A stretch of DNA of 64,000 nt, taken from the NCBI GenBank assembly GCA_965249615.1, contig CBDFMI010000003.1:1-64000 (forward strand), written 5' to 3'. A model generated the notes under the pieces. It was not told where the DNA came from and ran no database searches. It saw only the letters and a program-made list of their open reading frames with translations. This document shows, piece by piece, positions 1 through 64,000 of this stretch; the first letter of the stretch is position 1; each line of letters opens with the position of its first letter. This DNA is from G963555815 sp965249615 [NCBI: bacterium] (GTDB lineage Bacteria; UBA8248; JACPRG01). The translations under genes and the position numbers were made by a program.

Positions 1-498
1 GCCCAGTGTCGAGACTGGCTGGGGGAGCATCTCCCCGGGGTGACCCTCAAGGAGGTGGCCAGCACCGCCGCCGCCGCCCGCCGGGCCAGGAGGACGAAAC
101 GGGGGGCGGCCGTCGCCAGCCAGTGGGCGGCCAAACGCTATGGCCTTCCGATCCTGGCCCACAAGATCGATAGAACGGGCCAGAACATCACGCGATTTCT
201 TATATTGGGGCGAAAAGGGGCTCCCCCCAGCGCCCAGGATAAGACCTCCATCGTTTTCGCGATCCGGGATGAAGTGGGGGCTCTTCACGGGATGCTGGCC
301 CCCTTCGCGCGCCACGGCATTAATCTGACCCGTATCGAGTCCCGCCCTTCCCGACAAAAACCCTGGGAGTATCATTTCTTCATCGACCTGGAAGGGTACT
401 CGGAGGACCCGCCGATCCGGAAGGCCTTGACAGAGCTTGAGCGATCTTGCCAATTCCTAAAGCATCTTGGGTCCTATCCAAGGGCTGAGCTGGGATGA
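1..498 (+). CDS. pheA: Prephenate dehydratase (P-protein), C-terminal part, 5' truncated by window edge
   Basis: The reading frame is open from base 1, so the gene begins upstream of the window. The visible part covers the end of the prephenate dehydratase domain (QCRDWL, then NITRFLILG) and a C-terminal ACT domain with the GALHGML and ESRP motifs, which bind phenylalanine for feedback inhibition in this family. The enzyme turns prephenate into phenylpyruvate in Phe synthesis. An N-terminal chorismate mutase domain may exist but cannot be seen. The stop overlaps the ATG of hisC (ATGA), so the two are translationally coupled. Family assignment is secure. Confidence 0.93.
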   Translation, partial: AQCRDWLGEHLPGVTLKEVASTAAAARRARRTKRGAAVASQWAAKRYGLPILAHKIDRTGQNITRFLILGRKGAPPSAQDKTSIVFAIRDEVGALHGMLAPFARHGINLTRIESRPSRQKPWEYHFFIDLEGYSEDPPIRKALTELERSCQFLKHLGSYPRAELG

Positions 499-1583
499 AG
501 CTGCGGCCCGCCGCCCGGACTCGGAACCTCATCTCCTACGAGCCAGGAAAACCCACTGAGGAGTTAGAGCGAGAGCTTGGGATCTCGGAGGCCATCAAGT
601 TGGCCTCTAACGAGAACCCCCTGGGACCGTCCCCAAAGGCCCTGGGCGCCCTCCAAGAAGCCCTCTCGGGTCTTCACCGCTACCCCGACGGGGGCGGTTT
701 TTATCTCAAGAGGGCCCTGTCTGAGCGTCTGGGTCCTTCCCCTGATCACTTCACCCTCGGCAACGGGACGAACGAGGTGTTGGAGAATATCGCCAAGACC
801 TTCCTGGAGCCGGGCGATGAGGTTGTTGTGGGGGAACAGGGGTTTGTCGTGTTTCACATCGTGGCCGGACTCTGTGAGGCCAGACGCGTCGTCGTCCCCT
901 TCAGAGATTTTGCCTACGATCTCCCTGAGATGGCGCGGCGGGTGACAGACCGGACCCGGATGGTTTTCGTCGACAATCCCAATAATCCCAACGGGACGGC
1001 CGTTGGCCAGGAGGTGCTCGAAACCTTTTTGGCGCAGATCCCCCCTCACGTCGTGGTCGTCCTGGATGAGGCCTATTGTCACTACGCGACTCGCCCTGAC
1101 TATCCCAACGGGCTGACCTATCTGGAGACCTATCCCCATCTCTTCGTCGTGCGGACCTTCTCCAAGGCCCACGGCCTTGCGGGCCTTCGGGTGGGGTTTG
1201 GCGTGGGCCATCCGGAGGCCATCCGGGCGGTGGAGAAGGTGAGAGAACCCTTCAACGTGAATCACCTGGCCCAGGTGGCGGCGCGGGCCGCCCTCTTCGA
1301 TGAGGTCCATGTGACAGGGTCTACCGAGATGAACGCCAAGGGTCTCGCTTACCTCTATGGGGAGCTCGAGACCCTCGGCCTCTCCTATGTCCCCTCCCAG
1401 GCCAATTTCCTTCTTGTCGAAGTGGGAGACGGGGCCGACATATACGCAAGGCTTCTTAGGGAAGGCGTGATCGTTCGCCCCATGGGGGGCTACGGCCTTC
1501 CTACCCACATCCGGTTGACTGTGGGCCTACCTGAGGAGAACAAGCGGTTTGTCCAAGCCCTCAGGCGAGTGACAGGAAATTGA
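495..1583 (+). CDS. hisC: Histidinol-phosphate / aromatic aminotransferase
   Basis: A 362-residue fold-type I PLP aminotransferase of usual HisC length. Visible signatures are ASNENPLGPSP near the N-terminus, the DNPNNPNGT cofactor motif and the PLP lysine, about residue 224, in TFSKAHGLAGLRVGFG. HisC makes histidinol phosphate from imidazole-acetol phosphate. Its position between pheA and tyrA, with no second hisC in the his operon at 46.9-52.5 kb, suggests it also transaminates phenylpyruvate and hydroxyphenylpyruvate; dual-use HisC enzymes are known in other bacteria. The dual role is inference, the family is clear. Confidence 0.93.
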   Translation: MKLRPAARTRNLISYEPGKPTEELERELGISEAIKLASNENPLGPSPKALGALQEALSGLHRYPDGGGFYLKRALSERLGPSPDHFTLGNGTNEVLENIAKTFLEPGDEVVVGEQGFVVFHIVAGLCEARRVVVPFRDFAYDLPEMARRVTDRTRMVFVDNPNNPNGTAVGQEVLETFLAQIPPHVVVVLDEAYCHYATRPDYPNGLTYLETYPHLFVVRTFSKAHGLAGLRVGFGVGHPEAIRAVEKVREPFNVNHLAQVAARAALFDEVHVTGSTEMNAKGLAYLYGELETLGLSYVPSQANFLLVEVGDGADIYARLLREGVIVRPMGGYGLPTHIRLTVGLPEENKRFVQALRRVTGN

Positions 1584-1602
1584 TCTCCTTTCGGAGGGCT
1601 CC

Positions 1603-2487
1603 ATGGAAGGTTTAGATCTTCACTTCTCCAGACTCGCCCTCATTGGGGTCGGGCTCATCGGCGGCTCTCTCGCCCGGGATCTTCGAGAGGGAGGCTGGGT
1701 GGATGAGGTGGTGGGGTGCAGCCGGACGGAGGAGACCCTTCGCAGGGCCCAGACCCTGGGGGTTATCGACCGGGGGGAGATGACGCCCGAGAAGGCCGCC
1801 CACGGGGCAGACCTCGTGGTCATTGCGACCCCTTTGGGCGTCGCCGCCGAGCTGACGCTTCGGATTTTTTCGCACCTCCCGAAGGGAGCCCTGGTGACCG
1901 ATGTGGGCAGCGCGAAGGCCTCCTACGTGGCTGCCGTCGAGCCTTCCATCCCTCCGGGTGTCCTCTTCGTCGGCGGCCACCCCATTGCCGGGACCGAGGA
2001 TTCCGGCGTCGCGGCCTCCCGGTGCGGGCTTTTTCGGGGGGCAACGTGCGTCCTGACGCCGACTGCCCGGACTTCCTCGGCAGCAGAAGAGCGTGCGGGG
2101 GACCTTTGGCGGGCAGTCGGGGCCCGGGTAGTCAGGCTGGCGCCAGAGGCCCATGACCGGATGCTGGCCGCCGTGAGCCACCTCCCCCACGTTCTGGCTT
2201 ACGCGGCTGTGAACACCATCCCGGAAGACACCATCGAAAGTTTTGCGGGAGGGGGTTTCCGCGACTTTTCCAGGATCGCCTCGAGCGACCCCGCCATGTG
2301 GCGGGACATCTGCCTCTCCAACCGGGGACCCCTTCTGGACTGGCTTGAGAAATTCCGAAAGGCCCTGGATGCCTTGGAGAAAGAGATTGATTCCTGCGAT
2401 GGCAGCGCCCTCGAGGAGAGTTTCAGGGCGGCCAAAGAGAAGCGTGACCGACTCATGACCCAACGAAATGAAAAACATGGAGAGTGA
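1603..2487 (+). CDS. tyrA: Prephenate dehydrogenase
   Basis: A 294-residue TyrA with an N-terminal Rossmann motif GVGLIGGSL (residues 15-23) and the catalytic-region motif GHPIAGTEDSG, followed by the helical dimerisation domain. It oxidatively decarboxylates prephenate to 4-hydroxyphenylpyruvate for tyrosine synthesis. There is no ACT or chorismate mutase domain, so it is a simple monofunctional form. GGAGGG lies just before the ATG. Its 3' end overlaps the start of cmk by 20 bases, consistent with one transcript from pheA onward. Confidence 0.94.
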   Translation: MEGLDLHFSRLALIGVGLIGGSLARDLREGGWVDEVVGCSRTEETLRRAQTLGVIDRGEMTPEKAAHGADLVVIATPLGVAAELTLRIFSHLPKGALVTDVGSAKASYVAAVEPSIPPGVLFVGGHPIAGTEDSGVAASRCGLFRGATCVLTPTARTSSAAEERAGDLWRAVGARVVRLAPEAHDRMLAAVSHLPHVLAYAAVNTIPEDTIESFAGGGFRDFSRIASSDPAMWRDICLSNRGPLLDWLEKFRKALDALEKEIDSCDGSALEESFRAAKEKRDRLMTQRNEKHGE

Positions 2488-3145
2488 AGGGGTCGTCATC
2501 GCTGTGGACGGTCCTGCCGGGGCCGGAAAGAGCACGGCGAGTCAGAGACTTGCGACCCACTTCGGCTATTGCTATTTCGACTCGGGCGCCCTTTATCGAA
2601 GTGTGGCGTGGCTTGCGACCCAGCGGGGGATTCCCCCGACAATGCAGGACCCTGTCCTGATGGCTTTATGCAAGGAGTTGGACCTCATCTTCGTGTGGGC
2701 AGACGGGGGCTGGAGGGCCCAAATGGGGGGAAAGGATGTCACCGATGCCCTCAAAGGGGAGGAGGTGGGAGAGGATGCATCCCTGCTTTCGGCGCGCCCG
2801 GCCCTTCGGGCGGCCCTGGTGGACCTGCAACGCGCTCAGAGGACGCCCCAGGGTCTTGTCATGGAGGGGAGGGACATCGGGACCGTGGTCTTTCCGAGCG
2901 CCACGCCAAAATTTTTCTGTACGGCTGATCTGAGGACACGAGCCAAGAGGCGTTTTGAAGAGCTGCGTGCCCTGGGGAAGTCTGTGGAGCTCGAAAGAGT
3001 GCATGAGGAGATTCTCAAGCGTGACGAGCGGGATCGCACGCGCAAGATTGCCCCCCTTGTTGCCGCTGAGGATGCTTTTTGGATCGATACGACAGATTTG
3101 ACAGTTGACGAAGTTGTTGAAAATATGGTTATAATGTGCGCCTAG
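2468..3145 (+). CDS. cmk: Cytidylate kinase
   Basis: A 225-residue (d)CMP kinase. The P-loop is GPAGAGKST, followed by YFDSGALYRSVAW (the CMP kinase NMP-binding signature), the GRDIGTVVFP motif and a C-terminal RDERDRTRKIAPL segment. It phosphorylates CMP and dCMP with ATP. An ATG at 2477 is an equally possible start. In many bacteria cmk precedes rpsA, as here. The last 60 bases contain a likely promoter for rpsA. Confidence 0.94.
   Translation: MKNMESEGVVIAVDGPAGAGKSTASQRLATHFGYCYFDSGALYRSVAWLATQRGIPPTMQDPVLMALCKELDLIFVWADGGWRAQMGGKDVTDALKGEEVGEDASLLSARPALRAALVDLQRAQRTPQGLVMEGRDIGTVVFPSATPKFFCTADLRTRAKRRFEELRALGKSVELERVHEEILKRDERDRTRKIAPLVAAEDAFWIDTTDLTVDEVVENMVIMCA
3105..3135 (+). promoter_or_regulatory. 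Probable sigma-70 promoter for rpsA inside the 3' end of cmk
   Basis: A perfect TATAAT lies at 3130-3135, with TTGACG at 3105-3110, giving a 19-base spacer; another TTGACA lies at 3098-3103. The region is unusually AT-rich for this window. The predicted transcript would start near 3142 and have a leader of about 130 nt before rpsA. The hexamers are seen directly; activity is inferred. Confidence 0.5.
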
Positions 3146-3193
3146 CGTTTTTTGAAAGACGTCTCTGGGAATTCGCTCGGGGGCGGAAGTGTT

Positions 3194-3209
3194 AAGGGGA
3201 AATCCCCCT
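3194..3209 (+). promoter_or_regulatory. Palindromic leader motif AAGGGGAAATCCCCC in the rpsA 5' leader
   Basis: The sequence AGGGGAAATCCCCC can form a short hairpin. A 14-base core, AAGGGGAAATCCCC, recurs at 24421-24434 in front of pyrB. A second small hairpin (GGAGATTATCTCC) follows directly. This may be a regulatory structure for S1 synthesis or chance; S1 is known to autoregulate its own leader in enterobacteria. Confidence 0.25.
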
Positions 3210-3271
3210 GAAGGAGATTATCTCCCCGTTCATCAGGCGTGGGAGGGGGAGAAAAGGAGACCAAGAGCTTC

Positions 3272-5434
3272 ATGATGACTGAGCCAGAGAACTTCCAGGG
3301 GTCGGATTCCCAGAAGGCAGAGGAGGATTCCCTTTCTGCCCCGTCTCCCTCTTTGGAGCATGACCCCTCTCAGACGACTGAATCGGCCGGCTTACCTGAA
3401 GAGCCCACTCTGTCGGAGGGGAATGAGGACCCGACCTTGACGGAAGGGGGGGCTGCGCCTCCTTCCCCTATGGAACATTTGCCCGATGAGCTTGCCTCTC
3501 TGACGCAGGAGGACGTCGGAAAGATCTATGACGAGACCCTCCGCAACATCAAGGAGGGGGATATCATCAAAGGGCGGGTGATCCAGCTGGAACGGGACTC
3601 CGTCCTCGTGGACGTGGGATACAAGTCCGAGGGGTTCATTGCGCTTCACGAATTTCCCCACCAGGGGCGGGACCTCAAGGTGGGCGACGAGGTGGACGTC
3701 TTTCTGGAGACCGCAGAGGACAACGAGGGGCAGGTCGTCCTCTCCAAGGAAAAGGCCAATCGCATCAAGGTCTGGGACGTCATCAGCAAGGCCCATGACC
3801 GGGACGAGGTGGTGGAAGGGGAGGTCATTGCCCGCATTCGAGGGGGACTCACAGTCGATATCGGCCTTCGGGCCTTTCTCCCAGGCTCCCAGGTCGACCT
3901 GAGACCGGTCCGAAACCTCGACCAGTACATCGGCAAAAAGCTCCAGATGAAGATCATCAAGTTAAACCGCAAACGGAGCAACATCGTTCTCTCAAGGCGG
4001 ATTCTCCTGGAGGCCGAGCGGGCCGAGCTTAAGAAGCAGACCCTGGAGACCCTTCAGGAGGGACAGGTTCTGGAGGGGATAGTCAAGAATCTCACGGACT
4101 ACGGCGCCTTCATTGACCTTGGAGGGATCGACGGGCTTCTTCACATTACCGACATGTCCTGGGGCCGGGTTGGCCACCCTTCGGAGCTCTTCAATATCAG
4201 CGACCGGGTCAAGGTGGTGGTTCTCAAGTTTGACCGTGATCGGGAGAGGGTGAGCCTGGGCCACAAGCAGATCACTCACGACCCGTGGCAGGAGGTGGAC
4301 AAGAAGTATCCGGCGAAGACCCGGATCACGGGCAAGGTGACGAGCATTACCGACTACGGGGCCTTCGTCGAGTTGGAGCAGGGGGTGGAAGGGCTGGTCC
4401 ACATCTCGGAAATGTCCTGGAGCCGCCGGGTGCGCCATCCCTCCAAGATTGTCAACGTCAGCGATGTGGTCGAGGCCGTTGTCCTCAACGTGGACAAGGA
4501 GAGCAAGCGCATCTCTCTGGGGATGAAGCAGATCGAGGACAACCCCTGGGACACCATCAAGGATAAGTATCCTGTGGGCTCCAAGGTCAGTGGTCGCGTG
4601 AGAAACCTGACGGACTTTGGGGCCTTTCTCGCCCTCGATGAGGGGATCGACGGGCTCATTCACATTTCAGACATGTCCTGGACCCAGAGGATTAAACACC
4701 CTTCGGAGATATTGAAGAAGGGCCAGCCTATCGAGGCTGTCGTTCTCAATGTCGATGCCGAAAATGAACGTCTCTCCTTAGGCCTTAAGCAGATCGCTGA
4801 GGACCCCTGGACCCACATCGAGGACTTCCACAAGGTGGGGGAGGACATCAAGGCCGTCATCGTCAAGATCACGAACTTTGGGGCCTTTGCCGCCCTGGAG
4901 GACGGCCTGGAGGGGCTCATTCACGTCTCAGAGCTCGATGTGGGCAAGGTCGTCCGGCCCGAGGATATCGTCGCGGTGGGCGAGGATTATATGGTCAAGC
5001 TCATCAAGATCGATTCCGAGGCCCGAAAACTGGGGCTCAGCATCCGGGCTTATATTGAGGAGCACGGTGAACCCCCCGAGTGGGAAGAGCGGCGCCGAAA
5101 GCGGAAGGCCGATGAGCCTGCCGCGAGGGAGACTGAAAAGACCGCCCCCCTGGATGTGTCCGCTGAACCCGAGGGAGTTCCCGTCGAGGTGAAAGAGGTG
5201 GAAGAGGAGACCTCGCCCGCAGGGGAGGGTGAGGCGGTTGTCCCCGAGAGTGTGCCCGCCGAGCCCGAGGCGGCTTCCTCCGAAACGGGGGAAGAATCCG
5301 CGCCGGGGGTTGAAGATGAAAGGGAGGCCCCCGTGGGTTTGAACGCCCAATCCGAGGAGGCTCCTTCAGAGACGAAAGAAGAGCCCCCGCCCGTTGCGGA
5401 AGACGCAGAGGAGGAAGAGGGGAACCGTCCTTAA
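3272..5434 (+). CDS. rpsA: 30S ribosomal protein S1
   Basis: Six consecutive S1 RNA-binding domains are visible, each with the GxV...YGAF...GLIHISDMSW pattern in its more canonical copies. The protein binds mRNA on the 30S subunit and helps initiation. I chose the ATG at 3272 (720 residues) because AAGGAGA at 3254-3260 lies 11 bases before it; the GTG at 3239 would add 11 residues without a good ribosome site. The protein is long for S1 because of an acidic N-terminal extension of about 75 residues and a Glu/Pro-rich low-complexity tail of about 120 residues. The order rpsA, sppA, IHF gene resembles other proteobacteria-like genomes. Confidence 0.95.
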   Translation: MMTEPENFQGSDSQKAEEDSLSAPSPSLEHDPSQTTESAGLPEEPTLSEGNEDPTLTEGGAAPPSPMEHLPDELASLTQEDVGKIYDETLRNIKEGDIIKGRVIQLERDSVLVDVGYKSEGFIALHEFPHQGRDLKVGDEVDVFLETAEDNEGQVVLSKEKANRIKVWDVISKAHDRDEVVEGEVIARIRGGLTVDIGLRAFLPGSQVDLRPVRNLDQYIGKKLQMKIIKLNRKRSNIVLSRRILLEAERAELKKQTLETLQEGQVLEGIVKNLTDYGAFIDLGGIDGLLHITDMSWGRVGHPSELFNISDRVKVVVLKFDRDRERVSLGHKQITHDPWQEVDKKYPAKTRITGKVTSITDYGAFVELEQGVEGLVHISEMSWSRRVRHPSKIVNVSDVVEAVVLNVDKESKRISLGMKQIEDNPWDTIKDKYPVGSKVSGRVRNLTDFGAFLALDEGIDGLIHISDMSWTQRIKHPSEILKKGQPIEAVVLNVDAENERLSLGLKQIAEDPWTHIEDFHKVGEDIKAVIVKITNFGAFAALEDGLEGLIHVSELDVGKVVRPEDIVAVGEDYMVKLIKIDSEARKLGLSIRAYIEEHGEPPEWEERRRKRKADEPAARETEKTAPLDVSAEPEGVPVEVKEVEEETSPAGEGEAVVPESVPAEPEAASSETGEESAPGVEDEREAPVGLNAQSEEAPSETKEEPPPVAEDAEEEEGNRP

Positions 5435-5548
5435 GGACCAAAAAGGAGAAGAGTTCTTGTCTCGTACACCCTTTTGGCACTTCCTGATTAGCCTGAGAGC
5501 GATCTCCCTGCCCCGTCGCGTCCACTCAGGCCAGCCATTCGACGAACT

Positions 5549-6445
5549 ATGAAATCACCAGAGCACATCGAAAGACGAAGGCGTCGAGTCCAACGAATTG
5601 CCCTCTGGTCAGTTCTGCTTCTCCTGCTGTTGGGAGTGCTCAACTTCTGGGCTGGCGTGGGTCTCCGAAGGGATGAAGCTCGCATTGCCCTTATCACGGT
5701 CGACGGCGTGATCCTGAGTTCCCGGTCTTTTGTGGAGCAGATTGAGCGATACAGAGAAGACAAGGGCATCGAGGCGATGGTGGTGCGCGTGGACAGCCCG
5801 GGCGGAGGAGTGGCCCCTTCTCAGGAGATCCACCAGGCCCTTCGCCGGTTCCGGGAGGCGGGTAAGGTGTTGGTGACCTCGATGGGAAGCGTGGCAGCCT
5901 CGGGAGGTCTTTATGTCTCTCTCGCCTCGACTAAGATCTTCGCGAATCCGGGGACCATCACCGGGAGCATCGGGGTGATCATGGAGATCGGCAACGTCGA
6001 GGATCTATTGAAAAAGGTGGGGCTTCGCGTGGAGGTGGTGAAGAGCGGGGTGCATAAGGACCTGGGCTCTCCGGTCCGCCCCCTCAGCCCCGAGGATCGA
6101 GCGATCCTCCAACAGGTGATTGACGATGCTTATGACCAGTTCCTTCGGTCGATCTCCGAAGGTCGCAACCTTCCTCTGGAACAGGTGAGGAGCTTCGCAG
6201 ACGGCCGGATCTTTACGGGCGAGCGGGCGAAAGGCCTGGGGCTCGTGGACGAGATAGGGAGTCTTGATGATGCCATCCGGGAGGCCGGACGGCTGGCGGG
6301 TATTGTGGGAAAACCCAAGGTGGTGGAAGAACGACCCCGAGGGGGCTTTCTTGGGCGCCTCCTGCGGGGCAGCCCATCCCTACAGGCTTTGGGTCTACCG
6401 TTGTCAGAGGTGGGAGCGAGGCTTCAGTATCGCTGGATGTATTGA
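5549..6445 (+). CDS. sppA: Signal peptide peptidase, SppA family
   Basis: A 298-residue short-form SppA of the ClpP/crotonase fold. One N-terminal membrane segment lies at about residues 17-35. The oxyanion motif DSPGGG, the nucleophile serine in GSVAASGGLY and the catalytic lysine in SGVHKDLGSP are all present, so the Ser-Lys dyad looks intact. Enzymes of this family cut leftover signal peptides in the inner membrane. It lies between rpsA and the IHF-type gene and is probably cotranscribed with the latter (27-base gap). Confidence 0.92.
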   Translation: MKSPEHIERRRRRVQRIALWSVLLLLLLGVLNFWAGVGLRRDEARIALITVDGVILSSRSFVEQIERYREDKGIEAMVVRVDSPGGGVAPSQEIHQALRRFREAGKVLVTSMGSVAASGGLYVSLASTKIFANPGTITGSIGVIMEIGNVEDLLKKVGLRVEVVKSGVHKDLGSPVRPLSPEDRAILQQVIDDAYDQFLRSISEGRNLPLEQVRSFADGRIFTGERAKGLGLVDEIGSLDDAIREAGRLAGIVGKPKVVEERPRGGFLGRLLRGSPSLQALGLPLSEVGARLQYRWMY

Positions 6446-6472
6446 GCAAGCGGGCGGCGGGGGGATTTTAGG

Positions 6473-6748
6473 ATGACCAAGGCGGAACTTGTTGAAAAGG
6501 TTTCAGATCGGATCGATTTGACGAAGAAGGAAACCGAGCGCATCGTCAACCTTGTGTTCGGCAGCATCGTGGATGCCCTTTCTACAGGAGAAAAGGTGGA
6601 GCTTCGGGGGTTTGGCAGTTTTCGCGTCCGCAACCGGGAATCCCGCGATGGACGAAACCCCAAGACGGGCACCACGGTCCACATCCCCGCCAAAAAAATC
6701 CCCTTCTTCAAGGCGGGAAAAGAGCTTCGGGAGATCGTGGACGGCTGA
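6473..6748 (+). CDS. ihfB: Integration host factor / HU-family DNA-bending protein
   Basis: A 91-residue HU/IHF protein of normal length. The family signature is GFGSFRVRNRESRDGRNPKTG, with the arm proline in VHIPAKKIPFFKAGKEL. Such dimers bend DNA and organise the nucleoid. Placement downstream of rpsA is the place of ihfB in proteobacteria, so I use that symbol, but the sequence alone does not separate IHF-beta from IHF-alpha or HU. Confidence 0.8.
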   Translation: MTKAELVEKVSDRIDLTKKETERIVNLVFGSIVDALSTGEKVELRGFGSFRVRNRESRDGRNPKTGTTVHIPAKKIPFFKAGKELREIVDG

Positions 6749-6855
6749 GAACGTCTGCCTCTCTGCCCTCCTTCGCCACCCCGACTTTCCCCTCCCCGTC
6801 TGAAAAGGTCCACCACCTGGACGGAAGCCTGAGGCCCATCCCTAGAAAGGCCGCC

Positions 6856-7386
6856 ATGGAGTACTGCCGCCGGTCCACCTCCCTTCGGCTGGTTCAGGGT
6901 GATATTGCAAAGGTTAAGGTCGACGCCATCGTGAACGCCGCCAACAATCATCTTTGGATGGGGGCAGGGGTCGCCGGGGCCATCAAGCGCAGGGGAGGGG
7001 AGGCCATCGAGCGCGAGGCCGTCTCCGAGGGCCCTATCGAGGTCGGAGAGGCGGTGGTGACGGGGGCTGGGGAGCTTTCGGCCCGCCACGTCATCCATGC
7101 CGCCGCCATGGGACAGGACCTGGTGACCAGCGAGGAGGCCATCCGGCAGGCCACCCGCAATAGCCTCCTTCGGGCAGAAGAGATGGGGCTCACCTCCATC
7201 GCCTTCCCGGCCCTGGGGACAGGGGTGGGGGGCTTCCCCTTGAAGGACGCTGCCCGCGTGATGTTGGACGGGATTGTCCACCATGTGGACGAACGAAAAA
7301 CTTCTCTGAAAGAGGTCCTCTTTGTTCTCTTTGACGCGCCGGCCCTGGAGATTTTCGCCAGTGTCCTGAGAGATGACCTCTCTTGA
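6856..7386 (+). CDS. Macro-domain protein, probable ADP-ribosyl/O-acetyl-ADP-ribose hydrolase
   Basis: A 176-residue stand-alone macro domain. The ligand-binding motifs IVNAANNHLWMGAGVAGAI and FPALGTGVGGFPLKDAARVM are intact. Relatives bind ADP-ribose and remove ADP-ribose or acetyl groups. No partner ADP-ribosyltransferase is visible nearby, so its substrate is unknown. The stop codon overlaps the proposed TTG start of miaA (TTGA). Confidence 0.85.
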   Translation: MEYCRRSTSLRLVQGDIAKVKVDAIVNAANNHLWMGAGVAGAIKRRGGEAIEREAVSEGPIEVGEAVVTGAGELSARHVIHAAAMGQDLVTSEEAIRQATRNSLLRAEEMGLTSIAFPALGTGVGGFPLKDAARVMLDGIVHHVDERKTSLKEVLFVLFDAPALEIFASVLRDDLS

Positions 7387-8378
7387 GGGGGATGGCCGTT
7401 GTGACCCCCGCTTCTCCTGTGAGACAAGGCAACTTCCCCGTCGCCCTCGTGGGGCCCACGGCCAGCGGAAAGGGGGAGCTCGCCCTCCGGCTGGCGGAGG
7501 ACATCCCGGCCGAGATCGTCTGCGTGGATTCGATGAAGATTTATCGGGGGATGGACGTCGGGACGGCGAAGCCGAAGGCCGAGGTACGGCGTCGAGTTCC
7601 CCACCACATGTTGGATCTCGTTGAGCCGGATGATCCCCTGACAGCGGCCAGGTTCGGGGAAATGGCCCGCGAGGTTATCTTCGAGATTGCCTCCCGGGGA
7701 CGACTCCCCCTGGTCACGGCGGGGAGCGGGCTTTACCTGCGCGCCATTCTGGGTTGGATCTTCCCCGGCCCCGAAGCCAATTGGGAGGTCCGAGAGCGCC
7801 TTCGCCGCGAGGCTGAGGCGAAGGGAGGTGTTTACCTTCACGAGCGCCTGAGGGCCATCGATCCCCAGGCGGCCAGCGGGATTTCGCCTCAGGATGAGCG
7901 ACGCCTCATCCGGGCCCTTGAGGTCCACGAGCTGACGGGCCGCCCCATCTCCGAGCTTCAGTCGGATCACGCCGGGACCCCTCCACCCTTCGCCCATCCC
8001 CTCTTGCTCGGGATCCGGTGGAGGCGATCGACCCTCTACTCGCGGATCGATGCCCGGGCCGAGGCCATGGTAAAAGGGGGCCTGATCGAGGAGGTGAACA
8101 GGTTGAGAGCGCGGGGTTTTGCCTCCGATGTACTGGCCATGCAGGCACTGGGTTATGCCCAGGTGGGGGCCTACGTAGATGGCGGGATGACGCTCCAGGA
8201 GGCCCTCGACACATTGCAGAGACAGACCCGCCGCTTCGCTAAACACCAGATGACCTGGTTCCGGGGGATGGGGGAGGTTGAGTGGTTCGACGTCCCCCCG
8301 CAAGGCCTGGAGGCCTTGAGAGGTCAGCTCCTCCGGCGTATTGGCGCCTATCTTGCCTCTCGGGGGGCCACCGTCTGA
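7383..8378 (+). CDS. miaA: tRNA dimethylallyltransferase
   Basis: This enzyme adds the isopentenyl group to A37 of tRNAs reading UNN codons. Diagnostic motifs are DSMKIYRGMDVGTAKP and, near the C-terminus, ARGFASDVLAMQALGYAQ and QTRRFAKHQMTWFRG. The P-loop reads GPTASGKGELAL: the usual Ser/Thr after GK is glycine, which is odd (see findings). Start is uncertain: TTG 7383 overlaps the previous stop (TTGA), while ATG 7392 gives 328 residues. Length is normal for MiaA. The gene ends inside the proposed start of aroK. Confidence 0.93.
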   Translation: MRGMAVVTPASPVRQGNFPVALVGPTASGKGELALRLAEDIPAEIVCVDSMKIYRGMDVGTAKPKAEVRRRVPHHMLDLVEPDDPLTAARFGEMAREVIFEIASRGRLPLVTAGSGLYLRAILGWIFPGPEANWEVRERLRREAEAKGGVYLHERLRAIDPQAASGISPQDERRLIRALEVHELTGRPISELQSDHAGTPPPFAHPLLLGIRWRRSTLYSRIDARAEAMVKGGLIEEVNRLRARGFASDVLAMQALGYAQVGAYVDGGMTLQEALDTLQRQTRRFAKHQMTWFRGMGEVEWFDVPPQGLEALRGQLLRRIGAYLASRGATV

Positions 8379-8917
8379 AGCAGCATCGTCCCAAAAAGAC
8401 TGTCGTGCTGGTGGGCTTTAAGGCCTCGGGGAAGTCCACGGTAGGGCGCCTCCTTGCTGAGGCCCTGGGGCTCCCTTTCGAGGATACCGACACTGTTCTG
8501 GAAGGGCTCCACGAGGCTCGAACGGGCGAGCGCCTGCCTTTCCGGGAGATCTATCGCGGACGAGGCGAGCCCTATTTTCGGGAGCTTGAGGGAGAAGCGC
8601 TTCAGCACTGCCTCGGGCGAGGGCCACAGGTGGTGGCCTTGGGCGGGGGGACCCCAGGCCGACACGAGATTAAAAAGGTTTTGGGCGGATGCACCGTGGT
8701 CTATCTGAAGGCTTCCGTGGAGACCCTATGGGAGAGGATGCGGGAAGACGGGCTCCCGACCTTTTTGGATCCCAAGGACCCCAAAACATCTTTGGGGAAG
8801 TTATATGCGGAGCGGGTGCCCCTCTACGAGTCCCTGGCTCATCTGGAAGTCGGATCCGAGGGTCGAGGTCCAGAGCCTATTGCCGCCGAGATCCTGGCGC
8901 GCCTAAAGGCGCTCTGA
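8375..8917 (+). CDS. aroK: Shikimate kinase, probable CTG start
   Basis: It phosphorylates shikimate at O3. Visible are the P-loop GFKASGKST, the shikimate-binding EDTDTVLE, FREIYRGRGEPYFR and the GGGTPG loop. The arginine usually present in the lid motif RPLL is not obvious; the aligned segment reads GLPTFLD. No ATG, GTG or TTG lies between 8282 (deep inside miaA) and the P-loop strand. The CTG at 8375 overlaps the miaA stop (CTGA), is preceded by a G-rich stretch, and gives a normal N-terminus of 180 residues in all. GTG 8405 is a fallback that would clip the first strand. It sits ahead of aroC and aroA. Confidence 0.85.
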   Translation: MKQHRPKKTVVLVGFKASGKSTVGRLLAEALGLPFEDTDTVLEGLHEARTGERLPFREIYRGRGEPYFRELEGEALQHCLGRGPQVVALGGGTPGRHEIKKVLGGCTVVYLKASVETLWERMREDGLPTFLDPKDPKTSLGKLYAERVPLYESLAHLEVGSEGRGPEPIAAEILARLKAL

Positions 8918-9007
8918 GCCTCTCCGGAGTGGGTCTGAGGGAGCAGGACGGACAAAAATTCGTCCCTCTATGAGGCGGGGAGTATGATAAGGTCAGCGGG
9001 CGTCGAG

Positions 9008-9047
9008 GAGATGACACCCATCAAAGAGGGAGCCATCTCTTTTTTTT
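9008..9047 (+). terminator. Terminator-like hairpin in the aroC leader
   Basis: GAGATG at 9008-9013 pairs with CATCTC at 9034-9039, with an inner CCC/GGG pairing, followed by eight T residues (9040-9047). Only 40 bases separate the U-tract from the aroC ATG, and a second hairpin (GGAGA GGCG TCTCC) covers the aroC ribosome site. The element could therefore attenuate aroC rather than simply end aroK. Regulation is inferred. Confidence 0.55.
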
Positions 9048-9087
9048 AAATTTTTGATTTTTTAACGCGGGGGAGAGGCGTCTCCAG

Positions 9088-10173
9088 ATGAGCGGTAGCA
9101 CTTTCGGCATCCTTTTTCGGCTCACGACCTGGGGGGAATCCCACGGGCCGGCCGTTGGGGCTGTTCTCGATGGCTGTCCAGCCGGTCTTAAACTCTCCAA
9201 GGCCGACATTCAGCCGGACCTGGACCGACGCCGACCGGGCCAGAGCCGTGTGACGAGCCAGCGAAAGGAGGCGGACCAGGTCGAGTTCCTCTCTGGCCTC
9301 TTCGAAGGCAAGACCACCGGCGCCCCCATCTGCATGCTCTTCCATAACGAGGACGTGGACTCCTCCAAGTATGACAAGATCCGGGACCTCTTCCGACCGG
9401 GCCACGCCGACTACACCTACCAGATAAAATATGGCCTTCGGGATCATCGAGGGGGCGGGCGGGCAAGCGCCCGCGAGACCGCGCCCCGCGTGGCCGCCGG
9501 GGCCATCGCCAAAAAGTATCTCGCCGGGCAGGGAATCGGGATCGTGGGCTTTATCAGACAGATCGGAGAGATCACCTGGGAGCCTCCGCAAGACACTTCG
9601 GCCATTGATCGGGAGGCTGTCTACAAAAGCATCGTCCGCTGTCCCGACCCCAAGACCTCTGAGGCTATGATTCAGGCGATTGATGCCGCCCGAAAGGAGG
9701 GGGATTCCCTGGGGGGAGTGGTGGAGGCCCGGGCGCAAGGCGTCCCGCCGGGTCTCGGAGATCCTGTCTTCGACAAGCTCGATGCCGACCTCGGCAAGGC
9801 CATGCTGGGTATCCACGCGGTCAAGGGGGTGGAGATAGGCTCGGGCTTCAGAGCGGCCCAGATGCCGGGCTCTGAGCACAACGACTGGATGTTCAACGAC
9901 AAGGGAAAGGTGGGGTTTCGGACGAATCACGCGGGGGGGGTCCTGGGGGGAATCTCCACAGGGCAGGACGTGGTGGTCCGCCTCGCGGTCAAGCCCCCCT
10001 CCTCCATCCTCAAGGAACAAGAAACGGTGGACAAGGATTTCAGGTCCACGACCATCCGCGTCGAGGGGCGCCACGACCCCTGCGTCTGTCCCCGGGCGGT
10101 GGTGGTCGCCGAGGCCATGCTGGCCCTTGTCCTGATGGATCACCTCCTCCGAAATCTGTCCTCACGGACCTGA
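9088..10173 (+). CDS. aroC: Chorismate synthase
   Basis: A 361-residue chorismate synthase, which removes phosphate from EPSP using reduced FMN. The signatures [35 protein letters not shown] and the C-terminal [17 protein letters not shown] are complete. It forms a shikimate block with aroK before it and aroA 8 bases after it. The leader carries a terminator-like hairpin. Confidence 0.96.
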
Positions 10174-10180
10174 GGGCCGG

Positions 10181-11455
10181 ATGAGATTTTTGGTCGGAAG
10201 ATCGAGCCTCTCAGGCTCCGTCACAATCCCGTCGAGCAAATCCCACACCATCCGGGCGGTCGCCATCGCCTCTCTTGCCGAGGGGACGTCTGAGATTCTG
10301 GACCCTCTCGAATCCGAGGACACCCTCTCGGCAGTCAGGCTCTATCGGGCCTTAGGCGCAAAAATCTTCCAAGAGGAGGACCGGTGGGTCGTGGAGGGAA
10401 CGGCCGGAAAGATCAAAAGACCAGAAGACGTCATCCACATCGGAAACTCCGGGACGACCTGCCGGATCGGGATGGGGTCGGCGGCCCTTGGCCGAGGCTA
10501 CACCGTCCTGACGGGGGATGAACAATCCAGGCGACGGCCCATGAAATCCCTCCTGGACGCCCTCACAGACCTGGGGGCCGAGGCCTTTTCCACGAAAGGG
10601 GATGGTCTTCTCCCGGTGATTGTGGGGGGTCCCATCAAGGGTGGGGAGACGGTCGTGGATGGGACCACCTCTCAATTCCTCACGAGCCTCCTCATCAACT
10701 GCCCCCTTGCCCGAGACGATACGCAGATTCACGTCGATGATCTTCGGGAACGCCCCTACGTAGACATGACGCTACGCTGGCTTGAGAAACAGGAGATCAT
10801 GCCGAAGAATGAGAACTACGAACGGTTCATTATCCCAGGGGGACAGTCCTTTCTCGGCTTCACCGAGCGGATCCCCGCTGACTTTTCGTCGGCCACCTTC
10901 TTCCTGTGCGCCGCGGCTATCACCAACTCCCGAGTCCTGGTGTTGGGACTGGATATGGATGACATCCAGGGGGACCGCAAGGTGGTGGACTATCTGGTGC
11001 AGATGGGAGCCGACATCGAGGTGACGGAGCGGGGGGTTCGGATCCGGGGGAGCGACCTACAGGGCCAGGAGCTCGATTTGAACGATACCCCGGATGCGCT
11101 TCCCGCCCTGGCGGTCGTGGGTTGCCACGCCTGGGGCGAGACCGTCCTTCGGAACGTCCCCCAGGCCCGGATGAAGGAGACCAACCGCATCGCCGTGATG
11201 GCGCAAAACCTCAAGTGTCTTGGCGCCGATGTGGAAGAGCTTCCCGACGGCCTCCTCATCCGCCACAGTGATCTGAAGGGGACACTCGTGGACGGCGCAG
11301 GAGACCACCGGGTCGTCATGGCCCTTGCCATTGCGGGCCTAAAGGCCCAGGGGGTGACCCGCGTGACGAGGGCCGAGGCGGTGAATATGACCTTCCCCAC
11401 GTTTCCCCACTTGATGAAAGAACTCGGGGCCAACATGCGCCTGGTCCGGGGCTGA
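10181..11455 (+). CDS. aroA: 3-phosphoshikimate 1-carboxyvinyltransferase (EPSP synthase)
   Basis: A 424-residue EPSP synthase joining shikimate-3-phosphate with PEP. Visible are SSKSHTIRA (S3P binding), GNSGTTCRIG (the PEP-binding LGNAGT equivalent), DEQSRRRPM, the TSQFLTSLL segment and NDTPDALPALAV. It lacks the DAAQ-type motif I associate with class II enzymes, so inhibitor class is not assigned. Its position after aroC rather than between tyrA and cmk, its frequent place, suggests rearrangement of the aromatic gene block. Confidence 0.95.
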   Translation: MRFLVGRSSLSGSVTIPSSKSHTIRAVAIASLAEGTSEILDPLESEDTLSAVRLYRALGAKIFQEEDRWVVEGTAGKIKRPEDVIHIGNSGTTCRIGMGSAALGRGYTVLTGDEQSRRRPMKSLLDALTDLGAEAFSTKGDGLLPVIVGGPIKGGETVVDGTTSQFLTSLLINCPLARDDTQIHVDDLRERPYVDMTLRWLEKQEIMPKNENYERFIIPGGQSFLGFTERIPADFSSATFFLCAAAITNSRVLVLGLDMDDIQGDRKVVDYLVQMGADIEVTERGVRIRGSDLQGQELDLNDTPDALPALAVVGCHAWGETVLRNVPQARMKETNRIAVMAQNLKCLGADVEELPDGLLIRHSDLKGTLVDGAGDHRVVMALAIAGLKAQGVTRVTRAEAVNMTFPTFPHLMKELGANMRLVRG

Positions 11456-11476
11456 CACCAGTCAGGGAGAAAAACC

Positions 11477-11719
11477 ATGAAACTGCACGCGGTAAAATTC
11501 GGATTGGCCTGGGGGATTTTCTACGCGTTTTTCTTGCTGGTGATAGGTCTACTGACTGCATATTCGAATTGGGGCGCCCAGATCGCCGAACTCTACAGCA
11601 GCTTTTTTTTCGGTTTCGGCCCGAGCTTGGTTGGGGCACTTGTGGGAGCGGTTTGGGGTTTTGTCATCGGGTTTGTTTTTGGGGGCGTAGTGGCCTGGTT
11701 GTACAACGCCTTACTCTGA
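11477..11719 (+). CDS. Small glycine-rich two-helix membrane protein
   Basis: An 80-residue protein with two predicted membrane helices (about residues 7-29 and 48-76); the second is glycine-rich (GAVWGFVIGFVFGGVVAWLY). Similar small proteins are sometimes labelled holin-like in annotations, but nothing here links it to a phage. GGGAGAAAAACC precedes the ATG. Function unknown. It converges on the methyltransferase gene on the opposite strand. Confidence 0.6.
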   Translation: MKLHAVKFGLAWGIFYAFFLLVIGLLTAYSNWGAQIAELYSSFFFGFGPSLVGALVGAVWGFVIGFVFGGVVAWLYNALL

Positions 11720-11751
11720 GAAGACTTGCTGGAGGACGCGGGGGAGGGAAA

Positions 11752-12318
11752 TTAAACCAGGGATATCCCTTCCAACGAAAGAAGTTTTGCCTTCAGAGAT
11801 AGACCCCCCGGGGCCGAAAAACCTCTCAGATCCCCCCGGGACCCAAGGACCCGGTGTCAGGGGACGGCCAGGGGGAACGGGTTTCGACCCAGGGCTGCCC
11901 CGACGGCTCGGGCCGCCATGGGTTTCCCAAGGGTTTTTGCGACCTCCCCATACGTGCGGATCGCCCCATAGGGGATCTTCTTCGTTGCCTTCAGGACGCG
12001 GCGGTCAAATGGTGAAATGTCCGAGAGGTCCAGGGGGAAATCGAGGGAGGGGGAATCACCCCGGAAGTAGGCCTGGAGGGCAGAAACTGCTTTCAGGAGA
12101 GATGAAATACTTAAAGTACGGGAGACATCGCTGACCTCCTCGACCTCGGAGATTCCAAGGCACTTGAGGGCGAAAAGGGCAGCTCGACGGTCTGGAAGGG
12201 GCAGAACGATGTGTCTAACGCCCGCCTTGCTCGCGGCCACTCCACACCACCCAAAGCGGGTGTCGAATACAGTTGCTTCGATAACCGGGCGATCCAAGAC
12301 CTTTCCCATAATCTTCAT
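11752..12318 (-). CDS. ogt: Methylated-DNA-protein methyltransferase with in-frame TGA at the active-site Cys codon (candidate selenoprotein)
   Basis: The frame runs from ATG 12318 (12309 is an alternative) to TAA at 11752-11754, interrupted only by TGA at 11857-11859 (codon 154). Upstream are the MGMT motifs IPYGAIRTYGEVAKTLG, RAVGAALGRNPFPLAVP; downstream the family sequence resumes without frameshift as HRVLGSRGDLRGF and KAKLLSLEG. The TGA replaces the methyl-accepting cysteine of PCHR, so the motif would read P-Sec-H-R. The family removes O6-alkyl groups from guanine by suicidal transfer to this residue. A stem-loop follows at 11825-11847. If TGA is a true stop, the protein is catalytically dead. 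I favour selenocysteine. Confidence 0.82.
11825..11847 (-). promoter_or_regulatory. Candidate bacterial SECIS stem-loop in the methyltransferase gene
   Basis: Counting from the TGA, bases 10-19 pair with bases 23-32 to give ten consecutive pairs (three G-U), with the apical loop GGG at bases 20-22 (11835-11837). The distance and the G in the loop fit the known loose model of bacterial SECIS elements, which lie directly after the UGA inside the coding region. The loop lacks the U seen in the E. coli fdhF element. Pairing was worked out by hand. Confidence 0.55.
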
Positions 12319-12482
12319 ATTACATGAGTCACCTTCAAAGGAGTGTAAAGTGACGCCTCGGGTCCGTCAAGGGACAAGACAAGAGTAACTTCTACTATCG
12401 GTTGTGGATCAGGTAAAAGTAGGGTACCCTATGTTGGAATTCCGAAGGGGGTTCTTCTTTTCACATCAGATAGGAAAAATGG

Positions 12483-12944
12483 ATGGACTCTCGGACGCTT
12501 GCCCTCGCCTCTGACCACGCCGGGTTTGAGCTGAAGGAGTGCCTCAAGGTTTTTCTCCTTGAGCGGGGGAAAGGTTTTGAGGATTTTGGCTCTTTGAATG
12601 GAGACCCGGTTGATTACCCCGACTACGCAATGCAGGTGGCCCAGGCGATATCCGAGGGCCGCTTTCAGCATGGCATCCTGGTCTGCGGGACGGGCATCGG
12701 GATGAGCATTGTGGCTAATAAATTCCGAGGCGTCCGGGGAGCCCTCTGCCATGACATCTATACGGCCCGACAGGCCAAGGCCCATGCCAACGCGAACCTC
12801 CTCATCTTGGGGGGGCATGTTGTGGGGAAGGGCGTTGCCCGCGAGATCGTGGCCACGTGGCTAGACGTGAAGTTCGAAGGCGGCCGCCATGAACGGCGCC
12901 TTGATAAAATTGTCCAGCTTGAAGAGGAGATCCTCTCCCCGTGA
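12483..12944 (+). CDS. rpiB: Ribose-5-phosphate isomerase B
   Basis: A 153-residue RpiB/LacAB-family sugar isomerase interconverting ribulose 5-phosphate and ribose 5-phosphate. [11 protein letters not shown] at the N-terminus and the active-site loop [15 protein letters not shown] with cysteine 68 are present, with [11 protein letters not shown] later. The end overlaps the start of glyA, a common pairing in bacteria. Confidence 0.94.
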
Positions 12945-14227
12945 TGCGACTGGCGCCCTTAAGGGAAGTTGACCCCGCGATCACAGAGGTCCTGGATCTG
13001 GAGCTCAAGCGGCAGGAGGAAACCCTGGAGCTCATCGCCTCAGAGAATGCGGTGAGCGCGGCGGTCTTAGAGGCTCAGGGTTCTATCTTGACCAATAAGT
13101 ACGCCGAGGGGCTTCCGGGTCGTCGCTACTATGGGGGCTGCGAGCATGTGGATCAGGCGGAGCGTCTCGCCCGAGAGAGGGTTGAGGCTCTCTTCGGCGC
13201 CGCCTACTCCAATGTCCAGCCTCACTCGGGCACCCAGGCGGTGATGGCCGCCTATTTCACGTTGCTGAAACCCGGGGATACGATCCTGGGGATGAATCTA
13301 TCCCACGGCGGTCACCTCTCCCACGGAAGCCCGGTCAACTTTTCCGGCCAGTTCTTTCAGGTGGTTCCCTACGGGGTGGACCGTGAGCGGGAGGAGATCG
13401 ACTTTGACCAAGTGGAGGAATTGGCCCGGGCCCACCGGCCAAAGCTCATCGTGGCGGGCGCCAGCGCCTATCCTCGTATCATCGACTTCAAGAGGTTTCG
13501 GGAGATAGCGGATGGGGTCGGGGCCAGGCTCTTTGTGGATATGGCCCATATTGCGGGGCTCGTCGCCGCCGGACTCCACCCCAACCCGGTCCCGTTTTCC
13601 GACATCGTGGCGGCGACCACCCACAAGACCCTCCGGGGCCCCCGAGGGGGCTTTCTCCTCTGCAATGACAAAGAGATTTGGAAGAAGCTCAACAAAAAGG
13701 TCTTCCCCATGCTTCAAGGGGGACCCCTTATGCACATCATCGCAGCCAAGGCGGTCGGCTTTAAGGAGGCTCAGTCGGAGGAGTTTCGAGCCTATCAACG
13801 GCAGATTGTGTCGAACGCCAAGGCCCTGGCCAAGAGCCTCATCGATTCAGGCCTCAAGCTGATCTCTGGAGGGACGGACAATCACCTGATGCTCATTGAT
13901 CTGCGGGGAGACCCCCTCACCGGACGTGAGGCTGAGGACCGCCTCGAGAGGGCGGGCATCACGGTCAACAAGAACGCCGTCCCCTTCGATCCCAGGCCCC
14001 CTATGGTGTCGAGCGGGATCAGAATCGGGACCCCAGCTGTGACGACCAGGGGCATGGGGGAAGCGGAGATGGGTGAGATCGGGCGCTGGATCTCCCAGGC
14101 CCTTGGGGGCGAGGACCCTGAGAAGATCCGCGGGGAGGTCAAGGAACTATGTCGGCGATTTCCCCTTTACGCGGGTCAACTCTTGGTGTCTGGCAGCGCC
14201 GCGGACAGAGGGGAGGGCTCCTCGTGA
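12941..14227 (+). CDS. glyA: Serine hydroxymethyltransferase
   Basis: A 428-residue SHMT that interconverts serine and glycine and charges tetrahydrofolate. The motifs [22 protein letters not shown], and the PLP lysine at about residue 229 in [12 protein letters not shown] are all seen. The GTG at 12941 overlaps the rpiB stop (GTGA); ATG 12944 is an alternative. It ends in a GTGA overlap with nrdR, so rpiB-glyA-nrdR looks like a coupled operon. Confidence 0.95.
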
Positions 14228-14748
14228 AGTGTCCTGCTTGCGGGCTGTCTGATACGAGGGTGATTGACTCTCGACTGGCCAAAGACGGCAACGCCATTCG
14301 CCGCCGCCGAGAGTGTGAGAAGTGCAGCAGACGCTTCACCACTTATGAGCGCGTGGAAGATACCCTTCCCCTGGTGGTGAAGAAGGACGGAAGACGCGTG
14401 TCCTTCAACCGAATGAAGATCGCGGCGGGCATCCAGAAGGCCCTCGAGAAGCGTCCTGTCAGCGCTGAGGAGCAGGACGCCGTAGTGGACCGCATCGAAC
14501 GCGCCATCCTCGATCTCGGCGAAAAAGAGGTCCAGAGCGAGGCCATCGGGGAAAAGGTGATGCAGAAACTCCACGAGCTGGACGGGGTCGCCTACGTCCG
14601 CTTCGCGTCCGTCTATCGCTCCTTCAAAGATGTCAACCAGTTCATGGAGGAGGTGAGGGACCTGCTGGTGGCCCAAGAGCGGGAGGTCCACTCGGGGGCC
14701 GAAAAAGAGGCCGTGAGTCCCCCCACTCCATCCCCTCCGGATGCGTGA
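14224..14748 (+). CDS. nrdR: Transcriptional repressor NrdR
   Basis: A 174-residue NrdR with an N-terminal zinc ribbon (CPAC and CEKC pairs, with [20 protein letters not shown]) and an ATP-cone domain from about residue 45. It represses ribonucleotide reductase genes in response to nucleotide levels. The GTG at 14224 overlaps the glyA stop. The tail after about residue 150 ([10 protein letters not shown]) is low complexity. No nrd gene lies in the window. Confidence 0.94.
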
Positions 14749-14790
14749 CCTAGCCCAGCCCTCCGCATATACCCAGAAGATGCAGCCAGT

Positions 14791-14819
14791 TTGTCTCCCC
14801 GGATGGGGTGTAGTATATT
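14791..14819 (+). promoter_or_regulatory. Probable sigma-70 promoter for the molybdopterin oxidoreductase gene
   Basis: TTGTCT at 14791-14796 and TATATT at 14814-14819 are separated by 17 bases. It lies in a 200-base gap after nrdR, about 130 bases before the next start codon. Confidence 0.5.
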
Positions 14820-14951
14820 GCTGATATGCGCTTGGAACTCTTCTGAAGTCTGAAGGAAATTCCTCAGCCTATCCATTTGTTAGCAAGGCCGAGCTGGGGA
14901 TGGTGGCCGACCGGCCCTTTCGACAGATGGGACTTGAGGAGGGGTTAGACG

Positions 14952-15656
14952 ATGAAGGAGATAAGGCGCCGGGGTTTTCTGAAGGTCTCGAGCGTGCTTT
15001 TGCTGGCAGGGTGCGCCAAGGTGACCCGGGCAACGAACGATAGCCAGTCGGCGCGGCAGTTCTTCTCCTGGTTCGCGAAGCTGAACGACCGGCTGGGCCA
15101 ATTGGTGTTCGGCAAGAATCGTCTCGCCCCGGAGTTCACCGAGGCCGACATCACCCGTCCCGACTTCAAGAACAACTATCATGGCATCACGCCCAGAATG
15201 CCCCCGGACAGTTGGTTTATGCGCCTGAGCGGTAAAGTGGACAATCCAAGACCCTTCCGGCTGGAAGATTTTAAACAGATGCCCTCCCGGACCCAGATCA
15301 CAGAGCTCATCTGCGTGGAAGGATGGTCCGCCATCGCCAAGTGGAAGGGGGTCCCCCTCAGCCATTTTCTTGACCTAGCCGGCGTTCGTCCAGAGGCCAA
15401 ATACGTCGCTTTCATCGCGGCCGACGACTACTGGGATTCCCTGGATCTCCAGTCGGCCCGCCATCCCCAGACCCTCCTCGTCTATGAGCTGAATGATCGG
15501 CCGCTGAGCCCCGAGCACGGAGGGCCCCTTCGCCTCATCTGCCCAACCCACATCGGCTATAAGAATGTTAAGGGGCTCATCGGGCTCGCCTTCCTAGAAG
15601 AGCACCCGAGTAGTTATTGGGCTGCCCAGGGCTATCCCTGGCACTACGGCCTCTAG
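14952..15656 (+). CDS. Tat-exported molybdopterin-dependent oxidoreductase, sulfite-oxidase fold
   Basis: A 234-residue protein with a twin-arginine start (RRRGFLK) followed by a lipobox-like LLLAGC, so probably a Tat-exported lipoprotein. The body matches the sulfite oxidase/YedY molybdopterin-binding domain; the Mo-ligating cysteine is about residue 121 in ELICVEGWS, followed by WKGVPLSHFL and the GGPLRLICP segment. Relatives include MsrP (periplasmic methionine sulfoxide reductase) and sulfite dehydrogenases; the substrate is unknown. No membrane heme partner is adjacent. Cofactor genes moaC, moaD and moaE are elsewhere in the window. Confidence 0.85.
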   Translation: MKEIRRRGFLKVSSVLLLAGCAKVTRATNDSQSARQFFSWFAKLNDRLGQLVFGKNRLAPEFTEADITRPDFKNNYHGITPRMPPDSWFMRLSGKVDNPRPFRLEDFKQMPSRTQITELICVEGWSAIAKWKGVPLSHFLDLAGVRPEAKYVAFIAADDYWDSLDLQSARHPQTLLVYELNDRPLSPEHGGPLRLICPTHIGYKNVKGLIGLAFLEEHPSSYWAAQGYPWHYGL

Positions 15657-15724
15657 GCCGGGTATGGCCATCGGCAAGACGCGCGCCTTCCACTTCGTAG
15701 AAAAAAGGGAGGCCTCGTTCCCCA

Positions 15725-16594
15725 TTGGGGCCTGAGGAAAACCTTCCAATAGCCCAGGGACACAGAGCGCGAGGGATTCGAGGGGCGGGCCGCTTTGCGG
15801 TGGGGTTCTTCGTCCGGTCTATCAAGAAATTTTTCGCCGATCAGTGCCCTTCCTGGGCCGCAGCCCTCGCCTTCACCACGCTCTTCGCCCTGATCCCCAT
15901 CACGGTCCTCTCCTTCTCGATCTTCAGCGTCTTCTCCGCTTCGGCCGCCGCAGGGGAGCAGGTCCGCTCCCTGCTCTTTGCCCACTTCCTGCCGGGCTCT
16001 GGAGACCTCATCTACAACTATGTCCAGACCTTTTCAGAAAACGCCGGGACTTTGAGTTTCTTCGGATTCGTCCTCCTGATCTTCATGGCCTTTTCCTTAC
16101 TCACCATGCTGGAGAAGGTTTTTTTGCAGATCTGGCAGATCCCAAAGAGCCGTCCCTTTTTCGCTCGGTTTTTCATCTTCTGGTTTGCCCTCACACTGGT
16201 CCCCATCCTCATTGCGGTGTCTCTCTATTTCAGTTCGAGGGTGGAACCGATTCCTTATCTGGCTTGGGTCTACCAGGGAGACACCCTCATCCGCTCCCTC
16301 TTCATCACTTGGGCGGCCTTCTTTGTCCTCTACCGTTTTCTGCCGAGGGGGGGGATTCGCTGGATGAGCGCTCTCTCCGGCGCCCTGGTGGCGGGGACGT
16401 TTTGGGAAGGGGCCAAATTCGGTTTCGACAGCTATGTGCAGTACTTCTCCACCCTGACCCAGCTCTACGGCTCTTTGGGGATCATCCCCGTCTTTCTCCT
16501 CTGGTTGTATTTCACCTGGATTCTCGTTCTCTACGGCGCCGAGGTGGCCTATCTGGTCAAGAATCCTCACTCTGCTTCTCGACGGCCTTCCTGA
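15725..16594 (+). CDS. YihY/BrkB-family inner membrane protein
   Basis: A 289-residue polytopic membrane protein with about six hydrophobic segments and the family motif SWAAALAFTTLFALIPI near residue 45, plus YGSLGIIPVFLLWLYFTW and LYGAEVAYL near the end. The family was once called ribonuclease BN but is a membrane protein of unclear role. The TTG start is chosen because GGAGG lies 11 bases upstream; other starts are possible. Its 3' end overlaps the convergent GT9 gene by 38 bases. Confidence 0.85.
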   Translation: MGPEENLPIAQGHRARGIRGAGRFAVGFFVRSIKKFFADQCPSWAAALAFTTLFALIPITVLSFSIFSVFSASAAAGEQVRSLLFAHFLPGSGDLIYNYVQTFSENAGTLSFFGFVLLIFMAFSLLTMLEKVFLQIWQIPKSRPFFARFFIFWFALTLVPILIAVSLYFSSRVEPIPYLAWVYQGDTLIRSLFITWAAFFVLYRFLPRGGIRWMSALSGALVAGTFWEGAKFGFDSYVQYFSTLTQLYGSLGIIPVFLLWLYFTWILVLYGAEVAYLVKNPHSASRRPS

Positions 16595-17552
16595 CCTCAT
16601 CGACCGAGAGTGCCTCCAGGCAAGTGTGATCTCCGGGGTCTGTTAATCCCGCGCAGGCGCGACAACCCTCTGCCCGTCTCAGGATGAGGGTCCGCTCTCC
16701 TCGAGGCCCCCAGATGCGGGGGTCCGTCGGACCAAAGAGGGCGACGACGGGTGCCCCAACCCCGGCTGCCAAGTGGGTGACTCCAGAGTCGTTCCCCACG
16801 TAGCATCGGGACCGAGCCAGAATGGCCGCCAGGCAAGGGAGGGGGGGCTCAATCATGAGCCTCGCCTCTGTGCCCAAGGAATCCAATAGTCCTCTTTGAA
16901 GGGTTTTCGCCTCAGCAGGGCCTAGGATCCAAAGAAGAGAGGTCTCAGGAGAAAACCCCTGAGCGAGGGAGATAAATCGTTGGAGAGGCCAGCACTTCCT
17001 TTGTCCCCCACCTCCTGGATGAATGACAAGGTAGTCTGAACGCCCGTCGATCCCAATGTTTTTTAGCTCTTTGGATGCCTCCTTGAAATCCTCTTCGCTT
17101 GGCAAGAGCCTAAGGATGGTGTCCCCCTGGGGGACATCGAGGGAGGCCAGGGTCTTTAGGAAATGGTCGGACGCGTGGAGGGGAGGGCCCTCTTGGGGAG
17201 GGTGTGGGGATGCCAGAAGGACCTGCTTGCCGAGAGTTCGAAGGTTCCTCTCAAAGGTCCCCTGTCCAGAGGACCAGGCCACGATGAGGTCAAAAGGGTT
17301 GCGTCTTCCAAAGCGGGCGAGGAGTTCGGCTCCAGTTGTGTTCTCGGCGTGAAGGAGGGCGAAATCGAGGCCCGCCGTCGAGCGCAGGCCTTCCACCTGA
17401 AGACCGAGGGGGATTGTCGGGAGATAGCTCGGATTTCCCGCCCACGTGATCTGGCAGGGCACACATTTTTGCCTCAGGGCCGATACAGCCGGGATGGAAA
17501 GGAGGGTGTCCCCGAGACCTCCTCCTCGGAGGACGAGGATCTCAATACCCAC
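16557..17552 (-). CDS. Glycosyltransferase family 9 (ADP-heptose:LPS heptosyltransferase-like)
   Basis: About 331 residues from the GTG at 17552, which has AGGGGGG seven bases upstream; an ATG at 17579 would add nine residues. The N-terminus IEILVLRGGGLGDTLLSIPAV and the C-terminal block CYVGNDSGVTHLAAGVGAPVVALFGPTDP are the GT9 signatures. These enzymes add heptose or related sugars to LPS core in the cytoplasm. It stands alone, without other LPS genes, so the acceptor is unknown. Confidence 0.88.
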   Translation of the reverse strand: MGIEILVLRGGGLGDTLLSIPAVSALRQKCVPCQITWAGNPSYLPTIPLGLQVEGLRSTAGLDFALLHAENTTGAELLARFGRRNPFDLIVAWSSGQGTFERNLRTLGKQVLLASPHPPQEGPPLHASDHFLKTLASLDVPQGDTILRLLPSEEDFKEASKELKNIGIDGRSDYLVIHPGGGGQRKCWPLQRFISLAQGFSPETSLLWILGPAEAKTLQRGLLDSLGTEARLMIEPPLPCLAAILARSRCYVGNDSGVTHLAAGVGAPVVALFGPTDPRIWGPRGERTLILRRAEGCRACAGLTDPGDHTCLEALSVDEVRKAVEKQSEDS

Positions 17553-17775
17553 GGTGCAACCCCCCCTTCTCCCCGTCATCCCACGAACCCCCTGGAGGCT
17601 AAATACGGATATTCTCCGCCTTCCCCCGGGGGGGTCATCACGAAGGGACTTTTCATCGTTTTTGTAGGGCGTGTAGAGGGACTATGCTATATTGCCCTGA
17701 GCTAGCAGTCTATTCGTAGAGGGACTGCGCGCGATAGGTTTCGGCGTTCATTCCGGGAAGCCGGGAGGGACCCGG

Positions 17776-18674
17776 GTGAGCGATCTCCCCGAAAAGGGCA
17801 ACTTCGACGAAGGCCTGGGGGCGTATCTTCGCCGCCACCGGGAGGGAAGCGGCATCAGCCTGGAGCTTCTCTCGGCCATCACCAAGATCAAAGTTAAAAA
17901 CCTCGAGGCCATGGAGGAGGGCCATTTCGCCGGCCTTCCCTCAGAGCCCATTCTTCGGGGTTTCCTTCGGTCCTATGCCGCTGAGGTGGGCCTGGATGTT
18001 TCAGAAGTCCTTCGCCGTTATGAGTCGATCCCAGGACGTCCAGCGACCGCGCTCGCCCTTCCGGAGTGGAGCGATCGGACCAAGGCTTCACCGAGTCCCC
18101 GTCGGCGCAGAATTGTCCTGGGCCTCTGGTCCCTTTTGGCCGCAGGCGTGCTCTCCCTCCTCATTACGGGTGGTTGGCAAAAGATGATGGGGGCCATCAC
18201 CCCGTCCCCGATACAGGAGACCGCTGCCCCTGGAGAGGTGAAAGGGCCAGCCGTTGAGGGGAATGAAGACAGCGGGCCTCGAGCCGTCCCAGAGGGGACC
18301 GTGTCACCGGTGGCGCCTGAAGAGGAATCGGCGTCTGTGGTCCAGGATTCTCTGAGCGCCTCGGCCGCCGGGGAGTCAGAGAATGGGGCTTCGGAGGCAC
18401 GCCTTGAAGTTTCGGTCGGAGAGAACCAACTTACCCTCACGGTCATTGCCGTAGAGGACACATGGCTTAGGGTAGTTGTGGATGGTGTGGAGCAAGATGA
18501 GGTCCTCCTTCCTAAAGGTCTCCGCGGAACTGGAAAGGGCGAGAGGAGTTTGCCCTTACCGTCGGCAATACGGCTGGAACCCGTGTGGAGCTCAACGGCC
18601 TTGCCATCAAGCTTCCTCAGACCGACAGCAACGTCGTCCGCGATTTCCTCGTCAGCAAAAAAGACCTCCCCTAG
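17776..18674 (+). pseudogene. rodZ: RodZ-like cytoskeletal membrane protein, frameshifted
   Basis: The N-terminus has a RodZ helix-turn-helix (GLGAYLRRHREGSGISLELL ... IKVKNLEAMEEG), one membrane helix at about residues 115-133, and a disordered Pro/Glu/Ser linker. The C-terminal DUF4115 domain begins in frame (LTLTVIAVEDTWLRVVVDG) but near base 18510 it continues in the -1 frame as NWKGREEFALTVGNTAG and stops at 18672-18674. One missing base after AAAGG would restore a full protein. Left uncorrected, the frame runs on into aroE and makes a false fusion. RodZ links MreB to the membrane in rod-shaped cells. Confidence 0.8.
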
Positions 18675-18681
18675 CCCTTTC

Positions 18682-19557
18682 ATGTCTCCCCTGACCCTCG
18701 GGATCTTTGGCTATCCCCTTGCACATTCCCTCTCGCCTCTCATGTACGAGACGGCCATCGAACATCTTCATCTCTCCTTCCGTTTCCAGCTCTACGAGGT
18801 CCGCCCCGAGGACCTCCCCGCCGCCGTTCAGGAAATTCGCGCCCCTGGGGTCCACGGCGTCTGCGTCACCATCCCGCACAAGGAGACCATCGCCCCGCTC
18901 CTGGATGGCCTCAGTGAGGAGGCACAGCGAGTGGGGGCCGTCAACCTGGTCCATCGAGATGGAGACCGGCTTCTGGGTCACAATACGGATGGGATCGGCT
19001 TTCTCCGCTCTCTTCGGGAAGAGGGGCGACTTGACCCCCGTGACCGCCGGGTCCTGATCTTGGGGGCGGGGGGGGCGGCTCGGGCGGTGGCCTCACAGCT
19101 CTCCCAAGAGCGGGTCCTGTCCCTCACCATTGCCAACCGGACCCTCGCCCGGGCAGAGACCCTCGCCGCTCGGGTGGAGGAATTTTCGGCAGGTGTGAAG
19201 GTCCAGGCGGTTTCCCTGGGAGGCCCAGAGGTGGCCCAGGCGGCCGAAGAGGCGGATCTCATCGTCAACACGACCTCCCTCGGCCTCGCGCATTCGAAAG
19301 GCGGCGATGACGCACTGCCCCTTTCTCCCCAGCACATCCGTCCGACTCAAGTCGTGATGGACCTTGTGTACAATCCTCTGGAGACCCCTCTTCTGAGATT
19401 GGCGGGGGAACGGGGGGCCAGGACGCTCGGTGGACTGGGGATGTTGATCTATCAAGGAGCCGAGAATTTCAGGGTCTGGACTGCTTCTGAACTTCCGGTA
19501 GAGCTGGTTCGCCCGCGGATGGAAGTGGCCCTGAAAGAAGCCGCCCATGGGGCTTGA
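18682..19557 (+). CDS. aroE: Shikimate dehydrogenase
   Basis: A 291-residue AroE from the ATG at 18682, eight bases after the real rodZ stop. It reduces 3-dehydroshikimate with NADPH. Motifs are GYPLAHSLSPLMYETA, GVCVTIPHKE with the catalytic lysine, NTDGIGF, the nucleotide loop LGAGGAARAV and GGLGMLIYQGA. The long frame that joins it to rodZ is an artefact of the rodZ frameshift. It is followed by mfd in a TTGA overlap. Confidence 0.93.
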   Translation: MSPLTLGIFGYPLAHSLSPLMYETAIEHLHLSFRFQLYEVRPEDLPAAVQEIRAPGVHGVCVTIPHKETIAPLLDGLSEEAQRVGAVNLVHRDGDRLLGHNTDGIGFLRSLREEGRLDPRDRRVLILGAGGAARAVASQLSQERVLSLTIANRTLARAETLAARVEEFSAGVKVQAVSLGGPEVAQAAEEADLIVNTTSLGLAHSKGGDDALPLSPQHIRPTQVVMDLVYNPLETPLLRLAGERGARTLGGLGMLIYQGAENFRVWTASELPVELVRPRMEVALKEAAHGA

Positions 19558-22500
19558 GCGCCTTGGCTGAACCCGCTCTTTGCACGCGAGGGGACTGGAC
19601 GCGGATCTCGGACCAGGCGAAGCGCGTTCGTGTAGTGGGCCTCTCCCGGCCGGCACGGGCCTGTTATCTGATGGCCCTCCTCCAGGATTCCCGGCGCCCC
19701 CTCTTGGTGGTCACCCCCTCTGACGCCGCCTGCCACAGCCTCTATCAAGACCTCCTCTTCTTTGCCGGGACCTGCGAGACGAACTCGGCTGGAGAAGGGC
19801 CGCCAGGCGACACTTTTTGTGTCCACGCCTTCCCTTCGTGGGAGCTCTCGCCTCTTGAACCCCTCTCTCCGAGCCCGGAGGTAGTCGGGCAGCGACTTTC
19901 GGCCCTGGCGGCCTGGGCAAAGGGGGAGGCGGCCGTGACCGTGGCCTCTCTTGCCGCGCTGGCGCAGCGGGTCATCCCGGCCAAAAAATTTCTCGCAGAG
20001 GCATTGACCCTCATTCCGGGCAAGACCCTGGACCGGGATGAACTCCTGCGACGCCTCTCGGAAGGGGGCTATGAGCGAGTCCCCCTGGTGGAGGAGAAGG
20101 GGGAATACGCCGTTCGGGGGGGCATCGTGGACATCTTTTGCCCTCAGGCAGCCCTTCCCGTTCGGGTGGAATTTGACGAGGAGGGGGTCGAATCCCTCCG
20201 TCATTTCAACGTCTCTGAGCAGCGGTCCGTCGGTCAGGCGGGACGGGTGGACATCCTCTCGGCCCGGGAATTCTTCCTGGGGCAAGCCGCTCGCCTTCGA
20301 GGTGCCGATCGGTTGAGGCAGTGGGCCAACCGGCGCGGGGAGACCGACCGGGGCAAATATCTGGCCGACCGCCTCACCGAAGAGGGCCACTTCCCCGGCG
20401 TCGAGAATTTTTTGCCTCTCTTCTTCGACGATCTAGAAGTGCCCCTCGAAGGTTTATCTGGGGAGGCTATTGCGATCCTGGATGAGCCGCATGAGTTTGC
20501 CGAGGCGGAGGCGGTGAGATGGGACGCCCTCGAGGAGACGGCCCGCTCTCCGTCGGTGGAACCGTTGCCTTTTCCCCTGGACGAGTATTCCCTTCCTCCC
20601 GGACGCGTCCTCGAGACCCTTTCTGGTCGGGCCCGGCCCGGGGCTCCCCTTTTTGAGCTTCATGCCCTTGGCGTGACGGCCGAGAAGAAGGGGGGAGGTC
20701 AGCTCATCCGCGTCCTCTCTCAAGCCACGGGGGCCTTTCAGGGACACGTCCCGGACTTCATCCAGCAACTTCAGACCTGGCTGGCAGAGGGTTTTTGGGT
20801 GAGCCTTGTCGCGGCCCATCAGACCCAGGCGCTCAGGTTTCAGCAGATCTTGAAGGAGAACGATTTAGGGGCAGAGGTGATGGAAGGGGGGAGGGGATCC
20901 CTCCTGGACGGAGCTGAAGGGGCTGGCCTCGACATCCGGGTGGGTCGCCTCTCCGAGGGGTTTATCCTCCCTTCCTTTCGGCGAGTCTTCCTGCGAGAGG
21001 AGGAGGTCTTTTACACCCCTGTTCGCAGTCGGCCTCGGTCGGCCCCCAAGAAACAGGCCTTTGAGGCCGGCTTCCGGGATCTCACCCCAGGGGACTATCT
21101 GGTCCACCGGGAGTATGGAATCGGTCTCTACCAAGGGGTGGAGGGTTTCGGTCTGGGAGGACAAGAGGGGGAGTTCCTGCGGGTGGACTACGCCGGCGGG
21201 GACAAACTCTATGTCCCCATGGACCATTTGCACTTGGTCCAGAAATATCTCGGGGCGGGGCAGGGCAGGCCCCGGATGGACCGGCTTGGGGGGATGGCCT
21301 GGCAGCGGTTGAAAGGTCGGGTCAAGGCCTCGGTCAAGTCCATGGCTCAGGGCCTTTTGCGCTTGACGGCAGAGCGCCAGGTGACCCCGGGTTTTGCCTT
21401 TTCCCCCGACGACCACTGGAGTCAGGAGTTCGCCGCCGCCTTCCCTTACGAGGAGACCCCCGACCAGCGTCAGGCCATCCTGGATGTCGTGGAGGATTTG
21501 GAGCGCCCCCGCCCCATGGATCGTCTGATCTGCGGGGACGTGGGCTATGGGAAGACCGAAGTGGCCATGCGCGCAGCCTTCAAGGTGGTATTGGACAAGA
21601 AGCAGGTGGCCATCCTGGTGCCTACGACCGTCCTTGCCCAACAGCACTTTCAGACCCTTCAGGAACGTTTTTCGGCCTATCCCGTCACGGTCGAACTCCT
21701 CTCGCGTTTTCGCTCCGCAAGCGAGCAGGCCGGGGTCCTAAGGGGCCTCGAGGGAGGCTCCGTCGACATCGTCATCGGGACCCACCGTCTCCTTCAAGCC
21801 GATGTCCGATTTCGAGACTTGGGACTCATCGTTGTTGACGAGGAGCAACGGTTTGGGGTCACCCATAAGGAGAAGCTGAAACTCCTTAGAAAGACGGCGG
21901 ACATTCTCACCCTCACGGCGACTCCCATCCCCCGCACCCTTCACATGGGCCTCCTTGGGATCCGAGACCTCAGCGTCATCAATACCCCTCCCGCCGACCG
22001 CTTGGCCATTCGCACCTACGTGACCCCCTTTAGTGATCGCGTTATCCGGGAGGCCCTCACCCGGGAGATGCACCGGGGGGGACAGATATTCTTCGTCCAT
22101 CCCTGGGTGGAGAATATCGGTGCCGTGGCCCGTTACCTCCGCCGTCTTGTCCCTGGCCTCTCACTGGGCATTGCCCACGGCAAGATGCGGGAGCGGCAGC
22201 TCGAGGAGGCGATGATGCGATTTGTGTCGGGAGAGCACCGCGTCCTCCTCTGCACCAGCATCATTGAAAATGGTCTGGACATCCCGACCGCCAACACCAT
22301 CCTCGTCAACCGGGCAGACCGCTACGGTCTCGCCCAGCTCTATCAGCTCCGGGGCCGAGTGGGCCGGGGGAGCCAGCAGGCCTACGCCTATTTCCTCGTC
22401 CCGCCAGGCCGGGTGATGACCCACTCGGCCCGAAGGCGCCTGAAGGCCTCAGAGGAACTGGGTGATCTCGGCTCGGGCTTTCGCCTGGCCGCCCGGGACC

Positions 22501-23072
22501 TGGAGATCCGGGGCGCGGGGAACATCATAGGTCCTGAGCAGTCCGGCCATGTCGCCGCCGTCGGTTTTGACCTCTACTGCCAATTGATGGAAGAGGCCAC
22601 CCAAGAGCTGAGGGGGGTGTCGGCCGAGCCTCGAGGAGAACCGGAGCTGACCCTGGGACTGGTGGGGAGTCTGCCGGAAGCGTATGTGCCCCCCACAAAC
22701 CAGCGTCTTGAGCTCTACCGGGAGGTGGCTCGAACCCGGACCACAGGAGAGCTGGCGGAGCTCAGGCGTGCCCTGGCCGACCGTTTTGGGCCGCTTCCGC
22801 CCGAGGCCGAAATCCTCTTTCAGGTTGCCGAGATACGAATCTTGGCCTCTCGCTGCCGCGTCGAGCGTGTGAAGGTGGAGGGGGAACAGGTCACCTTCGT
22901 GGCGGCTCCAGGGGAGTACAATCTCACCCGTGAGTTCCTGGCTTTTCCCGGTCTTCAGTTCGTCGATGAGCGGACCTTTCGGCTCCCCGTCGGCGAGACC
23001 CCAGAGGACCGCTTTTCAACGCTGAAGGGGGCGTTGATCGCCTTTGAAGGTTGTGTTAACGTGGGAACCTGA
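19554..23072 (+). CDS. mfd: Transcription-repair coupling factor
   Basis: An 1172-residue Mfd of usual length. It has a UvrB-like N-terminal region, the RNA-polymerase interaction domain (GDYLVHREYGIGLYQGVEGF, about residue 515), a RecG-like translocase with P-loop GDVGYGKTEVA near residue 661 and DEEQRFGV near 761, and a C-terminal TRCF domain (LRRALADRFGPLP). It removes stalled RNA polymerase and recruits UvrA. The TTG start overlaps the aroE stop; TTG 19563 is an alternative. Confidence 0.95.
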   Translation: MSALAEPALCTRGDWTRISDQAKRVRVVGLSRPARACYLMALLQDSRRPLLVVTPSDAACHSLYQDLLFFAGTCETNSAGEGPPGDTFCVHAFPSWELSPLEPLSPSPEVVGQRLSALAAWAKGEAAVTVASLAALAQRVIPAKKFLAEALTLIPGKTLDRDELLRRLSEGGYERVPLVEEKGEYAVRGGIVDIFCPQAALPVRVEFDEEGVESLRHFNVSEQRSVGQAGRVDILSAREFFLGQAARLRGADRLRQWANRRGETDRGKYLADRLTEEGHFPGVENFLPLFFDDLEVPLEGLSGEAIAILDEPHEFAEAEAVRWDALEETARSPSVEPLPFPLDEYSLPPGRVLETLSGRARPGAPLFELHALGVTAEKKGGGQLIRVLSQATGAFQGHVPDFIQQLQTWLAEGFWVSLVAAHQTQALRFQQILKENDLGAEVMEGGRGSLLDGAEGAGLDIRVGRLSEGFILPSFRRVFLREEEVFYTPVRSRPRSAPKKQAFEAGFRDLTPGDYLVHREYGIGLYQGVEGFGLGGQEGEFLRVDYAGGDKLYVPMDHLHLVQKYLGAGQGRPRMDRLGGMAWQRLKGRVKASVKSMAQGLLRLTAERQVTPGFAFSPDDHWSQEFAAAFPYEETPDQRQAILDVVEDLERPRPMDRLICGDVGYGKTEVAMRAAFKVVLDKKQVAILVPTTVLAQQHFQTLQERFSAYPVTVELLSRFRSASEQAGVLRGLEGGSVDIVIGTHRLLQADVRFRDLGLIVVDEEQRFGVTHKEKLKLLRKTADILTLTATPIPRTLHMGLLGIRDLSVINTPPADRLAIRTYVTPFSDRVIREALTREMHRGGQIFFVHPWVENIGAVARYLRRLVPGLSLGIAHGKMRERQLEEAMMRFVSGEHRVLLCTSIIENGLDIPTANTILVNRADRYGLAQLYQLRGRVGRGSQQAYAYFLVPPGRVMTHSARRRLKASEELGDLGSGFRLAARDLEIRGAGNIIGPEQSGHVAAVGFDLYCQLMEEATQELRGVSAEPRGEPELTLGLVGSLPEAYVPPTNQRLELYREVARTRTTGELAELRRALADRFGPLPPEAEILFQVAEIRILASRCRVERVKVEGEQVTFVAAPGEYNLTREFLAFPGLQFVDERTFRLPVGETPEDRFSTLKGALIAFEGCVNVGT

Positions 23073-23106
23073 GGTGGCGTTTGGGGCCATGCTGAGGAGG
23101 CTTGTG

Positions 23107-24078
23107 ATGGGGCGGTCCCGCCTAAAAATTTGGCCGGTTATTCTCCTGGTGCTCGCACTGGGTGGGCACGCGAACGCCATCGTCATCGACCGGATTGTGG
23201 CCGTCGTCAACAAGGAGATCATCACCCTCAGCGACGTCCAGGAGGTCGCCGGCGATGAGCTTCGCGGCCTTCAGGGAAAGTTTGAGGGCGAAGAACTTGA
23301 CGGGGAGATGGAGGCTGCACAACGAAGATATCTCGACCAGCTCATCATTCGCTCCCTTCAACTCCAACGGGCTCAAGAGCTCAACATGGAAGTGACGGAG
23401 CGCGATATTGAGCTGGCCGTTGAGGATGTGAAGCAGGAGAACAACTTGACCCAGTCAACCCTGGAGACCCTCCTGGCGCGTGAGGGAATTACCTTTGATG
23501 CCTATCGCCAAAGGATCACGGAGGAGATCATGATCCGGAGGGTGATCAATTTCGAGGTCCAGGCTCGGATCGAAGTTTCGTCGGAGGAGATTGAAGACTA
23601 CTACCAAGCCAACGCCGCCGATTTCCTGCCCCCTGAGCAGCTTCGGGCAAGTCACATCCTGGTGGTGGCCCCGCAAAATGGGGATGGGGTTGAGGCTCTT
23701 GAGGCCGAGGCTCGGGCCGAAGTGCTCCTTGAGCGAGCCAAATCTGGAGAGGATTTCGCAGAGCTCGCCCGGCTTCACTCTGAGGACGCCTCCGGGGCTC
23801 CGGGAGGGGATCTTGGCCTGATCCGACGCGGGGAGATTCTCCCAGACATCGAGGCAGTCCTTTTCTCACTGCAGCAGGGTGAGATCGGCCCCCTGGTGCG
23901 GACATCCGCAGGCTATCACATTATCAAACTGACCGAGAAGACCTCGCAAGAAGCCCCTCCCTTCGAGCAGGTGTCTGATAGGATTCGAAACCATGTCTAC
24001 ACGGAAAAGCTTAACGTGCGCTACGAGCGCTGGCTGGAGGAACTGAAGAAGAAGGCCTACATCGAGGTGTCTATGTGA
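23107..24078 (+). CDS. surA: SurA-like periplasmic chaperone / peptidyl-prolyl isomerase
   Basis: The ATG at 23107 (323 residues) follows GAGGAGG and starts a clear signal peptide (IWPVILLVLALGGHANA); the longer frame from 23044 lies inside mfd. After it come a SurA N-terminal domain (IVAVVNKEIITLSDVQ) and one parvulin domain (LRASHILVV to SAGYHIIKL). E. coli SurA has two parvulin domains, so this is a one-domain form that could equally be a general PpiC foldase. It should act in outer membrane protein folding. Confidence 0.85.
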   Translation: MGRSRLKIWPVILLVLALGGHANAIVIDRIVAVVNKEIITLSDVQEVAGDELRGLQGKFEGEELDGEMEAAQRRYLDQLIIRSLQLQRAQELNMEVTERDIELAVEDVKQENNLTQSTLETLLAREGITFDAYRQRITEEIMIRRVINFEVQARIEVSSEEIEDYYQANAADFLPPEQLRASHILVVAPQNGDGVEALEAEARAEVLLERAKSGEDFAELARLHSEDASGAPGGDLGLIRRGEILPDIEAVLFSLQQGEIGPLVRTSAGYHIIKLTEKTSQEAPPFEQVSDRIRNHVYTEKLNVRYERWLEELKKKAYIEVSM

Positions 24079-24085
24079 GGCCTTC

Positions 24086-24346
24086 ATGCGCCTGGACGCC
24101 TATCTGAAGACGGCGGGGCTCGTTAAGCGGCGAAGCTTGGCGAGAGAGTTTTGCGAGGCGGGGGCCATTCGGGTGAATGGCCGCTTGGCCAAGGCGGGCA
24201 AAGATCTTCGGCTGGGAGACAAGGTCACCGTGGAGACGTGGGGGCGATACCTCCTCTTGGAGGTCACCTCGCTTCCCTTGGAATCATCGCCAAAGGGAAG
24301 AAAGGTGGAGTATCGTGTCCTCAAGGAGCGGCGCAAGGAGGGTTGA
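24086..24346 (+). CDS. S4-domain RNA-binding protein (RqcP/Hsp15-like)
   Basis: An 86-residue protein that is almost only an S4 domain: MRLDAYLKTAGLVKRRSLA, then GAIRVNGRLAKAGKDLRLGD. Small S4 proteins of this type (RqcP, Hsp15/HslR) bind 50S subunits that carry stalled peptidyl-tRNA and help rescue them. No RqcH is present nearby. It follows the SurA-like gene after 7 bases. Confidence 0.8.
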   Translation: MRLDAYLKTAGLVKRRSLAREFCEAGAIRVNGRLAKAGKDLRLGDKVTVETWGRYLLLEVTSLPLESSPKGRKVEYRVLKERRKEG

Positions 24347-24421
24347 GACCGGGCAGTCCTGAAGGGCGCGGCTGAACGCTTGGATGGGCTGAGGGATCGC
24401 GGCTCCCGAGAGGCCACCGGA

Positions 24422-24464
24422 AGGGGAAATCCCCTCGCGCGATAAGCGGTGAGGGGTTTTTTTT
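24422..24464 (+). terminator. Attenuator-like hairpin pair in the pyrB leader
   Basis: A strong intrinsic terminator is formed by bases 24431-24440 pairing with 24446-24456 (one bulge, loop GATAA) followed by eight T residues at 24457-24464. A competing hairpin, AGGGG at 24422-24426 with CCCCT at 24431-24435, uses the same C-rich arm, so the two cannot coexist. Only 32 bases separate the T-run from the pyrB ATG, too few for an independent promoter, so this terminator probably attenuates pyrB. It may also simply end the upstream operon. Confidence 0.6.
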
Positions 24465-24496
24465 GAGCGTCAGTGGGTGAATCAAGAAGTGGAACG

Positions 24497-25954
24497 ATGA
24501 GCCTTCAAAGTCGAGACCTCATCCGGATAGACGATCTCACCAACGCTGAGATCGAGACCGTCCTCGCGGTCGCCACGGAGATGGAGGAGGGGATCCGGGA
24601 CCAGGCCCACCGGTGTCCCGGCGCCATCCTGGCCACACTCTTCTTCGAGCCCAGCACGCGGACGCGTCTGTCCTTCGAGGCGGCCATCTGCCGCCTGGGG
24701 GGGAAGATCATCAGTGTGGCGGAGATGAGGACCACCTCTCTTGCCAAGGGGGAAAGCCTGGCCGATACGGCGCGCGTCGTGGGCCACTACGCCGACGTCG
24801 TCGTCGTTCGCCATCCATGGGAAGGCTCCGCCCGGCTGATGGCGGATTTCTCCGACGCCCCCGTGATTAACGGGGGAGACGGCGGTCACGAGCATCCCAC
24901 CCAGACTCTTTGCGACCTCTACACCTTGAGGCGGGAGAAGGGTCGGCTGACCGGCCTGAACGTCGCCCTTTGTGGTGACCTTCTCCATGGCCGGACCATC
25001 CATTCCCTCGCCTACGCCCTGGCCCGCTTTGGGGCCAACATCCTCTGCCTGCCGGGGAAGGGATTGGGGCTCCCAGACGATGTGAAACAAAAACTCCAGG
25101 TGGACTATAGGTGTCGCCCCGAGATCCCCCGATTTGGTCAGGCCCGTCAGGGCGGAGATGTCCGCTCGGTCCTCTCCGGTTCCGACGTGGTGGTCCTGAC
25201 CCCTAGCCGCCCTCACCAGCTTTCTCTCTTTACAAAGGTGGAAGAGAGCATCCCTGAGATCGCATCCCGCATAGATGCCCTCTACGTGACTCGCGCACAG
25301 AAGGAGCGTTTCGAGACCTCTCCTGACGCGAAAGGAACCGAGGAGGAGGCCAGGCAGGACTATCCCATCGTGGACAAGGCCTTCCTGCAAGAGAAACACT
25401 TCAAGGACACCCTGGTTCTTCACCCCCTTCCGCGGGTGGACGAGCTCTCTAGTGAGATCGACTCCGACCCGAGGAGCCGCTACTTTGAACAGGCCGCCCG
25501 GGGAGTCCCCGTTCGAATGGCCCTGCTCTCCCTCCTCCTGGGAGCGCATCCCGGGCCGAAGGCGATAGCGGCTGAAAGCCACGCGGTTTCTCCGGGCGCG
25601 GGAGACAAGTCCCTGATCTACCGCAGCCCCATCGGCGTTCGATGCGAGAACGACCAGTGTGTCTCCGTCCGCGAGAGCTCGCACGTCGTCCCTGAGTTCT
25701 GGGTCCTGGAGGGGGCCCGACCCTCGCGAAAGGGGAAACCCACGGGAGACGCTTCCCCTCGGCTGCAGTGCGTCTATTGTGATACGGACATCCAGCCGGC
25801 CTATGTGGGCCACCTGAAGAGCCGCCGCTACCGACCAGTGGATGGGTCCCTCTCTTTGGAGAGCGGGAAGTGGGTCTTCTTCTCTTCTCGAGAAGAGGCC
25901 GAGGCTCAGGGGTTCAAGCCAGCCGGGCGGGCCGGCAAAATCGAATCGGACTGA
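24497..25954 (+). CDS. pyrB: Aspartate carbamoyltransferase fused to a PyrI-type zinc ribbon
   Basis: Residues 1 to about 345 are a complete ATCase catalytic chain: FFEPSTRTRLSFE, HPTQTLCDLY, VLHPLPRVDEL. It forms carbamoyl aspartate in pyrimidine synthesis. The C-terminal 140 residues are unusual: C383-x4-C388 and C425-x2-C428 match the cysteine spacing of the zinc domain of the regulatory chain PyrI, but PyrI's allosteric nucleotide-binding domain is missing. The last 45 residues (SRRYRPVDG ... VFFSSREEAEAQGFKP) resemble an Ada-type module that lost its cysteines. ATG 24497 chosen over GTG 24473 by homology. Confidence 0.88.
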   Translation: MSLQSRDLIRIDDLTNAEIETVLAVATEMEEGIRDQAHRCPGAILATLFFEPSTRTRLSFEAAICRLGGKIISVAEMRTTSLAKGESLADTARVVGHYADVVVVRHPWEGSARLMADFSDAPVINGGDGGHEHPTQTLCDLYTLRREKGRLTGLNVALCGDLLHGRTIHSLAYALARFGANILCLPGKGLGLPDDVKQKLQVDYRCRPEIPRFGQARQGGDVRSVLSGSDVVVLTPSRPHQLSLFTKVEESIPEIASRIDALYVTRAQKERFETSPDAKGTEEEARQDYPIVDKAFLQEKHFKDTLVLHPLPRVDELSSEIDSDPRSRYFEQAARGVPVRMALLSLLLGAHPGPKAIAAESHAVSPGAGDKSLIYRSPIGVRCENDQCVSVRESSHVVPEFWVLEGARPSRKGKPTGDASPRLQCVYCDTDIQPAYVGHLKSRRYRPVDGSLSLESGKWVFFSSREEAEAQGFKPAGRAGKIESD

Positions 25955-25958
25955 CGAG

Positions 25959-26870
25959 ATGCAACAGGGACCTTTTCGAAGGTTCCTCTGGCCTCGAATC
26001 CAAACGCGACCCCCCCTCTTTTTGTCTCTTCGCCTCGTGTTCGCCCTGCTGGCCCTCCCGCTGGTGGGCGTGGGGCACGTCCCCCTTCTTCGTGTCCACT
26101 TCCTGGACGCGGGGCGAGGCGACTGCATCCTCCTTGAGCCCGCTCAGGGCCGGCCTGTGCTCCTCGATGGCTGCCATCCGGAGCGCTGGCAAGAAGTCCG
26201 GGCTTATCTGATGAAGGTCGGGGTGAAGAGGTTGTCCCTCGCCATCGCCACCCACCCCCATCGCGATCATCTTGGGGGGATAGCGAAGACCCTTCTCTTA
26301 TTTCCAGCCGATGAGGTGTGGGAAAATGGGGCGGACGGAGACACTGAAGAGGTGCGCAGAGAGGTGAGGCGGGTGAGGAGTCGCGCGAAGGTCGTCCGAA
26401 GTGGGGAGATCTGGGACCATCCGGCGGGACTCAGGCTTGAGGTCCTCTCCCCGGCAGATCCCCTTTGGGATGACCTCAATGAAGACTCCTTGGTCATCCG
26501 AGCGACTTATGGCGCCGTCCGTTTCCTTTTCACAGGCGACATCGGGAGGGGGAGAAAACAGGCGCTCCTCAAGGGTCTGGCTAGAGATCTGGAGAGCGAC
26601 GTCCTGAAGGTGAGTCACCATGGATTCGGCGGGGATTTTGATGGGGAGTTCCTTCAGGCGGTCATGCCCAAAGTGGCCATCATCACCAACGGGCCGGGGG
26701 ATCACGTGGGGCCTCCTTCCCCAGAGATCCTCGACGCTCTTGGGGAAGAAGGGGCGGCCGTCTGTTGGACGGGCCGGGACGGCACGGTCATTGTCCAGTC
26801 AGACGGAAACACCTTTGAGATTATCGCAGAGCGAAAGAAAGACACTTCTCTGGGTGAGGTTGGGCGGTGA
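25959..26870 (+). CDS. ComEC-type metallo-beta-lactamase-fold hydrolase, membrane-anchored or secreted
   Basis: A 303-residue protein. A hydrophobic N-terminal segment (about residues 22-42) is followed by a metallo-beta-lactamase domain like the C-terminal domain of ComEC: VHFLDAGRGDCILLEP, the metal motif THPHRDHLGG, LFTGDIG and KVSHHG. The ComEC membrane channel is absent. Such stand-alone forms may hydrolyse nucleic acids outside the membrane; the substrate is unknown. The ATG at 25959 lies five bases after the pyrB stop. Confidence 0.8.
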   Translation: MQQGPFRRFLWPRIQTRPPLFLSLRLVFALLALPLVGVGHVPLLRVHFLDAGRGDCILLEPAQGRPVLLDGCHPERWQEVRAYLMKVGVKRLSLAIATHPHRDHLGGIAKTLLLFPADEVWENGADGDTEEVRREVRRVRSRAKVVRSGEIWDHPAGLRLEVLSPADPLWDDLNEDSLVIRATYGAVRFLFTGDIGRGRKQALLKGLARDLESDVLKVSHHGFGGDFDGEFLQAVMPKVAIITNGPGDHVGPPSPEILDALGEEGAAVCWTGRDGTVIVQSDGNTFEIIAERKKDTSLGEVGR

Positions 26871-27325
26871 ACCCTTGGTTTTTGGCGAAAAAGAGCTCTC
26901 TGGTTCTTGTTCTTTTCCTCGCCTTGGGGTCTCTTGGGGCAGAAGGTGTTTTCTCTCTTTCTCCTCCCGTGGCCTGGGGTCAGAGGGCGAGACTTCAAGC
27001 CGAGGAGGCCTTCAATCGGAAACTCTCCGGGGTCTTCCTCACGGCCGAGGGGCGGGTCCTGCGGATCCTCTCTGAGGACAGGGAAGGCGCTCCCCATCAG
27101 CGCTTCATCCTTCGTCTTTCCTCGGGGCACACGCTCCTCGTCCTGCACAACATCGCCGTCTCCACTGCCGTCCCGCTGACCGAGGGAGGCTGGCTCAGGG
27201 TCCGTGGAGAATATCGCTGGAATGAAAAAGGCGGGCTCCTCCACTTCACCCACCAGCCGAGGGGCCAGCCCCGGGGAGAGATCGGCGGATGGATCGTCAC
27301 CGAGGATGGTAGACTCTACCGGTGA
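26867..27325 (+). CDS. DUF3465 exported protein
   Basis: A 152-residue protein with a signal peptide (hydrophobic residues 11-25). The body carries the DUF3465 pattern: QRFILRLSSGHTLLVLHNIAV, then RVRGEYRWNEKGGLLHFTH and GGWI near the end, probably a small OB-like fold. Function is not known; several relatives sit near nucleases, and here it overlaps the ComEC-like gene by four bases (GTGA), which suggests the two act together. Confidence 0.75.
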   Translation: MNPWFLAKKSSLVLVLFLALGSLGAEGVFSLSPPVAWGQRARLQAEEAFNRKLSGVFLTAEGRVLRILSEDREGAPHQRFILRLSSGHTLLVLHNIAVSTAVPLTEGGWLRVRGEYRWNEKGGLLHFTHQPRGQPRGEIGGWIVTEDGRLYR

Positions 27326-27352
27326 TCTTCGTCTAGACTAAGAGTCCTGATG

Positions 27353-27364
27353 GAACCCGGGTTC
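27353..27364. repeat. Perfect 12-base palindrome upstream of the TauE/SafE gene
   Basis: GAACCCGGGTTC lies 23 bases before the Shine-Dalgarno sequence of the permease gene. It could be an operator or the end hairpin of the upstream gene; no T-run follows. Confidence 0.3.
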
Positions 27365-27386
27365 TGATCTAAACAATCCAAACAGA

Positions 27387-27397
27387 AAGGGGGTGAG
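27387..27397 (+). promoter_or_regulatory. Strong ribosome binding site that fixes the TauE/SafE start
   Basis: AAGGGGGTGAG differs from the ideal anti-16S complement by one base and lies 5 bases (9 from its G-core) before GTG 27403. No comparable site precedes GTG 27478, the first start after the in-frame TGAs. This is the main reason to include the TGA-containing segment in the gene. Confidence 0.7.
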
Positions 27398-27402
27398 ACT
27401 CA

Positions 27403-28260
27403 GTGGAATACTGGTTTGAGTTCTGGTACATGTTTCCCATTGCTATCGGCTTCTGACTACTGGCCTGAATCTCCAGTGTGGAGGGAGCCGTGTTGTTCAC
27501 CCCATTTTTCATATTAGTCCTTCCCCTGATTAGCGGGAAGGTGATCCATCCGGTGGAAGCTATCTTCCTTAGCCTCATCATCGAGGTTTTCGGGTTCGGA
27601 AGCGCCACTTTGGGATACTTGCGACAGAAGGTCATTGACTTTCCCATCATGGGCTTCGTCCTGGCGGTGAGCGTCCCCGTTTCGGTCCTCATCTCTCTCT
27701 TTGCCCATCGGGTCCCTGAGGGGATCCTTCTCTTTGTCCTGGGTTTGACCCTGCTCACGCTGGCCGCCTTGATGTTCTCTGCGCACCTAAAGACTGAGAT
27801 ACAGGTCGATCCCAGCTCCTCTCCCTACGTCAGACGACTTTCGGATTCTCAGGGCCGTTCCTACGTTTATGCCTTCCGACGGACCCCGCTCGGGGTCTTC
27901 ATCTCGGCCCTTGGGGGCCTCTTCGTGGGTCTTGTGGGGATTGGGGTGGGGGAGTTCAAGACCACCTATTTTGTGATCGGGCAAAAGATGCCGCCTCGGG
28001 TGGCTGTGGCGACGGCCGTCCCGATCGTGATGGGGACGGTGACGGCGGCCGTTGTAACGAGGCTTTATGTCACCGGAACGGGGATTGCCGACTTTCAGGT
28101 CCCGTGGAACATCGCCGCTATGTGTGTCCCGGCGGTCCTCTTGGGAGGCCAGATCGCCCCCCTCATCAACCGCCACCTCAACCCTGGGACCATCCGGATC
28201 GTCCTCTTTCTCCTCTTCACCTTAGTGGGGGCCACCCTCATCCTGAGGGGCTTTCTCTAA
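27403..28260 (+). CDS. TauE/SafE-family permease with two in-frame TGA codons (candidate selenoprotein)
   Basis: From GTG 27403 the frame reads MEYWFEFWYMFPIAIGF, TGA, LLA, TGA, then ISSVEGAVLFTPFF and a full TauE/SafE permease to 28260 (285 codons, about eight membrane helices). TGAs at 27454 and 27466 are codons 18 and 22 in helix 1. The second family repeat, LVGIGVGEFKTTYF, mirrors SSVEGAVLFTPFF. The N-terminal aromatic residues resemble TauE homologues as I remember them, so translation should start before the TGAs. TauE/SafE proteins move sulfite, sulfoacetate and similar anions. A Sec-x3-Sec pair in the helix is the favoured reading; substrate unknown. Confidence 0.75.
27462..27489 (+). 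promoter_or_regulatory. Candidate bacterial SECIS element in the TauE/SafE gene
   Basis: GGC 27462-27464 pairs with GCC 27487-27489, then after an internal loop containing the second TGA, TCTCCA 27470-27475 pairs with TGGAGG 27479-27484 around the apical loop GTG (27476-27478). The loop is 20-22 bases after the first TGA and has the G and U typical of bacterial SECIS loops. For the second TGA a weak 4-bp stem with loop CGUGUU lies 21-26 bases downstream. Pairing was done by hand. Confidence 0.5.
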
Positions 28261-28544
28261 GGTTTTTCCCGGGGCGGTTCTTGGCACCTCTGGTGGTAGG
28301 CCGAGAGCACGGCCTCCCGGATGGCGGTTTTAAGGTCTCGATCCATCGGCACGACCAGGTCCTGTTGCCCACCTCGCGTCTTTTGAGAAGGGTAGCCGAG
28401 AAACCACCCCCCGTTCTCCCTCTCAATCACCCGGATTCCTCTCAGGAGGAGGACGTCCTCCAGCTCCACCTCTGCGTAGGCCCGGACGTGTCCCCCCGAG
28501 ATGGGCATCTCAAAAGGTGTTAGGCGGACGGCGGTGATCTTCAA
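28257..28544 (-). CDS. spoVG: SpoVG-family DNA-binding regulator
   Basis: A 95-residue SpoVG protein: MKITAVRLTPF at the N-terminus, LLLRGIRVIERENGGWFLGYPSQK in the middle and AVLSAYHQ at the end. SpoVG-type proteins bind nucleic acids and modulate gene expression in Firmicutes and spirochaetes; in this non-sporulating-looking genome the role is unknown. It overlaps the convergent permease gene by four bases. Confidence 0.88.
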   Translation of the reverse strand: MKITAVRLTPFEMPISGGHVRAYAEVELEDVLLLRGIRVIERENGGWFLGYPSQKTRGGQQDLVVPMDRDLKTAIREAVLSAYHQRCQEPPREKP

Positions 28545-28621
28545 AATTGTTGTCCTCTTTTTCAGGGTATGGGCACCCTCTAATCTAGGTTTCGGCCATG
28601 GCCTCGTGGTAACCTTTTCGC

Positions 28622-28647
28622 TTCAGGACCGCTGGCGCGGTTCTGAA
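28622..28647. repeat. Inverted repeat between spoVG and mqnD
   Basis: TTCAGGACCGC (28622-28632) and GCGGTTCTGAA (28637-28647) form an 11-bp stem with one G-U pair and a TGGC loop, in the divergent region between spoVG and mqnD. It could be an operator or an RNA hairpin in the mqnD leader; no T-run follows. Confidence 0.4.
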
Positions 28648-28685
28648 AATTCTCTCTTAGATCACAGTCTTTGTGGAGACATCGG

Positions 28686-29513
28686 ATGACGGTTATTCAG
28701 ATCGGACACAGCCCGGACCCCGACGACGCCTTCATGTTTTACGCCCTCACCGCGGGGAAGGTGCAGGTGGAAGGGTGCGAGATTCGCCACGTCCTTGGGG
28801 ATATTGAGTCCCTCAACCGGCGGGCCCGCACAGCGGAGCTCGAGGTCACTGCGATCTCCGCGGCCACCTATCCCGGGGTGGCCGATCAGTACCGGGTGAT
28901 GGACACCGGTGCCTCCATGGGGAAGGGGTATGGGCCGATCCTGGTGGCTCGAGAGCCGATGGACCCGCGGGAGATTCCGGGCCGATCGGTGGCCGTCCCC
29001 GGCAGGTACACCACGGCGGCGCTTTTGCTCCGGCTCTACTGCGGAGACCTCCCGTCCGTCGAGGTGACCTTCGACCAGATCCCACAGGCGGTCCTGGAGG
29101 GGCGGGCCGAGCTGGGGCTTCTCATCCACGAAGGGCAGATTACCTATGAAGCGATGGGTCTTCACAAGGTGTTGGACCTCGGCGAAAAATGGGAAGGGGA
29201 AACCAGTCTCCCGCTGCCTCTGGGGATTAACGTGGTGCGGCGGGATCTAGGAGGGGCCATGGGGGCCACACTGTCGGAGGCGCTCCGTCGTTCCATCGAA
29301 TATGCCCACTCCCACGAGGATGAGGCCCTTGAGTATGCCATGCAGTTTGGCCGTGGCATCGACAAGGAAACCTGCCGGCGCTTCGTCCTCATGTACGTCA
29401 ACAACTACACCGTGACGCTGGGGGCCGAGGGGCAGCAGGCCCTGGAGCGGCTCTTCTCGTCTGCCCAGGCAAAAGGTTTTATCCCCGAAATCCCGCTGTT
29501 GGATCCGGTCTAA
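28686..29513 (+). CDS. mqnD: 1,4-dihydroxy-6-naphthoate synthase
   Basis: A 275-residue periplasmic-binding-protein-like enzyme of the futalosine menaquinone route, converting cyclic dehypoxanthinyl futalosine to dihydroxynaphthoate. The N-terminal GHSPDPDDAFMFYAL and the GLLIHEGQITYE segment are diagnostic. ATG 28686 has TGGAGA six bases upstream; an ATG 15 bases earlier is less likely. It converges on mqnC with a one-base gap, so the pathway genes lie on both strands. Confidence 0.93.
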   Translation: MTVIQIGHSPDPDDAFMFYALTAGKVQVEGCEIRHVLGDIESLNRRARTAELEVTAISAATYPGVADQYRVMDTGASMGKGYGPILVAREPMDPREIPGRSVAVPGRYTTAALLLRLYCGDLPSVEVTFDQIPQAVLEGRAELGLLIHEGQITYEAMGLHKVLDLGEKWEGETSLPLPLGINVVRRDLGGAMGATLSEALRRSIEYAHSHEDEALEYAMQFGRGIDKETCRRFVLMYVNNYTVTLGAEGQQALERLFSSAQAKGFIPEIPLLDPV

Positions 29514-29514
29514 G

Positions 29515-30588
29515 TCAGTAGACCTTCAGGATCTCATAAAGGGTCGTGCGCTGTGCAGGGGTGAAGCCGGCATCGTGGATCAGGCTACAAACCTCGTCCA
29601 CTGTCGTCTTGTTCACAAACTCAGCGGCGGCGTGCACGTTTTCCTCGAAGAGGGTACCGCCGAAGTCGTCCGCCCCGAAGTGGAGCGCCAGCTGCCCGGC
29701 GCGCTTGCCTTCGGAGAACCAGGAGGCCTGGATATGGAGGAAGTTGTCCAGGTAGAGGCGTGACACCGCCAGCATGCGGAGATACTGGTTCGGCCCGACG
29801 TAGTGCTTGATCCATTTATGCAAAAGCGTGTTGTCCGGCTTGAAAGACCAGGGGACGAAGGCGGTGAAGCCCGCCTGCTCGTCCTGAAGATCGCGGATGG
29901 CGTCCAGGTGATCGAGGATGTCATCGGGCCCCTCCACGTGGCCGTACATCATCGTGGCGGTGGACTTGAAGCCGAGTCGGTGGGCCTCCCGGTGGACCTC
30001 GAGCCAGGCTGACGGCCCGCCCTTCTTAGGCTCGATCCGCTTTCGCGCCTTCTCTGAGAGCACTTCGGCGCCGCCGCCGGGCAGGGAGTACTGGCCCGCC
30101 TCTTTCAGAGAGGACAGGACCTCTCTCACGCCGAGCTCGGTCACCTGACTGATGGTCTGGATCTCCGAGGCGGTGAAGAAGTGGGGTGTGACCTGGGGAA
30201 AGCGGCGGCGGGTCTCACGGACCAGCGCCAGATAGTATTCCAGGGGGAGTTCTGGATTATGGCCGCCCTGCAAGAGGACGGTCGTCGCGCCTCTCTCGGC
30301 GGCGAACTCGACCTTTTTGAGCACCTCGTCCACCGTGAGCGTGTAGGCCTCCGGGTGGCCGGGCTTTCGGTAGAAGGCACAGAACTGGCAGTCGGTGATG
30401 CAGACGTTGGTGTAGTTGGGATTGCTGTCGATGACGAACGTAATGCGCGGCTCGGGGATGAGTCTGAAACGCACCTCCTGTGCCAAGGCCCCCAGCTCCA
30501 AGAGAGGGGCCTCTTTGAGGAGCCAGAGCCCCTCCGCGCGCGCGATCCGCTCGCCGGCGTTCACCTTGGCCTGGATCTCGCTCAGCAC
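29515..30588 (-). CDS. mqnC: Cyclic dehypoxanthinyl futalosine synthase (radical SAM)
   Basis: A 357-residue radical SAM enzyme with the cluster motif CITDCQFCAFYR and the MqnC features LLQGGHNPELPLEYY, SLPGGGAEVLSEKARKRI and HFGADDFGGTLFEENVH. It cyclises dehypoxanthine futalosine. It overlaps mqnA by seven bases and is last in an mqnE-mqnA-mqnC operon. Confidence 0.94.
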   Translation of the reverse strand: MLSEIQAKVNAGERIARAEGLWLLKEAPLLELGALAQEVRFRLIPEPRITFVIDSNPNYTNVCITDCQFCAFYRKPGHPEAYTLTVDEVLKKVEFAAERGATTVLLQGGHNPELPLEYYLALVRETRRRFPQVTPHFFTASEIQTISQVTELGVREVLSSLKEAGQYSLPGGGAEVLSEKARKRIEPKKGGPSAWLEVHREAHRLGFKSTATMMYGHVEGPDDILDHLDAIRDLQDEQAGFTAFVPWSFKPDNTLLHKWIKHYVGPNQYLRMLAVSRLYLDNFLHIQASWFSEGKRAGQLALHFGADDFGGTLFEENVHAAAEFVNKTTVDEVCSLIHDAGFTPAQRTTLYEILKVY

Positions 30589-31328
30589 CGCCGTTCCTCC
30601 ACCAGGCTCAGGAGTCGACTGAACTCGGCGATGGCTTTTTCCGCTTCGTCCCCCAGTCGATATGTGAACCCCTTCAGGTAGTTCACCACCTCAGCTTCGC
30701 TGAATCCCGTGTCGCGGCGGGTTTGAGCGATCTGGGGAAGTGTCGCGAGGCCTCGGTCCAGCGCCTTGCTGAGGGCGTCCCGAAGGGCGATCTGTTCCGT
30801 CTCAGGAACCGAGGCCCGCACCGCCCAGCGGGCGAAGACGCAGGGAAGCCCCGTCCACGAGACCCACTCGCTTGCGAGGTCCGTGACGTGGGGGAACTGG
30901 GGGCGTGACTTGAGCGTCCGGATCGCCTGGTCGCCGATGAAGAGCACCGCATCGGAGGGCTCATCGAGCCCGACCCATGCGCGAGGGACGGCCTCATATT
31001 TTAGGGTGAGGAGGATCCTGAGGAGCTCAACGGACGTGCAGGTCTCAGGGGTGACGCCGAGCACCGCGCCGCCGAGCTCAGAAAGTGGTCGGTGCGAGAA
31101 GAGCAAAACGCTCCCGGCCGCACCCCGGGTGGCGATGCCAAAGGAGAGTGGCGTCAGTTCCAGATCCGATCTCAGGAAATCCACCAGCGAGAGCGGACCT
31201 GCGTCGACGGTGCCCTCGGCCACCGCGCGCCCGACCATCCGGGGGTTCAACCGGGAGAGCTCGAATCCCGACAGAAAGGCGAAAAACGGCTCACAGTTGA
31301 GGTACGGGACGTGCCCAATCTTGAGCAT
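30582..31328 (-). CDS. mqnA: Chorismate dehydratase
   Basis: A 248-residue MqnA beginning LKIGHVPYLNCEPFF, with SLVDFL and the LFIGDQAIRT segment of the family. It dehydrates chorismate to 3-enolpyruvylbenzoate, the first step of the futalosine route, and so connects to the aroE, aroK, aroA and aroC genes in this window. It starts three bases after the mqnE stop. Confidence 0.93.
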   Translation of the reverse strand: MLKIGHVPYLNCEPFFAFLSGFELSRLNPRMVGRAVAEGTVDAGPLSLVDFLRSDLELTPLSFGIATRGAAGSVLLFSHRPLSELGGAVLGVTPETCTSVELLRILLTLKYEAVPRAWVGLDEPSDAVLFIGDQAIRTLKSRPQFPHVTDLASEWVSWTGLPCVFARWAVRASVPETEQIALRDALSKALDRGLATLPQIAQTRRDTGFSEAEVVNYLKGFTYRLGDEAEKAIAEFSRLLSLVEERRC

Positions 31329-31331
31329 GGG

Positions 31332-32438
31332 TTAAGGGTTCCAAATCTTGACGACGTTGTAGAGTGCATCGCGCTCGACGGGGGTTTTCCCGGCGTCGCG
31401 AATCATCCGCAAGAGCTGTTCCCGCACAAGGCCGGCGGGGCTTTTCGCCCCTGCCGCGTGGGCGATCCTCTCGTCTTCTAATGTGCCGTTGACGTCGTCG
31501 GCGCCGAAGTGGAGGGCCACCGAGGCCGTCGCCTCGCCAATCATCACCCAGTAGCCCTCAACGTGAGGAAAGTTATCGAGAAGGAGGCGCGAGACCGCGA
31601 TGGTGCGGAGGTCATCCGTCGGTGGGGTCTGGCGAGGGACTAGCTGGGTGTCTCCCACCTGGTAGGAGAGCGGAATGAATGTGAGGAAACCGCCGCTCTC
31701 ATCCTGCTGGGCCCGGAGGCGAAGGAGGTGGTCCACGCGCTCAGCCAGGGTCTCGATGTGGCCGTAGAGCATGGTGGCGTTGGTCCGCAGGCCCAGGCGA
31801 TGTGCAATGCCGTGGATCTCGCACCAGCGCTCGGCGCCCGCCTTGCCCGTGTAGTCTAGGGCCTTCTGAATCCGCTTGGAGAAAATCTCGGCGCCCCCTC
31901 CGGGCATCGAGTGAAGCCCGGCCGCCTTGAGGCGGGTCAACGCGTCCTCCGGTGGTATCTTCCACCGCCGATAGAAGTAGTCGATCTCGACGGCGGTGAA
32001 GGCCTTGATCTGGACCTGGGGGTGGTGGTCGTGGATGGTCTGGATGATGCCCTCGTAATGCTCGAAAGGCCAGTCCGGGTGGTGGCCGCCCACGATGTGG
32101 ACCTCCCGGACTCCGTCCTTGATCATCCCCAGTATGTCCTCGGCACTGTGCTCGAAGGCGCCGCTCTCGCCCTTCTTTTTGGCAAAATCGCAGAACTTAC
32201 AGGAGAGCACACAGACGTTGGTGGGGTTGATGTAGCGGTTGATGACGAAGAAGACCCAGTCTCCGACGCGCTGCCGCTTGACGAAATTGGCCATCTGTCC
32301 GAGACCCAGAAGGTCCTCGGTCTGGAACAGCAGAAGTCCCTCATCCCTCGAGAGTCGCTCGTCCGCCTGGACTTTCTCCCAGATGGAGAGGAGTCGGTGG
32401 TCTCTCAGTCGTGGCGGGACGTCGGTGGTGGGCGGCAT
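31332..32438 (-). CDS. mqnE: Aminofutalosine synthase (radical SAM)
   Basis: A 368-residue radical SAM enzyme with the motif CVLSCKFCDFAKK, HIVGGHHPDWPFEHY and HFGADDVNGTLEDERI. It joins 3-enolpyruvylbenzoate with S-adenosylmethionine to give aminofutalosine. It heads the minus-strand mqn operon. MqnB or another futalosine hydrolase is not in the window. Confidence 0.94.
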   Translation of the reverse strand: MPPTTDVPPRLRDHRLLSIWEKVQADERLSRDEGLLLFQTEDLLGLGQMANFVKRQRVGDWVFFVINRYINPTNVCVLSCKFCDFAKKKGESGAFEHSAEDILGMIKDGVREVHIVGGHHPDWPFEHYEGIIQTIHDHHPQVQIKAFTAVEIDYFYRRWKIPPEDALTRLKAAGLHSMPGGGAEIFSKRIQKALDYTGKAGAERWCEIHGIAHRLGLRTNATMLYGHIETLAERVDHLLRLRAQQDESGGFLTFIPLSYQVGDTQLVPRQTPPTDDLRTIAVSRLLLDNFPHVEGYWVMIGEATASVALHFGADDVNGTLEDERIAHAAGAKSPAGLVREQLLRMIRDAGKTPVERDALYNVVKIWNP

Positions 32439-32884
32439 GGGAGCCTCGGGTTTGTGAGTGGATCGATGGGTCGAATTCTAGGGAGTCCAGGGGACACAGT
32501 CAAGCAGACGTCAGACCGGGCGAAACGGCGCTGTAAAGCGCATGGGGTTAAAAAAGGAGGGGTGACGATCACGCTCGATTTCCCCCGTTGAAGAGGACCA
32601 TATTGTGGTACACTCGCCGCTAAGTTTGCCCTGCTGGTCACCGGGTTTTCACAAGCATTCGTCCCCCCAGGCTGCAGCGTCCAATGAGTGAGCGTGAGAT
32701 CAACCCTCGCCTTTCAATTCCACCTTGCAGGGGCCGGGGTCCTCTGGCATTTTGGTGCCCAGGTTCTCGGCTGTAGATGGCCACAGATGTGGACGACGGG
32801 CATCTAAATGGATATCTATGAGATTAGGGTTTTTCTCTCATACAGGTCCAGGGATAAAACAGCCAGGAGGAGCGTAGAGCGACG
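32439..32884. other. 446-base intergenic region between mqnE and gcvH
   Basis: Divergent region holding the start signals of mqnE and gcvH. A possible promoter toward gcvH is TTGAAG 32588-32593 and TACACT 32609-32614, but the spacer is only 15 bases. I looked for a glycine riboswitch and saw no convincing one. AGGAGG at about 32870 is the gcvH ribosome site. No gene is apparent. Confidence 0.5.
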
Positions 32885-33274
32885 ATGGAATTTCCCAAGG
32901 AGTTGAAATACGCAAAAGAGCACACGTGGGTCCGTGTAAACGGGAGCCAAGCGACGGTTGGGATCTCGGATCACGCCCAGTCAGAGCTCGGGGACATCAT
33001 GTTCGTAGACCTTCCCGAGGTGGGGGCAGAGGTGAAGGCCCACGCCTCATTTGGGAATGTGGAGTCCGTCAAGACGGTCTCTGAACTTTTTGCTCCGGTT
33101 TCGGGCAAGGTCTCTAAGGTCAACTCTGACCTTGGGGAAGGTCCTGAGGTCGTCAACGCCAAGCCTTATGAAGATGGCTGGATGGTTGAAATTGAGATGT
33201 CAGACCCCAGCGAGCTGGATGGCCTCCTTTCTGCCGAGGCCTACAGCGCCTATACCAACGAGGAAAAGGGGTAA
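32885..33274 (+). CDS. gcvH: Glycine cleavage system H protein
   Basis: A 129-residue lipoyl carrier. The modified lysine is in FGNVESVKTVSEL, and the family pattern HTWVRV, VGISDHAQSELGDIMFVDLP is complete. It shuttles the aminomethyl group from the P protein. It starts a gcvH-gcvPA-gcvPB cluster with no gap to gcvPA. Confidence 0.96.
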   Translation: MEFPKELKYAKEHTWVRVNGSQATVGISDHAQSELGDIMFVDLPEVGAEVKAHASFGNVESVKTVSELFAPVSGKVSKVNSDLGEGPEVVNAKPYEDGWMVEIEMSDPSELDGLLSAEAYSAYTNEEKG

Positions 33275-34666
33275 GTGCGCTTTATCCCCCACACCGAGGC
33301 GGACGTGGCGGCCATGCTGGCCGTCATTGGGGCGCCCGACGTCGAAAGCCTTTTTGCCTCTATCCCCGCCTCGGTTCGCCTGGGCCGTGAGCTCAACCTG
33401 CATCAAGGCCTCTCTGAGGCCGAGACCCTCTCTCACCTAGGGGCCTTGGCCAAAAATAACGCCCACTCCGCCTCTCACGGCTTCTTCTTGGGAGCGGGCG
33501 TCTACTCCCACTATATCCCCAGCGTCGTGAACCATCTTGCCTCTAAGCCGGAATTCTCCACTTCCTACACCCCTTATCAGGCCGAGATCAGCCAGGGGAC
33601 CCTTCAGGCCATCTATGAGTATCAGACCCTCCTTTGCCAGTTGACGGGGATGGACGTCGCCAACGCCTCTCTCTACGAAGGGGCCTCGGCCACGGCAGAG
33701 GCCTGCCTCATGGCGATGCGTGTCACCGGGCGACACCGCGTGGTGATGACAAAAGGCCTCCATCCCGAATACCGTCAGGTGGTGGACACTTATCTTCGCC
33801 ACACGGGCGGCGAGACAATGGAGGTGGGATGGGGTGAAGACGGCCGGGTAGAGGACCTCTCTGGGGCGCTCGACGAGGGGACAGCCGCCTTCCTCGTCCA
33901 GAGTCCCAACTTTTTCGGTGTGGTGGAAGATCTTGCTCCGCTTGTTCAGGCGGCCCACGACAAAGGGGCCCTCTTCGTCCATGTCGTGACGGAGGCCATC
34001 TCTCTTGGGCTTCTAAAAGCCTCAGGTGACCTCGGGGCCGACATCGTGGCCGGTGAGGGACAGAGCCTTGGGATCCCCATGAGCTTCGGGGGCCCTTTTC
34101 TCGGCCTCTTTGCCACCCGCGAGGCCTATGTCCGCCAGATGCCGGGCCGCCTGGTCGGCCAGACCGCGGACACCGAAGGGCGTCGGGGCTATGTCTTAAC
34201 CGCTGCGACCCGAGAGCAGCACATCCGCCGGGCAAAGGCGACCTCTAATATCTGCACCAACCAAGGACTTTGCGCCCTTCGAGCGGCGGTCTATCTTTCG
34301 GCCCTGGGACGGCAGGGCTTGAGAGAGCTGGCCGTCCAGAATGCCCTGGGGGCCGAGCGGGCCAAAAAACTCATCCGGGAACTGCCGGGCTTTGAGATTC
34401 CCTTCTCCGCTCCCACTTTCAACGAATTTGTCGTCAAGGTTCCCTTCCCCGCCGCCGAGGTCACTGCACGTCTGCGGCAGGCCGGGATTCTGGGTGGTCT
34501 TGACCTGGGCCGCTGGTATCCCGAGTTTCAAAGAGACCCCGGGACCCCCCATCTCCTCTTCTGCGTCACCGAGGAGAACCCGCCTGAAGCGGTGGACGTC
34601 CTGGTTGGGGCTTTGAAGGGCTTAAAATCTCTTCGAGAGCCGACCGCGGAAGGGAGCACCCTGTGA
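33275..34666 (+). CDS. gcvPA: Glycine dehydrogenase (decarboxylating) subunit 1
   Basis: A 463-residue N-terminal half of the split P protein. It carries [40 protein letters not shown] and [14 protein letters not shown]. The subunit pairs with GcvPB to form the PLP enzyme that decarboxylates glycine. GTG start directly follows the gcvH stop; the end overlaps gcvPB by four bases (GTGA). Confidence 0.95.
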
Positions 34667-36183
34667 AAGATTTGGCCTCTCCTGCCAGGGGTCGCCCTGC
34701 CCGGGTGGGGGCCTCCGGTCTCATCCTCAACGAACCCCTCATCTTCGAGCGAAGCTCTCCGGGCCGGCGGGCCTATTCCCTCTCCCCCCCTCAGGACGGG
34801 CTGGCGGAACTCTCAGAGGTTCTGCCCTCAGCCCTTTGCCGGGAAGAGATCCCGGGCTTTCCTGAGGTGAGCGAGATGGACCTGGTTCGCCACTACACGC
34901 GCCTTGCCGGCTGGAACTATTCAGTGGACCACGGCCTTTATCCGCTTGGCTCCTGCACGATGAAGTACAACCCCAAGGTGAATGAAGACGTGGCGGCGAT
35001 GGCGGGCTTCGCAAGACTTCACCCTTATCAAGAGGAGGAGGCCTGCCAGGGGGCCCTCGCCCTCCTCTGGGAGCTTGACCTCACCCTTCGAGAGATCACC
35101 GGGATGGACCGCATGGTCCTCCAGCCAACGGCCGGCGCCCAGGGGGAGCTGACCGGGATGATGCTCATCCGCGCCTACCTCACCGACCAGGGAAACCCTC
35201 GAAAAAAAGTCCTCCTGCCGGACTCGGCCCACGGCACCAATCCCGCCAGCTCAACGCTTTGTGGCTACGAGGTGGTTGAGATCAAATCCGATGAGCGGGG
35301 CCTGATGAACCCGAAAGCCCTGGAGACGGCCATGGACGATGAGACGGCCGCCCTCATGCTGACGAACCCCAACACCCTCGGGCTTTTTGAGGAGGATATC
35401 GAGGCCATCTGTCAAATCGTTCACGACCGAGGGGGCTTTGTGTACTGCGACGGGGCCAATATGAACGCCCTCATGGGGATTGCCCGGATGGGCGACATGG
35501 GGATGGACGTCATCCAGCTGAACCTCCACAAGACCTTCTCCACCCCCCACGGGGGAGGGGGTCCGGGGGCCGGGCCCGTGGGGGTAAAAAAGATCCTGGA
35601 GCCCTATCTCCCTGTTCCGGTTATCGAGAAACGGGGGGAGCGCTATCGCTTCAACTATGACATCTCTCACTCCATCGGGAAGGTCCGAAGTTTTTACGGG
35701 AACTTTGGCATCCTGGTCCGCGCGTATACCTACATCTGCTCGATGGGCCGGGATGGGCTCAAGCGGGCAAGCCAGATGGCCGTCCTCAACGCCAACTATC
35801 TTTCTGCCCGCCTCAAAGAGCGCTATCACCTGACTTATGACCGGACCTGCATGCACGAGTGCGTGCTTTCCGATAAGCACCAGCAGGCGCACGGGGTGCG
35901 AACCAGCGACATCGCCAAACGGCTCATGGACTATGGCTTCCATCCCCCGACCATCTACTTTCCTCTCATCGTGAAGGGGGCCATGATGATTGAGCCGACG
36001 GAGACGGAGAGCCGGGAGACGCTGGACGAATTCATTGAAGCCATGCTCACCATCGCAGATGAGGCGGAGCGGGCGCCCGGGCTTATCCAGTCAGCCCCTC
36101 ATTTCCCAAAAACCTCCCGCCTGGATGAAGTCAAGGCCGCAAGAGAGCCCGTCCTTCGCTGGCAGGAAGATTCCCCACCGTAA
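34663..36183 (+). CDS. gcvPB: Glycine dehydrogenase (decarboxylating) subunit 2
   Basis: The 506-residue catalytic half of the split P protein. The PLP lysine sits in [17 protein letters not shown], preceded by [12 protein letters not shown] and [15 protein letters not shown]. Length fits the two-subunit type. No gcvT or lipoamide dehydrogenase follows, so the T and L proteins must be encoded elsewhere. Confidence 0.95.
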
Positions 36184-36290
36184 TCCTTCCCACGCAATCT
36201 TTTGCACCTTGATGGACGATCTGGCGGGCGCTATCTTGTCTCATATGGACAACATAGTGGTTCTCGTCATCGAGTCTTCACCCTAAGCCT

Positions 36291-37181
36291 ATGAACTGGC
36301 GGTTTCTGGACACAGGCCCTGGCGACGGAGCTTTTAATATGGCCCTCGACGAGGCCCTCTGGCGGGGGTGCCAGAGGGGAACCAGCCCCCCCACGGTCCG
36401 GGCCTTCGCCTGGGAGCCCCCAACCCTCTCTCTGGGCCGCGGCCAAAAGGTCTCACGGGATATTAATGTCGCCGCACTGGAGGAGTTGAAAATCCCTCTT
36501 GTCCGGCGTCCCACAGGGGGCCGGGCGGTCCTCCACGACGGGGAACTCACCTATTCCGTTGTCTTTCCCGATGAGGTCGGCGAAAACCTGAGAAGTGCGC
36601 GAAGAGAGGAAGAACAGGGTGTCTCTGTGGCGACTTCGCACAAAAACTCCATCCTTGCGGATTATGCCCTGATCAGCCGGGGCCTTGTCCGTTGTCTTCA
36701 GCGCCTTGGGGTCCCGGCAGAACTTTCGCCTCCAGGGGCTCCGCCCCCTCGTCGAGATGGCAAGGGGGCCTGCTTTCTCGTGGCCTCGGCCTTTGAGGTC
36801 GTCGTGACTCAAGGGGGCTCGAGCTCCGGGCGAGGGAAGAAGATCGTCGGAAGCGCGCAGCGCCGGGGCGGCGGGGCTGTCCTCCAACACGGCTCCATCC
36901 TCCTCGACCTCGATGTTGAGACCCTCTCCCTTCCCTTCAAGACCGGGAATCCTGAATCCCGCAAGGAGCTGGCCCAAGATCTATGTCAAAAGATGACGAG
37001 CCTGGGGGAGGTGACAGGGCGTGAGATTTTGTATTCCGAGGCCACCCTTGCCCTCAAGGCGGGCTTTGAGGAGGGCCTGGGAGTCGCGCTTGTTCCGGGT
37101 CTTCTCACGGAAGAGGAGGAGCGCTTGGCCCAAGACCTTTTGAAACGCTACCGGAGCCCGAAGTGGACCTTCTGCGTTTGA
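36291..37181 (+). CDS. lipM: Lipoate/octanoate protein transferase, LipM or LplA family
   Basis: A 296-residue BPL/LplA-fold protein: RRPTGGRAVLHDGELTYSVV, then ACFLVASAFEV with a cysteine at about residue 161 where LipM octanoyltransferases have their catalytic cysteine, and KIVGSAQRRGGGAVLQHGSI. It probably attaches octanoate or lipoate to GcvH, which lies in the same cluster. A gap of 107 bases separates it from gcvPB. LipM against LplA cannot be settled by eye; the cysteine favours LipM. Confidence 0.8.
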   Translation: MNWRFLDTGPGDGAFNMALDEALWRGCQRGTSPPTVRAFAWEPPTLSLGRGQKVSRDINVAALEELKIPLVRRPTGGRAVLHDGELTYSVVFPDEVGENLRSARREEEQGVSVATSHKNSILADYALISRGLVRCLQRLGVPAELSPPGAPPPRRDGKGACFLVASAFEVVVTQGGSSSGRGKKIVGSAQRRGGGAVLQHGSILLDLDVETLSLPFKTGNPESRKELAQDLCQKMTSLGEVTGREILYSEATLALKAGFEEGLGVALVPGLLTEEEERLAQDLLKRYRSPKWTFCV

Positions 37182-37243
37182 TCCGAAAACGGCCAAAAGC
37201 CCGCCAGGGCGGATTCCGCCTTGTTCCAGCGGCTCTGGTCGCC

Positions 37244-37271
37244 TTGACAGGTGAGCGTGTGTCTCTATAGT
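37244..37271 (+). promoter_or_regulatory. Strong sigma-70 promoter for moaD-moaE
   Basis: TTGACA at 37244-37249 and TATAGT at 37266-37271, spacer 16. A 13-base tandem repeat (TGTGTCTCTATAG at 37258-37270 and 37271-37283) duplicates the -10 region. Confidence 0.6.
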
Positions 37272-37345
37272 GTGTCTCTATAGGACGAGAACGATCTTTT
37301 TCTTCAATTGGGGACTAAATCCCTTCTTTTGAGTAGGAGTCAATC

Positions 37346-37657
37346 GTGGAGGTTGAGGTCCTCGCCTTTGCCTGGGCAAAAGATGCCATCGGAGGAGAGC
37401 GGCTGGAGGTCGAGGTGCCGGAAGGGGCCTCTGTCCAGTCCCTCCTTGCATCCCTGGCTGAGGACCATCCCCGGCTTGGCGAGCGCCTCGGCGCCTTGAC
37501 TGTGGCCGTCAACCAGGAGTTCGTGGGGCCCGGCACCGTTCTGAAGCCGGGAGACGAGATCGCCCTCATCCCTCCCATCTCGGGCGGCTGGACAGGAGGC
37601 CACCCTGGGGAGAGTCGGACACGGTTCTTCTCCGAAAGGAAGCTCTCTCGTGTTTGA
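37346..37657 (+). CDS. moaD: Molybdopterin synthase sulfur carrier subunit with C-terminal tail
   Basis: A 103-residue ubiquitin-fold protein: MEVEVLAFAWAKDAIGG, VEVPEGASVQSLL and GDEIALIPPISGG. In MoaD the double glycine must be the C-terminus so it can be adenylated and thiocarboxylated, yet here 22 more residues follow (WTGGHPGES ...). Either the tail is cut off, or the sequence has an error, or this was once a MoaD-MoaE fusion. AGGAG lies 8 bases before the GTG start. It overlaps moaE by 8 bases. Confidence 0.85.
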   Translation: MEVEVLAFAWAKDAIGGERLEVEVPEGASVQSLLASLAEDHPRLGERLGALTVAVNQEFVGPGTVLKPGDEIALIPPISGGWTGGHPGESRTRFFSERKLSRV

Positions 37658-38081
37658 GATCTCCGATAAGCCCATCACGATGGAACAGGTGAACAAGGCT
37701 GTTCTGGGGCCTGGTCAGGGGGCCATTGTCAACTTCGTTGGCGTCGTTCGAGACCACTCCCGGGGACAGAAGGTGATCGAGCTCGAATACTTCGCCTATC
37801 AGGGGATGGCGGAGAAGAAGCTCCGCCAGATTGGCGACGAGATCAAGAAGAACTGGGGTCTCGACGCCGTCGCCATCGTCCACCGGGTGGGCCGGCTTCA
37901 GATTGGCGACAACGCCGTCGTGATCGCGGTGGCGTCTCCCCATCGCGCCGATGCCTTTGAGGCTTGTAAGTACGCGATTGACCGGATCAAGCAGATCGTC
38001 CCCATTTGGAAAAAGGAGTATGGGGAGGGGGGTGCCGAGTGGGTGGAGGAGTGCCATGTCCAGGTGGGCGAGGCCCCCTAA
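37650..38081 (+). CDS. moaE: Molybdopterin synthase catalytic subunit
   Basis: A 143-residue MoaE. The family pattern GAIVNFVGVVRDHSRGQ, LEYFAYQGMAEKKL, VAIVHRVGRLQIGDNAV and the active-site lysines in PIWKKEYGEGG are present. With MoaD it converts precursor Z (cyclic pyranopterin phosphate) into molybdopterin. GTG start overlaps moaD. MoaC is at the far end of the window. Confidence 0.95.
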   Translation: MFEISDKPITMEQVNKAVLGPGQGAIVNFVGVVRDHSRGQKVIELEYFAYQGMAEKKLRQIGDEIKKNWGLDAVAIVHRVGRLQIGDNAVVIAVASPHRADAFEACKYAIDRIKQIVPIWKKEYGEGGAEWVEECHVQVGEAP

Positions 38082-38113
38082 AGGTTTTTTGGGCGCCTTG
38101 CTTTGCAAACCCC

Positions 38114-38142
38114 TTGACCTTGGGCGGGCCCTTGCGTATACA
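38114..38142 (+). promoter_or_regulatory. Sigma-70 promoter for tRNA-Gly
   Basis: TTGACC 38114-38119 and TATACA 38137-38142 with a 17-base spacer, about 48 bases before the mature tRNA end. Confidence 0.6.
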
Positions 38143-38189
38143 CCAAATGAAGAAATTCATGTCTAAGAAGGATCGAGGAAGGAATCTGG

Positions 38190-38264
38190 GCGGGCGTAAT
38201 TCAGAGGTAGAATGTCAGCTTCCCAAGCTGAACGTCGTGGGTTCGATTCCCATCGCCCGCTCCA
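38190..38264 (+). tRNA. tRNA-Gly (anticodon CCC), CCA encoded
   Basis: Cloverleaf seen directly: acceptor GCGGGCG with CGCCCGC, anticodon stem TCAGC/GCTGA around loop TTCCCAA (anticodon CCC, reads GGG), T stem GTGGG/CCCAT with loop TTCGATT, and an encoded CCA after discriminator T. Confidence 0.95.
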
Positions 38265-38277
38265 AATTTTGAGCATC

Positions 38278-38307
38278 CCTGGGAAGAGACCGGGCGGTCT
38301 TTCCCGA
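38278..38307 (+). terminator. Hairpin downstream of tRNA-Gly
   Basis: GGGAA plus AGACC pair with GGTCT plus TTCCC with a one-base bulge, giving about ten pairs 15 bases after the tRNA. There is no clear T-run, so it may be a weak terminator or a processing structure. Confidence 0.4.
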
Positions 38308-38382
38308 GGGCTTTAGGCATCCTGGGGCCTGCGACGGCTTCTCGTTCATCTTTCGACGGGCGGCCCCGACCCCAGGCGGCGG

Positions 38383-39306
38383 ATGGTGCCTCCCGTGTTA
38401 GAGTCCCAGACCGCCCGTATCCCATTGAAAGCTTCCTATATCCATGAGGTAGTTGCCCCCGGCGAGCCGTTCGCAGACCTCCACGTCCATTCCGACTGCT
38501 CCGATGGGACCGAGAGGCCGGAGGCCGTTGTGGAGAGGGCGGCCTCTCTGGGATTCTCGGGCCTTGCCATTGCAGACCACGATACCGTCCGAGGGATTGC
38601 GCCGGCCCGCTCCCGGGCCCAGGCCCTCGGCCTCACCCTCATCTCTGCCGTCGAACTCAGCACGACAGCCGAAAAGGGGGATCTCCATATCCTGGGTTAT
38701 GAGGTTGACGTGGAGGACGCCGGGCTCCTGGACACCCTCTCTGGGATCGAGGCGACACGCCGAGAGCGCGTGTCCCGCATGCTCCGTCGGCTGAATGACC
38801 TGGGAGTGAAGGTAGATCTTGAGACCTTCTTCGCGCGTTATCCTGAGGGCTCTGTCGGTCGGCTGCACGTGGCCCGCTTTTTGATGGAGGCGGGACACGT
38901 GACCTCTCGGGACGAGGCCTTCCAGAGATATCTGGGGATGGGTCGACCCGCCTATGAGCGCGTGAACGCCATCTCGCCTGACGAGGGTATCCGCCTCATC
39001 CGGAAGGCTGGAGGGGTTCCGGCCTTGGCCCATCCGGGGCGGACGCACAAAGATCACCTCATCTCGTCACTCACCAGCGCGGGCCTTCAGGCCGTCGAGG
39101 TCTATCACTCGGGCCATCCGCCGGCTGCCGCCCGTCACTACAAGGAACTGGTAGCCCAAAAAGGGCTCTTGCCGGTGGGGGGGTCGGACTGCCACGGGGC
39201 GGGCAAAGATCAGGTTCTCATGGGTAGAGTTAAGGTGCCCATGGAATATCTCAAGGCCCTTCAACGCGCGGGGGCCCGAGAGGAGCCTGGCAGAGGGGGA
39301 GGTTGA
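38383..39306 (+). CDS. PHP-domain phosphoesterase (RNase AM/TrpH-like)
   Basis: A PHP metal-dependent phosphoesterase of about 300 residues. Metal motifs are DLHVHSDCSDGT, IADHDT, LAHPGRTHKDHL and GGSDCHG. The nearest characterised relative type degrades short RNAs or nucleoside 3',5'-bisphosphates. The GTG at 38383 and several later codons could be the start; homology only begins near residue 30 (FADLHVHS). Confidence 0.87.
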   Translation: MVPPVLESQTARIPLKASYIHEVVAPGEPFADLHVHSDCSDGTERPEAVVERAASLGFSGLAIADHDTVRGIAPARSRAQALGLTLISAVELSTTAEKGDLHILGYEVDVEDAGLLDTLSGIEATRRERVSRMLRRLNDLGVKVDLETFFARYPEGSVGRLHVARFLMEAGHVTSRDEAFQRYLGMGRPAYERVNAISPDEGIRLIRKAGGVPALAHPGRTHKDHLISSLTSAGLQAVEVYHSGHPPAAARHYKELVAQKGLLPVGGSDCHGAGKDQVLMGRVKVPMEYLKALQRAGAREEPGRGGG

Positions 39307-39310
39307 AACC

Positions 39311-40365
39311 TTGTCGCGCCGCCACCAGTTCCAGCGTCAGTGGCAGATTATTCGGCTGCTGGAGACGGGGGCGGCCCCAGACCTGCAGGACCTCGCCTCG
39401 GCCCTTCCGCCGCCCGAGGAGGCCGGAGAAGATGGGGCCGGCCGGCGCGCTGGAGCGAGAGCACCCTTCGACGGGACTTAGAAGACCTGGCCAAGGCGGG
39501 ATTTCCCCTGCTCAAGGTCCGCGAAGGGGGTACCCGCTGGCGCTTCAGCCCTGGTTTTCGCCGTGCCGCGCCCTCTCCCTTCCTCCCCTCAGAGCTGATG
39601 GCCCTCTATTATGCCCGGGGGGAGTTTTCCGCTTTTCAAAAGACGCCCTTCGGCACTACCTTCCGGTCTCTCCTGGAAAAGGTGGAGGGTCTTGTCTCAA
39701 AACCCATTCGGGCCTTTCTCGACCTCATTGACGCAGATTTTACGCCCTACCTGGCCTCCCTGAAGGAAGTGAGCGCTCACCGCCAAGTTATGGAGCGCTT
39801 GGCAGAGGCGGCCGAGGGGCGCCGGTGTGTGGAGATCTTTTACCACGCGTCTGGGCTTTCTCGCGCTGTCTGGCATCGCGTGGACCCTTACGGCATCTGG
39901 TTCTCCCAGGGTGAGACCTTCCTGATGGCCCATGAGCACCGTCGCGGGAAGATCCATCTGTTCCCCCTGAAGGAGATTCGAGAGCTGCGCCTGACGGAGG
40001 ATGTGTTCCAACTTCCACTTGACCTGGACTTTGAGCCCCTTTTGACTTTAGGTCCTGTGGCCCCAGGCGAGGGCCTGCGCGTGAGGGCACAGCTCACTGG
40101 GGAGGCGGCGGAGCGGGTCAGGACGTGGGCCGAGAAGGGCGCGCCCCAGGGACTCCGCGTGGAGGAGAGCCAGGATGGGCCGAAGACCCTTCGTGTGGAG
40201 TACATCGCTAAAGACTTTGAGACGGCTAAAACCTGGGCCCTCGGATGGGGGGCCGAGGCCCTGGTGATGGAACCGGAAACCCTTCGCAAGGAGGTCGTGA
40301 AGGAACTTCGGGCCACCCTCATGAGATATTTTCCCCGGGGCCGAAAGGGTCGGGCCAAAGGATGA
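39311..40365 (+). pseudogene. YafY/WYL-domain transcription regulator, frameshifted near the 5' end
   Basis: The N-terminal winged helix starts at TTG 39311 (RRHQFQRQWQIIRLLETG), preceded by GGGGGAGG, and runs in frame until a stop at 39479. The rest continues in the -1 frame: STLRRDLEDLAKAGFPLLKV, then a WYL domain and the WCX tail ending at 40365. One base missing between about 39400 and 39445, in GC-rich sequence, would join them. If the shift is real the regulator is broken, though the long downstream frame could be made from an internal start at 39340. WYL proteins sense ligands and regulate DNA-repair or defence genes. Confidence 0.7.
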
Positions 40366-40389
40366 GAGGGGGGTGAAGGCCCGGGCTCG

Positions 40390-40418
40390 TTGGCAAATAG
40401 GTTGAAAAGGCGCAATAT
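40390..40418 (+). promoter_or_regulatory. Probable promoter for the DUF507 pair
   Basis: TTGGCA 40390-40395 and CAATAT 40413-40418, spacer 17, about 90 bases before the first DUF507 start codon. Confidence 0.4.
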
Positions 40419-40506
40419 AGGGCAAGACATCCTTGGTGAGAGACCATTTCCGACTTGGGCGGCAGGTCCCGAGGGAGGGAGTTCGTAGGGGGGGAATCCT
40501 TCGACC

Positions 40507-40788
40507 ATGCGACTTCGAAGGGAGATGATCGAGCGGATTGTGACGGCCATGGCTCAAGGACTCCTTCGATACAAGTACGTTGAGATCCAGGGGTCAGAGG
40601 AGGACCTTCGGGCCAGGCTGACGGAGATCATCGAGGAGGACCTCAGGGTGGAGGACCGCCTGAATGAGGAAGTGAAGGAGATCCTGGCCGGGTACGAGGG
40701 GGAGATGGACCGGCGCAACGTCGACTACTCGAGCCTGTTCAACCTGGTTAAAAACCGCCTCGTACGGCAACGCAACCTTATCCTTTGA
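40507..40788 (+). CDS. DUF507 family protein (first of a tandem pair)
   Basis: A 93-residue, highly charged, helical protein: MRLRREMIERIVTAMAQGLL, then LTEIIEEDLRVEDRLNEEVKEIL and VKNRLVRQRNLIL. It matches the DUF507 family, of unknown function, usually encoded as two adjacent copies as here. It is separated from the second copy by ten bases. Confidence 0.82.
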   Translation: MRLRREMIERIVTAMAQGLLRYKYVEIQGSEEDLRARLTEIIEEDLRVEDRLNEEVKEILAGYEGEMDRRNVDYSSLFNLVKNRLVRQRNLIL

Positions 40789-40798
40789 GACGAGGACA

Positions 40799-41077
40799 AT
40801 GCGGATCGGTCGGGAAAAGATCAACCACCTCTCCAAGCTCCTAGTGGAGTCCCTCGAGGGGGATGAGGGGGTCGCGCTCCTTCGCCCCCAAAACGATGTC
40901 AGGCTCCACATGGTCCGTGTCATGACGGACGAGTTGCGGATCGATGAAGGCATTGATGAAGAAGTCGTCCGAACGATTCAATCCTATAAGCGAAAAATCC
41001 CTGCGGGCAGTCCTGAATGGGAAGTCCTCTACAGAAAGCATTATGAAGAGGAGATGGTCCGCCGGGGTCTCAAGTAA
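40799..41077 (+). CDS. DUF507 family protein (second of a tandem pair)
   Basis: A 92-residue paralogue of the preceding gene: MRIGREKINHLSKLLVESL, VRVMTDELRIDEGIDEEVVRTIQSY and LYRKHYEEEMVRRG. The two probably form a heterodimer, an inference from adjacency and shared pattern. Function unknown. coaE follows. Confidence 0.82.
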   Translation: MRIGREKINHLSKLLVESLEGDEGVALLRPQNDVRLHMVRVMTDELRIDEGIDEEVVRTIQSYKRKIPAGSPEWEVLYRKHYEEEMVRRGLK

Positions 41078-41088
41078 GGAGCTCCCCT

Positions 41089-41742
41089 TTGCCGCCGGAG
41101 CGTAGACGAGAGCCGATGCTGCGGGTAGGCCTCACGGGGGGGCCTGGAAGCGGAAAGAGCACCATCGCCCGTATGTTTCAAAGCCGGGGGGCCCACATCA
41201 TCGATGCCGACGAGCTGGCTCGGCTCGTGGTCCAGCCGGGACGTCCCGCCCTGGAGGCCATCGCAAAGGAGTTTGGCACGAAGGTCCTGCGGCCGGACGG
41301 AACTCTGAACCGGCCCGCCCTGGGACGGATCATCTTTTCCGACGCGGAAGCTAGGGCCCGCCTGAACGCCATTGTCCACCCCCAAATCTGGGCAGAAGAG
41401 GAGCGGCTCTTTCGGGACTTTGAGGCACAAGATCCGGAGGGGGTGGTGATCTTGGACGCCGCCCTCTTGATCGAGGCGGGGGGGGGGGATCGAATGGATG
41501 CCATCGTGGTGGTGGACGTGGACGAGGAGACCCAGATCGGTCGCCTTGTTCGACAGAAGGGTCTTTCCCCGTCGGAGGCGAGGGCCCGGCTTTCGGCCCA
41601 GCTGTCAACCGCTCAGAAGGCGAGTTTCGCTGATCATGTCATTGATAACCGGGACTCCTTGGAGGCGACCGAGAGGCAGGTGGAAGCCATTTGGGCGGAC
41701 CTCTTGGAGAAGGCACGGAAAAAAAGGTTGACAGGAGGCTAG
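41089..41742 (+). CDS. coaE: Dephospho-CoA kinase
   Basis: A 217-residue kinase that performs the last step of CoA synthesis. P-loop GLTGGPGSGKSTIA, then DADELARLVVQPG and VILDAALLIEAGG. TTG 41089 has AAGGAG seven bases upstream; ATG 41116 (MLRVGLTGG) has a weaker site but gives the more typical N-terminus. Confidence 0.94.
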   Translation: MPPERRREPMLRVGLTGGPGSGKSTIARMFQSRGAHIIDADELARLVVQPGRPALEAIAKEFGTKVLRPDGTLNRPALGRIIFSDAEARARLNAIVHPQIWAEEERLFRDFEAQDPEGVVILDAALLIEAGGGDRMDAIVVVDVDEETQIGRLVRQKGLSPSEARARLSAQLSTAQKASFADHVIDNRDSLEATERQVEAIWADLLEKARKKRLTGG

Positions 41743-42104
41743 GGTTTATTTACATTTCCTCTTGGCTGGTAGGTCTGCAGCACTGACAGTTTGGTCCTTA
41801 GCCTCTCACGCTGTTCGTAGTTCCCATCGGATCTCGGGACAAATCGTGGGAAAATTCACAGGCCCCGTCGTCCTCCCAAGGAACCCGTAGAGGGTCTCTC
41901 ACCCCGACGGTGAATCTCTAGAGGTCTTATCCGCTTACCCAGTCCTTGAACTATCCTTCCTGTTAATGGCAGAGGTGGACCCCAACCATCGCGCGTTTAA
42001 CCCCTTCTCACTCTGAGCCCCCGCCGTTGGGTGAACCCGCAGAGGACTCCTCTGGACGACCTGAGGAACCCACCCAGGGTGATCACCCCAAAGAGGAGAC
42101 AAAA
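41743..42104. other. rho leader region
   Basis: About 360 bases between coaE and the first well-supported rho start, with lower GC than the neighbours. I see no clear sigma-70 promoter and no terminator. An in-frame TTG at 42027 opens the reading frame but lacks a ribosome site. rho leaders often carry autoregulatory Rho-binding sequence; the pyrimidine-rich stretches here would allow it. Confidence 0.4.
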
Positions 42105-42201
42105 TTGAGTCTGACCGAGCTGAAGGAAAAGACCGTCTCGGACTCCAAAGAGGAGACAAAATTGAATCTGGCCGAGCTGAAGGAAAAAACCATCTCGGAC
42201 C
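42088..42201 (+). repeat. 57-base tandem duplication of the rho translation start region
   Basis: Units 42088-42144 and 42145-42201 differ at five positions. Each contains GAGGAG, a six-base spacer, a TTG codon (42105 and 42162) and the codons for the first residues of Rho, so ribosome site and start codon are both duplicated in frame. Confidence 0.85.
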
Positions 42202-43412
42202 TCACCCAGTTCGCCCGCAGTCTGAACGTGGATGGCATTAGTGGGCTGAAAAAGCAGGAACTCATTTTCAAGATTCTCGAGGCCCAGAGTGGGAAAGACG
42301 GGCACATCCTCGGGGAGGGGGTCCTGGAGATCCTGCCGGACGGCTTTGGCTTTCTCCGTGGCCCAAGGGACAACTACCTGCCAGGCTCTGATGACGTCTA
42401 CGTCTCCCCCTCTCAGATCCGGCGCTTCGACATGCACACCGGCGACACCGTCTCAGGCCAGATCCGCCCCCCGAAAGAGGGGGAGCGCTATTTCGCACTT
42501 CTGAAGGTCGAGGCCATCAACTTTGAGGACCCCGAGAACGCCAAGAACAAGATCCTCTTCGACAACCTCACCCCCCTCTATCCCGACGAGCGCCTCCGTC
42601 TGGAGGTGAAAGGGGAGAACAACCCTTCGATGCGGGTGATGGACCTCCTGACACCCATCGGAAAGGGCCAGCGGGGGCTCATCGTGGCGGCGCCGAGGAC
42701 CGGAAAGACAATGCTGCTCCAGGCCATCGCCAACAGCATCACGGAGAATCACCCCGAGGTCATCCTGATCGTCCTCCTCATTGATGAGCGGCCCGAGGAG
42801 GTGACGGACATGTTGCGCTCGGTGAAGGGAGAAGTCGTCAGCTCCACCTTCGATGAGCCCGCCCAGCGCCACGTCCAGGTGGCGGAGATCGTCATCGAAA
42901 AGGCCAAGCGCCTCGTGGAGCACAAGAGGGATGTGGTCATCCTCCTCGATAGCATCACCCGGCTCGCCCGAGGCTATAACACCATCGTCCCTCCGAGCGG
43001 CAAGGTCCTCTCAGGCGGTGTCGACAGCAACGCCCTGCAGCGGCCAAAACGCTTCTTTGGCGCCGCCCGAAACATCGAGGAAGGGGGGAGCCTCACCATT
43101 ATGGCCACCGCCCTTATCGAGACGGGGAGCCGAATGGACGACGTCATCTTCGAGGAGTTCAAGGGAACGGGCAACATGGAGGTGAATCTGGACCGCCGTA
43201 TCACCGACCGGCGCGTCTTCCCCTCCATCGATATCCACCGATCCGGCACGCGAAAGGAGGAGCTCCTCCTTTCGGAGAAGGAGTTGAACCGCGTGTGGCT
43301 CCTTCGCAAGGTCCTCCAGCCCATGGGGGTCGTGGAGGCCATGGAACTCCTCCTGGAGAAGGTCATGGAGACGAAGACGAATGAAGAGTTTCTGGATTCG
43401 ATGAATGCGTAG
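42162..43412 (+). CDS. rho: Transcription termination factor Rho
   Basis: Starting at TTG 42162 the protein is 416 residues, close to the usual 419, and begins with the family sequence [13 protein letters not shown]. It then has the Rho_N helix bundle, the RNA-binding cold-shock domain ([16 protein letters not shown]), P-loop APRTGKT near residue 177 and the Q-loop/R-loop region. It is a ring helicase that ends transcription. TTG 42105 would add 19 residues that repeat the start, and TTG 42027 would add 45. Confidence 0.95.
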
Positions 43413-43467
43413 GGCCTCTTAGGGGGCTATACTGAGCTATAGTCGAAAGTTGGCGAAGGAGATCTCC

Positions 43468-43695
43468 ATGAAAGCGGACATTCATCCCGAATATGTGGAC
43501 TGCACCGTCACCTGTGCCTGCGGGAACGTGATCCAAACCCGCTCGACCAAGAAAGAGATCCGGGTGGAGATCTGCTCCAATTGTCATCCCTTCTTCACCG
43601 GCCGCCAAAAACTGGTGGACACGGCAGGCCGCGTGGACCGCTATAAGCGCAGATACCGCCAGGCCGCATCCCGCAATGCACCCCCATCTCCTTGA
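43468..43695 (+). CDS. rpmE: 50S ribosomal protein L31
   Basis: A 75-residue zinc-type L31: [27 protein letters not shown]. The cysteines mark the zinc-binding (C+) form. ATG 43468 is preceded by AAGGAG at seven bases; an upstream in-frame start is not needed. It overlaps prfA by 20 bases. Confidence 0.96.
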
Positions 43696-44773
43696 CAAGC
43701 TGGCCGCCCTGGAGGACCGCTTTGAGGTCCTCAACCGGCGCCTCAGCGAGCCGGAGGTCATCGCCGACCGGGAGACCTTCCGGACCCTGGCCAAGGAACG
43801 GGCGGAGTTGGAGGAGGTGGTGAACGTCTACCGTCACCTGTTGATCCTCGAGGAGCAGATCCGCCAGGGACAAGAGGTCATGGCCGAGGCCGAGGAGGCG
43901 GAGCTGCGGAAACTCGCTCAAGAAGAGCTGGAACGTCTGGAGGGGGGCCGGGGGGAAACCGAGGCGCGCCTAAAACACCTCATGCTCTCCAAGGACCCCA
44001 ACGACGAGCGAAACGTCATCCTGGAGATCCGGGCGGGGACAGGAGGAGAGGAAGCCTCTCTCTTTGCGGCCGAGCTCTTTCGGATGTACCTTAAATTCGC
44101 CGAGCGTCGGGGATGGCGGGTCGAGATTATGAGCCAGCATCCAACGGGCCTTGGCGGCTATAAGGAGGTCATCGTTTCGGTCGAGGGGAAAAAGGTCTAT
44201 AGCTTACTCAAGCATGAGAGCGGGACCCATCGGGTCCAGCGAGTGCCTGAGACCGAGACCGGAGGCCGGATCCATACCTCGGCAGTGACGGTGGCCATTC
44301 TTCCTCAGGCCGAGGAGGTGGACCTTCGGATCGACCCCCAGGACCTTCGGATCGATGTCTTTCGGTCCTCAGGCCCTGGTGGCCAGAGCGTGAACACGAC
44401 AGACTCGGCAGTGCGAATTACCCATCTTTCAACGGGGATGGTGGTGACGTGTCAGGACGAGAAATCCCAGCACAAGAATCGGGCCAAGGCCCTAAAAGTT
44501 CTCAGGGCCCGTCTTTACGACGCCGCCAAGCAGGAGCAGGAAGAGAAACGGGCTCGCGAGAGGCGGTCCCAGGTGGGGTCGGGGGACCGAAGTGGCCGGA
44601 TCCGAACCTACAACTTTCCCCAGGGCCGCGTCTCCGACCACCGCATCAATTTGACCCTCTACAAGCTGGAGGCGGTTCTCGAGGGAGGTCTCGAAGAGGT
44701 TATCGAGCCCCTCATCGCCGCCTACGAGGCCGACCGCCTGGCCGAATTCGAGACGGCCGGGAGATCCGCCTGA
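43676..44773 (+). CDS. prfA: Peptide chain release factor 1
   Basis: A 365-residue RF1 with the GGQ loop ([20 protein letters not shown], about residues 229-248), [16 protein letters not shown] and the C-terminal [21 protein letters not shown]1 reads UAA and UAG, not UGA, so it would not compete directly with decoding of UGA as selenocysteine. It is followed by prmC, whose product methylates the GGQ glutamine. Confidence 0.96.
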
Positions 44774-45675
44774 TCCGTCCCCTCACAGCCAAGCGTCCGA
44801 CCAGGAGCGGTGCCGAATACCTCGCCGAGGCGGAAAAACGCCTCGAGCGAGCAGGGATTGCTTGCGCCTGTCTCGAGGCCGAGGTGCTTCTGGCCGAGGT
44901 GAGGGGCGTCGGTCGGGCCGAGCTTCTGGCGCATCTCCTCGAATCCCTTCAGGAAACCGTTCAGGCTCGCTTTGAGGAGCACCTTCGTCGGCGTGAATCG
45001 CGAGAGCCCTTGGCTTATATCACGGGCCGTCGGGAGTTCTGGTCCCTTGACCTTCGCGTGACGCCCGACGTCCTCGTCCCCCGCCCCGAGACCGAAACCC
45101 TGGTCGAAGAGGCACTGAGGCGTCTTCCCGCTGCGCAAAAGGGGCGTTCTTCAGGAGGGTCCCCCAGGGTTCTGGATCTGGGGACCGGCTCAGGAAATGT
45201 GGCCCTCGCCCTCTTGGCCGAGCGGCCCGACCTTCGGGTGATAGCAACGGATGTGAGTTTTCCGGCCCTGGCCGTCGCCGCCGAGAACGCCCGCCGCCTG
45301 GGCCTGGGAGACCGTATTCAATTCCTGGCCGCGGACTGGCTCTCTCCCTTTCAAGAGACTGAAACTTTTGACGCCGTCGTCTCCAACCCGCCTTATATTT
45401 TGGAGGGGGAATGGGGGGACCTTCCCCCTGAGGTTGCCGCCTATGAGCCCCGGGTCGCCCTCCTCGTCCAGCCGAACGATCAGTTGCCCCACCGGGCCAT
45501 CGCCCTTGCCTCGCCGAGGATTCTCAAGCCAGGGGGCTGGCTCCTCATGGAGGTGGGGGCGGATCAAGCCTCAGATCTCCAGGCGGCACTCGGCTCCCTT
45601 AGGGATTACGATAGAGTGGAGACCGCCGTCGATCTTGAAGGCCGGGACCGGGTCCTGGTGGCCCGGCGGCGCTGA
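44770..45675 (+). CDS. prmC: Release factor glutamine methyltransferase, probable CTG start
   Basis: Domains: an N-terminal helical substrate-binding part ([25 protein letters not shown]) and a Rossmann methyltransferase with [13 protein letters not shown] and the NPPY motif in [13 protein letters not shown]. It methylates the GGQ glutamine of release factors. In frame, no ATG, GTG or TTG occurs between 44449 (inside prfA) and the methyltransferase body, except an internal GTG that would cut the N-domain. The CTG at 44770 overlaps the prfA stop (CTGA), has GGGAGA six bases upstream, and gives 301 residues, the normal length. Confidence 0.88.
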
Positions 45676-45684
45676 GGAGGGAAG

Positions 45685-46938
45685 GTGGACCGGATCCGGA
45701 TCCGGGGGGGCAAGGAGCTTCAAGGGGAGGTCGTGATCGGCGGCGCCAAGAATGCCGCCTTGCCGCTTCTCGCAGCGACCCTGCTGACGAGAGAACCCTG
45801 CCGGCTTGAAAATCTCCCGGACGTTCAAGATGTAAAAACCTTCTGTCACCTCCTCGAGAAGTTCGGGGTTAGGATCGAACAGGCCGAAGGGTGCGTGGCG
45901 GCAGTGGAAGCGGCAGACCTGACTAGTCAACAGGCCCCCTATGACTTGGTTCGCACCATGCGTGCGTCAGTGCTGGTCCTGGGCCCTCTTTTGGCCCGCT
46001 CGGGCCGGGCGGTGGTCTCCCTACCGGGAGGTTGCGCCATCGGGGCCCGTCCTATCAACCTCCACCTGGAGGGTCTTGGAGCTTTAGGGGTGTCCGTCTC
46101 TCTTCGGCAGGGCTATGTTTATGCCACCGCCAACGGCCTTCGTGGGGCCGATATCTTCCTGGACCCCATGACAGTGACAGGGACGGAGAATCTAATGATG
46201 GCGGCCTCCCTGGCGCGCGGGAAGACGTGCATCCACAACGCCGCTCGCGAGCCCGAGGTGGTCCAGCTGGCGGATGTCCTGAACTCCATGGGGGCCCGGG
46301 TCTCAGGGGCCGGGACGGACACCATCGAGGTCGAGGGCAAAAGGGAGCTCGGCCCTTTTCAGGAGCGGATCATCCCCGACCGGATCGAGGCCGCTACCTA
46401 TCTGGTGGCGGGAGCCGTCACGGGTGGGGACGTGACGCTGAGGGGGGTCTGCCCGGCCCACCTGAGCGCCGTGACGGAGAGGCTTCGGGCAGCGGGGATG
46501 AAGGTGAGCGAAGGGGAGGATTCTCTCCAGGTGCAGGGGAGGCGCCCGATCTGCCCAATGGAACTTCGGACGGCCCCCTACCCAGGATTTCCGACGGACG
46601 TTCAGGCCCAGATGATGGCCCTGATGGTCCTGGCCGAAGGGACCTCGGTCATCACGGAGACCGTGTTTGAGAACCGGTTTCTGCACGCTGCGGAGCTTCG
46701 ACGGATGGGGGCCGATATCTCGATCCAGGGAAATGTGGCCGTGATCCGGGGTGTCCGCAAGCTTTGCGGGGCAGAGGTCATGGCCACTGATCTACGGGCC
46801 AGTGCGTGTCTCGTTTTGGCCGGGCTTGCTGCGGGGGAAGAAACGACGGTCAATCGGGTTTATCATCTAGACCGAGGATACGAGCGGATGGAAAAGAAAC
46901 TTTCGGCCCTTGGGGCTGAGATCGAGCGTCTTCAATGA
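45685..46938 (+). CDS. murA: UDP-N-acetylglucosamine 1-carboxyvinyltransferase
   Basis: A 417-residue MurA, first committed step of peptidoglycan synthesis. [17 protein letters not shown] at the N-terminus, the active-site cysteine 117 in [19 protein letters not shown], and the C-terminal [14 protein letters not shown] are intact. Cysteine at this place predicts fosfomycin sensitivity of the enzyme. GTG start. It overlaps hisG by four bases. Confidence 0.96.
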
Positions 46939-47615
46939 AACGGAAAAAGACCCTGTCGAAGGATCCACCTCTGACCCTGGCCCTCCCCCGCGGGCGGCTT
47001 TTTGAGCCCGCCTGGGATCTCCTTCGCCGGACGGGCCTGGTGTCTGTCGACGGGTGGGGGAAAGAGCGGGCCCTGGTCTATGAGGCCACTCCCCGGTCGG
47101 GGTCCGAAAGACTTCGGATTATCCGAGTCCGGGACGTGGATGTCCCCACCTATGTGGAGCACGGTGCCGCGGACCTCGGGGTGGTGGGGAAAGACTTCCT
47201 CCTCGAACAGGCAAAGAGTGTGTATGAGCCCCTGGACCTTCGCTTTGGTTATTGTCGCCTGGTGCTGGCGGCGCTGAAGGAGGAGGCCGAATGGTCCCGA
47301 CTCGTGGGGAGGGCCTGGCTTCGCGTGGCGACGAAATTTCCCCGCATTACGGAGGATTACTTCGGGAGGGCAGGGGTCCCCGTCGATGTGGTCAAGCTAT
47401 CGGGGGCCGTGGAGCTCGCGCCAGGCCTGGGTCTGGCCGACGCCATCGTGGACCTCGTGGACACGGGCAGGACACTTCGGGAAAATGGCCTCGTGGAGGT
47501 TCGAGAGGTTTTGCAGGCGTCGGCGCGACTCATTGTGAACCGGGCGAGCCAGAAGACGCGATACACGCAAATTCGGGCCTTGGTGATGCGGCTGAAAAAA
47601 CACCTGCAAGTCTGA
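46935..47615 (+). CDS. hisG: ATP phosphoribosyltransferase, short form
   Basis: A 226-residue HisG without the C-terminal regulatory domain. LTLALPRGRLFEPAWDLL, RVRDVDVPTYVEHGAADLGVVGKD and VDLVDTGRTLRENGL are diagnostic. It starts histidine synthesis. Short HisG enzymes depend on the regulatory partner HisZ, which is not in the window. Confidence 0.94.
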   Translation: MKRKKTLSKDPPLTLALPRGRLFEPAWDLLRRTGLVSVDGWGKERALVYEATPRSGSERLRIIRVRDVDVPTYVEHGAADLGVVGKDFLLEQAKSVYEPLDLRFGYCRLVLAALKEEAEWSRLVGRAWLRVATKFPRITEDYFGRAGVPVDVVKLSGAVELAPGLGLADAIVDLVDTGRTLRENGLVEVREVLQASARLIVNRASQKTRYTQIRALVMRLKKHLQV

Positions 47616-47683
47616 CGCTCCGGATTCTCGAAATTTTTTGTTCGTTGTCATTTGGAACAGAAATCCTCGAGTCAGGGGAAAAG

Positions 47684-49018
47684 ATGAAACGCCTCGATGC
47701 ATCCCGGCCCGGCTGGCGAGAAAGCCTCGGTCGCCATCGTCGAAAGTGGCAGCAAGGCCAGGCCCAGGCGATGAAGCGGGCAAGGGACATTCTCTCGGCC
47801 GTTAGAGAAGACGGCGATAGGGCCGTGTTGCGCTGGACAGAGCGCCTGGACGGGGTCCGCCTTTCCCCCGCTCGCATTCGGGTCTCCCGCCGCGAGCGAG
47901 AGGGTGCCCTAAAAACCCTTCAGCCAGGGGATCTTCGCGCCCTCAAAATGGCGGCCCAGCGGATAGAAACCTTTCATCGTTCACAGAAGACCTACTCCTC
48001 TCGAGGGGAGGCCACTTGGGCGAAGAGCCGCGAGGGGGAACGTCTGGGCCAGTGGGTTCGGCCCCTGAGGCGGGTTGGGATCTACGTCCCGGGAGGCCGG
48101 GCGGCCTATCCTTCGACCGTGTTGATGGCGGGGATTCCGGCCCGGCTCGCCGGGGTCCAGGAAATCGTTCTGTGCACCCCGCCCGGACCCGGCGGCAAGA
48201 TCAGCCCCCAGGTCCTTGTGGCCGCCGACCTGGCGGGGGTCAAAGAGGCCTATCGCATTGGGGGCGCCCAGGCCATCGGCGCCATGGCCTATGGGACGAA
48301 GACTCTTAGGGCGGTAGACAAGATCGTGGGTCCCGGAAATGCTTACGTGGCCGCTGCCAAGCGCCTGGTCTACGGTGATGTGGACATCGATGGGCTGGCT
48401 GGCCCGAGCGAACTCCTGGTGGTTGCCGACGGCTCGGCCCGCCCTCAATGGGTGGCGGCAGATCTCCTTGCCCAGGCCGAGCACGACCCGGACGCCTGGG
48501 TGGCCCTCGTCGCTGTGGACAGAGGTGTGGCGGAGGCGGTCTTGAAGGAAGTCCGCCGGACCCTTCCCACCCTCGAGCGCCGGGAGGTGGCGGCTGAGGC
48601 CTGGCGCAGGAGTGGGTGGGTGGTGGAGGTTCCGAACCTCGAGCGGGCGGCCGAGGTCGTGGCCGAACTCTCCCCCGAGCACCTCTCCCTTGCCATTCGG
48701 GGAGCGCGTCGCTACATAAACCGTTTCTCCAACGCGGGGGCCATCTTTCTGGGTTCTTTCACTCCGGTGGCCGTGGGCGATTATCTCGCTGGCCCGAACC
48801 ACGTTCTTCCCACCGGGGGGACGGCCCGGTTTGGCTCCCCCCTGGGGGTCTATGATTTCGTGAAACGGACGAGCGTTGTGGAGTTCAGTCGTCCCGCCCT
48901 CGCCCGCGTCGCCGACGGGGCGTGCACGCTGGCGGCGTTGGAGGGTCTGGGGGGCCACAGGGCGTCGGTCCAGGCCAGGTTCCCCGATGCCATCCCAGGC
49001 AGAAGGAGGAAGGAATGA
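47684..49018 (+). CDS. hisD: Histidinol dehydrogenase
   Basis: A 444-residue HisD from ATG 47684 (AGGGG upstream). YVPGGRAAYPSTVLMAGIPA, GAQAIGAMAYGT, VGPGNAYVAAAK, DGLAGPSELLV and AGPNHVLPTGGTARF, including the catalytic residues around LSPEHLSL, are complete. It oxidises histidinol to histidine in two NAD-linked steps. The longer frame starting inside hisG is not needed. Confidence 0.95.
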   Translation: MKRLDASRPGWRESLGRHRRKWQQGQAQAMKRARDILSAVREDGDRAVLRWTERLDGVRLSPARIRVSRREREGALKTLQPGDLRALKMAAQRIETFHRSQKTYSSRGEATWAKSREGERLGQWVRPLRRVGIYVPGGRAAYPSTVLMAGIPARLAGVQEIVLCTPPGPGGKISPQVLVAADLAGVKEAYRIGGAQAIGAMAYGTKTLRAVDKIVGPGNAYVAAAKRLVYGDVDIDGLAGPSELLVVADGSARPQWVAADLLAQAEHDPDAWVALVAVDRGVAEAVLKEVRRTLPTLERREVAAEAWRRSGWVVEVPNLERAAEVVAELSPEHLSLAIRGARRYINRFSNAGAIFLGSFTPVAVGDYLAGPNHVLPTGGTARFGSPLGVYDFVKRTSVVEFSRPALARVADGACTLAALEGLGGHRASVQARFPDAIPGRRRKE

Positions 49019-49605
49019 AAGGGAGGGTCGGCAAGGTCGTCAGAAAGACGACGGAGACCGAGATCGAGGTCGAATGGGGTCTGGACGGGACCGGGGATCA
49101 CGAGATCTCAACGGGGCTCCCCTTTTTCGACCACATGCTCTCCCAGATGGCGAAGCACGGGGCCTTTGACGTAAAACTCACGGCCAAGGGGGACCTTGCC
49201 GTAGACGCTCACCACACGGTCGAGGACGTGGGGATCTGTTTGGGACAAGCCCTGAAAGAGGCCCTTGGGGATAAGGTGGGCATCCGGCGTTTCGGGCAAG
49301 CCCTCTCGCCCATGATGGACGCCCTCGCCCAGGTGGCCCTCGACGTGGGCGGCCGCCCCAATCTGGTCTATCGGCTGACGTCGTCCACGACCCGGGTGGG
49401 GGTTTTTGACGTCCAGCTCATCGAGGAGTTTTTTAAGGCTTTTTGTTCCCAGGCTGGAGTGGATCTTCACGTCGAAGTCCCCTACGGAGAAAACGTCCAC
49501 CACATGGTGGAGGCCGTTTTCAAGGGATGGGGACGAGCCCTTCGAGAGGCTGTGTGTCCCGATGAGCGAAGGAAAGAGGTACCCTCGACCAAGGGGATGT
49601 TATGA
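49015..49605 (+). CDS. hisB: Imidazoleglycerol-phosphate dehydratase
   Basis: A 196-residue monofunctional HisB. GLPFFDHMLSQMAKHGAFD, the metal motif DAHHTVEDVGICLG and NVHHMVEAVFKGWGRAL are present. No phosphatase domain is attached, so histidinol-phosphate phosphatase must come from another gene. ATG 49015 overlaps the hisD stop. Confidence 0.95.
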   Translation: MKGRVGKVVRKTTETEIEVEWGLDGTGDHEISTGLPFFDHMLSQMAKHGAFDVKLTAKGDLAVDAHHTVEDVGICLGQALKEALGDKVGIRRFGQALSPMMDALAQVALDVGGRPNLVYRLTSSTTRVGVFDVQLIEEFFKAFCSQAGVDLHVEVPYGENVHHMVEAVFKGWGRALREAVCPDERRKEVPSTKGML

Positions 49606-50240
49606 AGATCGCCGTTATCGATTACGGGATGGGAAATCTCCAGAGCGTCCTGAACGCTTTTCAGGCGGTTGGCAAAAACCTTCTGGTTGCGAGGACGCCC
49701 AAGGAGATGGTGGGTGCCGGCGCTCTTGTCCTACCGGGGGTCGGCGCCTTTGGGGATTGCATGAGGAATCTCCGCTCGGCCGGCTTGGATGAAGCGGTGC
49801 TTTCGGCGCTGAGCGCTGGGAAGCCCTATCTGGGGATTTGCCTTGGGCTCCAGATCCTCTTTGAAGAGAGCGAGGAGTTTGGGAGGACGCCGGGTCTCGC
49901 CCATCTGAAGGGGAAGGTGGTCCCTTTTGAAAAGGGACTTCGAGATGACAAGGGGTCTCGCCTGAAGGTCCCTCACATGGGTTGGAACGAGATCCGAAAG
50001 GAGGCGGTCACGCCGGCTTTGGAGGGTGTCCCGGACGGGGCGCACTTTTACTTTGTCCATTCCTATCGCGTGGTCCCTGAGGGGGCCAACCTCGTTACCA
50101 CGACGACGGACTATGGGCTGAAATTCGTCTCCAGTATTGCAAAAGAGAATGTCTTTGGGTGCCAGTTCCACCCGGAGCGCAGCGGTCCCCTGGGGCTGAG
50201 GGTTCTGGGAAATTTCGTCAAATGGGCGGAGAAAAACTAA
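49602..50240 (+). CDS. hisH: Imidazole glycerol phosphate synthase, glutaminase subunit
   Basis: A 212-residue class I glutamine amidotransferase. IDYGMGNLQSVLNA, LPGVGAFGDCM, the nucleophile in YLGICLGLQILFE and the His/Glu pair in CQFHPERSG are seen. It supplies ammonia to HisF. ATGA overlap with hisB. Confidence 0.95.
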   Translation: MKIAVIDYGMGNLQSVLNAFQAVGKNLLVARTPKEMVGAGALVLPGVGAFGDCMRNLRSAGLDEAVLSALSAGKPYLGICLGLQILFEESEEFGRTPGLAHLKGKVVPFEKGLRDDKGSRLKVPHMGWNEIRKEAVTPALEGVPDGAHFYFVHSYRVVPEGANLVTTTTDYGLKFVSSIAKENVFGCQFHPERSGPLGLRVLGNFVKWAEKN

Positions 50241-50270
50241 AAGGCTCTGTCTCCGCCCCGGTGACTAAGC

Positions 50271-51014
50271 ATGCTCATCATCCCAGCGATTGATCTCAAG
50301 GGTGGCAAATGTGTTCGGCTCTATCAGGGCCGGCGGGAGGAGGAGACCGTCTTCAGCGGAAGCCCGGGGGGTACTGCCAAACGCTTTGCCGATGAGGGGG
50401 CTGAACGCCTCCACGTCATCGATCTCGACGCGGCCTTCGGGGAAAAGAAAGACAACCTGAAGGGACTCGAGGCCATCGCCGGCGCTGTCCAGCTTCCCAT
50501 CCAATTTGGGGGTGGGCTGCGCGACGAGGCCTCGCTTCGCCGCGTCCTTGACTCGGGGGCCTCATTCCTCATCCTGGGAACGGCCGCCCATCGGGAGCCC
50601 GAGTTCGCCCGTTCGGCCTTTCGCCAATATCCTGGCAAGATCATGCTCGGTGTAGACGCGCGCGGAGGAAAGGTGGCCGTCTCAGGGTGGGAGGAGGAGA
50701 CCGAAACGTCTCCTGAAACCCTCGCCCTGCGCTTCGCCGCCGAGAAACCCGCTGCCGTTATCTTCACTGACATCGAACGGGACGGGGCCATGACAGGACC
50801 CAACGTTGAGGCGACGCGAAACCTTGCTCGATCCGTCGAGACTCCGGTCATCGCCTCGGGCGGAGTCGCCTCCCTGAAAGATATTAGGGCCCTCCTCCCT
50901 CTGGAGGCCGACGGCGTCATGGGCGTCGTCCTGGGCCGTGCCCTCTATGAAGGGAAGGTCATGCTTCCCAAGGCGATCGAATATGCTGGCCAAACGCATC
51001 ATCCCGTGCCTTGA
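50271..51014 (+). CDS. hisA: ProFAR isomerase
   Basis: A 247-residue TIM barrel of the HisA type: [56 protein letters not shown]. It opens the ribose ring of ProFAR. It overlaps hisF by 32 bases. Confidence 0.94.
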
Positions 51015-51747
51015 CGTGAAGTGTGGCAGGGTCGTCAAAGGGGTCCATTTTTTAGACCTGAGGGACGCCGGGGACCCTGTCGAGGCTGCCGAAGCCTATG
51101 GTCAGCAGGGGGCGGACGAGATCACCTTTCTCGACATCACTGCCTCGAAAGAGGATCGACCCACTCTGTTGGACATCGTCGCCCGGACGGCGGAGCGGGT
51201 CTTTGTCCCCCTTACGGTGGGAGGCGGGGCGAGGACGCTGGGGGATATCCATGGGCTCCTTCGCGCCGGGGCCGACAAGGTGTCCATCAACACGGCGGCT
51301 GTTCATCGCCCCGACTTTATCGACGAAGGGGCCCGCCGCTTTGGGAGCCAATGTATCGTGGTCGCTATTGACGCCAAGCGCCGAGAGGCCGGGGATGGCT
51401 GGGAGGTGCACACTTACGGGGGCTCGAAGCCCACGGGGCTGGACGCCCTTGCCTGGGCCGGGGAGGCCGAATCCCGGGGAGCGGGGGAGATCCTCCTGAC
51501 CAGCATGGACCGAGACGGGACGAAGGATGGCTATGACCTGGAACTCACTCAAACCATCTCAGACGCCATCTCCATCCCCCTGATCGCCTCGGGGGGCGTA
51601 GGTCACCCGGACCACATCTACGATGGCCTGATGAGAGGCGGGGCCGACGCCGCGCTTGCCGCTTCCATCTTCCACTACGGGGAGTGGACGATCGCCTCCG
51701 TGAAGGAGGTCTTGAAGAAGAAGGGGGTGCCAGTCCGCCTTGCCTAG
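50983..51747 (+). CDS. hisF: Imidazole glycerol phosphate synthase, cyclase subunit
   Basis: A 254-residue TIM barrel: [60 protein letters not shown] and [11 protein letters not shown]. It uses ammonia from HisH to form imidazole glycerol phosphate. ATG 50983 lies inside the end of hisA. Confidence 0.95.
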
Positions 51748-51839
51748 ACTGGGTGTGAATCCCCTGCGGGGTGCCTTCTGTCGCTATGTCATGGCGGTGT
51801 GAACCGCGGGGAGAGTCCTTTGTTTGGGGGATATTGTTA

Positions 51840-52550
51840 GTGAGGGTCGAGGGAGTGGATTTGGATCTGAAATTTGACGAGCAGGGTCTGATCCCCGCCA
51901 TTGCCCAGGACGATCGGACGGGCCAGGTCCTCATGCTGGCTTATATGAATCGTGAGAGCCTGAAGCAGACCCTTGAAACGGGTCTCGTTCACTATTTCAG
52001 CCGGGAGCGAAAAAAGCTCTGGAAGAAAGGTGAGACCTCGGGCCACCTGCAGCACCTTCGCTCCCTTCACTTCGATTGCGACCTCGACGCCCTCCTCCTT
52101 CAGGTGGAACAGGAGGGCCCCGCCTGCCATACGGACAGAAGGGCCTGCTTTTTTCACAAAAAGGACGGGACGGTAGAGGAAGAGGGGGGTCAAGGGGAAT
52201 GGAGGAACTCTTCTGTCTTTCGTAAAATCTTCGATGTCATTCTCTCCCGAAAGGAGGCCCTTGAGGGCGGTCGCGAAGACCCGGAGTCCTATGTCCAATC
52301 CCTCTTCAAGGGGGATTCTGATAAGATATTGAAAAAAATAGGCGAAGAGGCCTCCGAGGTCATCTTGGCGGCAAAAGGGGACTCGGCGGACCGAGTCGTT
52401 CCTGAACTGGCAGACCTCTGGTTTCACACCCTTGTCCTCCTCGCAGAGGCCGGAAAAGAGCCTGAGGGCGTGTTTTCGGAGTTAGAGCGACGGTTCGGCA
52501 AATCTGGCATATTAGAGAAAAAAAGCCGCCCAACTGGCCCTAATTCTTGA
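51840..52550 (+). CDS. hisIE: Bifunctional phosphoribosyl-AMP cyclohydrolase / phosphoribosyl-ATP pyrophosphatase
   Basis: About 236 residues. The N-terminal HisI domain has [18 protein letters not shown] and the metal cysteines in [20 protein letters not shown]; the C-terminal HisE domain, from about residue 125, has [17 protein letters not shown]. It performs steps 2 and 3 of histidine synthesis. GTG 51840 fits homology and has a G-rich site upstream; an ATG at 51771 would add 23 residues that look unrelated. Last gene of the his operon. Confidence 0.9.
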
Positions 52551-52574
52551 CAGAACGGGAGGGGGGGATATATT
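52547..52574 (+). promoter_or_regulatory. Near-consensus sigma-70 promoter at the end of hisIE
   Basis: TTGACA 52547-52552 and TATATT 52569-52574, spacer 16, one of the best promoter matches in the window. The spacer contains GGGAGGGGGGG. It would give a transcript with a leader of about 415 bases before mutS2. Confidence 0.6.
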
Positions 52575-52996
52575 CCGTCTAAAGCCAGGAACTAGGACAA
52601 AAAAGAGGACGGGGGGGGCGCGACATTCACCTGATTTGTCACTTGTCTTTTCCCCTTACTTCAGAGTTTCACAGCAGGGAAATTTTCTATTCGTCCATCC
52701 GGACTTCTAGGTCATATCTGATCCGAGGTTGGGAAGGCGTCATAGGGCCATGTCCCCGTTTTTCGTCGCCCTGACGCCCTCCACAGTTTGCAGCCAAAGC
52801 CAGAGGGAACTTCCCGATAACCTAACCCCTTCTCTGTATGGAAGAATGCGGTCCAAAGGGAGATTGCTCTCAGCTTTGATTTCGCTGCGAAAAACAGTCG
52901 GCTGTAAGGACATCGGGAGCTGAGATGCAGCCGCTTCCGCGGCATCATCCTGCGGCCTGCCTGGACCCTTCTCTGTCGTCGGGGGTCGGTCCCCTC
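52551..52996. other. 446-base gap between hisIE and mutS2
   Basis: It begins with a strong promoter (above). The rest has no convincing protein gene and no RNA family I recognise. A 64-codon frame at 52729-52923 has no homology I recognise. It may be a long mutS2 leader or hold a small RNA. Confidence 0.4.
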
Positions 52997-55360
52997 ATGA
53001 GCCCTCGCGTCGAAGAAGTCCTCGAGCTTCATTCCCTCAAAGAGATCCTCTGCGGTTATGTTTGCTCTGAAGCGGGTCGCCTTGAGCTTGAGACATTGAG
53101 TCCCTCCTCGGTTGAGGCAACGGTCAAGGGACGGCTCTGCCGCGTTGGAGAGATGCGGCGCGTCCTCCAAGAGAGTCCCTTTCCCCTGGCACCATTCTGC
53201 GACCTTCGAATCTGGCTTCCTCGGCTGAAGGAAGGGGGAGAGCCCCTTGAGCCAAAGGAACTTTTGGAGGTTTCAGAGGTCATCGGGGGAGGCGAGGCGG
53301 CACGGCGACACCTGATGGAAAGAAAGAATCTTTGCCCCACTCTTGCGGGCGAAGTTCCAGATCTGAGAGGCCTCCCGCGATTGGAGGCTGAGATTAAAGA
53401 GGCGATTGGTCCCGATGCCGAGGTGGCCGACGGGGCCAGCCCGGAGCTCGCGCGGGTCCGACTCGCGATCAGGACCCTCAAGGTGGAGATCAGAAAGACC
53501 CTGGAAGGGCACATGGGGGACTGGGCCGCTTTCCTTCAGGAGCCCCTTGTCCTGATCCGCCGGGACCGTTATGTCGTGCCCGTCCGCCAGGGATTTAAAA
53601 AAGTATTGCAGGGGGTCATCCTGGATCAGTCGGCGAGCGGCGCCACTCTCTATGTGGAGCCGGCCCTCATCCAGGGCCGAAATGACCGCTTGGCGGAGCT
53701 CCGGGCGGCAGAGGTGGCGGAGGTCTATCGGATCCTTGCCCGCCTGACGGCGAAAATCTTTTCGGAAAAGGGGCGCTTGGCAGTCCTCGTCGGGTGGCTG
53801 GCTGGGCTGGACGCCGTGAGGGCGGTTGCCCTTTTCAGCGAGAATTTCGACTGTTCTGAGCCTTTCCTGGAGGAGGACGGGGATCTCTGCCTCCTGAACG
53901 CCCGCCATCCTCTCCTCGAGAGGCAGAAGGGACAGACGGGCACGGTTCCCGTCAGCCTAAAGCTTGGCCAGGATGAGCGACAGCTCGTCATCACCGGGGC
54001 CAACACGGGCGGAAAGACCATTGCCCTTAAAACCCTTGGACTCCTCTCTCTAATGGCCCAGTCGGGTTTTCCCATCCCGGCCTCCGAAGGAAGTCGCCTT
54101 CCCCTTTTCGATCAGGTCTTCGCCGACATCGGAGACGAACAGAGCATCGCACAGAGCCTCAGCACTTTTTCTGCTCACCTCCAGAACCAGGTGGAAATTC
54201 TTCAGGGCTCCACCCGTCGATCCCTCGTCCTCATCGATGAGTTGGGCGCGGGAACGGACCCCACTGAGGGGGCGGCCCTGGGGGTCGCGGTCCTGGAAGC
54301 CCTGGCCGACAAAAAGGTTCGCGTCATCGTCACAACACACCACGACACTATCAAGGCCTATGGGTATGAAGCCCAAGGCGCCGTCAACGCCTCTGTTGAA
54401 TTCGACGAGAAGACCCTGCGCCCCACCTATCGCCTCCTTGCGGGCGTTGCCGGGACGAGCAACGCCATCACCATCGCCGAGCGTCTGGGAATGCCACCCC
54501 GGGTGACCGGGCGGGCCCGTGTCCTGGAGGAGGGGTCTGGAGATGGTTCTCGGCCCTTGATCCAGCGGCTTGAGGCGAAGCTCACTGACCTTCAACGGGA
54601 GAAGGAGGAGCTTGCACAGGCCCGGGAGGCCCTGGGGCGGGATCGCGAGGTCCTCAGTCAAGAGACGGAGCGTCTGGCCGAGCGGCGCCAAAAGTTTTCC
54701 GGGCGGATCGAGGAATTCATGCAGGAGGCGAGACAGCACCTCCGGGTGCTCGACCGTTCTTCTCGTCGGGCCGAACGAGGGGAGGAAACCCTTCCAGTGG
54801 GAGAGGCCCGAGAGATGGTGTGGTCCCTGGAGAGAGTGGGGGAGGAGGCCCTGGCCGCGGCCCCCGAGAGTGAGCAACAGGCCTCAGGCCCCCCTTGGGT
54901 CGGGGGACGCGTGGCCTTAGTGGGGATAGGATCACAAGGCAAGGTGCTGGAGGGCCCCAACCCGAAGGGCGAATGGTGCATCGAGATGGAGGGGAAGCGC
55001 ATCTGGGCCCATGAGAAGGGGCTGACCGCCCTCGAAGGGCCCTCGCAAGGGACGGACCGGCAGTCGGCCCCCGCTGAAGATCGGGGCCTGGGGTGGTCTG
55101 GGCCAGGCCGGGAGTCCCCCGCATCGGAGCTTCACGTCCGTGGCGAGCGGGTGGACGAGGCCTTAACGCATGTCGACAAATATCTCGACGAGGCGGCCCT
55201 CTCGGGCATGTCTTTTGTCCGGATCGTTCACGGGAAGGGAACGGGCACCCTCAAGGCGGCGATCTCGGACGTCCTTCAGGGACATCCCCTGGTCAAGACC
55301 TTTTATACCGCGGGCCAGGAGTCGGGTGGAGCCGGGGTGACCGTCGTCGAGATGGCGTAG
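52997..55360 (+). CDS. mutS2: Endonuclease MutS2
   Basis: A 787-residue MutS2 from ATG 52997 (MSPRVEEVLELHSLKEIL); an ATG at 52925 would add 24 unrelated residues. The ATPase has GANTGGKTIALKTLGL (about residue 334) and LVLIDELGAGTDPTEGAAL; a coiled coil follows, then a C-terminal Smr domain (LHVRGERVDEAL, IVHGKGTG). MutS2 acts in ribosome rescue or suppression of recombination in other bacteria. It runs directly into dnaG. Confidence 0.93.
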   Translation: MSPRVEEVLELHSLKEILCGYVCSEAGRLELETLSPSSVEATVKGRLCRVGEMRRVLQESPFPLAPFCDLRIWLPRLKEGGEPLEPKELLEVSEVIGGGEAARRHLMERKNLCPTLAGEVPDLRGLPRLEAEIKEAIGPDAEVADGASPELARVRLAIRTLKVEIRKTLEGHMGDWAAFLQEPLVLIRRDRYVVPVRQGFKKVLQGVILDQSASGATLYVEPALIQGRNDRLAELRAAEVAEVYRILARLTAKIFSEKGRLAVLVGWLAGLDAVRAVALFSENFDCSEPFLEEDGDLCLLNARHPLLERQKGQTGTVPVSLKLGQDERQLVITGANTGGKTIALKTLGLLSLMAQSGFPIPASEGSRLPLFDQVFADIGDEQSIAQSLSTFSAHLQNQVEILQGSTRRSLVLIDELGAGTDPTEGAALGVAVLEALADKKVRVIVTTHHDTIKAYGYEAQGAVNASVEFDEKTLRPTYRLLAGVAGTSNAITIAERLGMPPRVTGRARVLEEGSGDGSRPLIQRLEAKLTDLQREKEELAQAREALGRDREVLSQETERLAERRQKFSGRIEEFMQEARQHLRVLDRSSRRAERGEETLPVGEAREMVWSLERVGEEALAAAPESEQQASGPPWVGGRVALVGIGSQGKVLEGPNPKGEWCIEMEGKRIWAHEKGLTALEGPSQGTDRQSAPAEDRGLGWSGPGRESPASELHVRGERVDEALTHVDKYLDEAALSGMSFVRIVHGKGTGTLKAAISDVLQGHPLVKTFYTAGQESGGAGVTVVEMA

Positions 55361-55377
55361 GTAAGGGGAGAGAGCGT

Positions 55378-57267
55378 TTGGCCCTTTATTCAGACGAAAT
55401 TTTGGAGCGCGTCAGAGATGGGGTGGATATCGTCTCCCTGATCTCAGAGCATGTGCCACTTAAGAAGGCGGGCACGAGTTACAAGGCCCTCTGCCCCTTT
55501 CACGCCGAGAAGACACCCTCCTTCGTCGTGACCCCGGCCAAGCAGATCTTCCACTGCTTTGGGTGTGGGAAGGGGGGAGATGCCTTCAAATTCCTAATGC
55601 TCCTTCAGAACCTTCCTTTCCCGGAGGCTGTGGCGGTCCTCGCGCAAAAGGCGGGGGTCTCTCTGCCGAGGCGGGACTCAAGAACCTCGCCCCCACCGGA
55701 CAAGGAGGGCGTTCGAGAGCTCCTGCGGATCAACGCGGAGGCCATGAAATTTTTTCGCGAACGTCTTGGCTCGGCGGAAGGCCGGGAGGCGAGGGAATAT
55801 CTCCGGGGACGGGGTCTCGACGCGGCCACCGTTGAGACTTTTTCTATTGGCTATGCCCCTCGGGGGTGGCGCGCTCTCCTCGAATACCTTTTGGGGCGGA
55901 GCATTCCCCTCGAACGGGTCCTGGCCGCAGGCCTGGTGAAACCCCGGGGGGGAGGGGAGGGGTACTACGATGCCTTCCGGGACCGTGTCATCTTCCCCAT
56001 TCAGGACGTGGAAGGCCGGATAATTGGTTTTGGTGGAAGACTCTTGAAAGAAGAGGAGCAGGCGCCTAAATACTTAAATTCAGTGGAAACAACTGCTTTT
56101 AAGAAGGGGAGAAATCTCTACGGCCTCTATCAGGCCAAAAAGGCCATCGGCGAGAGCCGCACAGCCATTGTAGTGGAGGGTTATTTCGACGCTATCGCAC
56201 TCCATCAGTACGGCGTCCAAGATGTCGTGGCCACCATGGGGACAGCCCTGACAGCGGAGCAGGTCAAGGCCCTTCGGCCGGGAGGCCGCGTCGACACCCT
56301 CATCCTTTGTTTTGACCCGGATGAGGCGGGGGAGACGGCGGCCCGCCGGGGTGGATCGGTGGTCCTGGAGGAATACCAACAGACGGCTTCCCCTGAAGGC
56401 TGGAGGGCTGAAGGGCAACTGGCGGCCTGGCTGGCTGAAGGGGGTTGGGGCCGTGTTCAGCTTCGGGTAGTAACGCTTCCTGCGGGAAAGGACGTGGATG
56501 CCCTGATTCGAACCGAGGGGGAAGGGGCCGTTCGAACCTTGATATCCCAGGCGAGAAACCTCCTCGATTTTCTCGTGGACCGATGCGTCACATCTTGTTC
56601 TCCGGCGGCCTCCATCGAGGAGCGCCTCGCTGCCCTGCGGGGGATGGGACCCATCCTGGCAAGACAGCGGCCCGCTCTTCGGCGAGAGTATTTAAGGCTC
56701 CTGAGCGAGCGTCTTCGGATCGACCCTGACTTGGCCGCCAGCGCCCTTTCGCCACAAAAAGGGCGTCGAGAGGCCGTTCGGGCCACCGTGGAGGTGGTGA
56801 CCCGAAATGAGGAGAGCCCGCCCGCCGAGCGGGAGCTGGTGCATCTTTTGCTCTCCCGGCCGACGGAGATCGCGTCCCTCCGAGAGAAGATTCCCCTGTC
56901 GGCCTTTCGGGACGAAACCCTTCGGAAAGTGGCCGAGGCCGTCCTGGGACATTTGGCCTCTGGCGGTGTGCCCAATGTGGCGACCGTGCTGACGGCCCTT
57001 GAGGACCCGGCCTCACAGGCCTGGGTGAGTTCCCTCTCGGTGCAGGAAGGGAGATGGGAAGACGCTCTGCAGGCGGCGGACGATTGTATCGCCCGTGTCC
57101 GTCAAGACTTTTGGCGGGAGGAATCCCGCCTCCTTCAGGCGAAGATCCTTGAGGCCCAGAATCGCGGGGCCCAGGCAGAGGTTCTCGCCCTTTTAGAGGA
57201 GAAAAACCGACTGCTTCGCACCTGGCGAGACGAACCCCGGCTGGGGCGGGTCTCCCAGGCAGTTTGA
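55378..57267 (+). CDS. dnaG: DNA primase
   Basis: A 629-residue primase from TTG 55378, preceded by AAGGGGAGAG. The zinc motif is C39-x2-H42 ... C60-x2-C63 ([20 protein letters not shown]), followed by the RNA polymerase core with TOPRIM ([29 protein letters not shown]) and a C-terminal helicase-binding region. It makes primers for replication. The dnaG-rpoD order is conserved in many bacteria. Confidence 0.95.
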
Positions 57268-57292
57268 GAATATAGGGGATAGTGTAGACACC

Positions 57293-59038
57293 ATGGCACC
57301 TAAGAGGGAGGAAGGGGCCAAGATGTCGAATCAAGAACGAATGGGTGAAATTAAACAGCTTGTCTCCATGGGGAAGGAAAGGGGCTACCTGACCTACGAA
57401 GAGGTCAACGACATCCTTCCCCCGGAGGTCATCTCCCCCGAGCAGATCGATGACATCATGATGGTCTTTGGGGAGATGGACATCGATGTCATCGACAAAG
57501 AACAGGAGACTCAACAGGAGGCCAGTCTTCCACTCGGAGAGACTGCGAAGGGGCAAGCCGAACCGGGGCTGGCCGTGGATGAATCGAACCTGGGGAAGAC
57601 GGATGACCCGGTTCGGATGTATCTGCGGGAGATGGGCTCCATTCCCCTCCTCAGCCGGGAAGGAGAGGTGACACTCGCCAAGCGGATCGAGGAAGGGCAG
57701 CTTGAGGTCTTTCGTGGGACCATCCAGACGCCGGTGGCTATACGGGAGGTGATCCGCCTCGGGGCGCTCCTGAAGCGCCGTGAGATTAGGGTCTACGACA
57801 TCTCCAGCCACGGCGATGGTGACGAGAAGGGTGGCTCGGAAGAAGAGAAAGAAATTCAGCGGGTCCTGACCCTGATCTCAAAGATCAAGGACAACTACAG
57901 GAGGTTCCGTCGGGCCAACGCTGGAAAGAATGGCCATTCGCAGGGGGCCGAGCGTCAACGAGCCCGGATTGTGAAGTTCATCCAAGAAATCAGCTTGACG
58001 GGCCAACAGATCGATCGAGTCGTCGAACAGATCCGGAGTCTAGTGAGACAAATCCGCGGTCACGAGGGGGAGATCCACGTCTTCTTGGCGGAGTTGGACC
58101 TCACTGAGCCTAAGTTTCGGGCCATGCTCCGGGACTTTCAAAAGAACGGCAGGCAGCGAAAGGGTCAGTATCGCCTGTCGGTTCTCTCGGATTTTGATCG
58201 GCGCATCCGGGCCGTGAAACGCCGGATCAAGAAGATCGAGCAGGAAGCCGAGACCTCCAGGGGAGACTTGGTTCATGCCCTGGACGTGATTGAGCAGGGG
58301 CACACCAAGAACCAGCAAGCCAAGAAGGAGCTGGATGAGGCGAACCTGCGCCTCGTCGTCAGCATCGCCAAGAAGTACCTCAACCGAGGTCTGCACTTCC
58401 TCGACCTGATTCAGGAGGGGAACATTGGCCTCATGAAGGCCGTTGAGAAGTTCGAGTATAGACGGGGCTACAAGTTCAGCACCTACGCCACCTGGTGGAT
58501 CCGACAAGCCATCACCCGAGCCATTGCTGACCAGGCGCGGACCATCCGAATCCCCGTTCATATGATCGAGACCATCAACAAGCTCATCCGGACCTCCCGC
58601 TGCCTGGTCCAGGAGATCGGCCGGGAGCCCACCCCGGAGGAGATTGCCGAGAGAATGGAGCTCCCCATAGAGAAGGTCCGCAGGGTACTGAAAATCGCCA
58701 GGGAACCCATCTCCCTTGAGACCCCCATCGGTGAGGAAGAGGACAGCCACCTCGGAGATTTCATCGAGGACAAAACGGTCACCGCCCCCCAGGACGCCAT
58801 CATCAAGTTGGACCTTAAGGATCAAACCCTGCGGGTCCTCCAGACCCTGACCCCCCGGGAGGAGAAGGTCCTCAGGAAGCGTTTTGGGATCGGGATGGAT
58901 AGCGAGCACACCCTGGAGCAGGTGGGGCAGGACTTCTCCGTGACCCGGGAGCGGATCCGCCAGATAGAGGCAAAGGCCCTGAGAAAGCTTCGTCATCCCA
59001 GCCGCAGCAAGCGGTTGAAGAGCTTTGTGGACGACTAG
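57293..59038 (+). CDS. rpoD: RNA polymerase primary sigma factor (sigma-70)
   Basis: A 581-residue group 1 sigma factor. Region 1.1 at the N-terminus, region 1.2 ([21 protein letters not shown]), a non-conserved insert, regions 2.1-2.4 ([40 protein letters not shown]), region 3 and region 4.2 ([18 protein letters not shown]) are all seen. It recognises the TTGACA/TATAAT-type promoters noted here. ATG 57323 is an alternative start. Confidence 0.96.
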
Positions 59039-59089
59039 AGCGTTGGTTTGGGGGGGGAACCCCTCCTCGACGGCGCAGAGGAGTTCGGT

Positions 59090-59162
59090 GGGCCCATAGC
59101 TCAGTTGGAAGAGCCACCGGCTCATAACCGGTTGGTCCCTGGTTCGAGACCAGGTGGGCCCA
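59090..59162 (+). tRNA. tRNA with CAU anticodon (Met or Ile2)
   Basis: Acceptor GGGCCCA with TGGGCCC, D arm GCTC/GAGC, anticodon stem ACCGG/CCGGT around CTCATAA, T stem CCTGG/CCAGG around TTCGAGA. CAU may be elongator Met or lysidine-modified Ile2; I cannot decide. The CCA end is not exactly encoded (ACCCA follows). Confidence 0.92.
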
Positions 59163-59179
59163 CCCACTTTTAGGACCTG

Positions 59180-59932
59180 ATGGGGACAAAGAACCTTCAG
59201 ATCGGCCTCTTGAGAACCCTTTGCGACCTTGACGAAGAGATCGCAGCCCGGGAGATCTCCTGTCAGGAGATCCCCGAGGCCATTGAGGTTCTTCGGACTT
59301 CAGTGAAGGAGGCCGAGGCCGAAGAGTCGGCCCTGCAAACCAACCGCAGGGAGACGGAGAAAAAGCGCGCTCTTCAGGAGACCGAATTAGAGGCGGAACG
59401 CGAACGCCTTGCGAAGAGCCGGGGAAGACAACTTGAGGTAAAGACCAATAAGGAGTACACTGCCCTCCTCCATGAGATCGAGGGTCAGGGACGTCGGATC
59501 GATGAGCTCGAGACCTCTGTGCTCGAGTTGATGGAGCGCATCGAGGCCTTTGGCGGAGAGCTCAAGGAGAAGAAGGCCGAGGTGGCGAAAAAAGAGGCCC
59601 ACTGTTCCGCAGAGGTGAAAGCTAAGGAGGAAGAGCTCGGACAGATCCGGGAGCGCCTCAGCGGGCTTCAGGAGGACCGAAAGCGGCTCCTCGTCGATGT
59701 CGACCCTGCGTGGTTCGACGAGTATGAAAGGGTGCGAAAGGGACGGACAGGCAGAGCGGTCGTCTCCTTGGATGGAGAGACCTGTTCCGGGTGTCACCGA
59801 AGCCTCCCCCCGCAGCTCGCCTATGAGGTCCGCCATGGGGAGGAGATCCACTCCTGTCCTTACTGTAACCGCTTTCTCTGCGCGCCGGAGGAGACCCGAG
59901 CCCCGTCCACCCCTGGGGCCCTGGGACGGTGA
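59180..59932 (+). CDS. Coiled-coil protein with C4 zinc ribbon
   Basis: A 250-residue protein. Residues 10-180 form a long heptad-rich coiled coil with the KTNKEYTALLHEIEG signature of the CT398-like family; the C-terminus is a zinc ribbon (CSGCHRSLPP and CPYCNRFL). Members are widespread, often next to rnhA or the NIF3-like gene, and may act as nucleic-acid adaptors. Function unproven. It overlaps rnhA by four bases. Confidence 0.85.
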   Translation: MGTKNLQIGLLRTLCDLDEEIAAREISCQEIPEAIEVLRTSVKEAEAEESALQTNRRETEKKRALQETELEAERERLAKSRGRQLEVKTNKEYTALLHEIEGQGRRIDELETSVLELMERIEAFGGELKEKKAEVAKKEAHCSAEVKAKEEELGQIRERLSGLQEDRKRLLVDVDPAWFDEYERVRKGRTGRAVVSLDGETCSGCHRSLPPQLAYEVRHGEEIHSCPYCNRFLCAPEETRAPSTPGALGR

Positions 59933-60591
59933 GTAGGCCTGAGGATGCCGATCTCCTTCGTCTCCTGGCCAAGACCCTAGATGTGGATGCCCTCCTCGCG
60001 CGGCATCCTGAAGTCTCCCCCCCAAACCTTCAAAAAATTCTTCAAGAAGCCGCCGACCGTCTAGAAGACACTTCAGCGGGAAAAAAAGGCTCGCGGCGCA
60101 CCGTCGTCAGCGCCGTTGAGAAGGCTCGCCCCCGGCAAAGCAGTTCAGCGGGGAAGGGCGAGTGCGTTCTCTACACCGACGGGGCCTCCAGGGGAAATCC
60201 CGGCCCCGCAGGGGCGGGGGCTGTCCTCTTGGATAGTCGGCAAAAAGTTCTCGGGGAGTCTTGGAAATACCTTGGGGAGACCACCAATAATGAGGCCGAA
60301 TACCAGGCCTTAGTCCTGGGCCTGACGCTTGCGAGGGAGAAGGGATTAAAACATCTTCGTCTTCGGAGTGATTCCGAGCTCGTGGTCAGACAGCTCCAGG
60401 GCCGCTACAAGGTGAAACACCCAAGGCTTCAAATTCTCTTTAAGAAGGCGAAGGGCCTCATTGGGGTCTTTAAAACCTTCCACGTTGAGAGCGTTTTAAG
60501 AGACGAGAACGCCCACGCCGACCGCCTTGCTAACCAGGCCATCGAAGAAGCTCTGTCTTCGACAAGTGAGTGCTCACGCAAGATCCCTTGA
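59929..60591 (+). CDS. rnhA: Ribonuclease HI with N-terminal extension
   Basis: A 220-residue protein. Residues from about 82 form an RNase H fold with catalytic residues in LYTDGASRGNPGPAGAG, NNEAEYQALVLGL, LRSDSELVVRQLQG and DENAHADRLAN. It cuts RNA in RNA-DNA hybrids. The first 80 residues are not a recognised RNase H part and may bind nucleic acid. GTG start overlaps the zinc-ribbon gene. Confidence 0.92.
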   Translation: MSRPEDADLLRLLAKTLDVDALLARHPEVSPPNLQKILQEAADRLEDTSAGKKGSRRTVVSAVEKARPRQSSSAGKGECVLYTDGASRGNPGPAGAGAVLLDSRQKVLGESWKYLGETTNNEAEYQALVLGLTLAREKGLKHLRLRSDSELVVRQLQGRYKVKHPRLQILFKKAKGLIGVFKTFHVESVLRDENAHADRLANQAIEEALSSTSECSRKIP

Positions 60592-60616
60592 GACCTGGCG
60601 GAGAAGGGATTACATT
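60588..60616 (+). promoter_or_regulatory. Probable promoter for RNase P RNA
   Basis: TTGAGA 60588-60593 and TACATT 60611-60616, spacer 17, located at the rnhA stop codon about 45 bases before the mature RNA. Confidence 0.5.
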
Positions 60617-60660
60617 CAGGGGTGTCCCCTTCGCAACGGCGGGTTTTTCACGAACAGACA

Positions 60661-61048
60661 GGGGCTGAAGGGGGTCACGTGGCCGCCTCAAGACCGGAAG
60701 GTCCTGGGGAGGAAAGTCCGGGCTCCGAAGAGCAGGGTGGTGGGTAACGCCCACCGGGGGCGACCCCAGGGAAAGTGCAACAGAAAGTACACCGCCTAAG
60801 GCCCCGGGAATCCGGGGCCCGGTAAGGGTGAAAAGGTGAGGTAAGAGCTCACCAGCGGCGCGGGCGACCGGCCGGCTCGGCAAACCCCACCCGGAGCAAG
60901 GCCAAATAGGGGGACGTTTGAGGGTGGCTCGCCCAATGTCCCTGGGTAGGCCGCTAGAGGGTCCGGGCAACCGGACTCCCAGAGGGATGGCCGCGACCCC
61001 GTTTTTAACGGGGTACAGAACCCGGCTTATCGACCCCGCTTCAGCCCC
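60661..61048 (+). ncRNA. rnpB: RNase P RNA, bacterial type A
   Basis: The catalytic RNA of RNase P, which matures tRNA 5' ends. The conserved GAGGAAAGTCCGGGCTCC, CAGAAAGTACACCGCC, AAGGGTGAAAAGGTGAGGTA and the 3' block ACAGAACCCGGCTTATCGA are all visible. Ends were set by helix P1: 60661-60676 pairs with 61032-61048. T residues follow P1 (61049-61053), consistent with termination there. Confidence 0.95.
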
Positions 61049-61077
61049 TTTTTCATCTCAAATCAAAGAAGATCTGT

Positions 61078-62027
61078 TTATCCAAAGAGGGTGGTCTTCG
61101 GCAGGAAATTTTTGAGGTTCGGGAAGGCGTTGACAAAAATCTCCTCCAGGCCCTCTTCTAAAGGCATGCCGAGTTGGTGTTTCAGCATGAGGGCGTTTGC
61201 GACCGCCTGAGCCCTCGGGTGGTTGTTGAAAAATATCAGAATTTTTTGTGGCCCGTCGGGGCGTGCCAGAATGTTTTTTAGATCCTCTGCGAAAGACAAA
61301 AGTTCTTCTTCTGAGTAGCAATAATCATATCGCTCTTCCGGCGTCTCGTGCTCCCACCACTTTTCGCGGTTCCGCCCGTGGAAGCGAAGGTACAGAAGAT
61401 CGCCGACGGGTTTTAGGGTCTGTCGAATGGAGCTGCTGAATTTGGGCTCGTCGATATAGACCCAGGTTGCCCCTTTTGAGATTAGAACCTCTTCGAGGTT
61501 CGCCGCCCCCCCCAGCTCCTGTGGCGAAGCTCTAGCGCCACAGGATACTCCCTAAAACAGTCCAGGGTGCGCCGGAGTCCCTCCTGGGCCTCGGTCGTGG
61601 AGATGAATGAGGGGGGGAATTGCAGAAGCAGGGCGCCGAGCTTTCCCGCCTCCATCAGCGGCTCGATCCCCCGCTTAAAAAGCTCGAAATCTCCTCGCCT
61701 GATCTCCGCCTCCCTCCCCGTTGCCTCCTGGAACATCTTGGGGTGGGTGAATTTCTGCCAGGCCTTGACGGCGAAGACAAAATCCCGGGGTGTTCGCTCG
61801 GCCCAGCCTTTTGCCGTTTGAGGTGACGCCGGGCGGTAGAAGGTCGAATTGACCTCGACGGCCTTGAAGTGGCGTGCGTAGTACTCGAGCTCGTCTCGGA
61901 CCCCCTTGGGATAAAAAATGCCTCTCCATTTGCCGGGGCCTTTGGGATAAGACCAGCCAGAAGTGCCGATGAGGGTCGTCGCTGAGGCCATTTCGCTCAT
62001 CCAGGAGGAATTTTCTGTGTCCCTCAT
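61078..62027 (-). pseudogene. DUF72 (YecE-like) protein, frameshifted in a homopolymer
   Basis: The N-terminal part (IGTSGWSYPKGPGKWRGIFYP, AVEVNSTFYR, LLQFPPSF, VALELRHRSW) runs from 62027 to about 61513. There a run of eight G (C on the plus strand, 61506-61513) shifts the frame. The rest continues in the other frame (NLEEVLISKGATWVYIDEP, LYLRFHGRN, IFFNNHPRAQAVANALML) to the stop at 61078. Nine G would give one intact protein of about 315 residues. DUF72 is a TIM-barrel family of unknown function. Confidence 0.8.
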
Positions 62028-62154
62028 AGGTCGCTTATGGGCAAAGGTCAGCTAGGTTTCCAGATCCAAGGCTAAGGGATCAGACCCCTTCTTGTTCCCT
62101 CATGGCATAATGAGAACGAAACAGAATGAATCTCGGAGGACCACTGAACGGCCC

Positions 62155-63240
62155 ATGCAGATTGAGAAATTAAAATACCTGGTCTGTCCCGCCCCCCGCG
62201 TGAGACAGCGAGGGAAATGCGGCGGCCACCTCTCTCTTCACGGGGGTGAGATCCCCCTTCGGCCCGCCGAGGGAGACCATGACGAGGTTGTGGAGGGAGG
62301 GGTCCGGTGCGATGAGTGTCAGGGATGGTATCCCGTCATCGGGGGGGTCCTCATTCTGCTTCACCGGCCCAAAGAGTATCTGGCCGCCCGGTATCCTTCC
62401 ATCATCAGCCAAGCGGGAATGTATGGGGGCCTTTCCGAGGATCTTCTCGCGTGGCTTCGGGAGCAGCACTTTGACCTCTACGACCTTGCGCGACGCGAGG
62501 ACAAGATGGATGTCAACCTTACCCTCCACTACGACCGGGTGACCGACATCCTCTCGGAAGCGCCCCTTCCCGCCTCTTTTCGAAAGTTCCTGGCCGAGTC
62601 CGATGGCAGAAATCCCTATGACGTCCTTGCCGAAATGGCGAAGAGAAATGCCAAGGGAAAGCGCCTCGCCCTGGACAGCGGTTGCGGCCCGGGGGGGCTT
62701 GTCTTCCGCCTTTCGGGGACCTTCGAGAGGGTTTTTGGCGTGGACCTCTCCTTTGCGAGCATCCTTCTTGGCCGCTCGGTCCTCCTCCACCGCCCCCGGC
62801 CCACCGTTCAGCATCTCGTCAGGCACCATCGGAACGCTTTTGTGCAGAGACCCCTCACCGCTGAGCGAGTGGACAATGTGGAGCTTATCGTGGCCGACTG
62901 CACGAATCTCCCCTTCGCCGACGAGGCCCTTGACCTTGCCGCAAGCGCCAACATCGTCGATGTGGTCCACCCCAGAACTCCCCTTCGGGAAGTGGCCCGG
63001 GTTCTTCGGCTGGACGGTGTTCTCCTCTTCACCGACCCCTTCAAGGTGCCGGGTGGACCTTACAGTCAAGGCGGGCCGGACCCCCTCGCAGGGGCCAGGG
63101 ATTATCTGGAGGCTCTTGGTTTCTCCCCTCTTGAAGAGGAGGACTACGTCCCCTGGATCTGGCACCGCTACCGAAGACAACTCCAACTCTATTTCAACTA
63201 TTGCGGGGCGTTTCGAAAAGGGACCCCGAAGGAGGGGTAG
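62155..63240 (+). CDS. SAM-dependent methyltransferase with N-terminal zinc-ribbon segment
   Basis: About 361 residues from ATG 62155; ATG 62110 is another candidate. The first 65 residues resemble a Trm112-like zinc ribbon (LVCP ... CDECQGWYPVIGGVLIL). The methyltransferase has motif I ALDSGCGPGGLVFRLSG, VFGVDLSFASILLG and VADCTNLPFADEALDLAASANIVDVV. The substrate is unknown; the layout suits a small-molecule or lipid/quinone methylase. Confidence 0.75.
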   Translation: MQIEKLKYLVCPAPRVRQRGKCGGHLSLHGGEIPLRPAEGDHDEVVEGGVRCDECQGWYPVIGGVLILLHRPKEYLAARYPSIISQAGMYGGLSEDLLAWLREQHFDLYDLARREDKMDVNLTLHYDRVTDILSEAPLPASFRKFLAESDGRNPYDVLAEMAKRNAKGKRLALDSGCGPGGLVFRLSGTFERVFGVDLSFASILLGRSVLLHRPRPTVQHLVRHHRNAFVQRPLTAERVDNVELIVADCTNLPFADEALDLAASANIVDVVHPRTPLREVARVLRLDGVLLFTDPFKVPGGPYSQGGPDPLAGARDYLEALGFSPLEEEDYVPWIWHRYRRQLQLYFNYCGAFRKGTPKEG

Positions 63241-63329
63241 AAAAGGGGCGGCGGGACCCTTGGGGACCCTCTGGCGGGATAGATGGATTTTTGCTTTTTT
63301 TTCGTCAGTCTCACAGAGAAACTCGTCTA

Positions 63330-63358
63330 TTGACTCTGCGAAAACCTACATATATATT
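63330..63358 (+). promoter_or_regulatory. Strong sigma-70 promoter for moaC
   Basis: TTGACT 63330-63335 and TATATT 63353-63358, spacer 17, in a very AT-rich stretch. Predicted transcription start near 63365 excludes TTG 63363 as the moaC start codon. Confidence 0.6.
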
Positions 63359-63438
63359 GTAATTGTATCGTTCTGGCCTTCAATATATAGGCTTTTGCCG
63401 GGAGTTGGCCATCAGCCGGGGGGAAATTCAAGGACAGG

Positions 63439-63935
63439 ATGTCCTCAAAGGTCTCACCCATGTAGATGCCTCTGGTCAGGCCCGGATGGTGGATGTCGGG
63501 GACAAGCCCCCCACAATCCGAGAGGCGTCCGCACGGGCAAGGGTTGTGGTGTGCCCGGAGACCCTGTCCATGATCCGGGATAACGCGGCCGCCAAGGGAG
63601 ATGTCCTTGGAGTGGCCCGGGTGGCCGGAATCATGGCGACCAAGCGGACGGGCGACCTCATCCCCCTCTGTCACCCCCTCCAGATCGCTGGCGTTCAGCT
63701 GAATTTCTCTCTCTCGCCGGTCGAGCAAGAAGAGGCCTATATAGACATCGACGCCCGCGTTCGTTCTGTTGGCCCAACAGGAGTTGAGATGGAGGCCTTG
63801 ACGGCGGTCGGTGTGGCGGCCCTGACGATCTATGACATGTGCAAGGCTGTGGACCGGGGGATGGTGATCACAGACCTTCGCTTAATGAGGAAGAGTGGGG
63901 GTCGAAGTGGGGAATACGTGCGAGAGGAACCTTGA
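63439..63935 (+). CDS. moaC: Cyclic pyranopterin monophosphate synthase, start region probably missing one base
   Basis: The body is a full Moa[59 protein letters not shown]. It acts with MoaA to make precursor Z. The natural start, ATG 63439 with AAGGA upstream, is one frame off; one extra A in the AAA at 63447-63449 would give M-S-S-K-G-L-T-H-V-D, a typical MoaC start. Without correction the frame must begin at TTG 63405, which lacks a ribosome site. Confidence 0.88.
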
Positions 63936-64000
63936 GGGATTCGGCAGGAAGATCTTTGATCTGAAAGGCTTTATATTAAGATGAACGGGCGAAGAAAGGG

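What the first reader, a model, noticed from the sequence alone, without database searches (positions are those of the whole stretch)
27403..28260. TauE/SafE permease with two TGA codons in the first membrane helix: candidate double-selenocysteine transporter
From GTG 27403, behind an almost ideal ribosome site (27387-27397), the frame has TauE/SafE-like sequence interrupted only by TGA at codons 18 and 22, then continues as a full permease. Two independent stops, no frameshift and continuing homology argue against decay. TauE/SafE proteins carry sulfur oxyanions, so a Sec-x3-Sec pair in the transport helix could take part directly in handling sulfur or selenium anions. I know of no described selenocysteine member of this family, but I could not search.
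Basis: partly seen in the sequence, partly recalled or inferred. Interest (0 to 1): 0.9.

Follow-up and report, generated by a model that had tools for sequence, protein, structure and literature searches.

The report
Transporter with a conserved selenocysteine pair
A bacterial membrane transporter of the sulfite-exporter family appears to carry two selenium-containing amino acids in its first membrane helix, and distant relatives in another bacterial group carry the same two at exactly the same places, so this looks like a real and so far unlisted kind of selenium protein rather than a broken gene.

Summary
The frame from GTG 27403 has in-frame TGA at codons 18 and 22 only and reads as TauE/SafE (PF01925, E 1.1e-26). 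Two genomes in the phylum of a contig titled Acidobacteria encode a TauE 38-40% identical to it, with TGA at exactly the same two codons and a third TGA in a loop after HCPC. A third genome keeps all three TGAs but has two frameshifts. Among 35 non-TGA rows aligned, no residue at either column is Cys: position 18 is Ala/Ser/Gly, position 22 mostly Met/Ser/Thr. No genome is held for the window; its nearest relatives are Rokubacteria. tRNA-Sec is over cut-off in 79 of 95 genomes of their phylum, and the three nearest have SelB. TGA ends 30 of 47 listed window genes. I judge at 0.87 that both UGAs encode selenocysteine, giving Sec-x3-Sec in TM1. Substrate and mechanism are inferred. A 2026 review covering 119 families has no TauE in its main text. 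Weak points: SECIS only suggestive, no Cys homologue found, two independent lineages, own genome unsearched.

The parts
27389..27397 (+). Shine-Dalgarno-like GGGGGTGAG, 5 bases before the GTG start
   Evidence: read directly from the sequence
27403..28260 (+). TauE/SafE-family permease, 285 residues, two in-frame TGA codons read as selenocysteine
   Evidence: translation; Pfam PF01925 E 1.1e-26; 38-40% identity to two TGA-bearing homologues (35-38% by BLAST)
27454..27456 (+). TGA codon 18, predicted Sec18 in TM1
   Evidence: TGA at the same aligned codon in L108 and L109 and in the frameshifted copy of G774
27466..27468 (+). TGA codon 22, predicted Sec22 in TM1, about one helical turn after Sec18
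   Evidence: as above
27455..27497 (+). candidate bacterial SECIS: lower stem enclosing UGA22 and a 6-bp upper stem with a 3-nt apical loop starting 19 nt after UGA18
   Evidence: minimum-energy fold with a similar layout in L108; weak: z-scores -0.42 and -1.23, no covariation
27480..27492 (+). SD-like GGAGGG (27480-27485) and GTG codon 30 (27490-27492): possible internal start, rival reading
   Evidence: read directly; GGAGGG invariant in 4 of 4 sequences, GTG in the window, L108 and L109 but not in L116; mechanical ORFs of L108 and L109 start there

Best explanation
The gene encodes a selenoprotein of the TauE/SafE permease family in a Rokubacteria-related bacterium. Both UGAs are decoded as selenocysteine, giving a Sec-x3-Sec pair about one helical turn apart in the first transmembrane helix, where ordinary relatives have Ala/Ser and mostly Met/Ser/Thr. 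Shown here: the frame, the family, both UGAs at the same columns in a distant lineage, and Sec-decoding genes in the nearest relatives. Inferred: SelB decodes both UGAs, perhaps with one shared SECIS. Mechanism, my inference at about 0.4: the two selenols line the transport path and bind or relay a chalcogen species (thiosulfate, sulfite, polysulfide or a selenium counterpart), as the three cysteines of YeeE are proposed to relay thiosulfate; soft-metal handling is the next likeliest use. The confidence given is for Sec at both UGAs, not for the substrate.
For: TGA at exactly the same two columns in L108 and L109, 38-40% identical to the window product; all three TGAs of that lineage also kept in G774. 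Their third in-frame TGA follows CPC in a loop, a Sec-like setting. L108 and L109 differ mostly at third positions under read-through (32 of 49 differences, dN/dS 0.24). The TGA-bearing trio forms one clade in a tree of 31 rows (98/93). tRNA-Sec over the gathering score in 79 of 95 genomes of the nearest phylum and in 6 of 7 chosen genomes (at that stricter limit 3 of 14 controls ring). SelB over cut-off in 6 of 6 genomes (over cut-off in 2 of 14 controls). selA next to selB, with tRNA-Sec, on one contig of G001. The non-TGA TauE matches of the genome search were reported without internal stops. Cysteine relay in YeeE: PMC11073785 (passages).
Against: No Cys form at either column (0 of 31 rows with a residue at position 18, 0 of 33 at position 22), whereas nearly all selenoproteins are said to have Cys homologues (PMC13188914, passage). 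SECIS evidence is weak. The window's own genome could not be searched. In the 95 phylum relatives only distant TauE were found (2 of 95 at E 1e-10, 28% identity). G761 showed no tRNA-Sec at E 1e-9. L108 and L109 are close kin, so only two lineages are independent. The G774 copy is frameshifted twice. The clade joins long branches, with a warning that such joins may be false. I recognised nothing in the neighbourhood that points to sulfur or selenium (by eye).
Confidence: 0.87

Rival explanations
1. Translation starts downstream, at GTG codon 30 behind the SD-like GGAGGG (or at GTG codon 26), and the upstream part is a leader or a remnant; the TGAs are ordinary stops.
For: GGAGGG is invariant in 4 of 4 sequences and GTG codon 30 is kept in the window, L108 and L109; mechanical ORF calling starts the window protein at codon 26 and the homologues at the codon-30 GTG.
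Against: The upstream codons encode family sequence, agreeing between window and L108 at 15 of 26 columns (13 of 24 without the TGAs). Non-TGA relatives have the same N-terminal helix in an open frame. A leader would not need two TGAs at fixed columns. An SD-like site lies before 27403. The downstream start removes TM1.
Confidence: 0.06
2. The gene is a decaying pseudogene, or the TGAs are sequencing or assembly errors.
For: No close TauE in the 95 phylum relatives searched, and the G774 copy has two frameshifts.
Against: The same two TGA columns occur in independent assemblies at 38-40% identity. The window frame has no frameshift and no TAA or TAG before its end. dN/dS is 0.24 between L108 and L109.
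Confidence: 0.02
3. The UGAs are read through as another residue (near-cognate Trp, Cys or Arg) instead of Sec.
For: Ordinary relatives do not need Cys at these columns.
Against: TGA terminates 30 of 47 listed window genes; relatives carry tRNA-Sec and SelB; a third TGA in the homologues follows CPC.
Confidence: 0.05
4. Sec is inserted, but the pair serves soft-metal or metalloid handling (Hg, As, Cu) and not sulfur or selenium species. This is a rival to the mechanism only and overlaps with the best explanation.
For: PMC13188914 says that most of the Sec-containing transporter parts it names are implicated in metal or metalloid resistance (passages). Non-Sec relatives often have Met at position 22 (14 of 33 rows with a residue), a soft ligand.
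Against: Family assignment is to the sulfite exporter TauE/SafE family. I recognised no metal-resistance gene nearby (by eye from the ORF lists; no search was made for one).
Confidence: 0.3

Closest known systems
TauE/SafE permease family (Pfam PF01925)
   Same: Full-length family match and shared N-terminal helix
   Different: Two in-frame UGAs in TM1; non-TGA rows have Ala/Ser/Gly and mostly Met/Ser/Thr there. No NCBIfam model matches the window protein or L108 at E 0.001
Sec-containing YeeE/YedE thiosulfate transporter (PF04143, motif GUxSG), as listed in PMC13188914 (passages)
   Same: A predicted selenoprotein that is itself a permease for sulfur species; the Cys-type YeeE is proposed to relay thiosulfate through three cysteines (PMC11073785, passages)
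   Different: Different Pfam family; listed with one Sec in GUxSG against two in Sec-x3-Sec here
Other predicted Sec-bearing transport proteins (SaoP permease, SO_0444 Cu/Zn efflux transporter, mercuric transport protein), as named in PMC13188914 (passages)
   Same: Sec in transport proteins, inferred role with soft metals
   Different: Other families and motifs; TauE, SafE and PF01925 do not occur in the main text of that review

Membership tests
TauE/SafE (PF01925) | Full-length match above the curated Pfam cut-off | tested here: met
   94.4 bits against 32.6, residues 20-278; homologues L108 and L109 104.4 and 102.9 bits
TauE/SafE (PF01925) | Sulfite or organosulfonate transport activity | not testable with these tools
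   needs a transport assay
Bacterial selenoprotein | In-frame UGA conserved at the same position in distant homologues | tested here: met
   both UGAs in L108 and L109 at 38-40% identity, kept in the frameshifted G774 copy; L108 and L109 count as one lineage
Bacterial selenoprotein | Sec-decoding genes in the same organism | tested here: inconclusive
   own genome not held, none in the window (for tRNA-Sec); nearest genomes G001-G003 have tRNA-Sec and SelB, G001 also selA; selD was not searched
Bacterial selenoprotein | Bacterial SECIS hairpin downstream of the UGA | tested here: inconclusive
   a fold with an apical loop 19 nt after UGA18, similar layout in L108, but z -0.42 and -1.23, no covariation; a loose hairpin rule passes 87% of random window stretches
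Bacterial selenoprotein | Cys-containing homologues at the Sec position (usual, not obligatory) | tested here: not met
   no Cys in 31 and 33 non-TGA rows with a residue at the two columns; 'nearly all' have one per PMC13188914
Bacterial selenoprotein | Selenium in the protein | not testable with these tools
   needs 75Se labelling or mass spectrometry
Sec-type YeeE/YedE (PF04143) | Match to PF04143 | tested here: not met
   PF01925 was the only Pfam family at E 0.001

The most novel reading that the evidence does not exclude
A selenium-handling transporter built from selenium: the Sec pair in TM1 selectively binds selenide, selenite or a selenosulfur species. Because full-length protein is made only when Sec-tRNA is available, the gene acts as a self-gated exporter, or a sensor-valve, for excess selenium. 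It would be a dedicated prokaryotic selenium transporter; [quoted passage not shown]
Probability: 0.12. Interest if true: 0.9.

Novelty: new variant of a known kind. Interest (0 to 1): 0.72.

Why it matters
Per the 2026 review (PMC13188914, passages) the vast majority of the 119 selenoprotein families and subfamilies have a single Sec. A permease with two conserved Sec about one helical turn apart inside a membrane helix would extend selenium chemistry into the transport path itself. It also shows what Cys/Sec-pair searches can miss: here the ordinary relatives found have Ala/Ser and mostly Met/Ser/Thr, not Cys. It gives a testable candidate for the open question of how prokaryotes move selenium or reactive sulfur across membranes.

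Tried and rejected
Close relatives of the single protein by peptide pattern in genome contigs: 50 stretches matched a pattern, none was a relative. Viral contigs with two alignments: 36 and 32 stretches, none a relative. Plasmids: 14 records with TauE at 24-31% identity, 6 of 14 fetched. Window's nearest phylum: 2 of 95 genomes matched at E 1e-10, both distant (28%) and without stops; 4 of 12 chosen genomes at E 0.001, distant. 45 further genomes of mixed phyla: 1 of 45 at E 1e-8. Phylum of a Syntrophaceae contig: 9 of 395 at E 1e-12, non-TGA; phylum of a Deltaproteobacteria contig: 6 of 247 at E 1e-14, all six already. Phylum of a Latescibacterota contig: 1 of 80, non-TGA. Phylum of a KSB1 contig: 9 of 82, non-TGA. 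Solved structures by profile: only 10 weak virus-capsid matches, E 0.056-0.99, taken as chance. AlphaFold2 on the single sequence is poor (mean pLDDT 52.5); it puts residues 2-24 in one helix, but I do not rely on it and ran no fold search. Extra silent-site conservation around the TGAs: not significant (lowest p of four ranges 0.11). SECIS by energy or covariation: not significant. Gene neighbours: by eye no shared neighbour between the window (MBL, DUF3465, SpoVG, mqnD) and L113/L114 (GGDEF and response-regulator-like genes, a glycerol-kinase-like gene; names given by eye).

Literature. Selenoprotein with TauE as a word start: 7 papers, judged irrelevant from the listing. Selenoprotein with sulfite exporter: 0. 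Two of selenoprotein, PF01925, COG0730, DUF81: 0. Selenocysteine, TauE, SafE (two of three; 1,257 papers because 'safe' is a common word, 10 listed): two listed papers hold selenocysteine and TauE; of PMC7117923 I saw passages, where the words stand apart; of PMC6134039 only the listing. Passages searched for TauE or related terms without a TauE hit: PMC13188914, PMC12013277, PMC9312934; PMC2398784 for transporter, permease, membrane, DUF81, COG0730. Three papers that could mention it are not held (PMC12013261, the Cell Reports paper of Deng 2026, PMC9879109), and supplements could not be read, so prior mention cannot be excluded.

Full report
What was checked. The window frame from GTG 27403 to TAA 28260 has exactly two internal stops, TGA at codons 18 and 22. 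Read with TGA as a residue it is a TauE/SafE permease (PF01925, E 1.1e-26, 94.4 bits). TGA is the ordinary terminator in 30 of the 47 window genes that I listed, so a reassigned code is excluded.

Where it comes from. No genome is held for the window. That Rokubacteria belong to Methylomirabilota is recalled, not from a call. In 95 genomes of that phylum no TauE reached the level of an orthologue: 2 of 95 matched at E 1e-10, at 28% identity. In 20 loci compared (L007-L026, of unequal length; 15 of 20 showed mqnD), none showed TauE, DUF3465, the MBL gene or SpoVG at E 1e-5.

The decisive relatives. In 247 genomes drawn from the phylum of G109 (its contig L039 is titled Acidobacteria bacterium), 4 of 247 matched at E 1e-14, and two of these were reported with '3 TGA' inside: G745 (E 8.9e-45) and G761 (E 4.5e-43). 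Both have TGA at the same two aligned codons as the window (FPVAFLI-TGA-LTA-TGA-ILALEGAVLFTP) and a third TGA at codon 141 after HCPC. They are 40 and 38% identical to the window product in the alignment (35-38% by BLAST). The two are close kin (94.4% DNA identity; dN/dS 0.24; 32 of 49 differences at third positions), so I count them as one lineage. G745 also has a second, non-TGA TauE (L112). In the 38 genomes searched as the class of G745, 3 of 38 matched at E 1e-20. The third, G774, keeps all three TGAs but is broken by two frameshifts, seen by eye, through decay or assembly error.

What ordinary relatives have. I aligned the window, L108, L109 and 35 non-TGA rows (L105 and L107 are the same gene; the distant L090 and L097 were left out). 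At position 18 they have 22 Ala, 7 Ser, 2 Gly and 4 gaps; at position 22, 14 Met, 6 Thr, 6 Ser, 3 Ile, 2 Leu, 1 Asn, 1 Ala and 2 gaps; no Cys. These rows were built as open frames, so their lack of stops is by construction there; the search itself reported no internal stops for the non-TGA matches. The most distant rows (L087-L092) align poorly at the N terminus. Many of the nearer ones share the pattern Y/F-W-x-FP, so the stretch upstream of the TGAs is family sequence. A tree of 31 rows (7 of 38 dropped) puts window, L108 and L109 together (98/93), with a warning that long branches meet and that such joins may be false. One origin of the Sec form with later transfer or loss is the simplest reading, but is not shown.

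Sec-decoding genes. tRNA-Sec reaches its gathering score in 79 of 95 genomes of the window's nearest phylum, each with a best E of 7.1e-11 or lower. In that call's control it was over the cut-off in 5 of 14 well-known genomes, with a limit of E 1e-9, in 3 of 14 (Escherichia coli, Thermus composti, Methanocaldococcus jannaschii). Of 7 chosen genomes 6 have it: G745, G774, G001, G002, G003 and G773, not G761. SelB is over its cut-off in 6 of 6: G745, G761, G774, G001, G002 and G003 (in 2 of 14 controls). In G001, selA (583 bits against 267.9) adjoins selB, with tRNA-Sec on the same contig. selD was not searched. The window itself holds no tRNA-Sec that ARAGORN or Rfam finds.

SECIS. The 50 bases from UGA18 align without gaps in four sequences (two of them identical), with 36 of 50 columns invariant. 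The minimum-energy folds of window and L108 share a layout: an outer GAC/GUU stem, a GGC/GCC lower stem, and an upper hairpin whose loop begins 19 nt (window) or 17 nt (L108) after UGA18, with G first. That fits the published bacterial rule of 16-37 nt with a G in the first two loop positions (PMC13188914, passages). But the upper stems are in different registers, z-scores are -0.42 and -1.23, there is no covariation, silent-site conservation is not significant, and a loose version of the rule passes 87% of random window stretches. So I treat the SECIS as plausible, not shown. How UGA22 is served, since it lies inside that structure, is open. The third TGA of L108 and L109 has a 7-bp stem with an 8-nt loop starting 20 nt downstream, also without a significant z-score (-0.23 and 0.27).

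How it may work. Positions 18 and 22 are about one helical turn apart in a hydrophobic stretch (inference from spacing and hydropathy; the model is poor). Two selenols there could bind or relay a thiophilic substrate. The closest worked example is YeeE, in which three conserved cysteines are proposed to relay thiosulfate (PMC11073785, passages). A Sec form of YeeE/YedE is already listed (PMC13188914, passages). I give the chalcogen relay about 0.4 and soft-metal handling about 0.3. Neither is tested, and no neighbour gene that I recognised helps.

Novelty. PMC13188914 (2026; passages only) covers 119 families or subfamilies; its main text has no TauE, SafE, PF01925, COG0730 or sulfite. Library searches for selenoprotein with TauE, sulfite exporter, PF01925, COG0730 or DUF81 gave nothing that I judged relevant from the listings; a search with selenocysteine listed two papers that hold TauE too, one seen in passages with the words apart (PMC7117923), one seen only in the listing (PMC6134039). 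Three papers that might mention it are not held. I therefore call it a new variant of a known kind: a selenoprotein permease family not listed in what I could read, and not a new principle.

Noticed in passing
L108:1921-1923 and the matching codon 141 of L109: A third in-frame TGA after HCPC in a loop of the homologues, absent from the window protein; CPC-Sec looks like a separate metal or redox site.
   Followed up: partly
L115 and L116 (G774 C369:14327-15183): A third copy keeps all three TGAs but is frameshifted near the start and in the central loop; decay or assembly error.
   Followed up: partly
window 25842-28544: The block MBL (ComEC-like) - DUF3465 - TauE - SpoVG beside mqnD was not seen in 20 relatives' loci of unequal length, 15 of which show mqnD, so it may be lineage-specific.
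   Followed up: partly
window 14952-15656: An ORF that looks by eye like a sulfite-oxidase-type molybdopterin protein (CVEGWS) lies 12 kb upstream; no search was made.
   Followed up: no
window 61482-62027 (-): An ORF that looks by eye like a DUF72-type protein but seems short at its C terminus, perhaps frameshifted; no search was made.
   Followed up: no
window 27480-27492: GGAGGG followed by GTG codon 30 is conserved in L108 and L109; it could allow reinitiation of a protein without TM1 when selenium is short.
   Followed up: no
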